From positions 62,001 to 126,000 of the forward strand of contig NZ_MWQY01000002.1 in NCBI RefSeq assembly GCF_002087085.1: DNA of 64,000 bases. The letters are read 5' to 3'. Source of the stretch: Marispirochaeta aestuarii (GTDB lineage Bacteria > Spirochaetota > Spirochaetia > JC444 > Marispirochaetaceae). Shown piece after piece: positions 1 through 64,000 of this stretch (the first letter of the stretch is position 1; each line of letters opens with the position of its first letter). Both the position numbers and the translations under genes were made by a program. The notes under the pieces were generated by a model. The model saw nothing but the letters and a program-made list of their open reading frames with translations. It was not told the DNA's origin and did not search any database.

Positions 1-837
1 GTTCATGGTCATCAGAAAACCGAAGAGCCTGGCGCCGTCGTCACCGAACAGTTCACCCGCCTGCATTGGAAGGGCGAAGCGATGCTGAGCGTAGGCGAAA
101 CCGTAAAAAGTAATCAGAAACGAAAAGACCAGCAGCCTGGGCCGGGAAAGAAGCGCCCGAAAGAGTCCTCCGTCAAGGGCTTTTTCCGTGGAGTCTGAAA
201 GCATGCTCAGCTCCAGCTCTTCCCGGGACGGAAGGGTCTCGGGAATAAACACGCCAACCAGGACCAGGGCGGCACAGGCGGCGCAGGCGTTTCCCCAGAA
301 GAGCCAGGAGGGGGCTGCAGCAAACAGGAAGCCTGCGATGAGCTGCCCGATTCCAAAGCCGAGGTTATGGCCCATGTAGATCAGGCTGAAAGCCGTCTGT
401 CTGTTCTCCGGCCTGGTTACATCCATGCTCATGGCCTGTCTCGCCGGGTCGGTTATACCGTCGAAAAACACGGAGGCAATTACGAAACCCGCTATCATGT
501 AGGGGTCGGAAAGAAAGCCGCAGGGAACAAACATGAGGGCGCTCAGGAACTGGGATATCATCATGACGCGCTTGCGGCCAAAGAGGTCTGTCATTTTACC
601 GCCGATGAGATTACCCGGAACATAGGCTATGGTAGTCAGAAAGAGGATGTCCCCCGTCTCCTTCGGTGAGAGTCCGAAACGCCGGGTGAGAATCAGGGCG
701 AGGAAGGGAAAGACAAAAATACCGGTGCCGTTCACCACTGTGGCGGTAAAAAGGGCATAGACGCTGGCAGGCAGATCCCTATAGGGGGTGGCGGCCCTCG
801 ACAGAATATTTTTTTTAAATTCGGGAACTGGTTTCAT
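1..837 (-). CDS. MFS transporter, partial (C-terminus beyond window start)
   Basis: An open minus-strand frame runs from an ATG at 837 to the window edge, giving the first 279 residues of a 12-TM major facilitator protein. The translation begins MKPVPEFKKNILSRAATPYR and shows alternating hydrophobic helices. A motif-A-like loop (GGKMTDLFGRKRVMM) follows the second helix, and D-G-I-T-D-P-A-R-Q lies in the fourth-to-fifth helix region, as in drug/sugar MFS efflux proteins. No clear Shine-Dalgarno is visible upstream. The substrate cannot be told from sequence, and the second half lies outside the window. Confidence 0.85.
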   Translation of the reverse strand, partial: MKPVPEFKKNILSRAATPYRDLPASVYALFTATVVNGTGIFVFPFLALILTRRFGLSPKETGDILFLTTIAYVPGNLIGGKMTDLFGRKRVMMISQFLSALMFVPCGFLSDPYMIAGFVIASVFFDGITDPARQAMSMDVTRPENRQTAFSLIYMGHNLGFGIGQLIAGFLFAAAPSWLFWGNACAACAALVLVGVFIPETLPSREELELSMLSDSTEKALDGGLFRALLSRPRLLVFSFLITFYGFAYAQHRFALPMQAGELFGDDGARLFGFLMTMN

Positions 838-1079
838 GATTACAGGACTGTACCCGGTATGGGGTGCTTTGTTCCAGAAGTTCCATGCTGTTATGAACAG
901 GTATTTCCGGTTTTTTACAGGTCCGGACATCTTAAAACAGCTGGACCCCCTGTTTTCCCCAGGTGATGGTACCCTGCATCTGCCTTGCCTTCCCCTTCCG
1001 TTTTCGGGTAGCCTTTGGGCATGACAGATCCCGGGCCGGTTCACCCGGCACATACGCGCGGAAACAAGGGATACCCCCG

Positions 1080-1586
1080 GTGAACCTTGTACTCTCCCTG
1101 CGGGGGGACGGTCGGCTTGAACTGCGTCCCTCGAGGGTGTTCCGTGTTCTCCTCGGAATAATCGCAGCCGTTCTCGGAACAGCCATCGCCTTTTCAGCGG
1201 CCGCGGGGGAAAATACGGCTCTGATGCCCCTTCTTCTGATGGCCGCATCCCTGCTGGCATCGCTCTACGAGGAACGCTGGATATTCTCAGCGGACGGTGG
1301 AATCGAGAGCCGTCATGGGCTGCTGTTTCTCAAGGCTGTGCGCATCTACCCGTCTGAAGAGGTGGAGAAATTTACCCTCTCCTCCTTTACCAAGGGAAAA
1401 CTGAGAGGCACCGACCCGCAGGCCCCTTCCTTTCTGCCAAGCTACCTTGTACTCGCCGTAGAAACTCGCGGGGACGGAGACCGGACGATAGAGATTCTCA
1501 GATACGCAAAAAAGGAGAGGCTCGAAACCAGAGCGGCGAAGATCGCCGGATTCTGTTCCAAGCCTCTCCTGAACAGGATCGGATAG
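1080..1586 (+). CDS. Small two-helix membrane protein of unknown function
   Basis: I place the start at a GTG (1080) preceded by AAGGG about 10 nt upstream; the frame is open further upstream, but that part reads as non-coding. The 168-aa product has a short N-terminal stretch, a hydrophobic hairpin at about residues 21-60 (LLGIIAAVLGTAIAF, then LMPLLLMAASLLASLYEE) and a soluble C-terminal half with a predicted beta-rich pattern. The arrangement resembles bacterial PH-like membrane proteins, but no diagnostic motif is present. I do not recognise a family. It converges on the opp operon, with only 5 nt between the stop codons. Confidence 0.6.
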   Translation: MNLVLSLRGDGRLELRPSRVFRVLLGIIAAVLGTAIAFSAAAGENTALMPLLLMAASLLASLYEERWIFSADGGIESRHGLLFLKAVRIYPSEEVEKFTLSSFTKGKLRGTDPQAPSFLPSYLVLAVETRGDGDRTIEILRYAKKERLETRAAKIAGFCSKPLLNRIG

Positions 1587-1591
1587 CCTGA

Positions 1592-2605
1592 CTACTTCAG
1601 TCCTTTTGTATCCTGGTACAGGTAGCAGGCAACCTCGTGGGCGCTGTCGGTTTCCAGAAGCTCAGGAATATTCCCCTTACAGACATCCATCCTCTTCGGG
1701 CAGCGGTCGTAGAAATAGCAGCCGTGGCGCTCCCTGTCGGGGGAAGGAACATCTCCGGTCAGAATGATTCGTCTGCGCTGCCGCTCAACCTTCGGGTCCG
1801 GGATCGGCGCTGCAGAAAGCAGAGCCTGGGTATAGGGGTGCCGTGGATTCCTGTAGAGCTCCGTCGCCTCGGCGATCTCGACGATTTTTCCCAGGTACAT
1901 TACCGCGACCCGGGTGCTGATATACTCGATGACCGCCAGATCATGGGCAATAAAGAGATAGGTAAGCCCAAGATCCTTCTGCAGCTCCACCAGCAGATTC
2001 AGGATCTGCGACTGGATGGAGACATCCAGGGCACTGACCGGTTCGTCCAGAAGAATCAGCTTCGGATTCAGAGCCAGGGCACGGGCGATCCCGATGCGCT
2101 GCCGCTGACCGCCGGAAAACTCGTGGGGGTACCGGTTCTTGTAGAACTTCGATAAACCGACCCGCTCCATCAGCTCCTCTACTCTTCGTTCAATTTCGTT
2201 CTGGGAGAGCCGGAGGATCTTCTGTCGTGTGTAGATCTGCAGAGGCTCCGCGATGATGCTGCGAACGGTCATACGGGGATTGAGGGAAGCGTAGGGATCC
2301 TGGAAGACCATCTGCATATCCCCCCGGGCCTTCAGAAGTTCCCTGGGGCTCAGTTCGGGCAGGTTTCGTCCCTGAAAGAAAACCTTTCCCGCTGTCGGGG
2401 GGTAGAGTTGTGCTATGGCCCGGGCGGTCGTACTCTTGCCGCAGCCCGATTCACCTACCAGCCCGAGGGTCTCCCCCCTGTTAATGGACAGCGAGACGCC
2501 GTCCACCGCACGGATATGTCCGACTGTCTTTTTGAGGAGTATTCCCTCTTCGATGGGGAAATGGAGCTTCAGGTCCCTGGTTTCCAGGAGAGTCGCATTG
2601 CTCAC
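1592..2605 (-). CDS. oppF: Oligopeptide ABC transporter ATP-binding protein OppF
   Basis: One of the two ATPases of the peptide importer, acting on the cytoplasmic face of the membrane. Its 337 residues show Walker [10 protein letters not shown] (51-59), Q-loop VFQDP (100-104), signature FSGGQRQR (163-170), Walker B LILLDEP (183-189) and switch His221. The C-terminal oligopeptide-transporter domain carries four cysteines (about 296, 302, 309, 327), the arrangement known for Opp/Dpp ATPases. Translation starts at GTG, whose GTGA overlaps the oppD stop, with AAGGAGG 7 nt upstream. It is the last gene of the minus-strand opp operon. Confidence 0.95.
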
Positions 2606-3621
2606 AGCGTCACCTCCTTTGCATCATAAAGCCAGCAGTTGACGCTGCGGCCGCCCTCGAATTCAGTGGCTGCAGGGTACCGGCTGCGGCAGATCTCCAT
2701 TGCATGTTCGCAGCGGGGATGAAAAGGACAGCAATCCGGCAGATCTATCAGGTTGGGGGGCTGCCCCTTGATGGAGTAGAGCTTCTCGTGTTTTTTCTGG
2801 TCAATCCGCGGTACGGACTTTATGAGCCCCCGGGTATAGGGGTGTTTCGGCTCTTCGAAGAGCTCGTCGGCATTCGCTTTCTCCACGATGCGCCCCGCAT
2901 ACATGACACAGATATTATCACACATTCCCGCCACCACTCCGAGGTCGTGGGTAATCAGAATCTGGGCGGTCCCAAGCTCGGCAGAGAGTTCCTGCATCAG
3001 CTCCAGGATCTGGGCCTGGATGGTGACGTCCAGGGCGGTGGTCGGCTCATCCGCAATCAGGATTTTCGGATTGCAGCTCAGAGCCATGGCGATCATAACC
3101 CGCTGCCGCATACCGCCGGAAAACTGGTGCGGGTAGTTGTCCACCCGCTTTTCGGCATTCGGAATACCGACCTTCTTCAGCATCTCGATCGCCTTTTCGC
3201 GGGCGGCGGGTTTACTGAGACCCTGGTGAAGAACTATGGTTTCGATCAGCTGGGTCGAAATCCTTAAAAAAGGGTTGAGGCTCGTCATGGGGTCCTGGAA
3301 GATCATGGAGATCCGGTTGCCCCGTATATCCCGCAGATTCTCCTTCTTCAGTTTAAGGATGTCCCTGCCGTCAAAGAGTACTTCCCCGGCGACAATCTTT
3401 CCCGGAGGGGAAGGTATCAGGCGCATGATCGACAGATTGGTCACCGATTTGCCCGATCCGGATTCACCGACGATTCCGAGGGTTTCTCCTCTGTGCAGGG
3501 TAAAGGAGACCCCGTCAACGGCCTTTACGATACCATCATCGGTTCTGAACTGGGTCCGGAGATTCTTTACCTCAAGTATAATATCTGTGTGTTCCACATG
3601 CTGCTCCTTAGCTTTCATCAT
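2602..3621 (-). CDS. oppD: Oligopeptide ABC transporter ATP-binding protein OppD
   Basis: Second ATPase of the Opp system. It has Walker A GESGSGKS near residue 52, IFQDP Q-loop, FSGGMRQR signature, ILIADEP Walker B and ITHD switch, plus the cysteine-bearing C-terminal domain (CCPFHPRC...C...C). Two starts are credible: tandem ATGs at 3621 with GGGG 8 nt upstream, or a GTG at 3597 preceded by a better AAGGAG at 6-nt spacing. The shorter form begins [13 protein letters not shown], a normal N-terminus for the family. The gene lies 12 nt after oppC and overlaps oppF by 4 nt. Confidence 0.94.
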
Positions 3622-3633
3622 CAGTCAGCCCCG

Positions 3634-4731
3634 CTAGAGCTTGTTCTTGCTCTGAGGATCAAAGGCATCGCGCAGTCCGTCTCCGAGAAAATTCATTGCG
3701 AAGAGGAAGAGCGTCATCGCCGCGGCGGGAAAAAAGAGCCGCCAGGGGTAGATCGTCATGCCGTCCACACCTTCCTTTACCAGGGACCCCCACGAGGCGT
3801 AGGGTGCGGATACACCTAACCCCAGATAGGAGAGAAAGGACTCCATCATGATGAAGGTGGGAATCCGCAGGGTAGCGAACACGATAATGATGCCGAGGGT
3901 ATTGGGAATGAGATGTCTGAGGATCACCCTCCAGGTACCCGCCCCCATCGATCGGGCGGCCTCGACGAACTCCGAGTTCTTCAGGGTAATAATCTGACCG
4001 CGTACCACCCGGGCAACGGTCAGCCAGCTTACCACCGAAAGGGCGAGAAACAGATTGAGAATGTTACGCCCGAATATCGCCATGAAAATAATGACCAGCA
4101 GCATATATGGAAGTCCGTACATTACATCCACGAAGCGCATGATCATGTAGTCGGTCTTGCCTCCCACGTACCCTGCCAGGGAGCCGAGGAGGATGCCGAT
4201 AATAAAGGATGTAAAGGTGCCGATAAAGCCGATGGCGATGGATACCTGCCCGCCGTAGATAATCCTGGCCAGCATATCCCTGCCATGGTAATCGGTACCG
4301 AGAAGGTAGCGCCGTTCATGTACCTTGACGGTCTTGCCCCGATACTCCATCGTTTCAGTGGCAATCCTGTGCCTGATCTCATCCAGACGTGCCTTGTCTT
4401 CCTCGTTGAGTTCCCGTCCTTCCTTCTCTGCCACCCTTTGCATGGCCTTCAGCTCCTTCTCGTACCAGAGTTCGCCGGCGGTCTTCGTCAATGAAGGCGG
4501 CAGGTCCTGATGGTCCGAGATGATCTTCTTGTAGGAGTAGATGGGGAGAATCGGCGCTGTAATCGAAAGAATGGTGTAGACAATCACCATCACCAGGCCC
4601 GCCATGGCCATGTGGTTCTTTTTGAGCCGGTTCCAGGCATCCCGGGAGAGGCTGTTGCCCTTCTCGATCTGGTTCAGCCCGTTTACCGGGAGGTCTTCCT
4701 GTTTTTTCCAGAAAAAAATGTTGCGCAGCAT
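3634..4731 (-). CDS. oppC: Oligopeptide ABC transporter permease OppC
   Basis: Inner-membrane permease of the peptide importer, 365 aa. It has an N-terminal cytoplasmic segment, a first TM helix (MAMAGLVMVIVYTILSITAPI), a long charged extracytoplasmic insert of about 90 residues, and then the conserved RRYLLGTDYHGRDMLARIIYG block that opens the BPD_transp_1 domain. The EAA loop reads EFVEAARSMGAGTWRVILRH. The large insert between TM1 and TM2 makes it longer than E. coli OppC (about 300 aa). GGAGG lies 11 nt before the ATG. It pairs with oppB, 15 nt upstream. Confidence 0.93.
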   Translation of the reverse strand: MLRNIFFWKKQEDLPVNGLNQIEKGNSLSRDAWNRLKKNHMAMAGLVMVIVYTILSITAPILPIYSYKKIISDHQDLPPSLTKTAGELWYEKELKAMQRVAEKEGRELNEEDKARLDEIRHRIATETMEYRGKTVKVHERRYLLGTDYHGRDMLARIIYGGQVSIAIGFIGTFTSFIIGILLGSLAGYVGGKTDYMIMRFVDVMYGLPYMLLVIIFMAIFGRNILNLFLALSVVSWLTVARVVRGQIITLKNSEFVEAARSMGAGTWRVILRHLIPNTLGIIIVFATLRIPTFIMMESFLSYLGLGVSAPYASWGSLVKEGVDGMTIYPWRLFFPAAAMTLFLFAMNFLGDGLRDAFDPQSKNKL

Positions 4732-4746
4732 AATACCAGTGACCTC

Positions 4747-5676
4747 CTATTTATACGAAACCCTGGGATCCAGGAAGGCGTAAATGATATCGACAATGAA
4801 ATTCATGAGGATGAGGATCACCGAATAGACGATTACTGTTCCCATGATTAGCGTGTAGTCGCGGTTCAGGGCGGATTGAACGAAAAAGCGTCCGAGACCG
4901 GGCACACGGAAGATCGTTTCAACAACAACCGAACCGGTTACAGTGGCAGCGAAGGCGGGCCCCAGGTAACTGACCACCGGAAGCATCGCCCCTTTCAGCA
5001 CATGCCTGAACATCACGACCCCTTCGCTCATACCCTTGGCGCGGGCAGTCCGGATATAGTCGCTGCGGAGTACCTCCAGCATACTTGCCCGGGAGAGCCG
5101 TGCAATGTTGGCGAATCGCGGCATGGCCAGGGTAATCGCCGGCATGATCAGGGTAACCCAGCCGTAGCGGCCGGTAATCCAGCCCGAGGTGGGAAGCCAG
5201 CCGAGCTTCATCGCGAATATCCACATAAGAACCGGACCAATTACGAAGAGAGGAACAGAAATACCCACCACGGCAAAGGACATAGCTGCGTAATCAATCC
5301 AGGAGTTCTGCCGCAGCGAAGCGAGCATCCCCGCCCCGACTCCCAGAAAAATCGCTATCACCAGACTGACTACCCCCAGAAAGAGGGAATCCGGAAGACT
5401 CGAAAAGATGTAGAAGTTGACGTCATGATCGTTGTACCGGTAGGAGGGTCCAAGGTCCCCGCGCAGGATGTCCCAGACGTACCGCAGGTACTGCACGATC
5501 AATGGTTCGTCGAGATGGTATTTAGCCTCGATATTGGCCATAACCTGCTCGGTAAGGGCCCGTTCGGCCATAAATGGCCCGCCCGGTGCAATCCGGATTA
5601 TAAAGAAGCTGATGGTAATGATGATAAACAGCGTCGGAATCAGTCCGATCAGCCGTCTGATGATATATTTAGTCAT
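4747..5676 (-). CDS. oppB: Oligopeptide ABC transporter permease OppB
   Basis: Partner permease of OppC. The frame is open from 5703, but ATG at 5676 is preferred because GGGGG lies 4 nt upstream and translation then begins MTKYIIRRLIGLIPTLF, the usual OppB/DppB N-terminal helix. The 309-aa product contains the APGGP motif after TM1, the EAA loop DYIRTARAKGMSEGVVMFRH and the FRVPGLGRFFVQS stretch near the C-terminus. It is the first permease gene after oppA in the operon. Confidence 0.94.
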   Translation of the reverse strand: MTKYIIRRLIGLIPTLFIIITISFFIIRIAPGGPFMAERALTEQVMANIEAKYHLDEPLIVQYLRYVWDILRGDLGPSYRYNDHDVNFYIFSSLPDSLFLGVVSLVIAIFLGVGAGMLASLRQNSWIDYAAMSFAVVGISVPLFVIGPVLMWIFAMKLGWLPTSGWITGRYGWVTLIMPAITLAMPRFANIARLSRASMLEVLRSDYIRTARAKGMSEGVVMFRHVLKGAMLPVVSYLGPAFAATVTGSVVVETIFRVPGLGRFFVQSALNRDYTLIMGTVIVYSVILILMNFIVDIIYAFLDPRVSYK

Positions 5677-5814
5677 ATATCCCCCGTTGAGAATTAGGGT
5701 CACTGCTACGTAAAACGGGACTTTTTGATTTGATCAGTGCTGCAGAGGGAAAACCGGGGACCGGTACAGCAGACCGGTCCCCAGAACATGGTACAGCCAT
5801 GGAATGGTTCAGGA

Positions 5815-7392
5815 CTATTCCTTCAGGTAGACTGCCTTGAGAGGATGATAGTCACGTATGTTGGTGTACCATCCCCCCCACTTGTCGGTATCGATCATAT
5901 TCTGAGAGACATAGAAGTAGATGGGAAGTACTCCCATATCCTCCTTGATAAAATAGGTCTCCGCATCCCTGAGCACCTGATACCGCGCCTCACTGTCGGG
6001 CATGGTGGCCGCCTTCCTGACGGCTTCATCGTAGGCGGGATTCGAGTAGAGTCCGTCGTTTCCGGCGCTTCCGGTCAGGAACATGTCCAGGAAGGTGTTG
6101 GGATCAGTATAGTCTCCGATCCATCCGGCTCTGGCCACCGCGAAATCGTGGGTTCGACGGGTTGCCAGGTAGGTCTGCCACTCCTGGTTGAAGAGATCGC
6201 ACTCTATACCGAGATTCTCGGCCCAGGCCTGCTGAATGTATTCGGCGATCTTCTTATGCCCCTCGGAGGTGTTGTAGAGGATCTCGAACTTCGGAAAACC
6301 CTTTCCATCGGGGAAGCCTGCCTCGGCAAGGAGACGTTTGGCCTCGGCAAGATTGTCGGAGAAGAGTTCTCCTCCGGGGAATCCGGGCATATTGGTCGGC
6401 ACAAAGGAATAAGCCGGAACCTCACCGCCCTTGGAGACCTTTGTCACGAGCTCCTTCCGGTCAAATCCCAGGGCCAGGGCTTTGCGGACCCTGGGGTCGT
6501 CAAAGGGAGGCCGTTCGTTGTTGACCAGGTAGTAGTAGGTTCCCAGGTAGGGGGCAACCTGATAGTCCTTGTGCTGTTCCGCCTGCTCGACCATGTCCAG
6601 CGGAACCTCGACAATCATGTCCACCTCGCCGTTGAGGTACATATTGTAGGCAGTGTTGTCGTCTTCCAGCGGCAGGTAGGTCGCTCTGGAAAGTTTGACT
6701 GCGTCCCTGTCCCAGTATTTTTCATTGGGAACGACGGAAAGGGATTCCTGGGGCTTCCACTCCTCCAGAACGAAGGGTCCGTTGCCGACGAAGTTTTCGG
6801 GGAGCGTCCATTCGTCTCCATATTTTTCGATGGCGTGCATCGGCACAACCGCGAAGGAGTAGTGGGTCAGGGCATCCGCTACATAGGGCAGTGGACCGAT
6901 CAGGTCGATCTGGAAGGTGTAATCGTCCAGGGCACGGATCTGTACCGCTTCCGGACCGGCTTTACCGGAGTTGTACTCCTCGGCTCCCTTGACGAACATG
7001 TTGGGAAACCAGGCATAGGGAGAGGCAGTATCGGGATTCATACCCCGCAGCCAGGAATCGACCACCGTCTGGGCGGTGATTTTGGTTCCGTCGCTCCAGA
7101 CCGCCTTGCGCAGCTTGAAGGTATACTGAAGACCATCCTCGCTCCGTTCCCAGCTCTCGGCCAGACCGGGGATGGGACCGCCGGTTTTCGGATCAATGGT
7201 AGTAAGTCCCTCGAAGAGAGACATGTATATTCGATGCTCCGGTACACCTTCGATCAGGTGCGGATCCAGGGCTTCTGGCTCGGCACCGTTCCCCATGACG
7301 AACTCCGCTCCTGAACCGCCGTCTTTCTGGCCGCCGGGGAATACTGCCATCAGAACCAGAGTACAGAGCAGGACAGCTAATAACTTCTTCAT
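5815..7392 (-). CDS. oppA: Oligopeptide-binding protein OppA (SBP_bac_5 family)
   Basis: Extracytoplasmic solute-binding protein, 525 aa, that delivers peptides to OppBC. A signal peptide (MKKLLAVLLCTLVLMAVF) ends in PGGQKDGG rather than a lipobox; the only nearby cysteine lies inside the hydrophobic core, so lipidation is uncertain. The mature part has the family hallmark EPEALDPHLIEG at its start and LAESWERSEDGLQYTFKLR typical of SBP_bac_5. AAAGGAGAAG lies before the ATG. It is the first operon gene, and a 110-nt gap before oppB may allow higher oppA expression. Confidence 0.94.
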   Translation of the reverse strand: MKKLLAVLLCTLVLMAVFPGGQKDGGSGAEFVMGNGAEPEALDPHLIEGVPEHRIYMSLFEGLTTIDPKTGGPIPGLAESWERSEDGLQYTFKLRKAVWSDGTKITAQTVVDSWLRGMNPDTASPYAWFPNMFVKGAEEYNSGKAGPEAVQIRALDDYTFQIDLIGPLPYVADALTHYSFAVVPMHAIEKYGDEWTLPENFVGNGPFVLEEWKPQESLSVVPNEKYWDRDAVKLSRATYLPLEDDNTAYNMYLNGEVDMIVEVPLDMVEQAEQHKDYQVAPYLGTYYYLVNNERPPFDDPRVRKALALGFDRKELVTKVSKGGEVPAYSFVPTNMPGFPGGELFSDNLAEAKRLLAEAGFPDGKGFPKFEILYNTSEGHKKIAEYIQQAWAENLGIECDLFNQEWQTYLATRRTHDFAVARAGWIGDYTDPNTFLDMFLTGSAGNDGLYSNPAYDEAVRKAATMPDSEARYQVLRDAETYFIKEDMGVLPIYFYVSQNMIDTDKWGGWYTNIRDYHPLKAVYLKE

Positions 7393-7427
7393 AAATCCTT
7401 CTCCTTTTAAAGTTTGAATATCTTAAA

Positions 7428-7456
7428 ACAATACATTAAAAGTGGTCACCCCGCAA
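7428..7456 (-). promoter_or_regulatory. Candidate sigma-70 promoter of the opp operon
   Basis: On the minus strand TTGCGG (7456-7451) and TATTGT (7433-7428) are separated by 17 nt, which predicts a transcript start near 7421 and a leader of about 30 nt before the oppA ATG. The rest of the 7393-7656 intergenic region is AT-rich on the opp side and shows no other clear element apart from the promoter of the divergent gene. Confidence 0.5.
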
Positions 7457-7622
7457 TAAATTTCACCCGGACTTACAGAAACCGGCAGTAGCGGATCTTT
7501 TTCTGCATATAGAATTAAGCAGATTAATGATTACTTAATACAAGGGGAGTGTCGTGCTTTAAGAATTCATCACCGAGGCACAGCATCATGTTCTTCCGTT
7601 AATGGCCCCAGGTCTTCCACCC

Positions 7623-7651
7623 TTGCCCCCCGGCCTTTTCCGTTCTACAGT
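7623..7651 (+). promoter_or_regulatory. Candidate promoter giving a leaderless mRNA for the 7657 gene
   Basis: TTGCCC (7623-7628), a 17-nt spacer and TACAGT (7646-7651) are followed by only 5 nt before the ATG at 7657. Transcription would start at or within a base or two of the ATG. No Shine-Dalgarno is present, which fits leaderless translation. Confidence 0.45.
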
Positions 7652-7656
7652 GACCT

Positions 7657-8721
7657 ATGGCGACAGCAGTAATCTTCGGCGCCGGGGTCATGGGCTCGGC
7701 AACCTCCTTTCCGCTCAGCGACAAGGGTCACAGCGTTCGCCTGGTGGGGACCCACCTGGACGGGGAGATTATCGGCGAAGTCAAAGCCCGGGGGTACCAT
7801 CCGGGATTGAAAAAAAATCTTCCCGCCGAAGTAAAGGCCTTCCAATGGACGGAACTCGACAAAGCCTTCCACGGGGCGGATTTTATCCTCTCCGGGGTCA
7901 ACTCCCATGGAGTGCGCTGGTCCGCCGAAACCCTGGCAAAGGTCCTGCACAAGCCCCTGCCGATAATCGCCGTTACCAAGGGACTCGAAGCCGCGGAGAA
8001 CGGGGATCTCCTGGCCCTGACAACAGTCTACGAAAAAGCCCTGGCGACCGCCGGAGGCCCGGGGTGTTCCGTCTCCGCCATCGGAGGTCCCTGCATTGCC
8101 GCCGAGCTCGCAGCCCGGGGCCACTCATGCGTGGTATTCGCTTCAGAGAAGGGGGAGATCTCCCGCTGGCTCGCGGATATCTTCAGAACTTCCTACTACC
8201 ACGTCTGGCCCTCCACCGAAGTCTATCCCCTGGAGATCGCCGCGGCCCTCAAGAACGCCTATACCCTGCCGGTGGGCATAGCCCGCGGCCAGGCTGACCA
8301 GCCGGGAGGGGAGGATTCCTCCGGAGCCCGGATGCACAATCCTGCCGCTGCGGTTTTCGGGCAGGGAGTCAAAGAAATAAAGTATCTGATCAGGTCCTGC
8401 GGTTTCAACGATTCCTTCGCCTCATCCCTGCCGGGGGCCGGGGACTACTACGTTACCTGTGCCGGGGGACGCAACCTGCGTCTTGGAACTCTTCTTGGTT
8501 CAGGCAAAAGCATGGCGGAGGCGCAGAAGGAGATGGAGGGAGTCACCATCGAGTCTCTCTCGATAATCGAAACCATGGAACGGGCCCTGCCCGGGCTCCT
8601 GGAACGTCAAATCGTCGCCATGGACCGGCTGCCGCTGCTCGACTACCTGATCCGGACCGTACGGGAAGGTTCCGCCGGACCGCTGCCCTTTGAGAGGTTC
8701 TTTCCGGAGATCCATTTTTAA
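7657..8721 (+). CDS. GpsA-like NAD(P)-dependent glycerol-3-phosphate dehydrogenase family protein
   Basis: A 354-aa two-domain dehydrogenase. The N-terminal Rossmann fold starts with GAGVMGSA (residues 8-15), and the C-terminal helical domain carries LKNAYTLPVGIARG with the presumed catalytic lysine, GAGDYYVTCAGGRN (the GDxxxTC-GRN signature) and GKSMAEAQKEM. This is the NAD_Gly3P_dh family that reduces dihydroxyacetone phosphate, but the usual GxWGTAL after the first glycines is altered to VMGSAT. A more canonical gpsA copy lies at 52396. This one may be a divergent paralogue with another substrate. No ribosome-binding site is visible. Confidence 0.75.
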   Translation: MATAVIFGAGVMGSATSFPLSDKGHSVRLVGTHLDGEIIGEVKARGYHPGLKKNLPAEVKAFQWTELDKAFHGADFILSGVNSHGVRWSAETLAKVLHKPLPIIAVTKGLEAAENGDLLALTTVYEKALATAGGPGCSVSAIGGPCIAAELAARGHSCVVFASEKGEISRWLADIFRTSYYHVWPSTEVYPLEIAAALKNAYTLPVGIARGQADQPGGEDSSGARMHNPAAAVFGQGVKEIKYLIRSCGFNDSFASSLPGAGDYYVTCAGGRNLRLGTLLGSGKSMAEAQKEMEGVTIESLSIIETMERALPGLLERQIVAMDRLPLLDYLIRTVREGSAGPLPFERFFPEIHF

Positions 8722-8791
8722 CACGATTTTAACCGATTTTATCGCTTCTCATGATATGATATTTTCACATTTTATTTTTGGAGGAACCTGA

Positions 8792-9781
8792 ATGAAGAAA
8801 TCAGTACTGTTCATCCTGCTGCTCCTTGCAGCTGTACCACTGGTGTTTGCCGGCGGATCAGCGGAAGAAGCTATGGCACCGGCGGAATGCTCGAACCGGG
8901 GACTTCTCGACGTCATGTACTGCGACGAGGACATGGATCTTGTAGCGGATCTGCCCAAGGATTCAAGCCAGTGGGCCGACCCGGACACCCTTATATTCGC
9001 CTATACCCCCGTTGAAGATCCGGCGGTCTACGAGGACATCTGGCAGCCCTTTATGGACTACCTGGCGAAAGTAACAGGGCGCAAGGTGCGCTTTTTTTCC
9101 GTGGATTCCTATGCGGCCCAGGTCGAGGCCATGCGGGCCGGTCGGCTCCATATCGCCGGAATCTCCACAGGCCCGACTCCCTTTGCGGTGAACCTGGCCG
9201 GCTATGTGCCTTTCGCCATAATGGGAGGAGCGGACGGCCAGTTCGGTTACACCCTGCAGGTATATGTACATGCAGACAGCGATCTGTACGAGCTCAAGGA
9301 CCTGAAGGGCAAGCGCGTGGCCCATACAACCCCCACATCCAACTCCGGCAACCAGGCGCCCAAGGCGCTCTTCCCGGACTTCGGGGTTGTTCCCGGAGAA
9401 GATTACGAAATCGAGTTCTCCGGCAGTCATGAAAACTCGGCCCTGGGTGTAGTCGCAAAAGACTACGACGCGGCGCCAGTGGCCTCCGAGGTGGTCGATC
9501 GTATGGCGGAACGGGGACTCTTCGATCCCGCGGACGTTCGGATCATCTTCGAAACCGATCCCTTCCCCACCACCTCCTACGGATACGCCCACAACCTGCA
9601 TCCCGACCTGGTAAAAAAGATCAAGGAAGCCTTTCTTACCTATGAGTTTGCGGGAACCCCCCTGGGAGAGGAGTTCAATGTCGACGGGTTTATCGAGATA
9701 ACCTACAAGAACCAGTGGGCCCAGATCAGAAAGATCAATGAGTACAACGGTATAGAATATACCTTCGAAGGACTCAAATAG
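8792..9781 (+). CDS. phnD: Phosphonate/phosphite-type ABC substrate-binding protein PhnD
   Basis: A 329-aa secreted binding protein for the PhnCE importer that follows. The signal peptide MKKSVLFILLLLAAVPLVFA is followed by GGSAEEA with no lipobox cysteine. The PhnD-family core is clear: LIFAYTPVEDPAVYEDIWQPF, then FFSVDSYAAQVEAMRAGRLHIAG and DLKGKRVAHTTPTSNSGNQAP, the ligand loop. A strong GGAGG lies before the ATG, and a TATGAT -10 is seen at 8755-8760. A terminator hairpin follows the stop, so phnD can be made in excess of the other components. The ligand (phosphonate, phosphite, phosphate or another anion) is not determined by sequence. Confidence 0.9.
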   Translation: MKKSVLFILLLLAAVPLVFAGGSAEEAMAPAECSNRGLLDVMYCDEDMDLVADLPKDSSQWADPDTLIFAYTPVEDPAVYEDIWQPFMDYLAKVTGRKVRFFSVDSYAAQVEAMRAGRLHIAGISTGPTPFAVNLAGYVPFAIMGGADGQFGYTLQVYVHADSDLYELKDLKGKRVAHTTPTSNSGNQAPKALFPDFGVVPGEDYEIEFSGSHENSALGVVAKDYDAAPVASEVVDRMAERGLFDPADVRIIFETDPFPTTSYGYAHNLHPDLVKKIKEAFLTYEFAGTPLGEEFNVDGFIEITYKNQWAQIRKINEYNGIEYTFEGLK

Positions 9782-9802
9782 CCCTTCTCACTGAACGGTC
9801 TG

Positions 9803-9836
9803 ACCGGTGTCGATATTTTCGTTGACACCGGTTTTT
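9803..9836 (+). terminator. Rho-independent terminator after phnD
   Basis: A perfect 9-bp stem pairs ACCGGTGTC (9803-9811) with GACACCGGT (9824-9832) around a 12-nt loop and is followed by a run of T (9832-9836). It lies 22 nt after the phnD stop. Its 3' arm contains the TTGACA -35 box of the phnC promoter. Confidence 0.8.
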
Positions 9837-9850
9837 ATTGACACTACACT
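9822..9850 (+). promoter_or_regulatory. phnC promoter embedded in the phnD terminator
   Basis: TTGACA (9822-9827), 17 nt, TACACT (9845-9850), then only 8 nt to the phnC ATG at 9859. The -35 hexamer overlaps the 3' arm of the terminator hairpin. There is no Shine-Dalgarno, so the predicted transcript is leaderless or has a 1-2 nt leader. Confidence 0.65.
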
Positions 9851-9858
9851 GACTCATC

Positions 9859-10641
9859 ATGCTTGAAATAAAAGATCTCGTTAAGAGCTACGGGGCAAGC
9901 GAACCCGTATTGAAGGGTTTGAACTTCTCCACCCAGGACAAACATCTGACTGCCATTATCGGCTCCTCGGGGGCCGGAAAAAGTACAATGCTGCGCTGTA
10001 TCAACCGCCTGGTAACCGCGAATTCAGGGCAGATTCTTTTAGACGGTGTGGACCTTCTCACACTAAAGGGCAAAGCGCTGCAGCACGCCCGCAGAAAGAT
10101 CGGTATGATCTTTCAGGCCTACAACCTGATTGACCGCCTCACGGTTATGGAAAACGTGCTGTCCGGACGTCTGGGATACATTCCCTTCCTGCGGGGTGCC
10201 TTTCGCAAATTCCCCCAGGAGGACATCGACCACGCATACGCTCTGCTCAAGCGGGTCGGGCTCTCCCAGTACGTCAATAAACGCTGCGATGAACTCTCCG
10301 GAGGTGAACGTCAGCGCGTCGGCGCCGCCCGGGCCCTCATGCAGAATCCCAGTATTCTTCTGGCCGATGAGCCGACCGCCTCGCTGGACCCGAAAACCAG
10401 CGAGAGAATCATGGAGCTCATCGCTCAGCTGACGGAGGAGCTTCACCTGCCGGTGCTGATCAACCTGCACAACGTGGCCCAGGCCAAGCAGTATGCCGCC
10501 AGGATTGTCGGACTCCGGGGCGGGGTGATCGTGTTCGACGGAAAGCCCGATGAACTCACTGACGAACACCTGGAAAAAATCTACGCCGATAAAAAAGAGC
10601 TCGACGAACAGCTCCATCACCACACGGAGCAGAGCCGATGA
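9859..10641 (+). CDS. phnC: Phosphonate-type ABC transporter ATP-binding protein PhnC
   Basis: ATPase of the importer, 260 aa. Walker A is GSSGAGKS (35-42), the Q-loop region reads MIFQAYNLIDRLTVMENVLSG, the signature is LSGGERQRVG and Walker B is ILLADEPTASLDP; the switch histidine lies in INLHN. MIFQxxNLIDRLTVxxNVLxGRLG is characteristic of PhnC. It starts without a ribosome-binding site directly downstream of its own promoter. Its stop overlaps the phnE1 start by 4 nt. Confidence 0.92.
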   Translation: MLEIKDLVKSYGASEPVLKGLNFSTQDKHLTAIIGSSGAGKSTMLRCINRLVTANSGQILLDGVDLLTLKGKALQHARRKIGMIFQAYNLIDRLTVMENVLSGRLGYIPFLRGAFRKFPQEDIDHAYALLKRVGLSQYVNKRCDELSGGERQRVGAARALMQNPSILLADEPTASLDPKTSERIMELIAQLTEELHLPVLINLHNVAQAKQYAARIVGLRGGVIVFDGKPDELTDEHLEKIYADKKELDEQLHHHTEQSR

Positions 10642-11462
10642 ACAAAGCTCTGAGCGGCGGAGGATCCTCCGCCGGACATTTTCACTGGAAACGTCCTCCG
10701 TTTATTTCAAATCCGGTACTGCGCTACGGTCTCCTTACGGCCTTCGTCGTCTACTTTGCCTATGTATTCAATACCCTGGAGGTAAACCCCGAAAGGATTG
10801 TGCGGGGGATTCCCCGGGCAATGCAGATTTTCTCCGGCGCAATTCCCCCGGATTTCAGCGCCCGGGGCAAACTTATTTTTACCGGCTTCATCGAAAGTAT
10901 CCAGATAACCTTTCTGGCCACCTTTGCCGGCGTTTTACTGAGCATTCCCTTCGCCTTTGCGGCGGCCCGGAACATCGCGATACTGCCGATCTACGGACTC
11001 GGCAGGGGAATTATCATCGTCGCCCGCAGCCTGCACCCGGTGGTTCTGGGTGTGCTCTTTGTAAAGGCCGTCGGCTTCGGAGCCTTTGCCGGTGTTCTAA
11101 CCCTGATTATCTACACCCTCGGTTTCGTGGGAAAACTTCTGGCCGAAGCGATCGAGGAGATAAAGCACGGTCAGATCGAGGCGATCCGCTCCACGGGAGC
11201 GGGGTACTTCTCCGTTCTGGTTTACGCGGTTCTGCCTCAGATCATGCCCCGGCTTATCGGGCTTACCATGTACCAGCTCGATATCAATCTCCGGGCTTCG
11301 GCTGTCATCGGTCTTGTGGGTGCCGGGGGTATCGGCAACACCCTGAACTCCGCCTTCGGTCGATACGATTACGGTACCGCCTCCGCTATTCTGCTGGTGA
11401 TGATCATCATCATACTCTTCGCTGAATCGGTCAGTTCCAGGCTGAGGAGGTTCACGCGATGA
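10638..11462 (+). CDS. phnE: Phosphonate-type ABC transporter permease PhnE (first copy)
   Basis: Inner-membrane permease of 274 aa with about six TM helices. The BPD_transp_1 core has the EAA-like loop IEEIKHGQIEAIRSTGAGY and the family string VIGLVGAGGIGNTLNSAF. An extracytoplasmic segment after TM1 (IVRGIPRAMQIFSGAIPPDFS) is typical for PhnE. It overlaps phnC and the second phnE by 4 nt each, so the ATPase and both permeases are probably translationally coupled. Confidence 0.92.
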   Translation: MNKALSGGGSSAGHFHWKRPPFISNPVLRYGLLTAFVVYFAYVFNTLEVNPERIVRGIPRAMQIFSGAIPPDFSARGKLIFTGFIESIQITFLATFAGVLLSIPFAFAAARNIAILPIYGLGRGIIIVARSLHPVVLGVLFVKAVGFGAFAGVLTLIIYTLGFVGKLLAEAIEEIKHGQIEAIRSTGAGYFSVLVYAVLPQIMPRLIGLTMYQLDINLRASAVIGLVGAGGIGNTLNSAFGRYDYGTASAILLVMIIIILFAESVSSRLRRFTR

Positions 11463-12286
11463 AGAACCTTACAACGGCTCCTTTAAAGGACATCGGCGGA
11501 GAAAGCTTTCGCTGGGAACGCTACACCCCTCTTCAGCGCATGCGCCGTTTCGCGGGTATGTTTATCGTGGCGGGAATTCTCCTCTGGACCATCAGCACCA
11601 TCGACGTATTCTGGCCCTGGGTCTGGACTGCTCCCGCGGAGATGCAGGACATGATCTACCGCATGATCCCGCCCAATCCCCGGGCGCTGCCGGAGATTCT
11701 GCCGGCCCTGCTTGAGACTATAAATATAGCCAGCGTCGGCACCCTTCTGGCCATCATCATCTCCCTGCCGGTAGCCTATTTCGGCGCCCGGAACGTATCC
11801 CCCAACCGTTTTACCCTCGCCATCGCCCGGGTAATCATCGTTTCTTCCCGGTCCATCGATACCCTCATATGGGCATTGCTGTTTGTGGCCATACTGGGAC
11901 CCGGTCCCCTGGCCGGTGTTGTGGCGATCGCCTTCCGTTCCGTCGGATTCCTGGGCAAACTCATAGGGGAGAGCATAGAAGAGATGGACTGGGGACCCAT
12001 AGAGGCCCTGCAGGCATCCGGGGCATCCCAGGGGCATATCATCAATTACGCCATCGTACCGCAGATAATTCCCAGCTTCTGGGCCGTTGCGATCCTGCGA
12101 TGGGACATAAACATCCGGGAATCAACGGTTCTGGGCATGGTCGGCGCGGGCGGCATCGGCATGCTCTTCCAGGTGGCCATCGATCTGTTCCGATGGAACA
12201 CCGTGTCCATGGTACTGGTTTCCATCGTCGTGGTAGTACTATTCGGAGAGGTTGTAACGGGTATAGTACGACGTAAAATTATCTGA
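11459..12286 (+). CDS. phnE: Phosphonate-type ABC transporter permease PhnE (second copy)
   Basis: A 275-aa homologous permease. It shares the MxxMIPPNPxALPEILPALLETINIA pattern, the EEMDWGPIEALQASGASQ loop and TVLGMVGAGGIGMLFQ with the preceding PhnE, so the channel is probably a PhnE1-PhnE2 heterodimer. The gene is followed after only 14 nt by the glutamine synthetase-like gene, without a terminator, so the two are probably co-transcribed. Confidence 0.92.
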   Translation: MKNLTTAPLKDIGGESFRWERYTPLQRMRRFAGMFIVAGILLWTISTIDVFWPWVWTAPAEMQDMIYRMIPPNPRALPEILPALLETINIASVGTLLAIIISLPVAYFGARNVSPNRFTLAIARVIIVSSRSIDTLIWALLFVAILGPGPLAGVVAIAFRSVGFLGKLIGESIEEMDWGPIEALQASGASQGHIINYAIVPQIIPSFWAVAILRWDINIRESTVLGMVGAGGIGMLFQVAIDLFRWNTVSMVLVSIVVVVLFGEVVTGIVRRKII

Positions 12287-12300
12287 AAACGGGAAGGCCT

Positions 12301-13842
12301 ATGAACACGCATTTCGCACTGGAAAACCCCATTGAAGTTCTGACAGGAAAAAAAAGATCCGAACTTACCAGGGACGATCTGATCAACATCATCAATAAGA
12401 AGAACATCGAGCGACTGACCTTTCACTATACCGCCATCGACGGAAAGGTGAAGGAACTCCGCCTTCCCATTACCAGCCATGAACAGGCGGAGCTCGTTCT
12501 TGCCGAGGGAGAACGGGTTGACGGGTCCTCTCTCTTTAAAGGCGTTGTTGATGCGGGAAAATCCGACCTTTACGTTATTCCGGTCTATAAATCGGTGTTC
12601 ATAAACCCCTTCGATCATACGAGTCTCGATTTTGTCTGCCGTTTTGTTACCGGAGAGGGGGAACTTGCCCCCTTTGCTCCGGACAATCTCCTTGCCATTA
12701 CCCATCAGAAGCTGCAGGAGGAGTTCGATGTCGAGTTCAATGCCCTGGGAGAGCTGGAGTTTTACCTTGTGGGAAACTCGGAGCAGAACCTCTATCCTCT
12801 GCCGAATCAGAAGGGATACCACGGCAGCAGCCCGTATGTAAAAACAACCAGCATTGTCAATGAGATGCTCAAGGTTATGACCAACATAACCAGCGAAATA
12901 AAATATGCCCACAACGAAGTCGGCCTTATCAACAATCTGGAAATCGATAATCATCTTTTCAATGGGAAGCTGGCAGAACAGGTGGAGATCGAGTTTCTCC
13001 CCAGCCCGGTGGAGGATGCAGCCGATGTCGTGGTGCTGGGAAAATGGCTCTGCCAGAGCATTGCCAATCGCTACAACCTGATTGCCACCTTCTATCCGAA
13101 GATCCAGATCGGCGATGCCGGCAGCGGTCTCCATTTCCATACCATGCTCAAACGAAACAATAAAAACATCATGCTCGATGGCGATCAGGAACTGTCGGAG
13201 GACTCCCTCAAGCTGATCGGAGGGCTCTGCCGCTACGCCTCCACCCTGTCGGCCTTCGGCAATATGACCGCCGGATCCTTCCTGCGCCTGGTACCCCATC
13301 AGGAGGCACCCACGAAGGTCTGCTGGGGCTACTCCAACCGCAGTGCCCTGATCCGGGTCCCCCTGGGATGGCGGAACCTGGACAACCTGGCAATGAAGGT
13401 CAACCCTCAGCAGCGGCTTAAAGCGGAACGCAAGGACAGCCGGCAGACAGTGGAGCTCCGCAGCCCCGACGGAAGCGCGAATACCCACATGCTCCTTGCA
13501 GCCATGACTACCGCGGTGCTCTGGGCCTACCGAAATCCTGAAGAGGCGCTGAAGCTGGCGGACCAGAACTTTGTCTCCGGGAATATCCACAATAATCCCG
13601 ACAAGGAGCGGGAGTTCATCGACATCGCCACCAGCTGCGTGGAAACGGCACAGGCCCTGAATGATCACCGGGACTATTACATCCGGGACGGCTATTTCAC
13701 CGGCAGCCTGATCGACAAGGTCATCGAAATGCTCAACTCTGAAAATGACGAAGGCCTGAACAAGAAGATTCACTCCCTGCCGGAAGAAGACGGCAAAAAA
13801 CTCGCCGAAGATTATATCAAGCGGGGCATACAGAAATACTGA
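12301..13842 (+). CDS. Glutamine synthetase family protein (GlnA-like)
   Basis: A 513-aa member of the glutamine synthetase fold. The beta-grasp signature DGSSLFKGVVDAGKSD lies at 74-89. Catalytic-domain landmarks are GELEFYLV (E151, E153), EQVEIEFLP (226-234), GSGLHFH (274-280, ATP/ammonium-site histidine), RLVPHQEAPTK (329-339), NRSALIRVP (346-354) and VELRSPDGSAN. No adenylylation-loop tyrosine motif is seen. Sequence departs from housekeeping GlnA (for example FHYTAIDG and HFHTML), so a gamma-glutamyl-amine type ligase is as likely as true glutamine synthesis. Its place directly behind the phn-type importer is unusual. Confidence 0.85.
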   Translation: MNTHFALENPIEVLTGKKRSELTRDDLINIINKKNIERLTFHYTAIDGKVKELRLPITSHEQAELVLAEGERVDGSSLFKGVVDAGKSDLYVIPVYKSVFINPFDHTSLDFVCRFVTGEGELAPFAPDNLLAITHQKLQEEFDVEFNALGELEFYLVGNSEQNLYPLPNQKGYHGSSPYVKTTSIVNEMLKVMTNITSEIKYAHNEVGLINNLEIDNHLFNGKLAEQVEIEFLPSPVEDAADVVVLGKWLCQSIANRYNLIATFYPKIQIGDAGSGLHFHTMLKRNNKNIMLDGDQELSEDSLKLIGGLCRYASTLSAFGNMTAGSFLRLVPHQEAPTKVCWGYSNRSALIRVPLGWRNLDNLAMKVNPQQRLKAERKDSRQTVELRSPDGSANTHMLLAAMTTAVLWAYRNPEEALKLADQNFVSGNIHNNPDKEREFIDIATSCVETAQALNDHRDYYIRDGYFTGSLIDKVIEMLNSENDEGLNKKIHSLPEEDGKKLAEDYIKRGIQKY

Positions 13843-13856
13843 GCAGGAAAGACGTA

Positions 13857-16130
13857 ATGAAGGGAAAAATCCCTGCACTGATACTGATTACAATGTACCT
13901 TCTGGTAAAGCCGGTGTTTTCGGAAACGGAACAGTTCCCGGATCACAGGGAACGTCCCATCGTGGCCCTTGCCCTGGAAGGCGGTGGGGCTCTCGGAATC
14001 GCCCACATCGGCGTAATACGGGTACTGGAAGAAGCCGGGATTCCCGTTGACATTGTCACGGGCACCAGTATGGGCTCGATCGTGGGGGGGCTCTACGCCA
14101 CAGGCTTCAGCGTAGCTGAACTTGAAGCCCTGGCAACCGAAACCGACTGGATCAGCCTCTTCTCCGAATACGCCGTGGCACGAAACGAAAGCTACCGGGC
14201 CCTTGAGGAGTGGCGACGATATTTTCTTTCCGTCGGTATTTCGGACAGTGAGACACCCGCCGCGGGGGGACTCCTCTCGGGCAACCGGATTCTCAGCTAC
14301 ATGGACAGCCTTACGTATGAGATACCGGGAGAGCTGGATTTCGACGATCTTCCCCGCCGCTACCGTGCGGTGGCTACGGATTTCAGTACCGGAGAAGAGG
14401 TGGTTATCGGAGAAGGCTCCCTGTCCGAAGCCATGCGGGCCAGCATGGGAATACCAGGGGTATTTGCCCCCTATGTGCTGAAAAACCGTCCTCTGATAGA
14501 CGGAGGAATCGTGAACAACCTTCCGGTGGATCTGGCCCGCGCCATGGGAGCGGACATCGTCATTGCCGTTGACGTGGAAGGTGGTTTTTCCAGCCAGCAG
14601 AGCTACCTGGACCTTTCACCCATCGAAAACCTTTCAAGAACCGTTGACCTGATCCTGGACGCCAATGTGAGCGGCCAGCTGGAAAACGCCGACTACGTTA
14701 TCCAGGTTCCCCTTGAGGCATACAGCGCCGCCGACTTTCAGCGAAGCGAAGAGATCATGCTGGCCGGCCGGTACCGGGCCGAAGAACTGCTGGATGAACT
14801 GATCTACCTGCGCAGCCGTATTATGCAGGGACATGAAGAAAACGCATCTCCTGCTGTTAGCCTGGAGCCGGAGGAGCCCATCGCAGGTTTCCACTATTCC
14901 GGAGGAAGCCCGGAAGACCGGAAAAACGCACGACGCATTCTTGATCCCCTGGCAGGAAAGCGTATTGAACCGAATGAGCTTGCCGACCGGGTTGTCGATA
15001 TCTACCGGGAATGTGCCCCCGAAAGCATCCGTATAAAGCGATCTCCGGGTACGGAGAATATTCTTGTAGTGGAAATCGAATCAAGAAAGCCCAGGAAGAA
15101 CAGACTCCGCATGGGCCTCAGTTACGGAGGTACCTACGCTGATTCCATTTCCAGCAGGCTCCAGTTTACCCAGGGCATTGTTCTGGGGAACCTTCTGTGG
15201 CCGGGGCTTGAATTGAGCCTTGATGTCGAGATCCTGGGAGCCCTGGGATTAAAAGCCGGAGTCTACCAGGCCCTGGGGGAACGCTTCTATCTGGAAACCG
15301 GCGTGTTTGTTCGCAGGGATTTTGAAACCTATTATGCCTCGGACGAAGATGAATCCGCGGTGGACTATATCTTTTACGAGACTGAATCCCAGATTGACGG
15401 AACCTTCGGCTTTTATCCCTGGCCCGGCTCAAGGCTGCACGTCGGGCTTTCCAGGGAATGGATTGCCGATACTGCGGCGGACGTCTACCTTCCCGAGCTG
15501 GCGGAAAAAGACATACTGCTGGCCCGGGCGGGATTCGATCTGCTCCGCCTGGACAGCCCCCTGTTTCCCATGCGGGGAGCTGCCCTGGAAATGATGTTTC
15601 AACGGGGTATCCCGACACCCTTCTCCTCCCGGGAGTTCAGCACCTTTTCCACCAGAGGCGAGTTCCAAATCCCCCTGGGAAGAAATCTTTCCCTGGGTTA
15701 CCTTTTTGATGCCGGTGTAGACTTCACCGGAGAGGTTGACCACCCGGATTCCGCACCGTATCTGCACAAGCCCGAGCTGGGGGGACGCCGTCTTTTTCCA
15801 AATCCCCTTTCTGCGGATAAACGTTTCGGAAGCTTTGTTCTAGGCAACGGTCTGGAACTGACCAGGCGACTGAGGTTTATGGAAAGGACCCTTCCCCTCC
15901 CCCTCTTCGCCCGGTTTCATTTTGCCTCCGGTCTGGTCTACAGGGAGTTTGACAGCCCCGGGGAGATCGAACCTCTCCTTCACTGGAGTTCCTCCCTGGG
16001 TGCAGGCCTCAGACTCAACGACGGCTTCGGCGTGCTTTTGCGGGGCGGCCTGGCCGGCAGTGGAAACGGGGTTCTTTCTCCATATTTCGCCATCGATCTG
16101 GGAACACTGCAGAGCAGAAGGCTCTTCTGA
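13857..16130 (+). CDS. Patatin-like phospholipase with POTRA-like region and C-terminal beta-barrel (PlpD-type)
   Basis: A 757-aa secreted or outer-membrane protein. After a signal peptide (about 1-22) comes a patatin domain with oxyanion EGGGALG (41-47), nucleophile in GTSMG (Ser71) and the dyad aspartate in DGG (Asp215). A short POTRA-like segment (about 345-410) is followed by some 340 residues of alternating beta-strands ending in a typical outer-membrane barrel tail (SPYFAIDLGTLQSRRLF). This is the layout of type Vd patatin secretion proteins such as PlpD. It lies 14 nt after the glutamine synthetase-like gene, so it may share the phn transcript. Confidence 0.88.
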   Translation: MKGKIPALILITMYLLVKPVFSETEQFPDHRERPIVALALEGGGALGIAHIGVIRVLEEAGIPVDIVTGTSMGSIVGGLYATGFSVAELEALATETDWISLFSEYAVARNESYRALEEWRRYFLSVGISDSETPAAGGLLSGNRILSYMDSLTYEIPGELDFDDLPRRYRAVATDFSTGEEVVIGEGSLSEAMRASMGIPGVFAPYVLKNRPLIDGGIVNNLPVDLARAMGADIVIAVDVEGGFSSQQSYLDLSPIENLSRTVDLILDANVSGQLENADYVIQVPLEAYSAADFQRSEEIMLAGRYRAEELLDELIYLRSRIMQGHEENASPAVSLEPEEPIAGFHYSGGSPEDRKNARRILDPLAGKRIEPNELADRVVDIYRECAPESIRIKRSPGTENILVVEIESRKPRKNRLRMGLSYGGTYADSISSRLQFTQGIVLGNLLWPGLELSLDVEILGALGLKAGVYQALGERFYLETGVFVRRDFETYYASDEDESAVDYIFYETESQIDGTFGFYPWPGSRLHVGLSREWIADTAADVYLPELAEKDILLARAGFDLLRLDSPLFPMRGAALEMMFQRGIPTPFSSREFSTFSTRGEFQIPLGRNLSLGYLFDAGVDFTGEVDHPDSAPYLHKPELGGRRLFPNPLSADKRFGSFVLGNGLELTRRLRFMERTLPLPLFARFHFASGLVYREFDSPGEIEPLLHWSSSLGAGLRLNDGFGVLLRGGLAGSGNGVLSPYFAIDLGTLQSRRLF

Positions 16131-16138
16131 TGACAATC

Positions 16139-16166
16139 ATCCTGACGACAGGATACCCCTTTTTTA
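16139..16166 (+). terminator. Weak terminator after the patatin gene
   Basis: ATCCTG (16139-16144) pairs with CAGGAT (16149-16154) around an ACGA tetraloop, followed by ACCCC and a run of six T. The stem is only 6 bp, so efficiency is uncertain. Confidence 0.45.
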
Positions 16167-16179
16167 CAGCCCCTCTTCC

Positions 16180-16207
16180 TTGACAGCCTGATATACCCGT
16201 GTAAATA
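16180..16207 (+). promoter_or_regulatory. Candidate promoter of the FAD oxidoreductase gene
   Basis: A consensus TTGACA at 16180-16185 is followed after 16 nt by TAAATA (16202-16207). The predicted start is near 16214, about 25 nt before the ATG at 16239, with GGGGGAG in between as ribosome-binding site. Confidence 0.55.
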
Positions 16208-16238
16208 TTCTGTAATATCACTCCGGGGGAGTACCTGT

Positions 16239-18251
16239 ATGAGCAGCACCAGTTACACGAAACTTGAGCCAGTAGAAATCGATTCCGTAAAAATACCCTG
16301 CAGTTATTGCCACACCCTGGTCCTCGGCAGCGGTTGCGCCTCTTTAAGTACGGCGGTCCGCCTGAAACGCGCAGGCCTTGAGGATTTATGCATTGTAACC
16401 GACAACATCTTCGGCGGAACATCCCGCAATACCGGTTCGGACAAACAGACATACTATAAATTGAGCGATTCAACCAGGGATCCCGACACGCCCTACCGCA
16501 TGGCCGAAGCCCTGACAGCCGGCGGAGCCATGCACGGCGACATAGCCCTTATCGAAGCCATCGGATCGGAGAACGGCTTTTACAACCTGGTGGGGATGGG
16601 TGTCCCCTTTCCGTACAACCCCTGGGGAGGATTTACCGGCTACAAAACCGACCATGATCCGCTGCAGCGGGGTGTATCCCTGGGCCCTTACACTTCAAAA
16701 CTGATGACCGAATACCTGGAAAGGGAATGCCGTACCCTGGGAATCGATATCATGGACCATCACGACGTGGTAAAACTGATAAGGCTGGATGACCGGGCAG
16801 CCGGAGCACTGATCATGAATAAGCGGGAAATGGATACGGACTCCCGGGGGCTCAGGCTTATTCTCTGCGACAACCTGGTTTTCGGTCTCGGAGGCCCCGG
16901 CGGTTTCTATGAAAAAACGGTCTATCCAAAACCGCAAAACGGAGGCATCGGGCTGGCCCTGGAAATCGGGGCGACAGCTGCCAACCTGACGGAATCCCAG
17001 TATGGTCTTACCTCCCAGAAATTCCGCTGGAACCTCTCCGGCAGTTACCATCAGGTTCTGCCCCGCTACTACAGCATAGACGGGGAGACCGGTGAGACCT
17101 TCGATTTTCTGAACGACTATTTTCCCGACATGGCTTCCCTTATGAACGCAGTCTTTCTGAAGGGCTACCAGTGGCCCTTCGATCCCCGCAAGATCCCCGA
17201 TTACGGCTCCTCCCTGCTGGACGTTCTGGTTTACCGGGAAACGGAGATCCTGGGACGCAAAGTCTATATGGATTTCCGGGAGAACCCGAAAGGGAACGAT
17301 CACATCGGCCGCTTCGATCCCGCTCTTCTGGGCCGGGAAGCGGCTGAATACTGGAGAAACTCCGGCATAGACGGAACAACGCCTATAGAACGGCTCAGGC
17401 AGCTGAATCCCGCGGCCATTCAGCTCTACCTGGACCACAACATCGATCTTGCCGCAGAACCCCTGGAGATGGCGGTCTCCGCCCAGCACAACAACGGAGG
17501 ACTCGCCGCGGATATCTGGTGGGAGTCGGTGAACATCCGGCGGCTGTTCCCGGTGGGGGAAGCCAACGGCACCCACGGCGCGGCCCGCCCCGGCGGAACC
17601 GCCCTTAACTCCGGACAGGTGGGAGCCTTCCGGGCGGCCCAGAAAATCGCCCTTGCCTACCGGGACAAGACTCTGGATACGGAGAAGGCCCGGGATTCCG
17701 GCCGCCGGGCTGCCTCAGAAATACTGGGAATACTACAGCAATTAACAGCCGGAACCCCTGTTCCCGACTGCGACAGAGAGTACAAGACCGGGTTTCAGCA
17801 GCGCATGAGCAGATATGCCGCCGCTGTGAGGAGCGCACAGACAGCAAAAGAGGCAAAGGCGGCCGCCGAAAAGCAGCAGAAAGATTACACCGAACTGCGG
17901 GTCGATCCCATGCGTCTTTCTATAGCCCTCAAGCTGCGGCACATGGTCTTTGCCCATCGGATGTACCTTGAAGCCATAGCCGACTATATTCAGCAGGGAG
18001 GCGGAAGCCGGGCATCCTCCCTGGTTATAGCCGCGGAGGGGCAGGAAGGAACCCCGGTTCATCCCCTCTTACCTGACTGGCGCATAGTGCCGGAGAACCT
18101 GAAGCTGCGGGGCAGGATTCAACACATCCGCTGGAACCCCGACACAAAGAAACCGGAGTTCGACTGGATTGACACACGGCCCATTCCGACGGAGGATTCC
18201 TGGTTCGAGACGGTCTGGGCCCGATACCTCGACGGTTCGGTGTTCAAATAA
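16239..18251 (+). CDS. FAD-dependent oxidoreductase of the fumarate reductase/succinate dehydrogenase flavoprotein type
   Basis: A 670-aa flavoprotein. An N-terminal dinucleotide-binding motif (VLGSGCASLSTAVRLKRAG) is followed by a flavin loop GGTSRNTGSDKQTYY. Near residue 430 lies the FAD-binding C-terminal block FPVGEANGTHGAARPGG followed by ALNSGQ, as in the FrdA/SdhA family. The substrate-binding region is not that of classical FrdA, and no heme or iron-sulfur domain is attached. The C-terminal helical part (about 490-620) resembles that of SdhA. It is followed within about 30 nt by a small CMD-like gene, so the two may work together; substrate unknown. Confidence 0.8.
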   Translation: MSSTSYTKLEPVEIDSVKIPCSYCHTLVLGSGCASLSTAVRLKRAGLEDLCIVTDNIFGGTSRNTGSDKQTYYKLSDSTRDPDTPYRMAEALTAGGAMHGDIALIEAIGSENGFYNLVGMGVPFPYNPWGGFTGYKTDHDPLQRGVSLGPYTSKLMTEYLERECRTLGIDIMDHHDVVKLIRLDDRAAGALIMNKREMDTDSRGLRLILCDNLVFGLGGPGGFYEKTVYPKPQNGGIGLALEIGATAANLTESQYGLTSQKFRWNLSGSYHQVLPRYYSIDGETGETFDFLNDYFPDMASLMNAVFLKGYQWPFDPRKIPDYGSSLLDVLVYRETEILGRKVYMDFRENPKGNDHIGRFDPALLGREAAEYWRNSGIDGTTPIERLRQLNPAAIQLYLDHNIDLAAEPLEMAVSAQHNNGGLAADIWWESVNIRRLFPVGEANGTHGAARPGGTALNSGQVGAFRAAQKIALAYRDKTLDTEKARDSGRRAASEILGILQQLTAGTPVPDCDREYKTGFQQRMSRYAAAVRSAQTAKEAKAAAEKQQKDYTELRVDPMRLSIALKLRHMVFAHRMYLEAIADYIQQGGGSRASSLVIAAEGQEGTPVHPLLPDWRIVPENLKLRGRIQHIRWNPDTKKPEFDWIDTRPIPTEDSWFETVWARYLDGSVFK

Positions 18252-18283
18252 ATTGCTGGAAATCACACTATATGGAGTATCAA

Positions 18284-18586
18284 ATGAGTTTCAATCCCTT
18301 AGCCCCCATTGAAAAAAACGACAAGGATCTCTACGCCTATGTGGAACACGGCAGAAGTATGGCCCTTGAAGCCGGATCCCTGGGAAGGATGGAAAAACTG
18401 CTTATCGCCATGGCCCTGGACGCCGCCCATGGAGCAGCCAACGGGGTAAAATCCCTTGCCCTTCAGGCTATGGAGGCCGGAGCGAGCAGAGAACAGGTTA
18501 TGGAGGCCCTGCGGGTCGCCGCCTACATCAGCGGTGTGGGAAGCGTCTACACAGCGGCGGCAGGGCTTCAGGACGTACTGAACTGA
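18284..18586 (+). CDS. Carboxymuconolactone decarboxylase (CMD)/AhpD-like small protein lacking the CxxC
   Basis: A 100-aa all-helical protein. I choose the ATG at 18284 because GGAG (18274-18277) lies 6 nt upstream; an earlier in-frame ATG at 18272 lacks a good site. The segment LLIAMALDAAHGAANGVKSLALQAMEAGASREQVMEALRVAAYISGVGS matches the CMD helix pair (AGAxxEQVMEAL). The positions that normally hold the redox pair CxxC and following His carry small residues and the protein has no cysteine. It may be a subunit or scaffold of the adjacent FAD enzyme. Confidence 0.7.
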   Translation: MSFNPLAPIEKNDKDLYAYVEHGRSMALEAGSLGRMEKLLIAMALDAAHGAANGVKSLALQAMEAGASREQVMEALRVAAYISGVGSVYTAAAGLQDVLN

Positions 18587-18590
18587 GCCT

Positions 18591-18628
18591 TTAAAAAATC
18601 CCCCTGCGGACGGAAGCCGTCAGGGGGG
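18591..18628 (-). terminator. Terminator of the ADH operon (minus strand)
   Basis: A GC-rich hairpin (CCCCCTG at 18600-18606 with CAGGGGG at 18621-18627, inner ACGG/CCGT, one 3-nt bulge) lies between converging stops. On the minus strand it is followed by ATTTTTTAA, making it a good rho-independent terminator for the 21.6-18.65 kb operon. On the plus strand the T-tract is weak. Confidence 0.75.
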
Positions 18629-18651
18629 ACTGTTATTGCGGTCCAAGGATC

Positions 18652-19827
18652 TTACTCTCTGGCAATCTCCAGAATCGCCTTTACGTCTTTCTCCGACAGC
18701 TTAACGTAATTACCCACTCCGCTCCCCCGTTCCTGGAAGGTTTTGGCGGCAATCTCATCGAAACGGTCCGCAGAAACCCCCAGTTCTTTCAGGGTCACCG
18801 GCATACCGATGGACGAAAAGAAGGCCTTGAGCCGCTCGATTCCCTCAAGAGCGGTCCGTTCGGGATTGTCGAAACGCTCGTCCACGTTCCAGACCCGGAC
18901 GGCGAACTGCACAAAGCGGGTAACATCGTGCTTGTAGATATGCTTCATCCAGGCGGGCTGGATTACCGCAAGACCGGCGCCGTGGGCTACATCGTATATA
19001 CCCGAGAGCTCATGCTCGATCTGATGGGATCCGAAATCCCCGATGCGGCCGGTGCTTAAAAGATCGTTATGGGCCACCGTTGAGGCCCACATGATCTCGG
19101 CCCGGGCATCGTAATCCTCCGGATTTTCAATAACCAGAGGCGCATTCTCGATAACCGTCTTCAAGGTGGCCTCGCAGAGCCGGTCGGTAAAGCCGACTTT
19201 CTGCACGTTGGTAAAATAGCGCTCCATAACGTGGGACATAATATCCGCTATGCCGCTGGCTGTCTGGTACGGAGGAAGACTGAAGGTGAGCTCCGGGTTC
19301 ATGATGGCGAATTTCGGGCGAAAGAGCTCATTGTTGCGGCCCCGCTTGTACCATCCATTCTCATTGGTCAGAACACAGCTCTGGGAGGCCTCGCTTCCGG
19401 CTGCGGGGATGGTCAGAATAACTCCCACGGGCATACATGCCTTCGGGTCGGCCTTGCCGATGAAGTAGTCCCAGACATCCTGATCGGGATTCGCCACCCC
19501 CGCGGCGATTCCCTTGGCGGAGTCAATGACGCTGCCTCCTCCCAGGGCCAGAATAAGCCCGATGTCCTTTCTTTTACAGAGCTCTATTCCCTCCCGGACA
19601 AGACCGAGCCTGGGGTTCGGCATAACGCCGCCGAGTTCGCTATACTCGATTCCTTCGGCCTTGAGTGAAGCGACTACCGTATCGAAAAGACCGGATTTCT
19701 TGACCCGGTCGCTTCCGTAATGGATAAGAACTGACTTTGAATATTCGGCGGCTCGTTTTCCCACCTCTTTTTCCGTTCCTTTTCCAAATACTATCTTTGT
19801 AGGACTGGCGAATTCAAAATTATTCAT
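18652..19827 (-). CDS. Iron-containing alcohol dehydrogenase (BDH/YqhD-like)
   Basis: A 391-aa group III alcohol dehydrogenase. The NAD(P)-binding motif GGGSVID lies at 96-102. The metal ligands of the family are seen as Asp195 and His199 (ASGIADIMSHVMERY), His268 (GSHQIEHELSG) and His282 (YDVAHGAGLAV). It probably interconverts aldehydes and alcohols, in context acting downstream of a sugar-acid dehydratase or disposing of a reduced end product. It is the last gene of an operon with the dehydratase and SDR genes, ending at a strong terminator. Confidence 0.92.
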   Translation of the reverse strand: MNNFEFASPTKIVFGKGTEKEVGKRAAEYSKSVLIHYGSDRVKKSGLFDTVVASLKAEGIEYSELGGVMPNPRLGLVREGIELCKRKDIGLILALGGGSVIDSAKGIAAGVANPDQDVWDYFIGKADPKACMPVGVILTIPAAGSEASQSCVLTNENGWYKRGRNNELFRPKFAIMNPELTFSLPPYQTASGIADIMSHVMERYFTNVQKVGFTDRLCEATLKTVIENAPLVIENPEDYDARAEIMWASTVAHNDLLSTGRIGDFGSHQIEHELSGIYDVAHGAGLAVIQPAWMKHIYKHDVTRFVQFAVRVWNVDERFDNPERTALEGIERLKAFFSSIGMPVTLKELGVSADRFDEIAAKTFQERGSGVGNYVKLSEKDVKAILEIARE

Positions 19828-19907
19828 AATATTGTTCTCCGTTGTATGATGTCATAGTAATTATTGCATATAGTACAGGCTGTCGCAAGTATTGCCCTCC
19901 GGCAGGT

Positions 19908-21584
19908 TTACAGGCGCATGTTGATTCCGCCTCCGTACTCAGGGGGATTGGCAAGTTTCGCGTATAGAGTAAGAACCCCATCGCGCACCCGGGGCTCGGG
20001 ACGCTTCCAGGACAAACGCCGTTTTTCCAGTACTTGAGCATCCACCTTTATATCAAGACGCCTCCCGGGTACATCGATACGGATTGTATCGCCATCCTCC
20101 ACTAGGGCGAGGGGGCCCCCCTCCGCTGCCTCGGGAGAAACCTGACAGATATATGGGCCTTTGGCAAATCCGGAGATACGACCATCCGTCACCAGTGCGC
20201 AACTCGACTCCAATCCCAGGGCGTTCAGAAAACCGATAACCTTGAAAACCTCGTTGAAGCCCGGTCCCCCTTTCGGGCCTTCGTAGCGCAGGACAAGTAC
20301 GTCGCCGGCCTTGATTCTGTGGTCGCGCAAAGCCCGGATGGCCTCCTCCTGACTGTGAAACACTCTGGCCGGCCCTTCGTGGCACAGCATATCCCTGGGA
20401 ATAACCGGCGTGCGGACTATAGCAGAGGATGCCAGGTTTCCTCTCAATACGACAAGCCCGTTTTCAGCGGTGGGATTGCTGAGCTCGCGAATTATATCCG
20501 ACGGCCTGAAAACCGCATTATCCAGCAGCTCCTTAAGAGTCTGGCCGCTGACACTTGCCGCATCAGTCTCCAGGTGGCTTTCAATCGATTTCAAGACTGC
20601 CTGAACCCCGCCGGCTGCGTCAAAATCAGACATGGAGTAGGTCCCGGAAGGGGTTACATTGGTAATGCAGGGAACCTGGTCACTGAACTTCTCGATGAGG
20701 TCGAGGTTTATTTCATCCTCCCAGCGTTTTTCGTAGGCCAGAGCCAGCAGATGAGCGATAGCGTTGGTCGATCCCCCCAGGGCATGGAGGGCCTTTATCG
20801 CATTGCGCACAGACTTTTTCGTGATCAGGTCCGAGGAGCGTATATCGTCATTGGTCAGCTGTACTATCCTTCTGCCCGATTCCTTTGCCTGCCATAAACG
20901 GCGGGCTGATACAGCCGGCGCCGTTCCGCCGCCGGGAAGACACAATCCCATGGCCTCAACAAGGCACTGCATGGTATTGGCAGTCCCCAGAATTGCACAG
21001 GACCCGGCGCCGGGGCATGAGGCATTCTCGATGTCTGCCAGTTCTTCTTCGCTGATCCCCGGCTCGCCTATACCGTACAAATAGCATTCTTCATCCAGAT
21101 TGGCGATTGTGACGCTGCCTCCGCAGGAACCGCCGGAGGACATGGGACCGCCGGGAACGAAGATTACGGGAATGTCGAGTCTGGCTGCCGCCAGCAGATG
21201 GGCCGGTACATTTTTGTCGCAGGACGATATAAGAACCAGCGCGTCCAAAAGGCCTATTTTCGTTATCGCCTCGACCTCCGCGGCAATAATGTCCCGGGTA
21301 GGAAGATCATAGCGCATGCCATGTTCCCCGACCGCCATGGGACACTGGGCCGGACTGTTGAATTCGAAGGGCGCACCTCCCGCCTGCCAGACTCCCGCTT
21401 TTACCGCATCAGCCACCGCGCGCAGATGAATATGCCCCGGGCTGGTCTCGCCCCAGGAGTTTGCTATGCCGATTCGGGGACGCTTCAAATCCTCCGAATC
21501 GTAGCCCATCGACTTTAACAGCGAACGGGCCCGGGCATTCTCAGGCCTCTGAATGAATTCCAGGTTCTCTTTGTATCCGCTCAT
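19908..21584 (-). CDS. IlvD/Edd family dehydratase (dihydroxy-acid or sugar-acid dehydratase)
   Basis: A 558-aa iron-sulfur dehydratase. Cluster-ligand cysteines appear in SSCDKNVPA (about Cys122) and in SCPGAGSCAILGTANTM (about Cys190 and Cys196). Other landmarks are GGPMSSGGSCGGSV, ALGGSTNAIAHL, YEGPKGGPGF and VTDGRISGFAKG. Length and motifs fit IlvD, but the locus has no branched-chain amino-acid genes. It sits with an SDR, an Fe-ADH and a TRAP transporter under a GntR-LacI chimeric regulator. An aldonate or uronate-derived dehydratase role is therefore inferred rather than valine/isoleucine synthesis. Confidence 0.88.
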   Translation of the reverse strand: MSGYKENLEFIQRPENARARSLLKSMGYDSEDLKRPRIGIANSWGETSPGHIHLRAVADAVKAGVWQAGGAPFEFNSPAQCPMAVGEHGMRYDLPTRDIIAAEVEAITKIGLLDALVLISSCDKNVPAHLLAAARLDIPVIFVPGGPMSSGGSCGGSVTIANLDEECYLYGIGEPGISEEELADIENASCPGAGSCAILGTANTMQCLVEAMGLCLPGGGTAPAVSARRLWQAKESGRRIVQLTNDDIRSSDLITKKSVRNAIKALHALGGSTNAIAHLLALAYEKRWEDEINLDLIEKFSDQVPCITNVTPSGTYSMSDFDAAGGVQAVLKSIESHLETDAASVSGQTLKELLDNAVFRPSDIIRELSNPTAENGLVVLRGNLASSAIVRTPVIPRDMLCHEGPARVFHSQEEAIRALRDHRIKAGDVLVLRYEGPKGGPGFNEVFKVIGFLNALGLESSCALVTDGRISGFAKGPYICQVSPEAAEGGPLALVEDGDTIRIDVPGRRLDIKVDAQVLEKRRLSWKRPEPRVRDGVLTLYAKLANPPEYGGGINMRL

Positions 21585-21615
21585 GAGTTTTCTTCTCCTA
21601 ATTTATCCAGGTCTT

Positions 21616-22377
21616 CTAGGCGCTGTACACACCACCGTTAATATCCAGGGTCGCCCCGGTAATAAAACCGTCGTACTCACTGGCCAGGAAAGCGACCGCC
21701 CGGGCCACATCCTCGCATACACCTGCCCGCCCCAGGGGAATTCCCCGGATTGTCTCGTTCTTTGACTCTTCCGTCGTGTGGGTGGCATGAAAACGGGACC
21801 CCAGAATCAGTCCCGGCGCCACGGCGTTTACCCGGACTCCGTACTCAGCCAGCTCAACAGAGAGAGACCGGGTAAAAGTCAGTACCGCTCCCTTGGCAGT
21901 CGAATAAACCAGGCTTCCCGTGTGACCGCCCTTGCGTCCCGCCAGGGAAGCGAGATTAACCACTGAGCTGCAGCCTGATTTTTTCAGCAGGGGAAGCGCT
22001 TCGCGGGTAACAAGTATCATGGAATCCAGGTTCACCGACATAACCTTGCGGTAAAAATCCATATCCAGATCTTCAAGGGACCTTCTTCCGACAAGGTCTC
22101 CTGCATTGTTTATGAGAACATCCAGATTCGCCCACTCGTTCCCGATACGGGATACGAGTTTTTTTACATCCCCTTCATTGGACAAATCCGCCTGACAGGT
22201 GAGCGCGATCCCCCCTGCCGTTTGAATCTCCCGGGCCAGGGCTTCCGCCTTTTCTCCGCTGCTGTAATAGTGAATCATAACGGAAGCGCCCCGAGAAGCC
22301 AGTTCCCGGGTAATCGCTTCACCTATACCCGATGCGCCGCCGGTCACCAGTACTTTCTTTTCCTTCAATGAATTCAT
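21616..22377 (-). CDS. Short-chain dehydrogenase/reductase (SDR)
   Basis: A 253-aa classical SDR. The cofactor motif GGASGIG spans 13-19, NNAG lies near 90-93, and the catalytic residues are Ser144, Tyr158 and Lys162 (YSTAK). The C-terminal GATLDINGG is typical. In context it is probably an NAD(P)-dependent polyol, aldose or hydroxy-acid dehydrogenase. It is the first gene of the SDR-dehydratase-ADH operon and is preceded at 22406-22438 by an operator-like element shared with TRAP system 1. Confidence 0.92.
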   Translation of the reverse strand: MNSLKEKKVLVTGGASGIGEAITRELASRGASVMIHYYSSGEKAEALAREIQTAGGIALTCQADLSNEGDVKKLVSRIGNEWANLDVLINNAGDLVGRRSLEDLDMDFYRKVMSVNLDSMILVTREALPLLKKSGCSSVVNLASLAGRKGGHTGSLVYSTAKGAVLTFTRSLSVELAEYGVRVNAVAPGLILGSRFHATHTTEESKNETIRGIPLGRAGVCEDVARAVAFLASEYDGFITGATLDINGGVYSA

Positions 22378-22405
22378 ACGCCCTCCTCATGTTGTCTACC
22401 AGAAA

Positions 22406-22438
22406 CATACAGGTTTATTACAGGTTGATTCACCTGTT
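22406..22438 (-). promoter_or_regulatory. Operator-like element upstream of the SDR operon
   Basis: Read on the plus strand, this site holds CATACAGGT (22406-22414), a second ACAGGT (22420-22425) 11 bp later and ACCTGT (22432-22437) in inverse orientation. It aligns over 33 bp with 23635-23667, with identical CATACAGGT and GGTTGAT blocks. The spacing of about one helical turn between half sites suits a dimeric or tetrameric regulator. It probably binds the GntR-LacI protein encoded next door. Confidence 0.6.
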
Positions 22439-22472
22439 CATATAATGATGCCGGAAATCCCGGATCGAGATG

Positions 22473-23570
22473 TCACCTTGACGGTGAGCCGCTGTTTTCC
22501 GGCGCAGGACCGGTGGAATTCCGTATAAAAATCTTCACAGGCACGACGGTCCTGATCGGCCCGGGAGATCCGTGCTCCAGTGAAGAAAACAGCGTATCGA
22601 CCGCAACCCTGGCAAGGAGCGGAATATCGACCCCAACGCTCGTCAAAGAAGGAGAAAACTGCATACACTGTTCCGTTTCATCAAAACCGACAAAACTTAT
22701 TTCACCGGGAACCTGCAAGCCCCGTTTTTTCGCAGCTTCCATGGCACCCAGGGCCACGCTCGCGTTACAGGCACAGACAGCCGTCGGCAATTCCTGACCT
22801 TCCAGGATTTTAGCCATGGCCTCCATTCCATTTTCAAAATTCCAGGAACTGTGAAAAATCCGGGACTCAACATCTGAATGGATACTGACAAAATCCATAT
22901 AGCTGTCGCGGCAGGTATCAGTTGTATAGTAGCCGTCCATGCCGTTTATAAAGAAAATCCTGCGGTGTCCCAGGGAATACAGATAATCCAGGGCGATTTT
23001 CGCGGTATTTGTGCGGTCCTCAAGGACCATAGGAAAGCGATCATGTACCCTGTTCACCAGAACAAGGGGTTTGTTGGTGGCCTCAGCCTGGTTCAAAGCT
23101 TTTTCCGGAGCCTGACTTACGAATATAAAACCCGCCACACCGCTTTTCATCAGCTGGACAGGAAATTCACCGTTCCTGTCTATGGTCGTATAAAGCAGGT
23201 TGTATCCGCGCCCCCTGATTTCCCGGCCAATGGAGTAAAAGAGATTTGAATGAAAGGGCTCGGTAATGCGGTCAACGGAAAAACTACCCCGGGGAAGAAT
23301 AAATGCCAGGGTATGCGAATTATCTTCGGATATGTCCGCTTTAATCCTTGGAAGGACTACCGTCCCTTTTCCTGGCTTCTTGAGTATCAGGCCATCCCGC
23401 AGGAGCAGATTCAAGGCTTTACGGACAGTCAAACGATCCACACCGAAGCGCTCACCTAAAATTCTTTCAGATGGAAGATACTTTTCTTCCTGGGTATCTT
23501 CCTTCTTGATCTGCTCAAGGAGGGCTTCATACACTTGAATGTATTTGCTCCGTTCCTTTTGAAATTGCAT
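22473..23570 (-). CDS. GntR-type/LacI-type chimeric transcriptional regulator
   Basis: A 365-aa regulator with an N-terminal GntR winged helix (about 8-75: YIQVYEALLEQIKK, LPSERILGERFGVDRLTVRKAL, GKGTVV) and a C-terminal LacI-like periplasmic-binding domain (about 90-355), the AraR-type layout. The ATG at 23570 is preferred over the upstream frame because AGGGG lies before it and MQFQKERSKYIQVY is a normal N-terminus. It is divergent from TRAP system 1 and upstream of the SDR-dehydratase-ADH operon, both of which carry matching operator-like sites. The effector is probably a sugar or sugar acid (inferred). Confidence 0.9.
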   Translation of the reverse strand: MQFQKERSKYIQVYEALLEQIKKEDTQEEKYLPSERILGERFGVDRLTVRKALNLLLRDGLILKKPGKGTVVLPRIKADISEDNSHTLAFILPRGSFSVDRITEPFHSNLFYSIGREIRGRGYNLLYTTIDRNGEFPVQLMKSGVAGFIFVSQAPEKALNQAEATNKPLVLVNRVHDRFPMVLEDRTNTAKIALDYLYSLGHRRIFFINGMDGYYTTDTCRDSYMDFVSIHSDVESRIFHSSWNFENGMEAMAKILEGQELPTAVCACNASVALGAMEAAKKRGLQVPGEISFVGFDETEQCMQFSPSLTSVGVDIPLLARVAVDTLFSSLEHGSPGPIRTVVPVKIFIRNSTGPAPENSGSPSR

Positions 23571-23600
23571 ATGAACATCCCCTACCGCATCAAAAAAACA

Positions 23601-23629
23601 TTGCGCCCCCGGCATATACATGCTATGAT
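23601..23629 (+). promoter_or_regulatory. Candidate promoter of TRAP operon 1
   Basis: TTGCGC (23601-23606), 17 nt, TATGAT (23624-23629). The predicted start is near 23636, at the left edge of the operator-like element, so repressor binding there would block promoter clearance. Confidence 0.5.
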
Positions 23630-23634
23630 TGGTG

Positions 23635-23667
23635 CATACAGGTAGTATACTGGTTGATGCACTGTTT
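23635..23667 (+). promoter_or_regulatory. Operator-like element upstream of TRAP operon 1
   Basis: CATACAGGT (23635-23643), then TATACTGGTTGAT (23646-23658) and CAC. It aligns with the site at 22406-22438. The outer GTGCAT/ATGCAC pair (23633-23638 and 23657-23662) also forms an inverted repeat. It lies just downstream of the predicted -10 box of the dctP gene. Confidence 0.6.
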
Positions 23668-23682
23668 TACTTTACCAGCAAT

Positions 23683-23697
23683 TTGCGTTTAACGCAA
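23683..23697. repeat. Perfect inverted repeat in the dctP leader
   Basis: TTGCGTT (23683-23689) and AACGCAA (23691-23697) flank a single T. It lies about 11 nt before the AGGAGG of dctP and could be a second operator or a small hairpin affecting translation. Confidence 0.5.
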
Positions 23698-23717
23698 TAA
23701 ATTTTTAGGAGGTATCT

Positions 23718-24731
23718 ATGAAGAAGACGATGTTGGCTCTTCTGGTATCCTTTCTGGTGATCGCCGTTTTCGGGATGACTACGGTATTCGCCGAGGGCGC
23801 CAAAGAGGACGGTTCCGGACAGCAATACGTTATCAAGATGGCAACACCCAGTAACCCGGAGGATTCGTGTGTAAAGGCTTTTTTCCACTTCAAGGAACTG
23901 GTGGAAGAGAACAGCGATGGACGCATCCAAGTCCAGGTCCTCCATTCAGGCCAGCTAGGCGGTCATCGCGACTACATTGAAGGACTGCAGATGGGCAGTA
24001 TCCAGATGGCGGAAATCAACACCTCAGTACTCTCTGCCATCGATGACCAGTTCATGATCTTTGACCTGCCCTACATTGCCAAAAGCGTGGAACACGAAAT
24101 CCGTGTCATCGAAGGCGGAGTCGGCGAAAGACTCTCCAAGGCCCTTGAAGATAAAACGGGCATCAAGATCGTCGGCTGGATGGTTCGTACCCCCCGCAGC
24201 GTTTATAATTCCAAGCGCCCCATTCGTACCGCGGATGATTTTAACGGGATTAAAATCCGGGTTATGGAAAGCCCCGTCATGATGAAAACAATGGAGCTAC
24301 TCGGAGCGAAACCGGTACCCCTGGCTGCAACTGAACGCTACATGGCCCTTCAAACCGGAGTCGTGGATGCGGCGGAGAACAGTCCTCCTCTGATCATTAC
24401 CGAGAAAGAGTACGAGGTAACGGATTATCTCTCCCTCACGGAGCACTTCGTGACTCCAAATATCATCGCCATCGACGGAAAGTTTCTCAATAAACTTCCC
24501 CAGGATCTGCAGAAGGTTGTTCTGGATGCAGGCAAGGCCGCCGGCAAATATGCCATACAGCAGGACCAGGACCAGCTGGCCGGGGCAATCGATACCCTGA
24601 AGGGACTGGGAATGGAAGTGAACGCGATACCCGATAAAACCAGCTTTATCAACAAGGTTAAACCCTTGTACGCCGAATACCAGGACCGGATTGGAAAAGA
24701 TCTTATCGACGTCTTTGTAAATTCGAATTAA
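23718..24731 (+). CDS. dctP: TRAP transporter substrate-binding protein DctP (system 1)
   Basis: A 337-aa DctP-family protein that captures organic acids outside the membrane. The signal peptide MKKTMLALLVSFLVIAVFGMTTVFA precedes EGAKEDG. The conserved carboxylate-binding arginine is Arg181 in GIKIRVMESPVMMKTMELLGA, with Arg160 in VRTPRS and the ENSPPLI loop downstream. The neighbouring dehydratase, SDR, ADH and AKR genes suggest a sugar acid as ligand. AGGAGG precedes the ATG, and a strong hairpin separates it from dctQ. Confidence 0.93.
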   Translation: MKKTMLALLVSFLVIAVFGMTTVFAEGAKEDGSGQQYVIKMATPSNPEDSCVKAFFHFKELVEENSDGRIQVQVLHSGQLGGHRDYIEGLQMGSIQMAEINTSVLSAIDDQFMIFDLPYIAKSVEHEIRVIEGGVGERLSKALEDKTGIKIVGWMVRTPRSVYNSKRPIRTADDFNGIKIRVMESPVMMKTMELLGAKPVPLAATERYMALQTGVVDAAENSPPLIITEKEYEVTDYLSLTEHFVTPNIIAIDGKFLNKLPQDLQKVVLDAGKAAGKYAIQQDQDQLAGAIDTLKGLGMEVNAIPDKTSFINKVKPLYAEYQDRIGKDLIDVFVNSN

Positions 24732-24756
24732 AATACTGTTTATAGTGCAACAAATG

Positions 24757-24785
24757 TCGGCCTGTCCCGTAATGAGACAGGCCGA
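24757..24785 (+). terminator. Intercistronic hairpin between dctP and dctQ (system 1)
   Basis: A perfect 10-bp stem pairs TCGGCCTGTC (24757-24766) with GACAGGCCGA (24776-24785) around a 9-nt loop, followed by TTATTTAAGG. The T-tract is short, so it may act as a partial terminator or as a 3' stabiliser that raises the DctP:DctQM ratio. Hairpins at the same place occur in TRAP systems 2 and 3. Confidence 0.65.
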
Positions 24786-24804
24786 TTATTTAAGGGGGAA
24801 AGTC

Positions 24805-25275
24805 ATGGATAAACTAATTGAAATCCTTTTTGACAGGCTGTTAACTCTTGTCCTGAAGATAGTAGGCATTGTACTGGTCTTAACGGTACTGTTGCAGATC
24901 TATTCCAGAATAGGAATGACCGCCCCCTACTCCTGGACTGAGGAGCTTTCCCGGTTCAGCTTTATCTGGTTCTGCTTCCTGGGCAGTTGTTACACCCTGC
25001 ACAAGGATCTTCACCTGGGTATAGACTATTATTACGACAAAATGCCTCTCAAGGTGCAGAAAGCAGTCAGCGTCATTATTTCTTTATTGATACTGATCTT
25101 CGGTTTAATGCTTTTTGTGTACGGTCTGAAGATGATGCAGATCACCAGTTTCCAGAAGTCACCCATCCTCAGACTCAATATGTCGAATATGTATGCTGTA
25201 CTGCCCACCACCGGGTTTTTCTTTACAATTCACAGCATTCATAAACTCATCAGACACTTCAAGACTGCAAAATAG
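24805..25275 (+). CDS. dctQ: TRAP transporter small permease DctQ (system 1)
   Basis: A 156-aa four-helix membrane protein. I choose the ATG at 24805 because GGGGGAA lies directly upstream; the frame upstream passes through the intercistronic hairpin. The family landmarks TAPYSWTEELSRFSFIWFCFLGS and GLKMMQITSFQKSPILRLNMSNMYAVLPTTG are present. It forms the membrane complex with DctM. Confidence 0.9.
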   Translation: MDKLIEILFDRLLTLVLKIVGIVLVLTVLLQIYSRIGMTAPYSWTEELSRFSFIWFCFLGSCYTLHKDLHLGIDYYYDKMPLKVQKAVSVIISLLILIFGLMLFVYGLKMMQITSFQKSPILRLNMSNMYAVLPTTGFFFTIHSIHKLIRHFKTAK

Positions 25276-25287
25276 AGGGGATACGAG

Positions 25288-26568
25288 ATGGTCGGCCTGA
25301 TAGTTTTCGTCATTCTTATCGGACTAATGCTCATAAATGTGCCCATTGCCATTGGAACCGCCCTGGCCACCCTGGGGGGAATTATCGCCGTCGGCGACCT
25401 CCCGGTAATGGTGCTGGTACAGCGCATGTTTGTGGGCATCGATACGTTCACCCTTATTGCCGTACCCCTTTTTATCCTGACCGGACGCATGATGGCCCTG
25501 GGAGGGATTACCACCGATCTTATCAACCTTTCCAGGGTGCTCGTAGGTTTTATGCGCGGAGGACTGGCATACATAAATATTGTATCGAGCATGTTCTTTG
25601 CAGGAATCACCGGCTCCGCAGCCTCGGACACCTCTTCTGTTGGCGCAATTCTTATTCCCGCCATGGTCGAAAAAGGGTATGAAAAAGACTTTTCCGTGGC
25701 TGTTACAGCCACCTCTTCCACCATCGGTGTGATGATTCCACCAAGCATCCCCATGGTCATATACGGGGTCGCTTCCGGCTCTTCGATAGGGCGATTGTTC
25801 CTCGGCGGATTCGTACCCGGGGTTATGGTGGGACTGTTTTTAATGGCGGTTACATTTGTGCTGGCCCGAAAGCGAAACTACCCGGTGGAAGTACGGGTCC
25901 CCTTATCCACAGCTATAATCACGGTAATAAAAGGGATACCCGCCTTAATGACCATCCTGATAATAATCGTCGGAATAGTCAGCGGCGTGTTTACCCCAAC
26001 GGAAGCAGCCGGGATTGCAGCATTTTACTCGTTTTTACTTGGTACCCTTTACTATAAAGAGCTTAAACTGAAACATATACCCGACATAATCGTGGAAGTC
26101 GCTACTACCACCGGTATGGTAGCCCTGATGATAGCAACAGCCAGCGCTCTGGGCTGGCTCTTTGCAAACCAGGGGATTCCCCAGATGATCGGAAACGCTC
26201 TTCTGAGCATAACCACAAATCCAGTAATAATCATGCTGCTGGTAAACCTGCTTCTGCTCTTTGTCGGTACATGGCTGGATCTCAGTCCCGCCGTGATAAT
26301 TTTTACCCCGATTTTGTTACCGATAGTACAACAGATCGGAATTGATCCGGTACATTTCGGCGTAATCATGGTCGTGAACCTTGCAATCGGGCTTTTCACG
26401 CCGCCAGTGGGAGTATGTCTTTTTGTCTCCTGCGGTATTGCAGGGATTTCCATTGCCAAAACCGTGCGCGCATTTATTCCGTTCTTTGTTTCAATGGTAC
26501 TGGTACTGATTCTGATTACATACATACCGCAGCTGGTTATGTTTTTACCGAATCTATTAATGCCCTGA
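25288..26568 (+). CDS. dctM: TRAP transporter large permease DctM (system 1)
   Basis: A 426-aa protein with about 12 TM helices that carries out sodium-driven transport. Conserved DctM strings include VPLFILTGRMMALGGIT, FAGITGSAASDTSSVG, TIGVMIPPSIPMVIYG, VFTPTEAAGIAAFYS and NLAIGLFTPPVGVCLFV. GAGGGG lies before the ATG, 12 nt after dctQ. The AKR gene follows after 13 nt, so the operon is probably dctPQM-AKR. Confidence 0.94.
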   Translation: MVGLIVFVILIGLMLINVPIAIGTALATLGGIIAVGDLPVMVLVQRMFVGIDTFTLIAVPLFILTGRMMALGGITTDLINLSRVLVGFMRGGLAYINIVSSMFFAGITGSAASDTSSVGAILIPAMVEKGYEKDFSVAVTATSSTIGVMIPPSIPMVIYGVASGSSIGRLFLGGFVPGVMVGLFLMAVTFVLARKRNYPVEVRVPLSTAIITVIKGIPALMTILIIIVGIVSGVFTPTEAAGIAAFYSFLLGTLYYKELKLKHIPDIIVEVATTTGMVALMIATASALGWLFANQGIPQMIGNALLSITTNPVIIMLLVNLLLLFVGTWLDLSPAVIIFTPILLPIVQQIGIDPVHFGVIMVVNLAIGLFTPPVGVCLFVSCGIAGISIAKTVRAFIPFFVSMVLVLILITYIPQLVMFLPNLLMP

Positions 26569-26581
26569 GAAAGGAGCCCCT

Positions 26582-27616
26582 ATGAGAAAAATCCGCTTCG
26601 GCAAAACCGAACTTATGGTCAGCGAACTCGCCTTCGGAGGCATCCCGATACAGCGCCATCCCCGGGAGCAGGCGATTGAGGAAATCCGAAAGGTGCTCGA
26701 CATGGGTGTCAATTTTATCGATACCGCCCACGGCTATACCGACAGCGAGGAGAAGATCGGAGAGGCCATAAAAGCCTACCCCAGGGAATCCCTCGTTATT
26801 GCCTCCAAATCCCCGGCCATGGATGGCGACGGATTTCGCGAACACCTGGAGCTGAGTCTCAAACGGCTGGGCGTGGAATACATCGATATATACCAGCATC
26901 ATAATGTAAGCAGCCCGAAAAAGATGGCTACCGTACTCGGACCTGACGGTGCCTGGAAGGCCATGCAGAAGGCCATGGACGAGGGGCTTGTACGCCACCC
27001 TGCCTTCAGCGCCCACAGCCTGGAGACAGCGAAGGAGATGATGCTTACCCGGAATTACGAGGCAACCCAGATCCCCTTCAATTTTGTAGACAATGCTGCT
27101 GAAAAGGAGCTGATCCCCCTGGCCCGGGAGCTGGATATGGGCTTTATCTGCATGAAACCTCTGGGGGGAGGGCTTATAGATAATGCGCGGCTCTGCTTTC
27201 GCTACCTGCGGCAGTATCCTGGCATAGTTCCTGATCCGGGAATAGAACACGCCTCTGAGATGGAGGAGATCATCTCCATCTATTCCGACGAATCTCCCCT
27301 TACGGACAATGAGAAGTCGGATATAGAACGGATCCGCGAAGAACTGGGAGCCAGCTGGTGTCACCGCTGCGAATACTGCCAGCCTTGTCCCGAGGGGATA
27401 AGCATAAGTACGGTCCTGACAGCCCGGAGTATGACACGCAGGATGCCCCGGGAAAAAGCCCTCTCAATGCTCAAGGGTCCCATGAAGCAGGCGGAAAGCT
27501 GCAGCGAGTGCGGGACCTGCGAGGAACGCTGCCCCTACGATCTGCCCATACGGGAACTGCTCAAAACACGGCGGAGACAATTCAGCGATTTCGTGGAAAC
27601 CGGCATCTGGACGTAA
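26582..27616 (+). CDS. Aldo/keto reductase with C-terminal 4Fe-4S domain
   Basis: A 344-aa fusion. The TIM-barrel AKR part has FIDTAHGYTDSEEKIGEA (Asp and Tyr of the catalytic tetrad near 47 and 52), a lysine in VIASKSP and a QHHNV strand. A C-terminal ferredoxin-like part has WCHRCEYCQPCP (about 259-270) and SCSECGTCEERCPYD (about 304-318). Such FeS-AKRs are common in anaerobes, but their substrates are mostly unknown. It is the last gene of TRAP operon 1 and probably reduces or oxidises the imported compound. A weak inverted repeat follows the stop (27616-27636). Confidence 0.9.
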   Translation: MRKIRFGKTELMVSELAFGGIPIQRHPREQAIEEIRKVLDMGVNFIDTAHGYTDSEEKIGEAIKAYPRESLVIASKSPAMDGDGFREHLELSLKRLGVEYIDIYQHHNVSSPKKMATVLGPDGAWKAMQKAMDEGLVRHPAFSAHSLETAKEMMLTRNYEATQIPFNFVDNAAEKELIPLARELDMGFICMKPLGGGLIDNARLCFRYLRQYPGIVPDPGIEHASEMEEIISIYSDESPLTDNEKSDIERIREELGASWCHRCEYCQPCPEGISISTVLTARSMTRRMPREKALSMLKGPMKQAESCSECGTCEERCPYDLPIRELLKTRRRQFSDFVETGIWT

Positions 27617-27635
27617 CAGCCAGCCTGTTCGGCTG

Positions 27636-28580
27636 TCACCCCTTTAATCTGTTCATAATCCGGTATACGGCCCCTGCCCAGAACTGCTGCATCATCATGC
27701 TGAACACGACCGGCAGGGCCACGACGGGGCCGAAGTAGTTCAGCGCAATTACTATACCCGCCGCAGTATTCTTCATGGATGAAGCGTAAACCACCGAAGG
27801 GAGGGCCATGTGTCTCCTTCCCAGAAAAAGAGCTGCCACAGCCAGGGCGGAAAAAAAGTTCAGGAAATTATGCAGCCCCACAAGCAGAAACAGGCGAATA
27901 ATCTCCCAGTCGAAACCCTGTACATAGGGTCGAACCACCGCGCCGTTTACGGTAATAATCACCAGCATCATCAACTTTGTAACAAGGTCAAAGTATGGAC
28001 GAAGGGGCACAACCGCCTTCGGCGCCCGGTTTCGCAGGGCAAGGCCGAGTATGACGGGTATGACAATGGTGCGGGAGAGACTTCCTGTCAGTGCCAGGGC
28101 GTCGAATTCGACCACTTTTCCCATGAAAAAAGCCATTTGAAAGGGGATATTGACCCCGCTCACCAGGGTCACCACTGTAACCAGGGCAAGGGAGAGGGCG
28201 ATATGACCTCCTGCAATGCCGGTCCATACCATGGACGTAATGGCCACCGGCGTCACGGAGAGCAGGAAGTGTCCCGCAGCATAAGCCGGGGTCCCGGAAT
28301 GGAAGAAAAAACCCATCAGGTAACCGATAAGAGGCATGAGAATAAATATCACGCCAAGGGCGATAAAAAACCCCCTGGGGTCGGTGATTACACTGCGGAA
28401 ACTTTCCAGGGTACAGGAGGTACCCACCACAAAAACAATAAAAAACAGGGCGTAGGGAAGAACCACTGCGGCATTGGAGGCATAATCAGCGAATAAAAAG
28501 CCGGTTACGAGACCGCCCATAATAAGGAGCAGAAGATGCCGGCTGATTGTTTTATCCAGTTGTTCAATGAAGCGGCGCAG
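27636..28580 (-). CDS. BASS-family (bile acid:sodium symporter-like) transporter, probable CTG start
   Basis: A membrane protein with about 9-10 helices, matching the bile acid/sodium symporter superfamily (for example FVVGTSCTLESFR in helix 2-3 and LSVTPVAITSMVWTGIAGG). The first ATG (28520) lies inside the first hydrophobic helix and has no ribosome-binding site. The frame is open back to a TAA at 28593-28595, and a CTG at 28578-28580 has AAGGAG at 8-nt spacing. From there the product (315 aa) begins LRRFIEQLDKTISRHLLLLI, restoring a full TM1. The CTG start is inferred. It is transcribed separately from TRAP operon 2. Confidence 0.75.
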   Translation of the reverse strand: MRRFIEQLDKTISRHLLLLIMGGLVTGFLFADYASNAAVVLPYALFFIVFVVGTSCTLESFRSVITDPRGFFIALGVIFILMPLIGYLMGFFFHSGTPAYAAGHFLLSVTPVAITSMVWTGIAGGHIALSLALVTVVTLVSGVNIPFQMAFFMGKVVEFDALALTGSLSRTIVIPVILGLALRNRAPKAVVPLRPYFDLVTKLMMLVIITVNGAVVRPYVQGFDWEIIRLFLLVGLHNFLNFFSALAVAALFLGRRHMALPSVVYASSMKNTAAGIVIALNYFGPVVALPVVFSMMMQQFWAGAVYRIMNRLKG

Positions 28581-28626
28581 ACCGGCAACTCCTTACAGGT
28601 GATTTTAAAAATTGCTGCACACGGGA

Positions 28627-28638
28627 ACGGTTAACCGT
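28627..28638. promoter_or_regulatory. 12-bp palindrome over the BASS-gene promoter
   Basis: ACGGTTAACCGT is a perfect palindrome overlapping the predicted -10 box (TACGGT, 28639-28634 on the minus strand), which follows TTGACG (28662-28657) at 17-nt spacing. This looks like an operator for the downstream transporter gene. Confidence 0.5.
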
Positions 28639-28662
28639 AATTGATTGCCGATATTCCGTCAA
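28634..28662 (-). promoter_or_regulatory. Candidate promoter of the BASS transporter gene
   Basis: Minus-strand TTGACG, 17 nt, TACGGT predicts a start near 28627 and a leader of about 47 nt containing AAGGAG before the CTG at 28580. This supports translation starting upstream of the first ATG. Confidence 0.5.
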
Positions 28663-28670
28663 TGCAGCGG

Positions 28671-28706
28671 ATGAAAAATACGGAGCAGCAGGCACAAACT
28701 GCTCCG
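28671..28706 (-). terminator. Terminator of TRAP operon 2
   Basis: CGGAGCAG (28681-28688) pairs with CTGCTCCG (28699-28706) around a 10-nt loop. On the minus strand the stem is followed by TATTTTTCAT. It ends the dctPQM transcript just after dctM. Confidence 0.75.
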
Positions 28707-28714
28707 AATAAAAA

Positions 28715-29995
28715 TCACATCAGCAGATTCGGAATAAAGGTGGATATACCCGGAAAAAAGATCACCATGAGCAGGACCAGCAGAATTGTTCCCACAAAGG
28801 GAAGATTATCCTTTGAGACATTTATTATATCCTCTCCCGATATGGAACTCGTTACAAAAAGGGCGGAGCCCACAGGAGGAGTCTGCTGACCGATACCTAC
28901 GCACAGCACCACAACCATTCCGAATTGCAGGGGATCGATTCCCAGGCGGTTCGCCAGGGGCAGAAGCATGGGAACGACGATAAGCTGCAACGGCGCGCCG
29001 TGCAGAAAAGTCCCTGCAACAATCAGAAGTCCGCTTATCAGCAGCATCGCAAGCTGGGGATTTTCCGTCAGATTCAGTACGGTCTTCGCAATTGCCTGGG
29101 GAACCCGCTGCCGGGACAAGGCCCATCCCAGAAGATACGAAAAGGCCAGTATTATCATGATGATGGCCGTGGTAGTAACCGTCCCAATGAGTCCCTCATA
29201 GAGATCCTTCAAGGTCAGCTCACGATATACAAAAAAACCTATGAGCATGGCATAGAGTACCGCCACTGCCCCTGCTTCCGTGGGGGTGGTAATGCCGAAG
29301 GAGATAAATCCCAGTATGATCAGGGGTAGAAGCAGGGCGAGAAGGGCATCGCGGGTGGCAGACAGGAGCTCATGCATGGAAAAGTTATCCGCCTTTGGAT
29401 AGCTCCTTGCCTTGGACACGCGATACGCCACAGCCATCTGAAAGAGTCCCACCAGAATGCCGGGAACAAGTCCCGCCAGAAACAGCCTTCCGATGGATGT
29501 GGATGAGACAAATCCGTGAAGAACCATGGGTATGCTCGGCGGAATGATGATCCCGATGGTTGCAGATGACGAGGTTACCGCAGCTGAGAAGCGTCCGCTG
29601 TAGCCCTCCTTTTTCATTGCCGGAATCAGAACCTGCCCGACAGCTCCCGTATCAGCCACCGCGGAACCGGAAATACCGGCAAAGAACATACTCGCAATAA
29701 TATTAACCAGGGCAAGTCCGCCCCGTACATGTCCCACCATCGCTTTGGCCAGGCGGATAATACGACGGGTTATTCCCCCGGTATTCATCAGGTTGCCGGC
29801 CAGGATAAACAGGGGCAGTGCCAGAAGCACATAGTTGTTCGCCCCGCTGTGAAGCTGCTGCGGAATTATCGACAGTGGAGCATTCTGCAAAAGCATGTAC
29901 CCCAGGGATGCAATACCGAGAGCGAATCCCAGGGGAATAAAAGCCGCCAGTCCGACAAGCGTAGCAGTAATCAGTACAATCAATCCTAAATTCAT
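28715..29995 (-). CDS. dctM: TRAP transporter large permease DctM (system 2)
   Basis: A 426-aa, roughly 12-helix permease. Conserved strings are LPLFILAGNLMNTGGITRR, FFAGISGSAVADTGAVGQV, TIGIIIPPSIPMVLHG, FGITTPTEAGAVAVLYA and GQQTPPVGSALFV. It is a distinct paralogue from the other two DctMs in the window. It is the last gene of TRAP operon 2 and lies 31 nt after dctQ, ahead of a strong terminator. Confidence 0.93.
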   Translation of the reverse strand: MNLGLIVLITATLVGLAAFIPLGFALGIASLGYMLLQNAPLSIIPQQLHSGANNYVLLALPLFILAGNLMNTGGITRRIIRLAKAMVGHVRGGLALVNIIASMFFAGISGSAVADTGAVGQVLIPAMKKEGYSGRFSAAVTSSSATIGIIIPPSIPMVLHGFVSSTSIGRLFLAGLVPGILVGLFQMAVAYRVSKARSYPKADNFSMHELLSATRDALLALLLPLIILGFISFGITTPTEAGAVAVLYAMLIGFFVYRELTLKDLYEGLIGTVTTTAIIMIILAFSYLLGWALSRQRVPQAIAKTVLNLTENPQLAMLLISGLLIVAGTFLHGAPLQLIVVPMLLPLANRLGIDPLQFGMVVVLCVGIGQQTPPVGSALFVTSSISGEDIINVSKDNLPFVGTILLVLLMVIFFPGISTFIPNLLM

Positions 29996-30026
29996 CTTCC
30001 TCTACCTCCAGAATTGCCAAACTCAG

Positions 30027-30569
30027 CTATCCGTTGTGTTCCTGTTCCGAATCTTTCCTGGAAATCCCGACGGGCCCGCCGGCTTCCTCCAGGTAGTACC
30101 AGTAATCACTGTTCCGGAGGATTTCGATAATTTCGAAAATGAGATATATAATCCACAGAAAAGCAGCAATGGGAATAATCATGTACTGATAGAACATGGG
30201 AATCCCCAGATAGGGACTGCTCAGATTGCGAAACGCACCCGCGAAGAGCAGTCCGTAGTGGATTACATAAACGTTCAGTATAATCACAAAAAAATCTCCC
30301 GCCACAAGAACAGAGCGCTGCAGAGAGGGCTTGAGTACGCTGTAGAGCAGCGAGATTCTCATATGTTTCTTTTCCACAAAGGCAAGAAAAGAACCGAAAA
30401 AGGTAATCCAGATCATGGTGGCAAGGGCGATCTCTTCGGTCCACCCCACGGGGCGTCTGAAAACATACCGGGCCGTAACCTGCAGTACGACAACAAAGAC
30501 CATAATTAATAACGCGGCAAGGGATGTTGCCCTGGTAATATTTTCAAGCAAGCGTATTATTCTGCGCAT
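30027..30569 (-). CDS. dctQ: TRAP transporter small permease DctQ (system 2)
   Basis: A 180-aa four-helix membrane protein with the family core RRPVGWTEEIALATMIWITFFGSFLAFVEKKHMRI. It has a hydrophilic C-terminal tail longer than in the DctQ of system 1. It follows dctP after a hairpin with a T-tract and precedes dctM. Confidence 0.9.
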   Translation of the reverse strand: MRRIIRLLENITRATSLAALLIMVFVVVLQVTARYVFRRPVGWTEEIALATMIWITFFGSFLAFVEKKHMRISLLYSVLKPSLQRSVLVAGDFFVIILNVYVIHYGLLFAGAFRNLSSPYLGIPMFYQYMIIPIAAFLWIIYLIFEIIEILRNSDYWYYLEEAGGPVGISRKDSEQEHNG

Positions 30570-30603
30570 GAGACCTCCATTACGTATGCCGCTTTACCTG
30601 CGG

Positions 30604-30639
30604 AAAAATGCCGGACACCGCGGCTGAATGCGGTGTCCG
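30604..30639 (-). terminator. Intercistronic hairpin between dctP and dctQ (system 2)
   Basis: CGGACACCGC (30612-30621) pairs perfectly with GCGGTGTCCG (30630-30639) around an 8-nt loop. On the minus strand it is followed by GCATTTTT, so it resembles a true rho-independent terminator. Read-through to dctQM would be partial. Confidence 0.75.
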
Positions 30640-30689
30640 TACCCTGGCTGCTGCCAGTACAGTCCGACTTTTTCTTTGCGTCAGCAGTA

Positions 30690-31706
30690 TCAGTACTGCT
30701 CCCCTGCCTTATTAATCTTTTCGATAAGTTCACCAAAACGGTCGGTGTAATTGGGCCAGATCTGCTCCAGGGCAACCTTTCGGAAAGCGGCATTGTTGGC
30801 GGTATTGACCTTGAGTCCCGTCTCTTCAACCATTTCGTTGAGCATGTCGGTCTCATTGTCCACGATAAATTGAATGACCCATTCGCTGGCTTCCTGGGCT
30901 GCCTCGTGAAGAACATCCTTCTGCTCCTGACTGAGGCTCTGGTACTTCTTTTCATTGATAAGGGTTTTCTGGAATGCATACACGTGATTGGTTATGGACA
31001 GATACTTCTGCACTTCATTCAGCTGGGCAGAGTAGATGTTGATTATGGGGTTTTCCTGACCGTCGAAGGTACCTGACTGCAGAGCACCATACACTTCAGG
31101 GAAGGAGAGAGCACTGGCCGCTGCGCCGAAGGTCTCGAAAGTCCTGACCCTGATTTCGCTGCTTGGTGTCCGTATTCTCAATCCCTTGAGATCCTCAGGC
31201 TTATCAATGGGACGAACATTGTTGGTGATCTGCCGGAATCCGTTTTCATAATAGGTCAGGATCCGCAGTCCATGGGCGTCAATCAGCCTCCGGGAAAGCT
31301 CTTCTCCAATTTCTCCCCAGGCTACAGCGTAGGCATGGTCCCGGTTCTTGAAAATGAAGGGAAGATCGAAGACTCCAAAACCATCTACAAACTGAACGAT
31401 CGGGGTAGACAGATTCGCCATATCCACAGTCCCCATCTTGGCCTGCTGAGCATTCTCCATGGCCGGGCCCAGCTCTGCCGCGGGATAAATATCGATTTCC
31501 ATCTTACCACCGCTCATCTTTTCCACATTTTCCTTGAAACGTTCTCCCCACAGATACACCGGATGGGGTTCGACGGTTTCATGGGCAAAGGTAAGCACCA
31601 GCTTCTCTTCACCCGCGGCAGCCCCTTCGGCTTCACCGCCTGCCCAGAGAGTAAAACCTGCAAGCAGAAACAGCACCGTCAATGAAACAACGCGTCTCAT
31701 AGACAC
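30690..31706 (-). CDS. dctP: TRAP transporter substrate-binding protein DctP (system 2)
   Basis: A 338-aa DctP-family protein. The signal peptide ends LLAGFTLWAGG-EAEGAA without a lipobox. The ligand-site region reads LKGLRIRTPSSEIRVRTFETFGAAASALSFPEVYGALQSGTFDGQENPI, with the conserved arginine in LRIRTP and the QEN triad. The imported acid is unknown, and no catabolic gene is directly linked in this operon. AGGAGG precedes the ATG. Confidence 0.93.
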   Translation of the reverse strand: MSMRRVVSLTVLFLLAGFTLWAGGEAEGAAAGEEKLVLTFAHETVEPHPVYLWGERFKENVEKMSGGKMEIDIYPAAELGPAMENAQQAKMGTVDMANLSTPIVQFVDGFGVFDLPFIFKNRDHAYAVAWGEIGEELSRRLIDAHGLRILTYYENGFRQITNNVRPIDKPEDLKGLRIRTPSSEIRVRTFETFGAAASALSFPEVYGALQSGTFDGQENPIINIYSAQLNEVQKYLSITNHVYAFQKTLINEKKYQSLSQEQKDVLHEAAQEASEWVIQFIVDNETDMLNEMVEETGLKVNTANNAAFRKVALEQIWPNYTDRFGELIEKINKAGEQY

Positions 31707-31854
31707 CTCCTAATTGATACTATCCCTTCTTATGCAGTTTTTATGCCATCCTGTGATCCTCGTCGACATGGAAGCTAAAGCGTTAAAGCATAAACATTTA
31801 AATTTTACAATTAATATAAACTATCCTGAAAGACAGAATCAGCGCTAGCACATT

Positions 31855-31889
31855 TTGCGGCATTGCATATACTGGTTGCATTACCGCAA
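31855..31889. promoter_or_regulatory. Nested repeats upstream of TRAP operon 2
   Basis: TTGCGG (31855-31860) and CCGCAA (31884-31889) form an inverted pair enclosing two direct TTGCAT copies (31863-31868 and 31876-31881). Between them lies TATACTGGTTG (31868-31878), an 11-bp match to the TRAP 1 operator (23646-23656). This is a candidate operator about 150 bp upstream of dctP; the region in between (31707-31850) is AT-rich with no other clear element. Confidence 0.45.
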
Positions 31890-31895
31890 CTACAT

Positions 31896-31911
31896 CGGCA
31901 GGATCCTGCCG
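31896..31911 (-). repeat. 16-bp palindrome between the AEC gene and TRAP operon 2
   Basis: CGGCAGGATCCTGCCG is a perfect palindrome 8 nt beyond the AEC-transporter stop. It could fold as a 6-bp stem with a GATC loop at the 3' end of the TRAP 3 operon transcript, but it lacks a T-tract, so it is either a weak transcript end or a protein-binding site. Confidence 0.45.
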
Positions 31912-31918
31912 CAAAGCG

Positions 31919-32926
31919 TCACAGTCCGAAGACAAGAACGATATACAGGGGTAAAACAAGCAGATACAGCAGGTAATTCAGGAGAATGGTAAAAGAGACA
32001 TGATCCTCCTGCATTCCCGCCTTGGATGCGATGAGGGATAAATTCGTAGCCGGGGGTGTCGTCATTTCAAGAAAAAGTATCCATTTCTGACTGAAGGACA
32101 AGCGCCCCTCAAATGCGGGAATCCTCATAATCAGAACAAAGATTCCGGGAAGCAGAAAGAAACGGACAAGAGAAACAAGCAGTGTACCGGGCAGCAGTCT
32201 GCCGATACTAGCGCGATTCAGCTGCAGCTGCCCGATCTGAGTCCCCAGGATGAAGAGAATGAGGGGAAAAGTCAGGGAACCAAGAAGTTCAAGGGAGCGC
32301 AGCAGATGATGAAGCAGCTGATCCTCTGACTCGAAAAGGGTGTTCAAACCGCTTACTGCCGCGGCTGTTCCCGCAAGGATTCCAATGAGAGGCGGTGTAA
32401 TGATTTCCCGCACTTTGGGAAGCCTGCCCTGCCCGGTTATCAGAAAATTGCCGATGGACCAGAGAATCGGCGTTTCCGCCAGAATGTAGGCTCCCACGTA
32501 CATGGAGGGAAGGTTCGGTGCAAGCTGTTCAGCAAAGAGCGGCAGGGAAAGGGGCAGAAGCTCGGTTATGGTAAGGGGTATCATCCCGGAGTTTCCGAAG
32601 GAGGAAAGAGCGATATAGGTTCTTCTCTCCTGCCTGGATCCGGGAAGAAAACGAAAAACCAGAACCGAAACCGCCAGGGCCGCCGCGATAATGACCACAG
32701 CCGCCAGAGGAAAAAGAAAGGCACCCTTTATTTCCGCGGCATCGATCTTTGCAATACGGGCAAAAAAATAGAGAGGAAAAGCCACCTGAACAATCAGGCG
32801 GCTTAAGGAGCGATAGAAATCCTTCGGCCAGCCGCCGAAGCGGCCGGCCAGGACTCCAATGGCCACAATACCGGCCAGCTGCAGAAGAGAATACAGGACT
32901 GGTATGAACAGGGTCTGAGGGTTCAC
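31919..32926 (-). CDS. AEC (auxin efflux carrier) family transporter
   Basis: A 335-aa membrane protein with about ten helices and the two-halved layout of the Mem_trans family. It has IVAIGVLAGRFGGWPKDFYRSLSRLIVQVAFPLYFF in the first half and PPATNLSLIASKAG before the last helices. Bacterial members move malate, malonate and related acids. It is the last gene of the TRAP 3 operon, 6 nt after the SDR gene. A transporter for an organic acid product, or a second import route, is a reasonable inference. Confidence 0.85.
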   Translation of the reverse strand: MNPQTLFIPVLYSLLQLAGIVAIGVLAGRFGGWPKDFYRSLSRLIVQVAFPLYFFARIAKIDAAEIKGAFLFPLAAVVIIAAALAVSVLVFRFLPGSRQERRTYIALSSFGNSGMIPLTITELLPLSLPLFAEQLAPNLPSMYVGAYILAETPILWSIGNFLITGQGRLPKVREIITPPLIGILAGTAAAVSGLNTLFESEDQLLHHLLRSLELLGSLTFPLILFILGTQIGQLQLNRASIGRLLPGTLLVSLVRFFLLPGIFVLIMRIPAFEGRLSFSQKWILFLEMTTPPATNLSLIASKAGMQEDHVSFTILLNYLLYLLVLPLYIVLVFGL

Positions 32927-32932
32927 CCTTTT

Positions 32933-33733
32933 TCAGGCCCCCAGCCAACCGCCGTCCACGGGCAGGATATGTCCGTTGACAAAATCCGAAGCATCGGAGG
33001 CCAAAAAAATTACCGGCCCCATAATGTCTTCCAGTTCTCCAAGACGTTTCATGGGTATCCTGCCTAAGACCCAGTTCTTCATTTCCGGGTTGGAAAGAAT
33101 CTTTTTATTTATCGCCGTAAGGGTAAAAACAGGTGCGATACCGTTTACATTTACCCCCTTGGGACCCCATTCTATGGCAAGGGATCTGGTTATCTGGTTA
33201 ACTGCCCCCTTGCTGGGAGCATAGGCAAGATCCTCAGCCCTGCCTTGAAAACCTCTGACGGAAGAAATATTGATAATCTTTCCCCGTTTTTTTTCCAGCA
33301 TATAACGCCCGGCATACTTGCAGGTAAGCATTATGGACTTGAGATTCACATCCATGACCCTCTGCCAGGCAGCGGTATCGAACTCGGTGGAGGACTGCAG
33401 GTGGACGATCCCCTGACTGTTGACCAGGATATCGATCCCTCCATAGGTCTCCTCCATGAAGGACATCAGCTCTTCAACTTTTTTCTCCTCCGTAACATCC
33501 GCCGCGAAACTGGTTCCTTTTCGTCCGAGACGGTTTATCGCCTCGGCTGTTTCCGTCAAACCGGCGGGTCCGCGGCCGGATACACACACGTCAGCCCCCG
33601 CAGCGGCAAGCCCCAATGCCATGGCCTGTCCCAGCCCCTTGGTTCCGCCGACTACAAGGGCACTCCTGCCGCTGAGGCGGAACCTGTCGGTAACCGTCTT
33701 CGCCTGTTCAAACACTCTATCCAGGTCTGACAC
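32933..33733 (-). CDS. Short-chain dehydrogenase/reductase (gluconate 5-dehydrogenase-like)
   Basis: A 266-aa classical SDR with cofactor motif GGTKGLG (29-35), active-site Tyr171 and Lys175 (YAPSK), Ser at about 157-158 and a DGGWLGA C-terminus. The N-terminal FRLSGRSALVVGGTKGLGQAMA layout is like gluconate 5-dehydrogenase and 2-keto-3-deoxygluconate dehydrogenases. It lies inside the TRAP 3 operon, one base after the DUF296 gene, and probably oxidises the imported acid or its product. Confidence 0.9.
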   Translation of the reverse strand: MSDLDRVFEQAKTVTDRFRLSGRSALVVGGTKGLGQAMALGLAAAGADVCVSGRGPAGLTETAEAINRLGRKGTSFAADVTEEKKVEELMSFMEETYGGIDILVNSQGIVHLQSSTEFDTAAWQRVMDVNLKSIMLTCKYAGRYMLEKKRGKIINISSVRGFQGRAEDLAYAPSKGAVNQITRSLAIEWGPKGVNVNGIAPVFTLTAINKKILSNPEMKNWVLGRIPMKRLGELEDIMGPVIFLASDASDFVNGHILPVDGGWLGA

Positions 33734-33734
33734 T

Positions 33735-34172
33735 CTAGGCCTCCACGATGTCGATAAGTCCGGTTCTCTCGTCTGTCACTCTGGTAGTTTTTACCCCTTT
33801 GAAGGCAATAAGCCCAACCTCGACACGGTAACAGCAGCGGGAACCGGGTTCCAGGTGTCCGACATACACCTTGTCATTGGGAGGGTCGGAAACGACTACG
33901 TGAATATGGGGTTCTCCCCCGGCAACGGAGCCGCCCAGAGAACCAACCTCAACCGGGCCTTCCAGGTTATAGTATTTATCCACCGGGGGAAGTCCGGTAC
34001 TGGTAATGGCATGCAGATTGCAGATATCGAAAGAGCCTATACCGGAGGTAAAAACTCCAGCGTCGATATTCTTCTCCTTTAAAAACTTTCTGAGTTCTTC
34101 GATGATAAGTTCGCCCCGGCGGAACGAGATCATGTAACATTCGATTCCATTGGCAGCAGGTATGGCTAACAT
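33735..34172 (-). CDS. PCC/DUF296 domain protein
   Basis: A 145-aa stand-alone PPC (DUF296) domain. The ATG at 34172 is chosen for AAGGAGG 6 nt upstream; the longer frame overlaps dctM. Typical features are LRKFLKEKNIDAGVFTSGIGSFD, a glycine-rich strand GSLGGSVAGGEPHIHVVVSD with the G-x-H-x-H site, and a C-terminal GxI strand. In plants this domain is part of AT-hook proteins; in bacteria the role is unknown. Its operon position suggests a metabolic or trimeric ligand-binding role rather than DNA binding. Confidence 0.85.
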   Translation of the reverse strand: MLAIPAANGIECYMISFRRGELIIEELRKFLKEKNIDAGVFTSGIGSFDICNLHAITSTGLPPVDKYYNLEGPVEVGSLGGSVAGGEPHIHVVVSDPPNDKVYVGHLEPGSRCCYRVEVGLIAFKGVKTTRVTDERTGLIDIVEA

Positions 34173-34191
34173 TGTTTCCTCCTTACGGAAA

Positions 34192-35466
34192 TTACTTGAG
34201 CATATTGGGAATCCACAGGACAACCTGCGGCATATAGGTGACCATCAGCAGGGTTCCGATCAGCGGGATAAGGTAAAAAGCAACCTCGCTCATGATATCC
34301 TTTATGGAGACCTTGGCTATATCGCTGATCAGGAAGAGGGAGAGCCCCATGGGGGGAGTGACCAGGCCGATCATAATATTGAAGATAAACACAATCCCCA
34401 GGTGGATTTCGTTTACTCCTGCACCGACGAGGGGGGGCACCACAATGGGGACCAGCAGCAGAGTGGCGGTTGTACTGTCCAGGAACATACCGACAATAAA
34501 GAGCAGGATGTTCAGAATCAGCAGCAGCACAAGGGGATTCTGGCTTATGGACAGCAGAAAGCTCGAGAACATCTGGGGTATCTGCTCGATGGCAAGAATC
34601 CAGCCGAAGAGGGCCGCCGCCGCGACAATAATCATTATTGTAGAGGTCGACTTGACCGTCTCGAACAGGGCGGTAAGAATATGCCGCCAGGTAAGCTCAC
34701 GGTAGATAACCAGGCTGATAAAAAAGACATAGACGACCGTCGCACTTGCAGCCTCGGTGGGGGTAAAGAGACCGGAAAGCATACCGAAGATCAGCAGTAT
34801 CGGTGTAAGGAGCGCCGGAAAGGCGGGAATAAAGTCCCGGACCACCTCTTTTACGGTGGGCCAGCGCTCCGCCCGGGGATATCCCCGCACAACGGAGATG
34901 ACACCGGTCATTATCATCATGGCACCCACAGCCAGCACCGCGGGCATGATTCCCGCCAGAAGCAGCTTGACAATGGAGACACTCGCTACGGAGCCGTAGA
35001 TGACCAGGGGAATACTGGGCGGAAAGATCGGTCCCACCGTAGCGGAGGCGGCGGTAACCGCCGAAGCGAAAGATCCTCTGAAGCCCTTCTCTTTCATGGC
35101 CTTGATCTCGATCTGCCCCAGGCCTCCCACATCCGCCAGGGCGGCGCCTGACATGCCGGAAAAAATCAGGCTGGCAAAAATATTAACCTGGGCGAGTCCG
35201 CCGGGAAAGCGGCCAACCAGGGTATCGGCGAATTTAAATATTCGGTTGGTAACCCCCGATGAGTTCATGAGGTTTCCCACGAAGATAAATACAGGAACCG
35301 CAATAAAAGGGTATGAATCGAGGGCGTAATGCATTCTCTGGGTCACCAGAGTCAAGGTCACCCCGGAGCTGAAAACATAGAGAAGTGCGGGAATGATTAT
35401 GGAAAGAACGACTGGAAAACCCAGTATGAATAAAATGAAGAACAAGGCTAACAGAACAAAACCCAT
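34192..35466 (-). CDS. dctM: TRAP transporter large permease DctM (system 3)
   Basis: A 424-aa, roughly 12-helix permease. Conserved strings are VPVFIFVGNLMNSSGVTNRI, LIFSGMSGAALADVGGLGQIE, TVGPIFPPSIPLVIYG, GLFTPTEAASATVVYVF and GLVTPPMGLSLFL. It is the third separate DctM paralogue in 10 kb. It lies 24 nt after dctQ and is followed by the DUF296 gene. Confidence 0.94.
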   Translation of the reverse strand: MGFVLLALFFILFILGFPVVLSIIIPALLYVFSSGVTLTLVTQRMHYALDSYPFIAVPVFIFVGNLMNSSGVTNRIFKFADTLVGRFPGGLAQVNIFASLIFSGMSGAALADVGGLGQIEIKAMKEKGFRGSFASAVTAASATVGPIFPPSIPLVIYGSVASVSIVKLLLAGIMPAVLAVGAMMIMTGVISVVRGYPRAERWPTVKEVVRDFIPAFPALLTPILLIFGMLSGLFTPTEAASATVVYVFFISLVIYRELTWRHILTALFETVKSTSTIMIIVAAAALFGWILAIEQIPQMFSSFLLSISQNPLVLLLILNILLFIVGMFLDSTTATLLLVPIVVPPLVGAGVNEIHLGIVFIFNIMIGLVTPPMGLSLFLISDIAKVSIKDIMSEVAFYLIPLIGTLLMVTYMPQVVLWIPNMLK

Positions 35467-35490
35467 AAAAGAATCCTCCGGTAGTAAGGC

Positions 35491-35973
35491 TTACGGCTTG
35501 TTTTTCGACCAGGGGACATCAGGATGCCTGAGAAAGCGTATGAACATCCTTGTGTAAGCCACGGTCAGCAGAATGAATCCCAAAACGGTCGGCATAATGA
35601 ATATGGGAAAAGGAATCGACAGGGTTGCAGTCCGGTTTGCGAGGTTCTGCATCAGGGTTAAAACCGATCCGTAGGCAACGATCCCGAAGACCACGGCGGC
35701 ACTGAGAAACGAAAGCAGCCGGACAGGATAGCGAAGCCAGAAGGGAAACCACGTCTGCAGCTCTTCCATTCTTATATGCCCGCCCTCCCTTGCAGCATAG
35801 GGTGCACCAAAAAAAACCACGCAGATCAGAAAGTAGCGTACCAGCTCCTCAGCACCTTTAAGGGGAGCCAGAAAAACCACCCGCATGACGATCTGTGCAA
35901 TTACCAGCAGAATGAGGCTTGCAAGAAAGAATGTACCGAGATACTTATCCAAATTTCGGATAAAGGCCTTCAT
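35491..35973 (-). CDS. dctQ: TRAP transporter small permease DctQ (system 3)
   Basis: A 160-aa four-helix membrane protein. The core APLKGAEELVRYFLICVVFFGAPYAAREGGHIRMEEL matches the DctQ family. It is separated from dctP by 140 nt that hold a GC-rich hairpin with a T-tract. Confidence 0.92.
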   Translation of the reverse strand: MKAFIRNLDKYLGTFFLASLILLVIAQIVMRVVFLAPLKGAEELVRYFLICVVFFGAPYAAREGGHIRMEELQTWFPFWLRYPVRLLSFLSAAVVFGIVAYGSVLTLMQNLANRTATLSIPFPIFIMPTVLGFILLTVAYTRMFIRFLRHPDVPWSKNKP

Positions 35974-36051
35974 TAGGGACTCCTTCGTATGATCACATCT
36001 AAAAACTTCTCTTGTGTAAAATTACCACGTTTTCAGGGGTGTCCATATTAC

Positions 36052-36088
36052 AAAAAGGGCGCCGCCGCGCAGGTGTCGTGGCGGCGCC
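36052..36088 (-). terminator. Intercistronic hairpin between dctP and dctQ (system 3)
   Basis: GGCGCCGCC (36058-36066) pairs with GGCGGCGCC (36080-36088) around a 13-nt loop, followed on the minus strand by CTTTTTG. It is the strongest of the three dctP-dctQ hairpins. Confidence 0.8.
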
Positions 36089-36113
36089 GGAAATACAAAT
36101 CCGGAATCAGCGC

Positions 36114-37133
36114 TTACTTGATCTGCTGAATTCTCTCTACATAGGGTTTCCAGTTGGGGAAATCCTGGTACAGCTTGGCCAGTACGGCTTCGCGGAACTC
36201 GTCGATCTTGAGGCCGTTGGACTCGTCGATAAAGGTCATGCCTTCGTCCATCAGTTTCTGCTTGACCTCGTCGTTTACGGCCGCGACCCATTCTACCGAT
36301 TCATCCCGTACCTCAACCATTGCTTCCTTGATCAGCGCCTGGTCGGCTTCGGGGATTTTCTGCCAGGACTTCTCGTTGATGAAGGTTACCAGAACAGCGT
36401 GCATGTGACTGGTCATCATGATGTAGTCCTGAACTTCGTAGAATTTCTGGGCATAGATGTTTTCCAGCGGATTTTCCTGACCAAGAACAACACCGGTCAT
36501 AAGGGCCGTATGAAGTTCGGTGATCTCAACAGGGGTAGGAATAGCGCCCATACCTTCGATCATGGTCATCCACAGCTGAACGGGAACACCCCGGAACTTT
36601 TTACCCTTCATGTCGGCGGGAGAATAGACGGGATATGTGGCAGAGAGCTGCCGGGCGCCGCGGTAGTGCACGCCGAGGAGCCGGATACCTGCTATGTCCA
36701 CCAGTTCTTCACTGAACTCCTGGGCAACGGGAGAGACATTGGGGTCACCGGCTTTGATGGCATGATCAACATCCCTGTAGATAAAGGGAGAGTTGAAAAC
36801 CGACATGTCGGTCATATACTTGCCGAGGGAGGAAAAGTCGTGGTGTCCCATATCGATGGCCCCTGACTTGATCCCGTCCACCATTTCACTGACACCGCCC
36901 AGCTGGGAATTGGGATAAACCTGAAGCTTTACTCTTCCGTCGCTCTTTTCTTCAATTCTCTTTGCAAGGGTGTCCGCATACTTTGTCTGAATTTCTCCGG
37001 CGATACCGACATGGGCATACTTCAGAACAATGGGTTCCGTGCCCTGGGAAGAAGCTTCCTGCCCTCCGCCTGCGAATACCATCGGGGCTGCAATCACCAG
37101 TACCAGCAGCAGCGACAGATATTTTGCCTTCAT
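36114..37133 (-). CDS. dctP: TRAP transporter substrate-binding protein DctP (system 3)
   Basis: A 339-aa DctP-family protein. The signal peptide MKAKYLSLLLVLVIAAPMVFA is followed by GGGQEASSQ. The ligand-binding region contains GKKFRGVPVQLWMTMIEGMGAIPTPVEITELHTALMTGVVLGQENPL with the conserved arginine and QEN. It is the first gene of the operon dctPQM-DUF296-SDR-AEC. AGGAGG precedes the ATG. A LacI-type operator (37157-37170) lies between the promoter and the start codon. Confidence 0.94.
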   Translation of the reverse strand: MKAKYLSLLLVLVIAAPMVFAGGGQEASSQGTEPIVLKYAHVGIAGEIQTKYADTLAKRIEEKSDGRVKLQVYPNSQLGGVSEMVDGIKSGAIDMGHHDFSSLGKYMTDMSVFNSPFIYRDVDHAIKAGDPNVSPVAQEFSEELVDIAGIRLLGVHYRGARQLSATYPVYSPADMKGKKFRGVPVQLWMTMIEGMGAIPTPVEITELHTALMTGVVLGQENPLENIYAQKFYEVQDYIMMTSHMHAVLVTFINEKSWQKIPEADQALIKEAMVEVRDESVEWVAAVNDEVKQKLMDEGMTFIDESNGLKIDEFREAVLAKLYQDFPNWKPYVERIQQIK

Positions 37134-37156
37134 AAAAACCTCCTTAATCTTGAAAT

Positions 37157-37170
37157 GTGTAAACGTTTTC
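37157..37170 (-). promoter_or_regulatory. LacI-type operator in the TRAP 3 leader
   Basis: GTGTAAACGTTTTC contains the near-palindrome GTAAACGTTTTC with central CG, as bound by LacI/GalR proteins. It lies about 8-21 nt downstream of the predicted transcript start (near 37178) and matches the site at 37295-37308. Confidence 0.75.
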
Positions 37171-37184
37171 TTGTACCTCTTTAG

Positions 37185-37213
37185 ACTCTAAACCCGTTTT
37201 ATCCATCTGTCAA
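37185..37213 (-). promoter_or_regulatory. Candidate promoter of TRAP operon 3
   Basis: Minus-strand TTGACA (37213-37208), 17 nt, TAGAGT (37190-37185). The operator immediately downstream would give repression by roadblock. Confidence 0.65.
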
Positions 37214-37262
37214 AGAATTTTTGCCCTTCCCGGTCTATTTTATCGAATTTTCCACGAATTAT

Positions 37263-37292
37263 TTGACAACAGAGACGATTTAAGCATACTAT
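37263..37292 (+). promoter_or_regulatory. Candidate promoter of the lacI-type gene at 37373
   Basis: TTGACA (37263-37268) and TACTAT (37287-37292) with an 18-nt spacer. The operator at 37295-37308 covers the expected transcript start, indicating autorepression. Confidence 0.6.
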
Positions 37293-37294
37293 CA

Positions 37295-37308
37295 GGTAAA
37301 CGTTTTCC
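37295..37308 (+). promoter_or_regulatory. LacI-type operator at the regulator promoter
   Basis: GGTAAACGTTTTCC shares GTAAACGTTTTC with the TRAP 3 operator. It begins 2 nt after the -10 box of the regulator gene. Confidence 0.75.
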
Positions 37309-37372
37309 CCTTCTTCACTTCATGAATAACACTTGAAGGGAAACAAAGAGTGGTGTAACGTCGGAGTGCCAC

Positions 37373-38407
37373 ATGATAAAAGCATATAAAATCAAACGAG
37401 CTACAATTAAAGACGTTGCCCGCGCAGCTGGAGTTTCAATCGCTACGGTATCCAGGGTTATCAACGGAAACTACTATGTCAGTCCCCGGATTGAAGAAAA
37501 GGTACAGCAGGCCATCGCCGAGTCGGGGTATGTGCCCAATTCCGTTGCCCGCAGTCTGAAGAGCAATACGACATACCTGATCGGTTTTATCGTATCGGAC
37601 ATTTCCAACTTCATGCTGATGTCCATAGCCCGGTCCATCGAAAATGTTATCCGGGACAACGGGTATAACCTGCTTGTCTGCAGTACGGAAAACGACGAAG
37701 AGCTGGAAAGAAAATACATTGACGCCCTTGTGTCCCGGAACATATCCGGTATTGTTCTGCACAGTACCGGTAAACTCGAGGAATACATAACTCAGGTCAG
37801 TCAGCATGTCCCCATAGCCCTGGTGTACCGGCATGTCGAACACAGCGGATTCATCGGCGATACCATCGATACGGATGCCCGGCAGGCCAGCTACGACATG
37901 ACGCGGCACCTTATCGATTCGGGACACAAACGCATCGGAATGCTGAACGGTTATATGCAGTTCAGTACCAGCCGGGACAGATGGCGGGGATTCTGCTCCG
38001 CCATGGAAGAGGCAGGCCTGCCGGTAAACGATAAATACATCGCCAACGGCGATTTTACGGAAGCCGACGGGTATACGGGCACTCTGCGTATGATGTCCCA
38101 GGACCCTCCCCCCACAGCTCTTATTGGTATGAATACAGCAGTAACCGTTGGGGCCATGAAATATCTGCAGGAAGCAGGAATTTCAATTCCAGAGGACATC
38201 TCCGTCGTATGCTACGGAGAAGTGGAAAACTCGGAACTCATGAAGATCTCTCCAACCCGGGTTCCTCAGTTCCCCTCGGATCTGGGTTCAAAGGTTGGAG
38301 AGCTTATTCTGGACAGAATAAAAAATCCCGGAAGATCAAACCGGGAAGTCATTTTCGGAGCAAAGATTATCCCGGGAAACTCCGTTGCCCCCCCTCCGAA
38401 CAACTGA
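37373..38407 (+). CDS. LacI family transcriptional regulator
   Basis: A 344-aa repressor. The N-terminal LacI helix-turn-helix reads ATIKDVARAAGVSIATVSRVINGNYYVSP, with hinge helix PNSVARSLKSN. The C-terminal Peripla_BP domain begins YLIGFIVSDISN and ends with PGNSVAPPP. GGAG precedes the ATG. It is divergent from TRAP operon 3, and identical operator cores on both promoters indicate that it represses that operon and itself. The inducer is probably the imported acid or its catabolite. Confidence 0.93.
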   Translation: MIKAYKIKRATIKDVARAAGVSIATVSRVINGNYYVSPRIEEKVQQAIAESGYVPNSVARSLKSNTTYLIGFIVSDISNFMLMSIARSIENVIRDNGYNLLVCSTENDEELERKYIDALVSRNISGIVLHSTGKLEEYITQVSQHVPIALVYRHVEHSGFIGDTIDTDARQASYDMTRHLIDSGHKRIGMLNGYMQFSTSRDRWRGFCSAMEEAGLPVNDKYIANGDFTEADGYTGTLRMMSQDPPPTALIGMNTAVTVGAMKYLQEAGISIPEDISVVCYGEVENSELMKISPTRVPQFPSDLGSKVGELILDRIKNPGRSNREVIFGAKIIPGNSVAPPPNN

Positions 38408-38420
38408 GTATCCGAATCCG

Positions 38421-38438
38421 ATGTCCTACGTAGGACAT
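38421..38438 (+). promoter_or_regulatory. 18-bp perfect palindrome upstream of the 38495 regulator
   Basis: ATGTCCTACGTAGGACAT is a perfect 18-bp palindrome 20 nt before a TATACT -10 box (38458-38463), in the -35 region. It is a likely autoregulatory operator of the downstream LacI-like protein; no second copy was seen in the window. Confidence 0.65.
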
Positions 38439-38494
38439 TCTTTGGTCAAACCCTTGTTATACTGAAACAATAACCGCTATACTTTTCAGCAGGA

Positions 38495-39577
38495 ATGCAG
38501 GATCGGATTACCCAGAACTCAATTGCCCGGGCCCTCGGATTATCGATAAAGACCGTCCAGCGGGCTTTTTCGGGATCAGACAAGGTTGCAGAGAGCACAA
38601 AAACCAGTATACAAAATTACGCTGCCCTGGTGGGTTATTCATGCAATAGAAGCGCCCGGTCTCTGGTACGCAACAATCTGCGCAACATCCATCTGTTCTC
38701 CTCGTCTTCTCCTCATTACTTCTGGACCAGCGTTGCCAGGGGGATGGAAAGCGCGCTTCTTGAAATCCGGGATTTCGGGTATTCCGCTGTCTACCATCCC
38801 GTACCGGCCAAGAATACCGGCGCCTATATGAAGGAACTTCAGCTGGCGAGCACCGGAGGCATGGATGCCGCTGCATTGGTAAATAATCCGGAATATGATA
38901 TGGGACGGATATTCGGCTTTCTCGACCGCCGAAATATCCCCTACATTACCCTCAACATCGATGCCGTCGAAACGAACAGACTCGCTTTCATCGGCCCGGA
39001 CTATGGCGCCGGAGGCAGACTCGCTGCGGAGTTCCTGGGAAAAACAATACGGGGAAATGGCAGGATACTCATTATCCATAACCCGGTGGATTCCGAGCAC
39101 ATACTTGCGGGAGCTCATATAAACGAAGAACGGCTGCTTCATTTTGTTTCATATCTTTCGGTGCATTTCCCCCGTGTCGAGCACCAGGTTATTTCCTTTC
39201 GGTCAAGACAGAGCAGAGAAGACATGATGCAGGAGCTTGACGAGATACTGAGAGACGAAGCGGACAGTTTTTCCGGAATATACAGCATCGCGGACATACA
39301 GGAATTACTGGGGGAGAAAATTCTTCACCAGGGTCTGGAAAACCGGTATAGTATTCTGGTCCACGGCGTCAACCCGGATACCGGCATGTACCTTCTGTCC
39401 CATGCGTTTACCGCTGCTATCCATCAAAATCCCTTCAGACAGGGGTATTACGCTGTAAGGCTCCTCGAGCATTATCTGGAGAACGGAAGCATGCCGGCGA
39501 CAATTCCCTCAATTCCTCAGGGTATTTTGCTGGGGAACTCAATAAATGACCAGGATGATTTTTGGAGGATAGAATAG
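38495..39577 (+). CDS. LacI-like transcriptional regulator with sugar-binding-type C-terminal domain
   Basis: A 360-aa protein. The N-terminus [57 protein letters not shown] is a LacI-type HTH plus hinge, with VQRAFSG in place of the usual VSRVLNG. The rest (about 65-355) is a Peripla_BP-like domain. It overlaps the GTG start of the next gene by one base. Its target is unknown beyond the probable operator at its own promoter. The AGGA directly abutting the ATG is a poor ribosome-binding site. Confidence 0.85.
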
Positions 39578-40242
39578 TGTCCCTTCGCCTCAACTCACTT
39601 CTCAACGGAATGTATGTCTCTCTGGCAAGGATCTGCCCCAGCCCCCTGAGTCCCGAGGGTATGCACGGCGCGCTGACCGCCGTTGCCCTCTCCCCGAACC
39701 CGAGCCTTCCCAACGCCTGGATCCCCGTGTTGTACAATATGAAGGGAGATCAGCCCGAATTTCTTGACCGCGATCAGGCGAAAGAGTTTCTTGATACAGC
39801 CGTAACAGCCTATAACAGCGTGGTTGCCTCGCTTACCGGAAACGAAGAGTACTCCCTTACCTTCAGTGTCGGGGAGAAACCGGATGCACAGGAGGCAACA
39901 AAGCTGCAGGCCTGGTGCGAAGGATTTATCAAGGGACTGCGCCAGACCGGCGTCGATCCCGCGGATTATGACCTCGATTTTATATCCCTCATGAGCCCCA
40001 TAGCCTTCTGCGCGAGGCCTGACTCCTTTACGTCCGTCGATGACAAGGAGATTATGGGTGAACAGATCCATCGTATTGCCGGAGAAATTCCCGCCAACCT
40101 TGTTGCCTTGAGGAACTACTTTTATCTGGACATCCAGAAGAAGCGTTTGGCCGGGGGCACGAAGAATCCGGGGCGTAACGACCCCTGCCCCTGCGGAAGC
40201 GGAAAAAAATACAAACATTGCTGCGGCAGAACTAATTCTTGA
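39577..40242 (+). CDS. UPF0149/YecA-like protein with C-terminal SEC-C zinc motif
   Basis: A 221-aa protein starting at GTG (39577) with GGAGGA 7 nt upstream; its first base is the last base of the preceding stop codon. The N-terminal region ([34 protein letters not shown] and later [12 protein letters not shown]) matches the UPF0149 helical family. The C-terminus [21 protein letters not shown] is a complete SEC-C zinc-binding motif as found on SecA and YecA. The role is uncertain; ribosome or SecA association is known for relatives. It looks translationally coupled to the regulator. Confidence 0.85.
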
Positions 40243-40266
40243 CAATCCCTCCGGCTGGTGTATGAT
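40239..40266 (+). promoter_or_regulatory. Promoter of the amidohydrolase gene, short or absent leader
   Basis: TTGACA (40239-40244), 16 nt, TATGAT (40261-40266), only 8 nt before the ATG at 40275. No ribosome-binding site is visible, so a leaderless or nearly leaderless transcript is predicted; starting instead at the next ATG (40287) would leave a 13-nt leader. Confidence 0.6.
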
Positions 40267-40274
40267 TCAGTATC

Positions 40275-41183
40275 ATGATCGAATCCATGCCTGTTGTTGA
40301 CGCCCATCATCACTTCTGGGACATTCCCGGGAATTACCATCCCTGGCTCTGCGATGACCCGATGATACCCTTCCGCTATGGAGATTATACCGCCCTGCGC
40401 AAACCCTTTATGCCGAGGGATTACGAATCGGCAAGCAGGAAATTCACGGTGATAAAGAGTGTCACCGTGGAAGCGGAATGGAATCCCCAGGATCCTCTGG
40501 GGGAAACCCGCTGGATACACCGGGTTGCCGATGAGTTTGGACGTCCCCATGCACATGTGGCCCAGGCATGGCTCGACAGCAGGAATGCAGAGGAGATCCT
40601 GGCCGGGCAGGCGGAATTTCCCCTTGTCCGGGGCATCCGCCACAAACCGGCTGGCTCTGAAAGACCTCTTCCGGGAACCACAGCAGAACCCGGCGGCCTG
40701 AGCGATCCCGCATTTCAGCGGGGATACTCACTTCTTGCCCGGTACGGACTCAGTTTCGACCTGCAAACCCCATGGTGGCATCTGCCGGAGGCTCTGAAAC
40801 TTGGTGAGAAATTTCCGGAAACCCTGATTATCCTGAACCACACGGGCCTTCCCAGCGACCGAAGCACCGAAGGTCTTTCCGCCTGGCGCTCTGCGATGAA
40901 GACCTTCGCACAATTCCCCAATGCAATGGTCAAAATCTCCGGTCTCGGTCTTCCGGGAAAACCCTGGCTCCTGGAGGATAACCGGGGCATTATTCTGGAT
41001 ACCCTTGAAATTTTCGGTCTCGAACGCTGCATGTTCGCCAGCAACTTTCCTGTGGACTCCCTGGTTGGGGATTTCGATACAATCTTCTCCGGCTTCCTCG
41101 AAGCGGTCCGCGATCTGGATCCTGGGGAAAAACGCAAACTGTTCGTGGAGAATGCCCTTCGCATATACCGGATAGATGCATAG
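40275..41183 (+). CDS. Amidohydrolase-2 family metal-dependent hydrolase (lactonase-like)
   Basis: A 302-aa TIM-barrel hydrolase. The metal-site motif DAHHHFWD lies at the N-terminus (about 9-16). Later strands carry GIRHKPAG, IILNHTGLP (histidine) and MFASNFPVDS with the terminal aspartate. This pattern is that of fuconolactonase and 2-pyrone-4,6-dicarboxylate hydrolase relatives (COG3618), which open lactone rings. The exact lactone is unknown. It is monocistronic, with its own consensus promoter. Confidence 0.87.
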   Translation: MIESMPVVDAHHHFWDIPGNYHPWLCDDPMIPFRYGDYTALRKPFMPRDYESASRKFTVIKSVTVEAEWNPQDPLGETRWIHRVADEFGRPHAHVAQAWLDSRNAEEILAGQAEFPLVRGIRHKPAGSERPLPGTTAEPGGLSDPAFQRGYSLLARYGLSFDLQTPWWHLPEALKLGEKFPETLIILNHTGLPSDRSTEGLSAWRSAMKTFAQFPNAMVKISGLGLPGKPWLLEDNRGIILDTLEIFGLERCMFASNFPVDSLVGDFDTIFSGFLEAVRDLDPGEKRKLFVENALRIYRIDA

Positions 41184-41239
41184 TCCTCCGGGCGGGGGGA
41201 CGGAGACCGCGGCTGTTCGGTAAAATCCATGGTTCCGGC

Positions 41240-41268
41240 TTGACCTGCAGGCAAATACGGTGTAAACA
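41240..41268 (+). promoter_or_regulatory. Candidate promoter of the aminotransferase leader
   Basis: TTGACC (41240-41245), 17 nt, TAAACA (41263-41268). Transcription from here would give a leader of about 190 nt ahead of the aminotransferase ATG. Confidence 0.4.
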
Positions 41269-41320
41269 TAAGGCATGTCTGGAATAACCTGCAGCTGTAC
41301 ACTATTCAGTACCGCAGCCG

Positions 41321-41417
41321 CCGCGGCCGCCCGGAGGGGAGCCGCGGTTTAAGGATATTCCACAATACTGGAATCGTTCACCGCGGAGACCCGGGTCAGG
41401 GTTACCGCGGTTTTTTT
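41321..41417 (+). promoter_or_regulatory. Candidate transcription attenuator with repeated CCGCGG blocks
   Basis: Four copies of the self-complementary CCGCGG occur at 41321, 41342, 41381 and 41405, with a fifth at 41207. Hairpin A pairs CCGCGGC (41321-41327) with GCCGCGG (41341-41347). Hairpin B pairs ACCGCGG (41380-41386) with CCGCGGT (41405-41411) and is followed by seven T (41411-41417), a terminator 47 nt before the ATG. Because every block can pair with every other, mutually exclusive folds are possible. It may equally be just the terminator of the upstream amidohydrolase transcript. Confidence 0.5.
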
Positions 41418-41464
41418 ATACCCGCCCTGACAGATCGGCCCCGGAGAACCAGAAGGAGAATCAG

Positions 41465-42763
41465 ATGAGACGACCGATTGTGTGGGACGGAGCAGGAGAA
41501 CTGCGCTACGAAATCAGGGAGATAGTCCGGGTTGCACACCGCATTGCCGCAGCAGGACTTCCTGTAGTTTATGAGAACATCGGAGACCCGGTACAAAAGG
41601 GAGAAAAGGTCCCTTCCTGGATAAAGGACATAGTGGTCTCCCTGACTCAGCAGGATACATCCTACTGTTACACCGACAGCCAGGGAGATTACGCCACCAG
41701 AGAGTTCCTTGCCGCAACGGTTTCTGCCCGCGGCGGCGCCCGGATCGGCCCGGAGGACATATACTTCTTCAACGGCCTCGGCGACGCGGTGGCCCGAATA
41801 TTCGGGTACCTTAAACGGGAAGCCCGGGTCATAGGCCCGTCGCCGGCCTACTCAACCCTCTCCTCCGCCGAAGCTTCCCATTCGGGGTATGAGCACCTTA
41901 CCTATCGGCTGGACCCCGACAATAACTGGATGCCCGATATCTCCGACATCGAAAACAAGGTCCGCTACAACCCCTCTATTGCCGGCATTCTGCTTATAAA
42001 TCCCGATAATCCCACCGGGGCAGTATACCCCAGGGAAACCATCACAGCCATGATAGATATCGCCAGGCGCTACGATCTCTTTGTCATCTGCGACGAAACC
42101 TATGCGAACATCATCTACAATCCGGACCACAGTGTACCTTTGAGCGAGGTGATCGACGGTGTCCCCGGAATGGCCCTGCGGAGCATTTCCAAGGAGTACC
42201 CCTGGCCCGGCGGACGCTGCGGATGGATCGAGGTCTACAACCAGAAACGGGACCCCGAGTTCGCACGCTATATTACCAGCATTCTCGATGCAAAACGCCT
42301 GGAGGTCTGTTCCACAACTTTGCCCCAGATGTCTATTCCCCGGGTTTTTTCCGACCCCCGCTACGCAGATCACCTGAGGTCCCGCAATGCCATCTACGAA
42401 CAACGGGCCCTGGAAGCTACCGAGATCCTTTCATCTGTTCCGGGAATGAAGGTAATCAAACCGAAAGGCGCCTTTTATATAACAGCAGTCTTCGATGAGG
42501 GGCTCCTGACGGACACCCAGAGCCTGCCCGTTAAAAATACCGAAACAGGTCAGTATCTGGATACAATCCTGCCCAGTGTCGCACCGGACAAACGCTTCGT
42601 CTACTATCTCCTGGCATCCGCAGGTATCTGCGTTGTTCCCCTCTCGGGTTTCTGCTGTGACCTTCCGGGTTTCAGGGCAACCCTGCTGGAGAGTGACGAC
42701 CGCCTGCGAAAAGAGACATGGCTGAAAATCGCCGATTCAGTACGCAGGTATACCGGGGCTTGA
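41465..42763 (+). CDS. Pyridoxal-phosphate-dependent aminotransferase (class I/II)
   Basis: A 432-aa fold-type I enzyme. The PLP-contact regions are INPDNPTGAVYP, VICDETYANIIYN and the Schiff-base lysine in RSISKEYPWPGGRCGW, and the substrate-carboxylate arginine region lies at the C-terminus. It resembles AlaA/AspC-type aminotransferases but has extra segments near TSLPVKNTE-like residues 345-360. Substrate unknown, probably alanine or aspartate class. AGAAGGAGAA precedes the ATG. The leader holds a possible attenuator. Confidence 0.88.
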   Translation: MRRPIVWDGAGELRYEIREIVRVAHRIAAAGLPVVYENIGDPVQKGEKVPSWIKDIVVSLTQQDTSYCYTDSQGDYATREFLAATVSARGGARIGPEDIYFFNGLGDAVARIFGYLKREARVIGPSPAYSTLSSAEASHSGYEHLTYRLDPDNNWMPDISDIENKVRYNPSIAGILLINPDNPTGAVYPRETITAMIDIARRYDLFVICDETYANIIYNPDHSVPLSEVIDGVPGMALRSISKEYPWPGGRCGWIEVYNQKRDPEFARYITSILDAKRLEVCSTTLPQMSIPRVFSDPRYADHLRSRNAIYEQRALEATEILSSVPGMKVIKPKGAFYITAVFDEGLLTDTQSLPVKNTETGQYLDTILPSVAPDKRFVYYLLASAGICVVPLSGFCCDLPGFRATLLESDDRLRKETWLKIADSVRRYTGA

Positions 42764-42841
42764 TCTGCCCCGGCGCTATTAATTAAGGTATAGGGGGTCT
42801 GCAGCAGCCCTGTTTTGTTGCAGGCTTAAGGAGACGGAAAG

Positions 42842-43432
42842 GTGATTAAATCGGCCCTTGAGATTGCTTTGGAACGGACAAAGGGGATTGAAGTAGATAA
42901 GAAGAGCCTGGCAGCCCATGATAAGACTGAAGAGGGTAAACGCCTGACCGGCAAGTTTCTTGCCGGCGACCTCAGTTCGAAGGAACTGTCGGCGGCGCTC
43001 ACGGAAGCAAAGAATGAGGAAGCCGAATGGCTCAGGGAGGGCAGCTTCTCAGTACTCGCTGCGAATCTGACCCTGCCCCAGGATGAGAGCTATAAAGAGA
43101 GACTCGAACGGGTACGGGAAGGACTTGTTGCCGTTACCGGGCAGAAAAAGCAGGTAAGCTACCTCTTTGAACAGGTGGAGCAGTTCTTTGAACAATACCT
43201 GGAAAACCAGGAGCAGCTCATACAGGCCCTGGAAAAGCAGTTTGCCCCTCGGCTGCGCCAGAGGGAGCAGGAAATGGAACGTCAGTTCGGACAGAGGGTA
43301 AGCCTCAATCCGGCCCAGGATCCGGAATTTTCGAAAATGCTGAAGCAGCATCTGGGAAAACTGGAAGCCCAGTACAGCGAGGCCCTCAAACAGGCAAAAG
43401 ATCAGTTGCGGGCCCTCTTTCAATCCCGTTAA
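42842..43432 (+). CDS. Coiled-coil-rich protein of unknown function
   Basis: A 196-aa protein starting at GTG with AAGGAG upstream. It is highly charged and helical: an N-terminal domain (1-90) with KSALEIALERTKGIEVDK, then a predicted long coiled coil (about 95-195) rich in Gln and Glu (FEQVEQFFEQYLENQEQLIQALEKQF, LRQREQEMERQF). There is no signal peptide, TM segment or catalytic motif. I do not recognise the family; it could be specific to this lineage. It converges on the M20 peptidase gene with one base between stops. Confidence 0.7.
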   Translation: MIKSALEIALERTKGIEVDKKSLAAHDKTEEGKRLTGKFLAGDLSSKELSAALTEAKNEEAEWLREGSFSVLAANLTLPQDESYKERLERVREGLVAVTGQKKQVSYLFEQVEQFFEQYLENQEQLIQALEKQFAPRLRQREQEMERQFGQRVSLNPAQDPEFSKMLKQHLGKLEAQYSEALKQAKDQLRALFQSR

Positions 43433-43433
43433 A

Positions 43434-44795
43434 TTACCGCCCGCCTTTACTGCCCGAGAAAAACACACCGGGCAGGCGGGTGTAATATTCCAGAGAACGG
43501 TACAGACTGGAAAGGGAAATCCTTTCATCGACTCCGTGAAGCATTCCGGAAAAACGGTCCAGGGTCATTTCATCCCCGAAAAGGGAGAATCCGTACACCC
43601 GGGTTCCCCGGCGACGCCAGAAACGGCCGTCGGTTGCACCGCTTATAAGAATGGGAAGAATATCCGCATCCGAACGAAGGTCCTTCAGCAGTAGCCTGCT
43701 GGCCTCGACCAGGGGGCCCGAGGCAGGAGAGATGGTGGGAGGAAAGTACTCCAGGACTTCGATTTCTATCCTGTCTTTCAATCCGCGAAGCCGGGATTTC
43801 AGCCGCTTCAGTACAGTGTCCAGGTCCTCCCCCGGTATGATTCTGATATCCAGATCCAGGTGGGCCTCTCCGGGAATCACATTGATCTTCGAACCCCCTT
43901 CGATAATCCCGATGCTCGAGGTTGTGGAAGACGCGGCATGAAGCCAGCGGGCGGCCCCGGGGCTCCGTCTGTATATCCGCTTCAGACCCAGCCCGCGCAG
44001 GGGGGCCATTGTTAAAAGCAGCTCCTCCCACAGGGAAGCTGAAGCCCCGCGGGCCATGCTGCGAAAAAGGAGTCCCGGTCGATGGGGAAAACGCAGATGC
44101 CCCAGTCTTTCTCCTGCCTGTATGAGGGTATCAATGGCATTGCTGCTGCCGAAGGGGATGCTTCCGTGTCCGGACACGCCGCGGGCCGTAAGACGTATCC
44201 AGGCAACCCCTTTTTCCCCGATTCCCAGAGCGGCAGATTCTCCCCGGCGACCGGAAATAAAGAAGCCGCCGATCTCGGAAACCATATAATCGCAGGCCAC
44301 CGCGTCCCAATGCTCATCTGTCAGCCAGCGGGCTCCGTATGTCCCCGAAGCCTCCTCATCCGCAAGAGCCAGATAGAGCAGGTCGCCGGGAAAAGGCCCG
44401 TTCCGCGTTACCGCTTCGGCAAAACCCACGGCCTGGGCTGCAGTCATATTCAGCATATCCACGGTGCCCCGGCCCCAGACTTCACCGTCCAGAAGCTCCC
44501 CACCGAAGGGATCCCGCTTCCAGTCAGCAGCCTCTGCGGGGACTACATCGGTGTGTCCCATAAAGGCCAGGGACGGTGCGGCCGGATCGGTCCCCGGTAT
44601 TCGAAGAACAAGATTTCCCCGTCCGGGAACCTTCTCAAAGATTTCTGCCTTTAACCCATAGCCCTGAAAAAAGCGGCGCAAGCTTTCAGCAGAGCGGGAT
44701 TCATGTCCGCCGTTTCCATTGTTGACGCAGGAGTTTCGGATAAGTTCCTGCAGAAGCCTGACCAGGACCTCCCGGGGATTCCTAGTGGGAACCAT
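43434..44795 (-). CDS. M20 family metallopeptidase
   Basis: A 453-aa zinc exopeptidase-type protein. Metal ligands and catalytic residues are His81 and Asp83 (MGHTDVVP), Asp113 (GRGTVDMLN) and Glu147-Glu148 (ADEEASGTYGA). The dimerisation domain includes GVSGHGSIP. The length and YGARW string fit the M20 carboxypeptidase group with broad dipeptide or acyl-amino-acid substrates. The start lies 14 nt inside the 3' end of the protease gene upstream, and no good ribosome-binding site is visible, so coupled translation is likely. Confidence 0.9.
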   Translation of the reverse strand: MVPTRNPREVLVRLLQELIRNSCVNNGNGGHESRSAESLRRFFQGYGLKAEIFEKVPGRGNLVLRIPGTDPAAPSLAFMGHTDVVPAEAADWKRDPFGGELLDGEVWGRGTVDMLNMTAAQAVGFAEAVTRNGPFPGDLLYLALADEEASGTYGARWLTDEHWDAVACDYMVSEIGGFFISGRRGESAALGIGEKGVAWIRLTARGVSGHGSIPFGSSNAIDTLIQAGERLGHLRFPHRPGLLFRSMARGASASLWEELLLTMAPLRGLGLKRIYRRSPGAARWLHAASSTTSSIGIIEGGSKINVIPGEAHLDLDIRIIPGEDLDTVLKRLKSRLRGLKDRIEIEVLEYFPPTISPASGPLVEASRLLLKDLRSDADILPILISGATDGRFWRRRGTRVYGFSLFGDEMTLDRFSGMLHGVDERISLSSLYRSLEYYTRLPGVFFSGSKGGR

Positions 44796-46452
44796 CTATT
44801 ATCTTCAGCCACGAAGGGGGTATCATGGTTACCGGCAGAATAAAAGCCAGCTTCCCCTCACCGTCGCTGTAGAAGGAGGTGGGAATTCCGAGGAGTTCTC
44901 CAAAGGCGTTGAAAACGGACCCCCCGGAATTGCCGAAGGAGACTTCCGCATCGGTCTTGACATAGGTTCCTGTTGGGGTCTTCTCAAATCCCGAAATGAT
45001 TCCCCTGGTAAGGGTGATGGAGACCCTGGAACCTGCACCGCCGTTGGAGGGATATCCAAGAATGGAGACGGGCTGTCCAAGACGCAGACGGTTGGCATCT
45101 CCAAGATTGAAGAAGGGAAAAATATAATTCCGGGGAAGCGGCTGACCGTAACGTCCGGAGCTGATCTTTACAAGGGCCAGGTCAAGAGCCTCATCGTAAC
45201 GGACGACCTCTCCCCGGAAGAGCTCCTGGGGCGGGATATGCTGATTCAGGGTGGCGGCTATATAAACATCCCGGGAGGGCTGGTTTTCCGCATCCCGAAC
45301 GACATGCCAGTTGGTAAGCAGATAACCGTCAGAGGAGACGAGGCTGCCGGAACCTCGTCCCTGGCTGCCGATGACCTCGACGGTTGATCCCACCGCATGC
45401 TCCACCGGGTCATCCGGATCAGGGATGGGTGGCAGGGCAAGAAGATCCTCAGGAGCTTCAGCATCCCTGGAGCTTTTCATGGTGAAGGCTACGGGGAAAC
45501 TGTCAGCAACCTGATCGACAACCAGCACATGGTAGGTTCCGGTGCGAAAGGATGGCGAAGAGTTTCGGTCTATCACAATAGCTTCCCGGCCCAGGAGACT
45601 TTCGCTCCTGTACTCGGCATTTTCGGGGTTTATACCGGGGTTATTGTAAGAGATAAAGAGGTCGATATCCCCGCTTGTGTCACTGATGTCGATGCGCAGG
45701 GCGGAGTCCCATCCCTCGGTCCTGACGGCATAGAGCTTCATCATCCCCTCGTCGGGCTTGAGGATTCCCGAAACCTCATCCCCTGAGGATATCCGCTCTG
45801 TTACAGTGAGCCGTTCATAGTTGACTGAAAGACTGAATCCGATCTCATTCAGGTACCTGCCGTTCCGGCGGGGCGGCCTTTCTCTCTGGTAGGCCACATC
45901 CAGGTAGTATTCCCCGTCATAGAGCCCCTCTTCGCCAAATCGGGAGAGCACCAGGGTTTCATTGTAATCGTCGCTGATGGCCTTGGCGTCCACCATGGAG
46001 TAATCGAGAATATCCGCCCCGTGGCGCACAAACAGGTCCAGATCGCCCCGGGCGTCGTCAAGGGTTATAACGACCCGCATCGCTTCAGGAGGCACATTGA
46101 AGCGGTAGGTGGCGAAATTCACCCCCGAGGAGAGATCGATTCTCCCTTCGACCCGTCGCCCGGATTCCAGCAGGGGCGGGAGTACCGGTGCGGGTTCAAA
46201 TTCCGGCTGCTCTTGAGCGTCAGGCCCTTCATCCTCCACCTGATCGGTATCTGCAGGTTCTGCAGCTTCATCTGAAGGAAGAGTATGAGTACCAGGTTCC
46301 ATGAACACGGGAGGAGAAGTCTCTTCCCGGATCTGGTTGTTATCCTGCTCCTGCGAAACCAGGGGCTGAAGAATAAGGCAGAATGCAAACAGCAGAAAAG
46401 ACAGCTTAATTACGAAACCATTGGTCGTGGCATGGGGGAAGCGGGTATTCAC
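44782..46452 (-). CDS. Exported trypsin-like serine protease with two PPC domains
   Basis: A 556-aa protein starting at GTG with GGGAGA 9 nt upstream. A signal anchor (about 16-33, LSFLLFAFCLILQPLVS) is followed by an acidic Pro/Glu-rich linker, two beta-sandwich PPC-type domains (about 95-205 and 210-330: DDARGDLDLFVR and DTSGDIDLFISYNN) and a C-terminal S1C-type protease domain. The catalytic triad is visible as His in LTNWHVV, Asp in EALDLALVKI and Ser in GNSGGSVFN. There is no PDZ domain, unlike DegP/HtrA. It probably acts in the periplasm or at the surface. Confidence 0.9.
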   Translation of the reverse strand: MNTRFPHATTNGFVIKLSFLLFAFCLILQPLVSQEQDNNQIREETSPPVFMEPGTHTLPSDEAAEPADTDQVEDEGPDAQEQPEFEPAPVLPPLLESGRRVEGRIDLSSGVNFATYRFNVPPEAMRVVITLDDARGDLDLFVRHGADILDYSMVDAKAISDDYNETLVLSRFGEEGLYDGEYYLDVAYQRERPPRRNGRYLNEIGFSLSVNYERLTVTERISSGDEVSGILKPDEGMMKLYAVRTEGWDSALRIDISDTSGDIDLFISYNNPGINPENAEYRSESLLGREAIVIDRNSSPSFRTGTYHVLVVDQVADSFPVAFTMKSSRDAEAPEDLLALPPIPDPDDPVEHAVGSTVEVIGSQGRGSGSLVSSDGYLLTNWHVVRDAENQPSRDVYIAATLNQHIPPQELFRGEVVRYDEALDLALVKISSGRYGQPLPRNYIFPFFNLGDANRLRLGQPVSILGYPSNGGAGSRVSITLTRGIISGFEKTPTGTYVKTDAEVSFGNSGGSVFNAFGELLGIPTSFYSDGEGKLAFILPVTMIPPSWLKIIDGSH

Positions 46453-46542
46453 AGTGAATGATCTCCCGGAAAAAGATGTTGATAGCCATCATAGTAGCAC
46501 AAGAAAGGGGAAAATGCACAGCGAATACCAACACTCTCCATG

Positions 46543-46573
46543 ACAATCAGGAGTTCAAACCCGACCTGATTGT
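46543..46573. repeat. Inverted repeat 3' of the sigma-54 operon
   Basis: ACAATCAGG (46543-46551) and CCTGATTGT (46565-46573) form a 9-bp stem about 16 nt beyond the stop of the 46590 gene. There is no T-tract on the minus strand, so it is a possible mRNA 3' stabiliser or factor-dependent end. Confidence 0.4.
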
Positions 46574-46589
46574 ATTATTCAATTTTTTC

Positions 46590-47591
46590 TCAGGTATATT
46601 CTCCTGTTCCGGCATCAACAAGCACATGCCCGTCTTCGAGGACCGGGTTACCATCGATGGAAAGGGTCGGTCGCTGGAGTATGCCGTCGATATGCCCCTT
46701 GGCTTTGACAAGTCCGCCCAGATTCGCGCTGGTCCCTATGCCGAAATGTACCGTACCCCAGGCACCGTGGTCGTTGACGATGAGACCCGTGAGGGTTCTG
46801 ATTCTGGGATTCAGCCCCAGGGCGAGCTGGGCAACATGGTACACACTTGGGTCCTTCTGGGCTTTCCAGAGGGTATCCAGGTTTCGGGCATCGGTGCCGC
46901 CCTCGACGGCAACCACGCTTCCGTTCTTTACTGTCAGTTTTATGGGTTCCCGAAGTACGCCCCGTTCAGCTCCGCGGAGATTAGGTACGGATCCGTCGAT
47001 AACGATGCTGCCCTCCACGTTCACCGGGGCGATGTTCGCCTCGATGTTGGGGACCCCGGTAAATATACCCGGCTTGTCCGCCACACAGCAGTGGGAATTC
47101 CCCGGTCTGCCCTGAATATTGATGACAACATCGGTTCCCGCCGGATTGGTCAGCCGGACCTCGTTTCCGTCTCCCAGCATTTCGGCGACAAGATCGCAGA
47201 GGGGCTTCATTCTGTCAAAATCCTCTTCGATGCCCCCCTCCATGAGGATCTCGGGAGCACATCCGGCCATACTGACTATACGGGTTCCCTGCTTCAGGGC
47301 ATCTTTAGTGGCGGCGGTATGGGCTATATCCCGCATGGTGGGAAAAATCACTATGTCCGCGGCGGCCATGGCCCCGGCGATGACTGCCGGCGGCTCTTCG
47401 CCGTCCCATTCCCGGGGCCGCATTACGGAGACCACGGTTTCACAGCCTGCGGTCTCCCCTGCGGCACTCAGAGCTTCCGCAACGGAGATCAGGGTCGGGT
47501 CGGTGATGATCAGCAGCTTCTCCGACTCTCTGGCCTTGACACAGCGACGGATTATCTTTTCAGCGCCCTTTGCCATCAGCATCGCGTTCAT
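46590..47591 (-). CDS. M29 aminopeptidase/NicX-like metalloenzyme
   Basis: A 333-aa protein of the superfamily that includes M29 aminopeptidases and 2,5-dihydroxypyridine 5,6-dioxygenase (NicX). Landmarks are NIEANIAPVNVEGSIVIDGSVP (metal-ligand glutamates), then DHGAWGTVHFGIGTSANLGG and KAKGHIDGIL with histidine ligands near the C-terminus. The N-terminal half is an alpha/beta domain (AADIVIFPT). Hydrolase and ring-cleaving members cannot be separated by motif alone. It is the last gene of the sigma-54-controlled cluster; AGAGGAGG precedes the ATG. Confidence 0.82.
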   Translation of the reverse strand: MNAMLMAKGAEKIIRRCVKARESEKLLIITDPTLISVAEALSAAGETAGCETVVSVMRPREWDGEEPPAVIAGAMAAADIVIFPTMRDIAHTAATKDALKQGTRIVSMAGCAPEILMEGGIEEDFDRMKPLCDLVAEMLGDGNEVRLTNPAGTDVVINIQGRPGNSHCCVADKPGIFTGVPNIEANIAPVNVEGSIVIDGSVPNLRGAERGVLREPIKLTVKNGSVVAVEGGTDARNLDTLWKAQKDPSVYHVAQLALGLNPRIRTLTGLIVNDHGAWGTVHFGIGTSANLGGLVKAKGHIDGILQRPTLSIDGNPVLEDGHVLVDAGTGEYT

Positions 47592-47611
47592 ATGGACCTC
47601 CTCTGCTCCGG

Positions 47612-48256
47612 TTACACTATGGATTCGACCTCTTTTCCCACCATTACATCGATTATCTCCGCCGCCCGGGCTGGATTAAAAACACCGCAGATACAGCATT
47701 TCGCCAGCTCTTTTCCGGCGGCTTCGGAGCTCATGCGCCCTTTCCTTACCCTGTCCACAAGGGAAGTAATAAGATCAAAGGAGACAAGATGGTGTCCGCA
47801 CATGGTGGCGATTTCCAGGACTTTCGGATTGGGCAGTTTTTCCAGCTTTCCTTTTATTCCCAGGGACTGGACAATAGTGTGGGGTTTAAGCTCAGCAGCC
47901 CTGCAGCACTCTTCAACATGGTCCATGAGACCGCCGACGGTAACCGACAGCCCAAGATCGGCCTTTTTCAGCTCCACAAGTACATCGATAAGCTGCTCCC
48001 GGGTACGATAAACCGCGTGAACAAGTTCGTTCTCCACCAGAATCTTTTTTACTTCCTCGTCCCCGCCCAGGGAGAATCGGCTGCCGCCCTTGGAATCCCC
48101 GATATTCACCGGGTCGTGACGCATGAAGATTTCAAGTGCTTTCTGCAGTTTCGGCAGAGAACCCTCGGAGTTCAAACCGCTGGAGGGCATGGCAAGTATC
48201 GTATAATCCTTTGCAAGGGACTCTTCGTTTCCCTGTCGGTGCAATGTATGTGTCAT
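47612..48256 (-). CDS. Cys-rich protein of unknown function in the sigma-54 cluster
   Basis: A 214-aa soluble protein with no recognised domain. Cysteines cluster in EECCRAAEL, ATMCGHHLV and KCCICGVFNPARAAEI, six in all with two CC pairs and a CxxxHH-like element, so metal or Fe-S binding is plausible. There is no signal peptide. GKGGSRFSLGGDEEV suggests a glycine-rich loop near residue 57. AAGGAAGG precedes the ATG. It lies 19 nt after the ferredoxin gene and 20 nt before the NicX-like gene, so it is probably a component of the same pathway. Confidence 0.72.
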   Translation of the reverse strand: MTHTLHRQGNEESLAKDYTILAMPSSGLNSEGSLPKLQKALEIFMRHDPVNIGDSKGGSRFSLGGDEEVKKILVENELVHAVYRTREQLIDVLVELKKADLGLSVTVGGLMDHVEECCRAAELKPHTIVQSLGIKGKLEKLPNPKVLEIATMCGHHLVSFDLITSLVDRVRKGRMSSEAAGKELAKCCICGVFNPARAAEIIDVMVGKEVESIV

Positions 48257-48275
48257 CTAATCCTTCCTTATTTTC

Positions 48276-48989
48276 TCAGGCTGATACAACAGGGGGCTTC
48301 CCCAAACCTACGTTGATCTTTGCGTTGGGACGATAGTAGATACCGGCTTCAGAAAGGAGTTCTTCCGCCTCCCAGACATCCCCCTTCCTGCAGCTGGCTA
48401 CATCAAGGCTGAAGACCGTATCCATTGTTTTTGAGGTCTCCTCTATTACACGGATAACATCGAGGAAACGACTTTTGGGTACACTGATCTCGATAATGGC
48501 GGATATTACCTTTTCATCCAGGATCTCCGGGGGGAGTTTTCCTGTCTTTTTATCAATGAGATTTGTAAGGGGATTCTTCGGTTCGAACTCGACCCCTTCC
48601 TTCATGAGGGCAACGGACATTTTCTCAAGTTCCCGCAGCCGGGAACAGACCCCGGGTCTTCCCACTTCGATGGCGATACCGATATGACCGGGTTTGAAAC
48701 GTCCGGTGACATCATTGGTCTTGATTTCTTCGGTTCCCCTGCCGGCGAGGCCGGTTTCCTTGTGGATATTCAGCGGATCGCTGTAGATGGCCCGTACGCT
48801 CCGGGGCCACTCCAGGGGCTGCTGATAAAAGGCATCCGACGGACAGACCTTTACCCGATAACAGACACCGCACTCAACGCACTCATCCAGGTTTATCTTT
48901 GCCTTCTTCCCCTCGATGTAGATCGCTCCTGCCGTACAATAGGGAACGCATTTTCTGCATCCTATACACTTATCCTGATCGATGAGCAT
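48276..48989 (-). CDS. Two-cluster ferredoxin-domain protein
   Basis: A 237-aa protein. The N-terminal 60 residues hold two 4Fe-4S motifs: CIGCRKCVPYC (C-x2-C-x2-C-x3-C) and CVECGVCYRVKVCP, where the last spacing is five residues instead of three. The remaining 170 residues (GHIGIAIEVGRPGVCSRLRELEKMSVALMKEG and SVPKSRFLDVIRVIEETSKTMDTVFSLDVASC) form a domain I cannot name. It probably delivers or accepts low-potential electrons for the neighbouring enzymes. It has its own sigma-54 promoter 72 nt upstream. Confidence 0.82.
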   Translation of the reverse strand: MLIDQDKCIGCRKCVPYCTAGAIYIEGKKAKINLDECVECGVCYRVKVCPSDAFYQQPLEWPRSVRAIYSDPLNIHKETGLAGRGTEEIKTNDVTGRFKPGHIGIAIEVGRPGVCSRLRELEKMSVALMKEGVEFEPKNPLTNLIDKKTGKLPPEILDEKVISAIIEISVPKSRFLDVIRVIEETSKTMDTVFSLDVASCRKGDVWEAEELLSEAGIYYRPNAKINVGLGKPPVVSA

Positions 48990-49060
48990 ATATTATCTCC
49001 TTAAAAATCCTTTCACTGTTCTCATGGTTCAGACCATTCGTTGAACAGCACATATCAGTC

Positions 49061-49076
49061 AGCAAGGATCATGCCA
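49061..49076 (-). promoter_or_regulatory. Sigma-54 promoter of the ferredoxin gene
   Basis: On the minus strand TGGCATGATCCTTGCT matches the -24/-12 consensus (TGGCAYR-N4-TTGCW), with GG and GC exactly 10 nt apart. The predicted start is near 49050, about 60 nt before the ATG at 48989. Confidence 0.82.
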
Positions 49077-49199
49077 ATTTCGGAAACAGAAACGCCAAAG
49101 GTAATTCTTTACACAGGTAGCAGTTATAAATGTCAGGGCGATGAATCCGGTGATTTCTTTCCGGCAGGGGCTCCTGGTTTGCACGCCTACATTGAAAAC

Positions 49200-49213
49200 T
49201 TGCATAAATGCAA
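49200..49213. promoter_or_regulatory. Upstream activator site for the 49061 promoter
   Basis: TTGCATAAATGCAA is a perfect 6-bp inverted repeat with a 2-nt centre, about 130-145 bp upstream of the -12 element. Its minus-strand reading TTTTGCATTTATGCA differs at a single base from the site at 50280-50294. Confidence 0.7.
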
Positions 49214-49232
49214 AAAATGTGTCGTGAAAACT

Positions 49233-50108
49233 CTAGGCCCGGGTCATTTTCTCCAGCACCTTGATAAGGTCCGATGTATCCGCATTCTCAAGCCCCAGCG
49301 ACAGGGCGGACAGGTAGTACTGGTACGCCGCATTTACAACCAGAAGGGGAGTCTTGACCCTCCTTGCGTCATTTACAACAAGACCGACGTCCTTGATCAT
49401 CTGTCCGAGCCCGCCGATGGACGCCCCGCCCTCGTTCACGCTTTGGGCTATGATGCGAAAGTAGTCGCTCCCTGCAACACCGCTGCCGGCCACTTCGCAT
49501 ACCAGCTTCGGATCCAGACCGCTCTTCCGTGCCAGGGTAATAACCTCCATGGTCGCCGCCTGAGTCGTTCCCACGAGCAGCTGGTTACAGTGTTTTACCG
49601 CCTGTCCAAGTCCCGGCTCCTCTCCGACAAAGGTGATCTTTCCCTGGACCTCCATAATAGCCCGACATTCTTCCAGGAAACTGCGGTCTCCGGCGGCTAT
49701 GAGGGTCAGTGTTCCGGCTTCAATCCTGGGAGGGCCCCCCGTTACAGGACAATCGATAAATCCCACAGACTTTTCCGCACATTTGCGTGCCACCATCTCG
49801 AGGTTATCCCGATCGATGGTTGCCATGCAGATAACTCCAGTTCCCTCATGGGCACCGTCGAGAATACCGTCCTTTCCGGTAACCACGTCTATTACCTGCT
49901 GATCATTCAATACATAGACAATCACCTTGTCCGATTCTTCGGCTACTTTACGAATGCTGCTCATGTGATGCCCGCCGAAGGATTCGAACTCATCGATAAC
50001 TTCCTGTCGCCGGGCGTAACCGAATACCTCGTAACCGGCTCCAATGTACTTTTTTGCAGCGACAATCCCCATTCGTCCCAAACCTATTATTCCCAGCTTC
50101 TCCGCCAT
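49233..50108 (-). CDS. 3-hydroxyisobutyrate dehydrogenase-family oxidoreductase
   Basis: A 291-aa beta-hydroxyacid dehydrogenase. ATG at 50108 is chosen for GGGAGG at proper spacing. The cofactor loop is GLGRMGIVAAKKYIGAG (7-23) with YARR after strand 2; FIDCPVTGGPPRIEAGTL is the substrate loop and the catalytic lysine lies in GQAVKHCNQLL (about 171). Relatives act on 3-hydroxyisobutyrate, tartronate semialdehyde, 2-(hydroxymethyl)glutarate and similar compounds. It is the first gene of the sigma-54 cluster, and a 243-nt gap with a second sigma-54 promoter separates it from the ferredoxin gene. Confidence 0.9.
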   Translation of the reverse strand: MAEKLGIIGLGRMGIVAAKKYIGAGYEVFGYARRQEVIDEFESFGGHHMSSIRKVAEESDKVIVYVLNDQQVIDVVTGKDGILDGAHEGTGVICMATIDRDNLEMVARKCAEKSVGFIDCPVTGGPPRIEAGTLTLIAAGDRSFLEECRAIMEVQGKITFVGEEPGLGQAVKHCNQLLVGTTQAATMEVITLARKSGLDPKLVCEVAGSGVAGSDYFRIIAQSVNEGGASIGGLGQMIKDVGLVVNDARRVKTPLLVVNAAYQYYLSALSLGLENADTSDLIKVLEKMTRA

Positions 50109-50157
50109 GCGGTCCTCCCGTATTTCCAGAATATGATTCCAGTTATTATAAACAGGC

Positions 50158-50173
50158 TGCAAGGAACATGCCA
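50158..50173 (-). promoter_or_regulatory. Sigma-54 promoter of the hydroxyacid dehydrogenase gene
   Basis: Minus-strand TGGCATGTTCCTTGCA is a strong -24/-12 element, with GG and GC 10 nt apart. The predicted start is near 50147, about 39 nt before the ATG at 50108. A TTGC-ATG-GCAA repeat (50207-50217) lies between it and the activator site. Confidence 0.88.
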
Positions 50174-50279
50174 ATGAAAAGAGAATAATGAAAAACACAC
50201 AATTTGTTGCATGGCAATATCTTAGCGGCAAATAGTTCGGGGATTCATTCCAGGAAAAAGGAAATTCTGTAAAAAGAGG

Positions 50280-50291
50280 TGCATATATGCA
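50280..50291. promoter_or_regulatory. Upstream activator site for the 50158 promoter
   Basis: TGCATATATGCA is a 12-bp perfect palindrome followed by AAAA, just beyond the stop of the activator gene and about 120-130 bp upstream of the -12 element. This is a normal enhancer distance for a sigma-54 activator. Confidence 0.7.
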
Positions 50292-50294
50292 AAA

Positions 50295-52232
50295 CTATTT
50301 GCGAAAAAGCACCTCTTCCGCGTCCAGATTGTATTTTCGCATTTTCCGCCATAGCGTTGAATTATCGATTCCCAGAAGGTCAGCGGCCTGCTTCTTGTTT
50401 CCCATGGTCTGACGCAGAGCGGCGACGAGAATACCCTTCTCCATCTTTGCGAAACTCTCACTGTTTATAGTGTCTATATAGAAAAGGTCGCCTTCCCTGT
50501 CGCTGCAGGCCTGAGTTTCATCGGTATCCAGAACCTTATAGACTGTTTCACAGTCGATCCCCCCGTCATTCGCAATAATAGCCAACCGTTCACAGATGTT
50601 TATCAGTTCCCTCACATTGCCCGGCCAGGAGTGTTCCGAAAGAACCGACATTGCCTCAGGGGAGACATCCGGAACCTGTTTTTTCATACGCATGCTGTTC
50701 TGTTCTATGTAGTTGCGAAGCAGCAGCGGAATATCCTCTTTACGCTCCCTCAGGGGGGGGATAGTGATTCTGAGAACATCCAGCCGGTAAAGCAGGTCCC
50801 GCCGGAAACGGTCTGAGCGAACAAGATCCTTGAGGGGCACATTGGAAGCAGCAATAACCCGCACATCGATGGGAATCACCCGGTCATGTCCAAGACGCAT
50901 GATCTCCTTTTCCTGCAGGACCCGCAGGAGACGAGCCTGAAAAGGCAGAGAGAGCTCGGATACCTCATCCAGAAAAATCGTACCCCTGTGGGCGAGTTCG
51001 AAAAGCCCCGCCTTACCCGCCCTGGCTGCACCGGTAAAGGCCCCTTCGACATACCCGAAAAGCTCGCTTTCCAGAAGATGTTCCGGAATCGCCGCACAAT
51101 TGACTGCCACAAAGGGCCCTTTACGTCTTTTGCTTGCGTTATGGATGCTCTGGGCAAACAACTCCTTGCCGGTACCGGTCTCTCCGTCAAGCAGAATATT
51201 TGAATCAGCCTCACTGTACTTCATGGCCAGTTCGATTGCTCCGGAAATAGCCTCGCCATAGCCGATAATGTCCTTGAAATGGTATTTGGCAGTCAGCCCC
51301 TTTTTGAACAGCTTCTGCCGTATACGCTCTTCCACCTCCTGGATGCGGGAGATCTTCTGAAAAGTAGCGACGGCGCCGACTATCTCAGAATCTATCTGGA
51401 GGGGAACACAGTTCGTGGAAATCATCGAGTCCTTTACATTATACAGCCCCTCAAGTTCCTCTTTGCCGGTTTCAAGGACCCTGGTAATACCGATTTCGGG
51501 CAACACCTCACCTATGGGACTGCCGATGAGATTTTGCTTCTCAGATTTCAGGATCTCCCCTGCCAGTTTGTTGAAAAGGGTGATCTTACCCTGCTCATCC
51601 ACTGCTATTATTCCTTCGTAGGAATAGTCCATGATGGTGCGGAGCCGCTCGACCCGTGCTCTCTCGGCCCTGGATATAAGGGCAGTCCGTACGGCCTCGT
51701 CCACCGCCTGCCGGATGGATTCGTAGCCGGATTCGATCATGACAGCGGGAAAATGTGCCGCTTCCGCGATCTTGGTCACCATCAGACCGCCCACAACGGC
51801 ATCCGCATCTCCGGCGATGGCCTGACGAACAAAGGAAGCGCCTTCCTCTTCGGAGGATACCTGATGCGCGACCAGCTCCACATCCATCGCCTTTCCGATG
51901 GAGGAAACACCGTACATGACGAAGGAGGAACCTATACAGGCGATTTTTTTTGCGCCGAAGCGTTCCCTGCATGCGTGAATAGCATGAACAATATCGTATC
52001 CGCTTATGGGCAGCTCAATAAGGGGAATACCGCTGTTGAGGCTGCGAATACTTTCGGCGGCGATACCCCTGGCAATGATGACATCCCCCTTGAGCTTGAG
52101 AGAGGGAACATCATGAACCTCAACCTGCAGGATGTTCTTTTTGATCCTCTCGAAGAGCGGATGCTCCTGAAATACCTTATGGACCAGTTCCATCATAGAG
52201 ACGTAGGGAACACAGAACGTCAACTCGATCAT
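50295..52232 (-). CDS. Sigma-54-dependent activator with PrpR_N, PAS, AAA+ and Fis-type HTH domains
   Basis: A 645-aa activator. ATG at 52232 is chosen for GGAG 8 nt upstream. A PrpR_N-type sensor (about 1-175, VIIARGIAAESIRS, GYDIVHAI) precedes a PAS domain (about 205-310, DYSYEGIIAVDEQGKI). The AAA+ core holds GETGTGKELFAQSIHN, the sigma-54 contact loop GAFTGA, LFLDEV-type Walker B (TIFLDEVSEL) and SWPGNVREL. The C-terminal HTH is MGNKKQAADLLGIDNSTLWRKMRKY. It probably senses a small organic molecule and activates the two sigma-54 promoters next to its 3' end. Confidence 0.94.
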   Translation of the reverse strand: MIELTFCVPYVSMMELVHKVFQEHPLFERIKKNILQVEVHDVPSLKLKGDVIIARGIAAESIRSLNSGIPLIELPISGYDIVHAIHACRERFGAKKIACIGSSFVMYGVSSIGKAMDVELVAHQVSSEEEGASFVRQAIAGDADAVVGGLMVTKIAEAAHFPAVMIESGYESIRQAVDEAVRTALISRAERARVERLRTIMDYSYEGIIAVDEQGKITLFNKLAGEILKSEKQNLIGSPIGEVLPEIGITRVLETGKEELEGLYNVKDSMISTNCVPLQIDSEIVGAVATFQKISRIQEVEERIRQKLFKKGLTAKYHFKDIIGYGEAISGAIELAMKYSEADSNILLDGETGTGKELFAQSIHNASKRRKGPFVAVNCAAIPEHLLESELFGYVEGAFTGAARAGKAGLFELAHRGTIFLDEVSELSLPFQARLLRVLQEKEIMRLGHDRVIPIDVRVIAASNVPLKDLVRSDRFRRDLLYRLDVLRITIPPLRERKEDIPLLLRNYIEQNSMRMKKQVPDVSPEAMSVLSEHSWPGNVRELINICERLAIIANDGGIDCETVYKVLDTDETQACSDREGDLFYIDTINSESFAKMEKGILVAALRQTMGNKKQAADLLGIDNSTLWRKMRKYNLDAEEVLFRK

Positions 52233-52340
52233 AAGCAAACTCCGGCATATATGGTAGCATACTTTTTTCAGATAATGACCAGATAAACCATGGGTCTTTT
52301 CAGGTTCCAGGGTTGATCTGAAAACGGCTATATGGAAACC

Positions 52341-52368
52341 TTGCAATCCACCGCCGAGGTGCTATATA
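52341..52368 (+). promoter_or_regulatory. Candidate gpsA promoter
   Basis: TTGCAA (52341-52346), 16 nt, TATATA (52363-52368). The start is expected near 52375, with AGGAGG about 8 nt later ahead of the ATG at 52396. Confidence 0.5.
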
Positions 52369-52395
52369 AAGAAACCACAGGAGGTCTCGGACAGC

Positions 52396-53475
52396 ATGAA
52401 GAAGGTTGGGATTATCAGTGCCGGTGCCTGGGGTACGGCCCTGGGTAAAATAATCGCTGAATTGGGCAATGAAGTCGTTATGTGGGACTTCATGACGGAC
52501 GTGGTCGACGACATTAATCATAACAATACCAACGGACGGTATCTGCTTGGTGTCAGGCTGCCTTCGAACCTGCAGGCAACCACGGATATTACCCTGGCCG
52601 CCGCGGACAAGGATTTTATAATTGTTGCAACCCCGTCCCTGTATATAATCGATTCGGTAAAAAAGATTGCCGCCATGCCGGGAGTACGGGAGGGAAACAC
52701 CTTTATCGCTGTGGTAACGAAGGGTTTCATATCCGGCGAAGAAGAATCAAAACTCCTTATCGAGGCCATTGAAGAGTTTCTGCCGGAGACCTACAGGAAC
52801 AACCTGGTCTACATCTCGGGTCCCAGCCACGCGGAAGAGGTTTCCCGGGGTAAGCTGACCGGGCTGATCGCCGCCTGCCCCAACGGGCGCAATGCCATAC
52901 GCTTCCGGGAACTCCTGACCGGTTCCACCCTGATGGTTTTTCCCTCCCTCGATATAGTGGGGGTACAGACCTGCGGTGCCGTCAAGAACGTCGTTGCCAT
53001 AGCCTTCGGAATGCTGGATGCGATGATGGAGTTCTCCGACAGTTTCGGCGACAACACCGAGTCTCTGCTTCTGGCTGCAGGCCTGAACGAGATCCAGCTT
53101 CTGGGAACAGCCCTCGGTTCCACCCACCCTGAAACTTTTACCTCTATTGCCGGTGTGGGCGACCTGGACGTAACCTGCCGCAGCCGTCACGGCAGAAACC
53201 GGCGTTTCGGCCGGGAGATCATCAAGGACAGGATACTCGCCCGCTTCAAGGATCTGGAGGACCTTATCCGTAATATTTCCAGCCTGGGATTCCTGCCCGA
53301 AGGAGCTGTGGCTGCAAAATTTGTTCATGAGATCGCCCGTCAGCGGAAGCTCAAGCTGCCTATCTGCGAAACCGTCTATTCCATTCTGAACTGCGAGGTT
53401 AATCCCTCCCAGGCGGTATCGATAATGGTGGAAAACCTTGGCGGGGCGCTTACGCAGACTATTCCGGACGCCTAG
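52396..53475 (+). CDS. gpsA: Glycerol-3-phosphate dehydrogenase [NAD(P)+]
   Basis: A 359-aa enzyme making sn-glycerol 3-phosphate for phospholipids. The cofactor loop reads IISAGAWGTALG, where the first glycine of the usual GAGSWGTAL is serine. Other landmarks are canonical: VVTKGF, ISGPSHAEEV, CGAVKNVVAIAFGMLD with the catalytic lysine, GVGDLDVTCRSRHGRNRRFG and LPICETVYSIL. It is closer to housekeeping GpsA than the copy at 7657, although slightly longer than E. coli GpsA (339 aa). It lies alone upstream of the tRNA-Cys gene. Confidence 0.9.
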   Translation: MKKVGIISAGAWGTALGKIIAELGNEVVMWDFMTDVVDDINHNNTNGRYLLGVRLPSNLQATTDITLAAADKDFIIVATPSLYIIDSVKKIAAMPGVREGNTFIAVVTKGFISGEEESKLLIEAIEEFLPETYRNNLVYISGPSHAEEVSRGKLTGLIAACPNGRNAIRFRELLTGSTLMVFPSLDIVGVQTCGAVKNVVAIAFGMLDAMMEFSDSFGDNTESLLLAAGLNEIQLLGTALGSTHPETFTSIAGVGDLDVTCRSRHGRNRRFGREIIKDRILARFKDLEDLIRNISSLGFLPEGAVAAKFVHEIARQRKLKLPICETVYSILNCEVNPSQAVSIMVENLGGALTQTIPDA

Positions 53476-53494
53476 GAACCGGATCAGAAAGGGG

Positions 53495-53523
53495 TAGACA
53501 AGCCAATCGGGTTTTGGTATCTT
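53495..53523 (+). promoter_or_regulatory. Candidate tRNA-Cys promoter
   Basis: TAGACA (53495-53500), 17 nt, TATCTT (53518-53523), with the predicted start about 8 nt before the tRNA 5' end. Confidence 0.55.
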
Positions 53524-53537
53524 TTGCACCTGATTAC

Positions 53538-53609
53538 GGCGCCGTACCCAAGTGGTAAGGGAGAGGTCTGCAAAACCTTTATGCAGCGGTTCGAATCCGC
53601 TCGGCGCCT
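53538..53609 (+). tRNA. tRNA-Cys (GCA anticodon)
   Basis: A full cloverleaf is visible. The acceptor stem is GGCGCCG/CGGCGCC with discriminator T53609, the D-arm lies around CCCAAGTGGTAAGG, the anticodon stem GAGGT/ACCTT has loop CTGCAAA (anticodon GCA), and the T-arm is GCGGTTCGAATCCGC. The 3' CCA is not encoded. The last 14 nt of the gene recur in the tandem repeat that follows. Confidence 0.95.
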
Positions 53610-53840
53610 CTATATTCAAGGCCCGCAACAGCGGGCCTTTCATCATTCCTGCAAGGCGGGCGGCCATAGGCCTATCCACTCGGCGCCTCTATATTCAAGG
53701 CCCGCAATAGCGGGCCTTTCATCATTCCTGCAAGGCGGGCGGCCATAGGCCTATCCGCTCGGCGCCTCTATATTCAAGGCCCGCAACAGCGGGCCTTTCA
53801 TCATTCCTGCAAGGCGGTAGCCTCCGGCTATCCGCTCGGG
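53596..53840 (+). repeat. 79-bp tandem repeat carrying the tRNA-Cys 3' end and its terminator
   Basis: The block starting with the tRNA 3' end (CTCGGCGCCTC at 53600, 53679 and 53758) repeats with an exact 79-bp period three times; a diverged fourth edge (CTCGGG) lies at 53835. Each unit holds a hairpin, AAGGCCCGC/GCGGGCCTT with a 4-nt loop (53618-53639, 53697-53718, 53776-53797), followed by T, i.e. the tRNA terminator in triplicate. Units 1 and 2 share a GGCCATAGGCCTAT palindromic stretch. Copy 2 has one base change in the tRNA-derived part (ATCCACTCGG) and one in the hairpin loop. The rest of 53841-53994 shows no gene. Confidence 0.9.
53618..53642 (+). terminator. tRNA-Cys terminator (first of three copies)
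   Basis: A 9-bp stem, AAGGCCCGC (53618-53626) with GCGGGCCTT (53631-53639), and an AACA loop followed by T residues. Two further copies lie 79 and 158 nt downstream. Confidence 0.75.
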
Positions 53841-53994
53841 CCTTTATGCTCAATTTAAGCCGGTACATCCTTTACCGTTCTTTGCCATTGGCTCCGGTTT
53901 TGGATAAATTATAACAAGGAAGAGTTGAATCACAGCCTTCAGATACGCATCTCCTTTTCTTAGGTCCATCCCATACCAAAAGGAGAGTACGAGT

Positions 53995-54480
53995 ATGCCA
54001 AGCGAAAAGTTGATTGAGTTCCTCAATCAGAACCATGTTCACTACGAAACGGCCCACCATTTTGAAAACTACACCGCCCAGGAAACTGCAGCCTCAGCCC
54101 ACGTGAAGGGTAAGGAATTCGCCAAGTGCGTAGTGGTAATGCTCGACGGGGATCCCGTCATGACGGTGCTGCCTGCAAACTACAAGGTCGACCTTAAACG
54201 GCTTAAGCAGCTTACCGGATCGAAGTCAGCCTCTATTGCCCACGAGGAGGAGTTCTCCTACATGTTTCCCGACTGCAGCGTCGGAGCCATGCCCCCCTTC
54301 GGGAACCTGTACCATCTGCCGGTGATTGCGGATTCCGATCTGATGAAGGACGATACCATCACCTTCAACGCCGGAAACCACACGGAGGCCCTAAGAATAT
54401 CGGCGGCGGACTATAAACGGCTGGTCCATCCGCGGGTTGCGAATATTCATCGACGTCGCTTCAGGCCCTTTATTATGTAG
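53995..54480 (+). CDS. YbaK/EbsC-type aminoacyl-tRNA deacylase
   Basis: A 161-aa protein of the YbaK/ProX superfamily, which hydrolyses mischarged tRNAs. Typical features are FLNQNHVHYETAHH at the N-terminus, TAQETAASAHVKGKEFAKCVVVM with the conserved lysines, and a glycine/proline loop SVGAMPPFGN. Whether it acts on Cys-tRNAPro or on another pair cannot be told, although it lies near a tRNA-Cys gene. AAAGGAGAG precedes the ATG. Its 3' end overlaps manA tail-to-tail by 8 bp. Confidence 0.88.
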   Translation: MPSEKLIEFLNQNHVHYETAHHFENYTAQETAASAHVKGKEFAKCVVVMLDGDPVMTVLPANYKVDLKRLKQLTGSKSASIAHEEEFSYMFPDCSVGAMPPFGNLYHLPVIADSDLMKDDTITFNAGNHTEALRISAADYKRLVHPRVANIHRRRFRPFIM

Positions 54481-55558
54481 CCTCCGGCAGGCATTCCAGC
54501 AGCTTCAGGGGTTTTCCCGAAGAGGTCTCTATTACCCTGTTCACCGCCCCGGCGGGAACAAAAAGGGCCGTATAGGGACCGACAGGCACGTCCCCCAGGC
54601 TGCCTTCCCCTTCCAGACAGAGGACCACGGCAAAGCCTCCGTCTGAGTTGAGCTCTCCTTTTCCGGGAACTGCGTGGTAGTTCACCCGGAAAGGCATGCC
54701 CATGGCCGGCACGGTCAGGGGCAGACAGGTTTCACCTGACTCGTCCAGGGGGCATGATCCGATAAAGCGCCCCCGCAGCTCCTCCGGCGTATACGGGGTG
54801 TAATCGAACATATCCAGCATGGATTCAAAACCGGCACCCAGATGACATGCCTCCTCCGGAAGAACCCGGCCTTTGGGGGTAATGCGTTCGGGACGCAGGG
54901 TAAAATCCGTGGGTTCCTGGGCTTCCAGAAGAAAACACCCGGGACCGATGGCATGGGGCACGCCGCCGGGGACGGCCATTACATCACCGGGCTGTACCGG
55001 GATTTTATGCAGGGCATCGATCATTCCCTGAATATCCTGGGCTTCAAAAAGACGACGCCACTTTTCCCGTGTTATACCGGGCTTGAAACCAAAGAGCACA
55101 TACGGCTTCTGGCCGTCGATCTCCCGTCCACCCAGAATAACCCAGAACTCGCTCTTCCCGAAGGGAGAGTTAAAATAACGCAGGGAGTCCTTACGGGTGG
55201 GATGGGCCTGAATGGTAAGACGTTCGGCGGAGTCGATGAGCTTGACGAGCAGGGCGGGGTCGCTTCCGAAACGATCCACGTGGCGTTTTCCCAGAAAAGC
55301 GGCGGGATCCTGCTCTATAAGGCTCTTCAGGCTTTTCGTTTCTGTCCCGGCATCTTTCGAAACAAAACTCAAGCCTTCCCCGTCGATGTGCTCCCGCCCG
55401 GGATTCCGGGCGCTGACCACCGAGGCCAGCCATGATTCGGGAAACTCACCGTCCCCGGGATTCTCCTTTCCATAGACCGTGTCCAGTATCCTGCCGCCGA
55501 CATATGTACGCCAGACCCGCGTCGGGTCCACCGCCAGTGGTTTCTCTGCAATTGTCAC
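54473..55558 (-). CDS. manA: Mannose-6-phosphate isomerase, class I
   Basis: A 361-aa cupin-type isomerase interconverting mannose 6-phosphate and fructose 6-phosphate. The zinc ligands are visible as Gln117 and His119 (LTIQAHPTR), Glu137 (GKSEFWVIL) and His202 (PGGVPHAIGPG). SWLASV near residue 42 matches the family E-x-W region. It is monocistronic. The N-terminal segment includes VWRTYVGGRILDTVYG, more like Firmicutes/spirochaete short forms than the E. coli enzyme. Confidence 0.9.
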   Translation of the reverse strand: MTIAEKPLAVDPTRVWRTYVGGRILDTVYGKENPGDGEFPESWLASVVSARNPGREHIDGEGLSFVSKDAGTETKSLKSLIEQDPAAFLGKRHVDRFGSDPALLVKLIDSAERLTIQAHPTRKDSLRYFNSPFGKSEFWVILGGREIDGQKPYVLFGFKPGITREKWRRLFEAQDIQGMIDALHKIPVQPGDVMAVPGGVPHAIGPGCFLLEAQEPTDFTLRPERITPKGRVLPEEACHLGAGFESMLDMFDYTPYTPEELRGRFIGSCPLDESGETCLPLTVPAMGMPFRVNYHAVPGKGELNSDGGFAVVLCLEGEGSLGDVPVGPYTALFVPAGAVNRVIETSSGKPLKLLECLPEAT

Positions 55559-55665
55559 AACTCTTCTCCCGGATTGTGGTTCCTGAAATCAGAATAGCCG
55601 ATATGCTGCAAAGATGGAATGCGGCTCAGGCCTGAACTGCAGGGAAAAAGGAAGAACCCGTCACA

Positions 55666-56034
55666 TCAGTTACGGATTTTCAGTTCTGTTTTTTCCGGAT
55701 GCTTCTTTAAATGAAGATACCGGTGATGCGCGGTTTGTGCGGCTTTTTTCAGGATTTGCCGTATCTCCGGATCATTCAGTATTTCAAAAACAGGCGGAGA
55801 GCCCTTGAACTCCTCGCTGATCCTGTAATGGTCCTTTTTTTCGGGACTGAAGCTGACATCCTCTCCATCCAGAGAGATCTCCTCATGGAGGAGAGTTCCA
55901 AGAAGATCCGCCACACTGATGGTAAAGGCGCGGCGTAAATCATCAACTTTTTTTGAATTGGTAACACGGTTTCTGAACTTGCTGAAAAACTCTTTTTCTA
56001 CTTCGTGCAGATTCTGAGTGGCTTTGTAACTCAT
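55666..56034 (-). CDS. Small protein of unknown function
   Basis: A 122-aa soluble, highly charged protein with a good AAGGAGG before its ATG. It is probably mostly helical: EVEKEFFSKFRNRVTNSKKVDDLRRAFTISVADLL at the N-terminus and a His/Lys-rich C-terminus (AAQTAHHRYLHLKKHPEKTEL). No cysteine, TM segment or known motif is seen. It lies between manA and the NUDIX gene on the same strand, with gaps of about 100 and 80 nt that hold no clear element. Confidence 0.65.
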   Translation of the reverse strand: MSYKATQNLHEVEKEFFSKFRNRVTNSKKVDDLRRAFTISVADLLGTLLHEEISLDGEDVSFSPEKKDHYRISEEFKGSPPVFEILNDPEIRQILKKAAQTAHHRYLHLKKHPEKTELKIRN

Positions 56035-56112
56035 TCTTTGCCTCCTTGAATCGGATCCATCAGCTTGAGTTCCAGACCAGTCGATACAGCAGCCCTCTAT
56101 ATTCTAATATAC

Positions 56113-56715
56113 TTACAGCACCCTTCCGGGTGAACCGCTTTCCAGGTTTTTCCGCCAGCGCCGGTAATAGGCAAGAGCCATCAGCATTACCCCGTTGCCG
56201 TATTCCCCTGTCCCCATCTTCTCGAACACCTCCTTCTCGGGAACAGGCGCGAACTCCACTCTTTCATGAAGGTCCAGGCTCTGTTCCGTACCGCCCTGGA
56301 GACCAAGGGCCACAAAGGTATGGGTATGGTTTGTCATGAAGGCTGGATTGGGGTTGATGGAGCCGATGCAGACAAACTCATCCGCACGATGGCCCGTCTC
56401 CTCCAGAAGCTCCCGGGCGGCGGCATCTGCCGGATCCTCCCCCGGATCCACTGCGCCGGCGGGGAACTCCACGGTCAGCTCCCCGGACCCGTGTCGGAAC
56501 TGTCGTACCATAAGAAAATCCCGGGTTCCGTCGGCTTTTTCCAGTACGGGAATGATGGTTACCCATTCGGGAGCCTCGATCAGCACAAACTCCCCTTCCT
56601 TTGCCTCCCCGTCCCTGCGTTTCGCGGCAGAAAGGGTAAAAATGGGGGTCTTTGCGACTACCCGGCGCTGGATCTCCTTCCAGTGGTGGTGCTCATCCGG
56701 CTGCACCCAGGTCAT
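56113..56715 (-). CDS. NUDIX hydrolase (ADP-ribose pyrophosphatase-like)
   Basis: A 200-aa NUDIX protein. The Nudix box is complete: GAVDPGEDPADAAARELLEETGH at about residues 80-102, with the catalytic REx2EE. An upstream strand VEFPAGAVDPGE and an N-terminal beta-domain match ADP-ribose pyrophosphatases. Its ATGA start overlaps the stop of the quinone reductase gene, so the two are probably co-translated; both deal with nucleotide or redox housekeeping. Confidence 0.9.
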   Translation of the reverse strand: MTWVQPDEHHHWKEIQRRVVAKTPIFTLSAAKRRDGEAKEGEFVLIEAPEWVTIIPVLEKADGTRDFLMVRQFRHGSGELTVEFPAGAVDPGEDPADAAARELLEETGHRADEFVCIGSINPNPAFMTNHTHTFVALGLQGGTEQSLDLHERVEFAPVPEKEVFEKMGTGEYGNGVMLMALAYYRRWRKNLESGSPGRVL

Positions 56716-57320
56716 AGGGAAGCTCCGCTTTCGTCTTCTGATGCCATAAGACGCTTCAGGGTCTCGGCACAGGCGTCAAGAAACTCCTTCCGCTCAGTAT
56801 AATCGCTTCCCCGGGTTTCCGGGAGGATCAGAACCTCCGCAGGACCGAATCCGCAGTAGTGGAAGACCCTCCTCTGCCACATATCCACCGCCGGTATCGG
56901 CTCGGAAGCGTCGGCGTCGGAGGTAATCACCGTCAGGGCCATTTTCTTTTTCAGAAGGGGGATCCGCCGAAACCTCCCCGTTGAGTCCTCCTCAAAACTG
57001 AAGGCGAAACCCGGCTGCAAAACCCGGTCAAGCCAGCCTTTGAGGATCCCCGGAGGGGTTCCCCACCAGTCCGGATGCACCCAGGCAATCAGCCCGGCCT
57101 CGCTCAGAAGCTTCTGGTGACGCTGGACTGTTTCATCAAAGCTGAAGCGCCGGACTGTCTCGTCAGAACTCAGTACCGGATCGAACTTCTCCTCGTAGAG
57201 ATTCAGGATTGAAACCCCGGCTCCCGTCTTTCCGGCAGCTTCGGCAAGAACCGCGGCCACGGTTCCGCAAAAGGAGGATGTGTTGGGATGAGCAAGGATA
57301 ATAAGGACCGAATTCTTCAT
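56712..57320 (-). CDS. NAD(P)H:quinone oxidoreductase/flavodoxin-fold protein
   Basis: A 202-aa flavodoxin-like fold protein (MdaB/KefF/NQO1 type). The phosphate-binding start is LIILAHPNTSSFCGTVAAVL, and a LIAWVHPDWWGTPPGILKGWLDRVLQPGFAF block contacts flavin and quinone. It may reduce quinones to protect against redox stress. It lies first in a two-gene operon with the NUDIX gene. Confidence 0.88.
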   Translation of the reverse strand: MKNSVLIILAHPNTSSFCGTVAAVLAEAAGKTGAGVSILNLYEEKFDPVLSSDETVRRFSFDETVQRHQKLLSEAGLIAWVHPDWWGTPPGILKGWLDRVLQPGFAFSFEEDSTGRFRRIPLLKKKMALTVITSDADASEPIPAVDMWQRRVFHYCGFGPAEVLILPETRGSDYTERKEFLDACAETLKRLMASEDESGASL

Positions 57321-57376
57321 GCCTCAAGCCTACCCCCGGAGGCAGTCCTTATTCAAGCTTGCCGCTCTTTTTTGGT

Positions 57377-57405
57377 TTGACTGTTTTTGATTCTCTCGGT
57401 ATCTT
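57377..57405 (+). promoter_or_regulatory. Candidate suf operon promoter
   Basis: TTGACT (57377-57382), 17 nt, TATCTT (57400-57405); an overlapping TTGATT/TAATAA pair (16 nt) lies slightly downstream. No Rrf2/IscR-type palindrome was recognised between it and the first gene. Confidence 0.45.
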
Positions 57406-57446
57406 ATCTAATAATTAACTGATTTTTTTTGTAAGGTATTATCGGT

Positions 57447-57758
57447 ATGATTCACGAGAGCACCGTGCTGGACGCGCTGATGGATGTAATTGACCCGGAG
57501 CTGGGAATAAATATTGTCGACCTTGGCCTGATCTACGGTATCGAGATCGATGAAGAAGGAGACGACAGGGGAATTTCCATCCAGTTCACCCTGACCTACC
57601 CCGGCTGTCCGGTGGGGGACCTGATTCAGAGCGAGATTGTACGTGTCGTCACGGAGGCTACGGGCCTTCCGGTGGGCGCCACGATAATCTGGAATCCCCC
57701 GTGGAATATGGAACGCATGAGCGAGGCTGCCCGGCTTGAACTGGGTTATCCGATATAA
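57447..57758 (+). CDS. sufT: SufT-like MIP18 (DUF59) family protein
   Basis: A 103-aa MIP18/DUF59 protein, a factor for Fe-S cluster maturation. The family signatures are DVIDPELGINIVDLGLIYGI (14-33) and TLTYPGCPVGDLIQ with the conserved cysteine, plus NPPWNMERMSEAARLELG at the C-terminus. It opens the suf operon, 29 nt before sufC. Confidence 0.9.
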   Translation: MIHESTVLDALMDVIDPELGINIVDLGLIYGIEIDEEGDDRGISIQFTLTYPGCPVGDLIQSEIVRVVTEATGLPVGATIIWNPPWNMERMSEAARLELGYPI

Positions 57759-57787
57759 GCTGAAAATCTGCACACAGGAGACTGCAT

Positions 57788-58549
57788 ATGGAACTTGTTA
57801 TCCGCGATCTGCACGCATCAATAGAAAATCAGCCCATCCTCAAGGGAATAGATCTGACGGTAAGAACCGGGGAGACCCATGCCCTCATGGGACCCAACGG
57901 ATCGGGAAAAAGTACCCTGGCAAACGTGCTGATGGGGCATCCAAAATACGAGGTAACCGGAGGCTCGGTCAGGCTGGACGGCCACGAACTCCTCGACCTG
58001 GAACCGGACCAGAGGTCCCTGGCAGGGCTTTTCCTGGCCTTCCAGTATCCCGTGGAAATTCCCGGTCTTACGGTGGGAAAATTCCTGAAACGTGCGGCGG
58101 AGCTCCGCAGCGGGGAGGAAAAACTCAAGGTTTCCAGCTTTATCAGGGAACTCCGGGAAACCATGGATTTTCTTGAGATGGATCAGAATTTTATCAACCG
58201 TTACCTGAACGAGGGCTTCTCCGGGGGCGAAAAAAAGCGCATGGAGATCCTTCAGATGCTTACCCTCAAGCCGGTCTTCGCGGTCCTGGATGAAACCGAC
58301 TCGGGTCTCGACATCGATGCCCTCAAGATAGTATCCCGGGGTGTACGCCGGCTTTCAGGTCCCGACTTTGGTTCCCTGGTTATTACCCACTATCAGCGTA
58401 TCCTCGATTATCTGAAACCCGACTTTGTGCATGTCATGTATAACGGCCGGATCGTCGTCTCCGGAGGCGGAGAGCTTGCGGCAACCCTGGAAGCCCAGGG
58501 TTACGACTGGGTCCGGGAAGAACACGGGGAGGAGGTAAGCCATGGCTGA
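57788..58549 (+). CDS. sufC: Fe-S cluster assembly ATPase SufC
   Basis: A 253-aa ABC-type ATPase of the SufBCD scaffold. Walker A is GPNGSGKST (35-43), the SufC-typical [15 protein letters not shown] follows, then signature [14 protein letters not shown] and Walker [16 protein letters not shown]. It overlaps sufB by 8 nt. It energises cluster assembly on SufB-SufD. Confidence 0.95.
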
Positions 58550-59942
58550 TACTCCCAATGTAGATATAGAAGATTACCGTTTCGGTTTCAACTTTCCCGA
58601 TTCTTCCGTTTATACCACCGGAAAAGGCCTTTCCGAAGAGGTGGTACGGCAGATCTCCCGCCAGAAGGAGGAGCCCGAGTGGATGCTCAACTACCGGCTT
58701 CGGGCACTGGAGGCCTTCCGGCGGAAAGCCATGCCCAACTGGGGCGCAGACCTGAAGGCCATTGATTTCGACGAGATCGTCTACTACGCCCGGCCTACCG
58801 ACAAGCAGAGCCGAAGCTGGGAGGATCTGCCGGAATCGATCCGGGAGACCTACGACCGCATCGGCATCCCCGAGGCGGAGCGCAAGTTTCTTGCCGGGGT
58901 GGGTGCCCAGTATGACTCCGAGGTGGTTTACCACAACCTGAAAAAGGAACTGGAGGCAAAAGGGGTCATCTTTTCCGATCCCGAATCCGCTGTCCGGGAA
59001 CACCCGGAGATCGTCCGCAAGTACTTCGGGACCGTGGTTCCCTATGGGGACAACAAGTTCGCCGCCCTTAACTCCGCGGTCTGGTCCGGGGGAAGCTTTA
59101 TCTACGTCCCCAAAGGGGTAAAGGTGGATATCCCCCTGCAGGCCTATTTCCGGATCAACCTGGAAAACTTCGGACAGTTCGAGCGTACCCTGATAATCGC
59201 AGACGAGGGCAGCTTCGTTCACTATATAGAGGGCTGCACCGCCCCTGTCTACACCACCGATTCCCTTCACAGCGCCGTGGTGGAGATAATCGCCCTCCCG
59301 GGAGCGCGAGTCAGATACTCCACAATCCAGAACTGGTCCACCGACGTCTACAACCTGGTAACCAAGCGTGCCGTGGCCCACGAAAACGCCACCGTGGAGT
59401 GGGTGGACGGCAACATCGGCTCCAAACGCACCATGAAATACCCCTCGGTCTACCTGATGGGAGAGGGTGCCCACGGCGAGGTGCTCTCCATTGCCTTTGC
59501 CGGAACCGGCCAGGAACAGGACACGGGAGGCAAGATGGTTCATATGGCCTCAAATACAACTTCCACCATCACCTCGAAGTCGATCAGCAAGGGTTCTGGA
59601 ATCGCGAGCTACCGGGGACTTTTGAAGGTAGCCCCGGGCCTGAAAAACGTTAAGTCCCGGGTCGTATGTGACGCCCTGCTCTTGAACGACGAGAGCGCAA
59701 CCAACACCTATCCCTATATGGAGATTGAATCCGACGACGTCTCCATCGAACACGAAGCCCGGGTAAGCCGTATCGGCGAGGACCAGCTTTTCTATCTGCA
59801 GAGCAGGGGATTCGATGAGGAAGAGGCTTCTGGGCTGATCGTCAACGGCTTTCTGGATCCCCTGGTCAAGCAACTCCCCATGGAGTACGCGGTGGAATTA
59901 AACAGACTGATAGAACTCGAAATGGAGGGCTCGGTAGGATGA
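58542..59942 (+). CDS. sufB: Fe-S cluster assembly scaffold SufB
   Basis: A 466-aa scaffold protein. Highly conserved SufB strings include [52 protein letters not shown] with the conserved cysteine, [21 protein letters not shown] and [13 protein letters not shown]. Length is close to that of E. coli SufB (495). Its stop overlaps the sufD start by 4 nt. Confidence 0.96.
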
Positions 59943-61132
59943 AACACGACAGAGGAAACAGCCTGGTACAGACAACGCGATCCGTACATGCAGTTCGTAA
60001 AGAGGGGGAACGTCGATTTGCAGAGCTCGAGTGGCCCGGCCCTTCCGACGAGATGTGGCGCAGAACCGATGTCTCAGGCATAGACTTCGAGTCCTTCAAA
60101 CCGGACTCCTCAGAGGTTCAGACCGAGCTGCCCCGGTCTGAAGGATTCGAACTGGTAACCTTTAACGGCGGAAAGGGAGAGCAGGATCTCTCCGGGGATG
60201 TAGTTTCCACCCTTGTATCCCATGCCTCGGGAAGCCGGGACCGGGTGGAGGCCTTTCACTACAGCAGGATCAACAACGGTTTCACCCTGCGCATCCCCGC
60301 GGGGGTACACATCGAGGAGCCCATGGTTCTGCGTTTTGCCGGAGGAGACCCGGGAACCCACGAGGCGCTTTTCGGCCGCATTATGGCGGAAGAGAACAGC
60401 AGCGCCCAGGTGTATATAATCCTGGAGGATGCTGACGGCAGCGAAACCCTGCGCACAGCGGGTTTTCACTTTGAAGTCGGCAGGGGCAGCAGGGTCAAAG
60501 CAGCTGCAATCCAGGATCTCTCCCTGAACTCGAAGCATTTCGGCTTTCATTCCGCCTCAATAGACCGGGACGGACAATTCACCTTTTCCGAAATCGATCT
60601 GGGAGCCGCCTTGAGCGTCAGCGCCCCGGTCTTCAGCACCCTGGGAGAGGGTGCTCAGGTTGATATTACCGGGCTCTACGCCGCTGCCAGGGCTCAGCAC
60701 AAGAACCTGCGCCCCGTCCAGCGCCACGCCGAGCCCTACGGAAGCAGCAACAGCCTGTACAAGGGAGCCCTGCTGCCGGGGGGCCGCACCATATTCCAGG
60801 GACTGATCCGCGTCGAACCCGGGGCCGTCAGGACCGATGCCTACCTCTCCAACAAGAACCTGCTTCTCGAAGACGGGGCCAGGGCGGATTCCATCCCCTC
60901 CCTGCAGATCCTGAACAACGATGTACGATGTACCCACGGTTCCACCACGGGAAAGCTAAACCCTGAACAGGTTTTCTATCTCCAGAGCCGGGGATTCAGC
61001 AGCGATGAGGCAAAGCGGCTGCTTTTGTGGAGCTTCTACGACGACGCCCTGGGAAAACTTCCCGAGCTTGTGGCGGAATCGGTTCGGGAGCGTCTCCTTA
61101 AACATCCCATTTTCAGTGCCGGAGAGGATTGA
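59939..61132 (+). CDS. sufD: Fe-S cluster assembly protein SufD
   Basis: A 397-aa SufBD-superfamily protein. The C-terminal half carries [39 protein letters not shown] and [33 protein letters not shown], the standard SufD pattern with histidine in THGST. The N-terminal domain is more variable. It partners SufB and SufC. Confidence 0.94.
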
Positions 61133-61133
61133 T

Positions 61134-61448
61134 ATGGCCGAATGGAAACCCGCCGTAAAAGAAGACGGTTTCCGCAACAGCACCCGGGTGGAGATTGACG
61201 GAAAGCCCTTTGCCCTTTTCCGCCTGGAAGACGGTATCTACGCCCTGGACGATATCTGTTCCCATGAGTATTCCCGCCTTTCAGAGGGAGAGATCTGGGA
61301 CGGAGAGGTTTACTGCCCCAAACACGGTTCACGCTTCGATATCCGAAACGGGCAGGTACGCTCCTTTCCCGCCATGGTTCCGGTGGGGAGCTACCCCGTC
61401 CGGGTCGAAGACGGGATGGTTTACATCGACATGGAGGCCGCTGAATGA
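61134..61448 (+). CDS. Rieske-type [2Fe-2S] ferredoxin in the suf operon
   Basis: A 104-aa small Rieske protein. ATG at 61134 follows the sufD stop directly, with GGAGAGG upstream. Cluster ligands are C-x-H in DICSHEYSRL and CPKHG in EVYCPKHGSRFD, spaced as in bacterial Rieske ferredoxins of dioxygenase type. Its ATGA end overlaps sufS. In this operon it takes the place where sufU or a U-type scaffold is often found; it may supply electrons for cluster assembly or sulfane reduction (inferred). Confidence 0.92.
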   Translation: MAEWKPAVKEDGFRNSTRVEIDGKPFALFRLEDGIYALDDICSHEYSRLSEGEIWDGEVYCPKHGSRFDIRNGQVRSFPAMVPVGSYPVRVEDGMVYIDMEAAE

Positions 61449-62674
61449 GACAGACCCTCATGGAACTCACGGAAACGGACATCCGGTATGAATTCCCCGT
61501 GCTGCGAAACCATCCGGACATAGTGTACCTGGACAGCGGTGCTACAACCCAGAAACCCGAGTCCGTCATCCGGCGGATAGACAGGTATTATCGACAGGAG
61601 AACGCCAACGTACACCGGGGAATCCATAGCCTGGGCGAAGCCGCCACCGAGGCCTACGAAGGGGCCCGGGGGAAGGTACAGAAGTTTCTCAACGCCCGAA
61701 AACGGGAGGAGGTAATCTTCACAGGGGGAACAACCGACGCCATCAACCTGGTGGCTTCCGTTTTCAGGGAGTCACTCCTTGGTCCCGGAAAAAGGATTCT
61801 CCTTACCGAGATGGAACACCACGCGAATCTGGTTCCCTGGCAGCTGGCGGCGAAACGCAGCGGGGCTGAGCTTGATTTCATACCCCTTGCAGATGACGGC
61901 TCACTGGACCTGAACAGACTCGATGAGAAACTAAACCCGGATGTGGCTGTTTTAGCCCTCACCCATATTTCCAACGTGCTGGGAACGATAAATCCCGTGA
62001 AAGAGATTATCGGGCGAGCCCATGCAGAGGGGATCCCTGTGCTGGTGGACGCCGCCCAGAGCATTCCCCGACTCCCCGTGGATGTTCAGGCGCTGGGGGC
62101 GGATTTTCTTGTATTCTCGGCGCACAAGGTTTACGGCCCCACGGGAATCGGGGTGCTCTACGGCAGAGAGGAGTGGCTGGAGCGGCTGCCCCCCTGGCGG
62201 GGCGGAGGAGATATGATCGATACAGTGGAGCTGGATGGATCCACCTGGAATACCCTGCCCTACAAGTTTGAAGCAGGAACCCCCAACATTGCCGGGGCTG
62301 CCGGAACAGGTGCTGCCCTGGAGTGGCTGGAGCGGCGGGATATACGGCTCATCTCGGACAAGGAAGAGTATCTTACCGAATACCTGCGATCCCGCCTTGC
62401 CGAGCTGTCGTGGATAAAAATGCTCCCCGCCCCGGAAGGAACACGAACCGGACTCGTCTCATTTACCATGGACGGGATTCACCCCTACGACGCGGCCCAG
62501 ATCCTGGACAGGAAAGGCTTTGCCCTGCGCTCGGGACACCACTGTGCACAGCCCCTGCATCGCCGTTTCGGCCTGGAGGGTTCCTTACGGGCGAGCTTCG
62601 GGGTCTACAACCGGGAATCGGAACTGGACAGGCTGGTGGAAGCTCTGCAGGAGACCCGCCGCTTTCTGGCCTGA
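61445..62674 (+). CDS. sufS: Cysteine desulfurase SufS
   Basis: A 409-aa PLP enzyme that mobilises sulfur from cysteine. Landmarks are YLDSGATTQKPESVI at the N-terminus, NVHRGIHSLGEAATEAYEGAR, PLP lysine in VFSAHKVYGPTGIGVLYG, and the catalytic cysteine in LRSGHHCAQPLHRRF. This is group II (SufS) with the short active-site loop. No SufE or SufU gene lies in the window. Confidence 0.95.
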   Translation: MRQTLMELTETDIRYEFPVLRNHPDIVYLDSGATTQKPESVIRRIDRYYRQENANVHRGIHSLGEAATEAYEGARGKVQKFLNARKREEVIFTGGTTDAINLVASVFRESLLGPGKRILLTEMEHHANLVPWQLAAKRSGAELDFIPLADDGSLDLNRLDEKLNPDVAVLALTHISNVLGTINPVKEIIGRAHAEGIPVLVDAAQSIPRLPVDVQALGADFLVFSAHKVYGPTGIGVLYGREEWLERLPPWRGGGDMIDTVELDGSTWNTLPYKFEAGTPNIAGAAGTGAALEWLERRDIRLISDKEEYLTEYLRSRLAELSWIKMLPAPEGTRTGLVSFTMDGIHPYDAAQILDRKGFALRSGHHCAQPLHRRFGLEGSLRASFGVYNRESELDRLVEALQETRRFLA

Positions 62675-62688
62675 GTCCAGCGTCCGAT

Positions 62689-63504
62689 TCAGATACGCTG
62701 CAGTAACAGCTTTGCAAAGGACATTATGGCCAGCCGATCGGACAGCTCCGCCTGCCGGGCCTCCTCCCCGTTGAGAAGAGGAATAACATGCTGAAACAGA
62801 GGATAGGACTCAACCCCGCGAACCGCTTTTGAAAGGGTGTATAGTTCATCCGCGCTTTCAATGGACCACTTCATGACAGAATCCGAAGAGTTTTTCAGAA
62901 CCAGACGGTTACCCATCTCGAGTCCCCTGGCGGAACAGTATTCCAGAATCATTGCAGCCTGACCGATGCGACGGGCAATGATCTCCAGTAGCTGTGCAAC
63001 TTCATCAGCATTGAAATAGTAGAGGAGCCCGACAGCCAGGACCACAGGCCTGCCCTGGATTTCAATCCTCCGATAGGTGCTTTCCTCGAGGACAGAACCC
63101 GGAATAAGCCTGTAGCGGTCGGATTCCGGAAAAAGCCGTTTTTTCAACGCTATTACCCCTGGAAAATCTATATCATACCAGCGAACGGAATCCGATACGA
63201 AGCCATGGAAGGCCGTATCCAGTCCGCAGCCAAGATTGAGTATCGTTAAATCACCACCCTTTTCGCTTATACTCCTCAGTTCACGCAGCACATTGAGGGC
63301 CCTGGCCACCCAGGCCAGGCGGCTCATACTGAGCTGCTCCGAAGAAATAACCGAGAAGTCGATTCCCAGAGATTCAACCAATCGAACACATTCACTGTCA
63401 TGCAGCAGACCATGTTCCCTGATACTCTCTGAATACCGCCCCCAGAGCGGAAGCAGCATGGTTTTTTCCACTCCTCTCAATGCAGAAGCTGCATCCTCTG
63501 TCAT
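62689..63504 (-). CDS. Leucine carboxyl methyltransferase-like (class I SAM) methyltransferase
   Basis: A 271-aa methyltransferase. The ATG at 63504 is chosen for GGGGAGG upstream; it overlaps the stop of the preceding gene as ATGA. The SAM motif is ILNLGCGLDTAFHG, followed by WYDIDFPGVIALKK, which are typical of the PPM1/LCMT/TcmP group, and AVGLLYYF as motif IV. It probably methylates a carboxyl group or small molecule; substrate unknown. It converges on sufS with 14 nt between stops. Confidence 0.87.
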   Translation of the reverse strand: MTEDAASALRGVEKTMLLPLWGRYSESIREHGLLHDSECVRLVESLGIDFSVISSEQLSMSRLAWVARALNVLRELRSISEKGGDLTILNLGCGLDTAFHGFVSDSVRWYDIDFPGVIALKKRLFPESDRYRLIPGSVLEESTYRRIEIQGRPVVLAVGLLYYFNADEVAQLLEIIARRIGQAAMILEYCSARGLEMGNRLVLKNSSDSVMKWSIESADELYTLSKAVRGVESYPLFQHVIPLLNGEEARQAELSDRLAIMSFAKLLLQRI

Positions 63505-64000
63505 GGTTCCTCCCCGACACTCTCCATCGAAGCGGCACGCCAGATAAAGCACACATGATGTCTGAGGGCATCGCGAATCCGCCCGGAATCGAAATGTCTG
63601 TTCTCTTTCTGAAGACTTCGTTCATAAAAGTTCGCCGCCACGGGGGCCAGCAATTCGGCGGTGAGAAAATCGGTGGAGCAGTCAAAATGCCATCCAAGCA
63701 TCCTTACCCGCTCCAAAACCAGAGTTACCAGCTTCCGTGGTCGTGAAAAAAACTCATTATACAGAAAATCACGAATGCCCTCGTGAAAATACTGTCCCCT
63801 GGTTACAATCCGAACAGGAACAAAAAACTTCTCATTCTGAAGCAGATCAACAGGTGCAAGCATCAGGTCCGATAGCACCGCTTCAGGACCGTTCCTGATC
63901 AGCAAGTCATCAAGATTTTCAGGAACATCATTCATGCCCAGGGCTCTGAGATCCTGACTGAACCGCAGTACTACTTCATCCAGAATAGCGGCTTTTTCCG
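63501..64000 (-). CDS. Partial protein, possibly the C-terminal part of a TetR-type regulator
   Basis: The frame is open from the window end through to a stop at 63501, so the start lies outside the window; the ATG at 63935 is internal. The visible 165 residues are helical, beginning EKAAILDEVVLRFSQDLRALGM and containing NEFFSRPRKLVTLVLERVRML. The pattern of amphipathic helices with a partner methyltransferase gene overlapping by 4 nt would suit a TetR ligand-binding domain, but no HTH is visible here, so this is a weak assignment. Confidence 0.45.
   Translation of the reverse strand, partial: EKAAILDEVVLRFSQDLRALGMNDVPENLDDLLIRNGPEAVLSDLMLAPVDLLQNEKFFVPVRIVTRGQYFHEGIRDFLYNEFFSRPRKLVTLVLERVRMLGWHFDCSTDFLTAELLAPVAANFYERSLQKENRHFDSGRIRDALRHHVCFIWRAASMESVGEEP

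Follow-up and report, generated by a model that had tools for sequence, protein, structure and literature searches.

A tandem array behind tRNA-Cys in Marispirochaeta aestuarii is probably a small form of a tRNA-tail cassette design that recurs behind spirochaete tRNA genes

To our knowledge, repeats built on the tail of a tRNA gene have apparently been recorded in a single case, the tyrT locus of Escherichia coli. The RtT repeats of tyrT and tyrV (RF00391, rttR/tpr) are 178-bp tandem units at tRNA-Tyr; in each, a folded core lies between a 5' arm complementary to the T-stem (GGGGAAGGAT) and a duplicate of the tRNA 3' end (ATCCTTCCCCCACCACCA). RtT is further characterised by a stable RNA of about 170 nt that is released. 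In the stretch behind tyrV of E. coli K-12, which served as a control, three RF00391 matches were recovered; in these units GGGGAAGGAT is antisense to the T-stem and to part of the acceptor, and the folded core is followed by ATCCTTCCCCCACCACCATCA, a copy of the tRNA-Tyr tail. The array described here, from a 64-kb stretch of the Marispirochaeta aestuarii genome (hereafter the window), likewise consists of tandem units 3' of a tRNA gene whose 3' end is copied in every unit, but it stands at tRNA-Cys and not at tRNA-Tyr. Moreover, whereas RtT belongs to one tRNA, the spirochaete cassettes occur at many tRNA isotypes and in many genera, and their core differs. Neither the window (at the gathering threshold) nor the 11 cassette loci searched (E up to 1) contain a match to RF00391; therefore, judged by sequence, RtT and the spirochaete cassettes have a plan in common but not membership of that family. 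Two further systems bear comparison. Elements that target tRNA genes leave att-site duplications, which resemble the cassettes in being direct repeats of the tRNA 3' end, but the cassettes have no island or integrase between the repeats, and they have folded arms and tandem units. RNAs of the 3'ETS-leuZ type are trailers of tRNA transcripts whose unique sequence pairs with small RNAs as a sponge; the cassettes would also be tRNA-trailer RNA that could titrate a regulator, but they are tandem and structured and carry copies of the tRNA tail. No description of spirochaete-type tRNA-tail cassettes was found in the literature searched, a body that left most subscription journals outside its scope.

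The sole tRNA gene of the window is tRNA-Cys(GCA), at 53538-53610 on the forward strand (ARAGORN; 65.6 bits with the Rfam tRNA model), in which CCA is not encoded; the promoter-like element, the array and the editing-domain gene described below lie on the same strand. Its 5' neighbour is gpsA (52396-53475), and a promoter-like TAGACA-17-TATCTT with a TG before the second hexamer, a consensus match only, lies 14 bp 5' of it (53495-53523). The first gene past the array (53995-54480) encodes a protein with an aminoacyl-tRNA editing domain (PF04073). A reading frame past the Cys array of the sister genome of the same genus (G002; the window's own genome is G000) looks like the same gene.

The 79-bp tandem array noted at this tRNA in a first-pass annotation was confirmed by Tandem Repeats Finder at 53595-53817 (period 79, 2.8 copies, 97% matches), with a score of 432 that is far higher than that of any other repeat in the window. 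The three units, all of which had been called near-identical, are so only in part: unit 1 (53595-53673), whose first 16 nt are the real 3' end of tRNA-Cys, and unit 2 (53674-53752) share 97% identity, whereas unit 3 (53753-53831) has 87% and departs from the others past about 53817. The tRNA piece common to the units is 16 nt long rather than 14 nt (ATCCGCTCGGCGCCTC, at 53753-53768 in unit 3), and the copy in unit 2 (ATCCACTCGGCGCCTC, 53674-53689) carries one substitution (CCAC). Besides this copy, a unit contains two hairpins. Hairpin A (53618-53639, 53697-53718 and 53776-53797) is the strong hairpin previously taken for a terminator (AAGGCCCGCAACAGCGGGCCTT; also written AAGGCCCGCAAYAGCGGGCCTT), but TTTCATC follows it in place of a U-tract, and the terminator scan of the window made no terminator call for it. 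Hairpin B, which had been overlooked, is GCAAGGCGG..TATCCGC and comprises the T-stem 5' strand, an inserted hairpin that replaces the T-loop, and the T-stem 3' strand, continuing into the acceptor 3' strand that is the next tRNA copy. In unit 1 (53651-53688) it is composed of GCAAG, the T-stem 5' strand GCGG, the inserted hairpin, ATCCAC and the acceptor 3' strand, and it recurs in unit 2 (53730-53767); in unit 3 (53809-53845) the sequence is another one, GTAGCC-TCC-GGCTAT, whose homologue in the sister genome is element 1, and the pairing is kept. What had been described as a diverged fourth edge turned out to be the end of unit 3, with this different hairpin, a truncated tRNA copy (ATCCGCTCGG, 53830-53839) within the hairpin B span, and a degenerate terminator-like remnant (TTTATGCTCAATTTAAGCCGG.., 53842-53877) homologous to the strong terminator directly 3' of tRNA-Cys in the sister genome. 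The genome search proposed in the annotation found the 79-bp unit at one place only, the tRNA-Cys locus.

The fold of hairpin B is retained at the tRNA-Cys of relatives. In the sister genome, gpsA also lies 5' of tRNA-Cys, and two units follow the tRNA, with a run of nine T at the first hairpin; element 1 there reads GTGGCC-TCC-GGCCAT, which differs from GTAGCC-TCC-GGCTAT of the window's unit 3 by a compensated change. Hairpin B sequences differ at the tRNA-Cys of a further genome of the genus (G001) and of two genomes from other families (G045 and G017), with the pairing kept in all of them. Where the T-stem of tRNA-Cys is CCGG/CCGG and not GCGG/CCGC, the copy in hairpin B has CCGG/CCGG too, and the same small form is found with CTGG/CCAG at tRNA-Val(CAC) of both G000 and G002.

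The recurrence of this architecture at many tRNAs and in many genomes had also escaped the first-pass annotation. When exact copies of at least 12 nt of a tRNA's own 3' tail were sought within 650 nt downstream, such copies followed 10 of the 44 tRNAs read in G000, 5 of the 48 in G002 and 7 of the 42 in G049, a genome assembled as one contig; the pooled count is 22 of 134. The corresponding upstream search yielded one copy in all (1, 0 and 0, respectively), and tails of other tRNAs gave copies in 0.32%, 0% and 0.06% of trials. By inspection, these cassettes start with a terminator, continue with a T-arm antisense (GGGANTCGAACC) and a folded domain, and close with the sense T-stem and acceptor end. 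Tandem cassettes occur as two units at Ala-cgc and at Leu-cag and as several at Arg-cct. An assembly error at the tRNA-Cys locus is conceivable, but an array comparable to that of the window, with five units 185 bp apart, is present in single-contig G049. Further cassette types were encountered. A structured type, GCCCAAGCTTGCGGCAGG..CCGAGAGCAAGCGCAGCGG, stands in several copies 3' of tRNA-Arg(cct) and in one 3' of tRNA-Leu(cag) (L036, at tRNA-Arg(cct) of G000; L288 and L301 in G002) and falls outside the large family model described below. A type at tRNA-Pro starts with CGGGCTT, the complement of the acceptor end, and ends with CCCAGCCC (L044 and L029 in G000; L275 and L289 in G002); it is present in several tandem copies at tRNA-Pro(cgg) of G002. 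In G000, contigs end at or near tRNA genes (both ends of C40 and the starts of C3 and C14), at least some of them inside tRNA-tail cassettes, which suggests that such repeats break short-read assemblies.

Many cassettes enclose a structured RNA of about 127 nt, here called the large form, which shares with the Cys small form the outer design and nothing else, so that the two need not be of common descent. A first covariance model (R1), built on seven large elements of the window's genome, found matches in 47 of 118 related genomes, spanning 32 genera, with up to 23 matches per genome and, in G049, arrays of five at the 185-bp spacing. Its best three matches in the E. coli tyrV stretch were the three RtT repeats (E 0.013-0.016), with the alignment confined to the outer stem. 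The structure was then revised on 84 aligned R1 matches (69 distinct). In the revised structure 79% of cells pair, and there are 768 two-sided changes, compared with 233 +/- 15.5 in shuffles that leave sequence relatedness in and with no more than 135 after sliding of the 3' partners. Watson-Crick pairs alternate with tandem G.A pairs in the second helix of the large form (J1 with L4). In helix P2 (A2 columns 14-39 with 116-126), tandem G.A (YGAR/YGAR) is recurrent and is swapped for Watson-Crick pairs between genomes, and the helix is perfect in G308 (GGGTTGAACCC/GGGTTCAACCC).

With the second covariance model, the large form was detected in 87 of the 393 phylum genomes sampled, including three from outside the class. 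Among 25 newly fetched loci, 24 lie directly 3' of a tRNA (Leu, Val, Ala, Met, Arg, Gly, Trp, Ser or Pro), with an exact copy of its own tail at 20 of these 24, and the remaining element begins at a contig end; in selected genomes, weaker model matches also lie 3' of tRNAs. A contig scan located large-form matches in Candidatus Marispirochaeta associata JC231 (L179 and L186) and in Spirochaetes MAGs as well. An exact core pattern searched against all GTDB species genomes had true matches in spirochaetes and in one bacterial MAG, and its matches in other phyla were scored as chance by the covariance model; against phage genomes, the large-element core gave chance matches only. Rfam searches of the window and the cassette loci returned tRNA, SRP RNA, antisense-of-tRNA artefacts and weak sub-threshold matches, and no model covers the large form. 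Trimmed cores aligned poorly, and a third covariance model built on them was discarded.

The arms of the large elements follow the tRNA behind which they stand: on average, 10.6 of 12 positions in the 5' arm agree with the antisense of that tRNA, compared with 8.2 for other isotypes. Core similarity has a median of 0.94 within one array, is 0.65 between different tRNAs of one genome and is 0.62-0.64 between genomes. Because similarity between the cores of different tRNAs barely rises when they share a genome, the cassettes look like old, locus-bound elements rather than freshly transposed copies, and recent transposition between tRNAs is unsupported by these values. Copy number and content nevertheless vary between the sister genomes, with a clean empty site. 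At tRNA-Asn, the tRNA of G002 is followed at once by GAAAAACCTGAGAGC..TTCTCAGGTTTTTTT, the empty site, whereas in G000 a cassette with a tRNA tail copy at its end precedes a terminator orthologous to that of G002; Pro-tgg shows the same empty site in G002 versus a cassette in G000. At both loci, the difference could reflect either insertion in G000 or precise loss in G002. At Cys and Ala-cgc, the order of unit and terminator is permuted between the two genomes, the terminator that is proximal in G002 lying at the distal end in G000, and the copy number of the Cys array differs as well.

These observations bear on the readings that had been offered for the array. Slippage or unequal exchange that simply copied the tRNA 3' end and the terminator region, leaving units with no function of their own, would agree with the 97% identity of units 1 and 2, with the 97-100% identity of neighbouring units in many arrays elsewhere and with the different copy numbers in G000 and G002. 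Because neighbours are often this alike and numbers differ in the sister genomes, unequal exchange is a plausible source of copy number, and this part of the earlier suggestion stands. It accounts for the number but not for the unit, leaving unexplained hairpin B, with its pairing kept across families despite other sequence and its coupling to the T-stem of its own tRNA, as well as the recurrence at many tRNAs and the covariation of the large form; as a full explanation, plain duplication is unlikely. The proposal of a triple terminator, or more generally of redundant transcription terminators 3' of tRNA-Cys, fares worse. Hairpin A is strong, the first hairpin of G002 has its run of nine T, and a good terminator starts many cassettes elsewhere; however, the window's own hairpins lack a U-tract and a terminator call, two units after tRNA-Arg in G308 (L322) have no terminator, the arrays of G121 (L352 and L358) have none between units, and the tRNA tail copies and hairpin B would have no role. 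We consider this reading very improbable. Small RNAs from the serial tRNA 3' ends, also suggested in the annotation, may exist.

An origin in integration, whether as att-site remnants of elements inserted at the tRNA 3' end or as tiny cassettes placed by a site-specific recombinase that acts on the T-arm, would yield both the exact duplication of a tRNA's 3' tail and the empty site seen in the sister genome. Integrase-like genes do lie directly behind tRNA-Gly(tcc) in G000 (L051) and G002 (L293), with a partial tail copy of 11 nt in G002. In the arrays examined, however, no recombinase gene was found within or beside the units, the inserts are gene-free and 60-200 bp long, the arms vary with each tRNA, and an antisense T-arm, a hairpin coupled to the T-stem and a conserved fold are foreign to ordinary att sites, so that we regard this origin as highly unlikely. 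Other candidates were set aside. The entire 79-bp unit is repeated without spacers, which agrees with the earlier dismissal of a CRISPR array, and its single genomic location argues against REP/BIME dispersed repeats. Guide-RNA readings (TnpB, IS110, CAST) and integron attC-like readings were weighed because the design combines a scaffold with a match to a tRNA. Neither an associated protein nor a conserved insertion core was apparent.

We favour the explanation that the Cys array is a tandem run of a small tRNA-tail cassette of the design seen behind other tRNAs, and we consider it probable. This layout is repeated behind many tRNAs of many genomes, with arms that follow their own tRNA and a fold that covaries. 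As proposed, a cassette would stand directly 3' of a tRNA gene and begin with a 3'-flank hairpin, often a terminator; in the element proper, a 5' arm complementary to the T-stem or T-arm would be joined, through a folded domain that replaces the T-loop, to a 3' arm copied from the T-stem 3' strand and acceptor end of the same tRNA. By pairing with the 5' arm, the copied strand may be kept from competing with the real tail in tRNA folding, and the same pairing may leave a stable folded trailer. The 3'-end copies would serve as direct repeats between which recombination gains or loses units, presumably by unequal exchange in the Cys array. As a terminator usually lies between the tRNA and the element, transcription of the elements may be poor. 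The folded domain of the large form is a conserved RNA, and its CsrA-type hairpin loops may bind CsrA. The Cys units would be a reduced form without such loops, proposed solely as a stable self-paired trailer, with recombination between the tail copies setting the number of units.

Loops of the form CAGGA(U/C/A/G)G or CANGGANG cap the two apical hairpins of large elements. The same motifs are known from CsrB, whose repeats read CAGGA(U/A/C)G (PMC7652899), and from the Rsm RNAs, with A/U-CANGGANG-U/A (PMC4353343). With its CAGGA(U/C/A)G and CANGGANG loops, the large element thus resembles CsrB/CsrC and RsmY/RsmZ, but it has two loops, is linked to tRNAs and has no Rfam match, and between a fifth and a third of large-form loops read CACGANG, which lacks GGA. 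At least one CA(N)GGANG loop occurs in 88 of 109 large elements from genomes not known to lack csrA, compared with 22 of 2400 mononucleotide shuffles. Of the 47 genomes with R1 matches, 46 have csrA, as do 44 of the 69 without, a contrast for which phylogeny could account. The csrA-less genomes G013 and G056 have elements in which both hairpins are missing, and GGA is absent from the loops of G402, which also lacks csrA, whereas GGA loops are kept in G311 (99% complete) and G426 (94% complete), in both of which csrA was not detected. The loops of the window's Cys units are ATA and TCC, with no CsrA-type loop among them. The large form is a candidate CsrA titrator, with a chance that we put at about one in three. 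A wider proposal holds that it represents a new, phylum-wide family of tRNA-linked structured RNAs that titrate CsrA, with RtT and the Cys array related to it in design, the CsrA loops having been lost from them or never present; this we regard as possible but rather doubtful.

The cassettes turn what was a curiosity of E. coli tyrT into a general design, found in tandem at many tRNA isotypes across spirochaetes, and the strongly covarying RNA that they enclose has no Rfam model. Their repeated tails make copy number an evolvable knob. In a literature search by title, no CsrA antagonist RNA was named for the phylum, and the CsrA-type loops offer a direct, testable candidate for such an RNA in spirochaetes. 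If the large form does titrate CsrA, the activity of this regulator would be tied to tRNA transcription in these bacteria.
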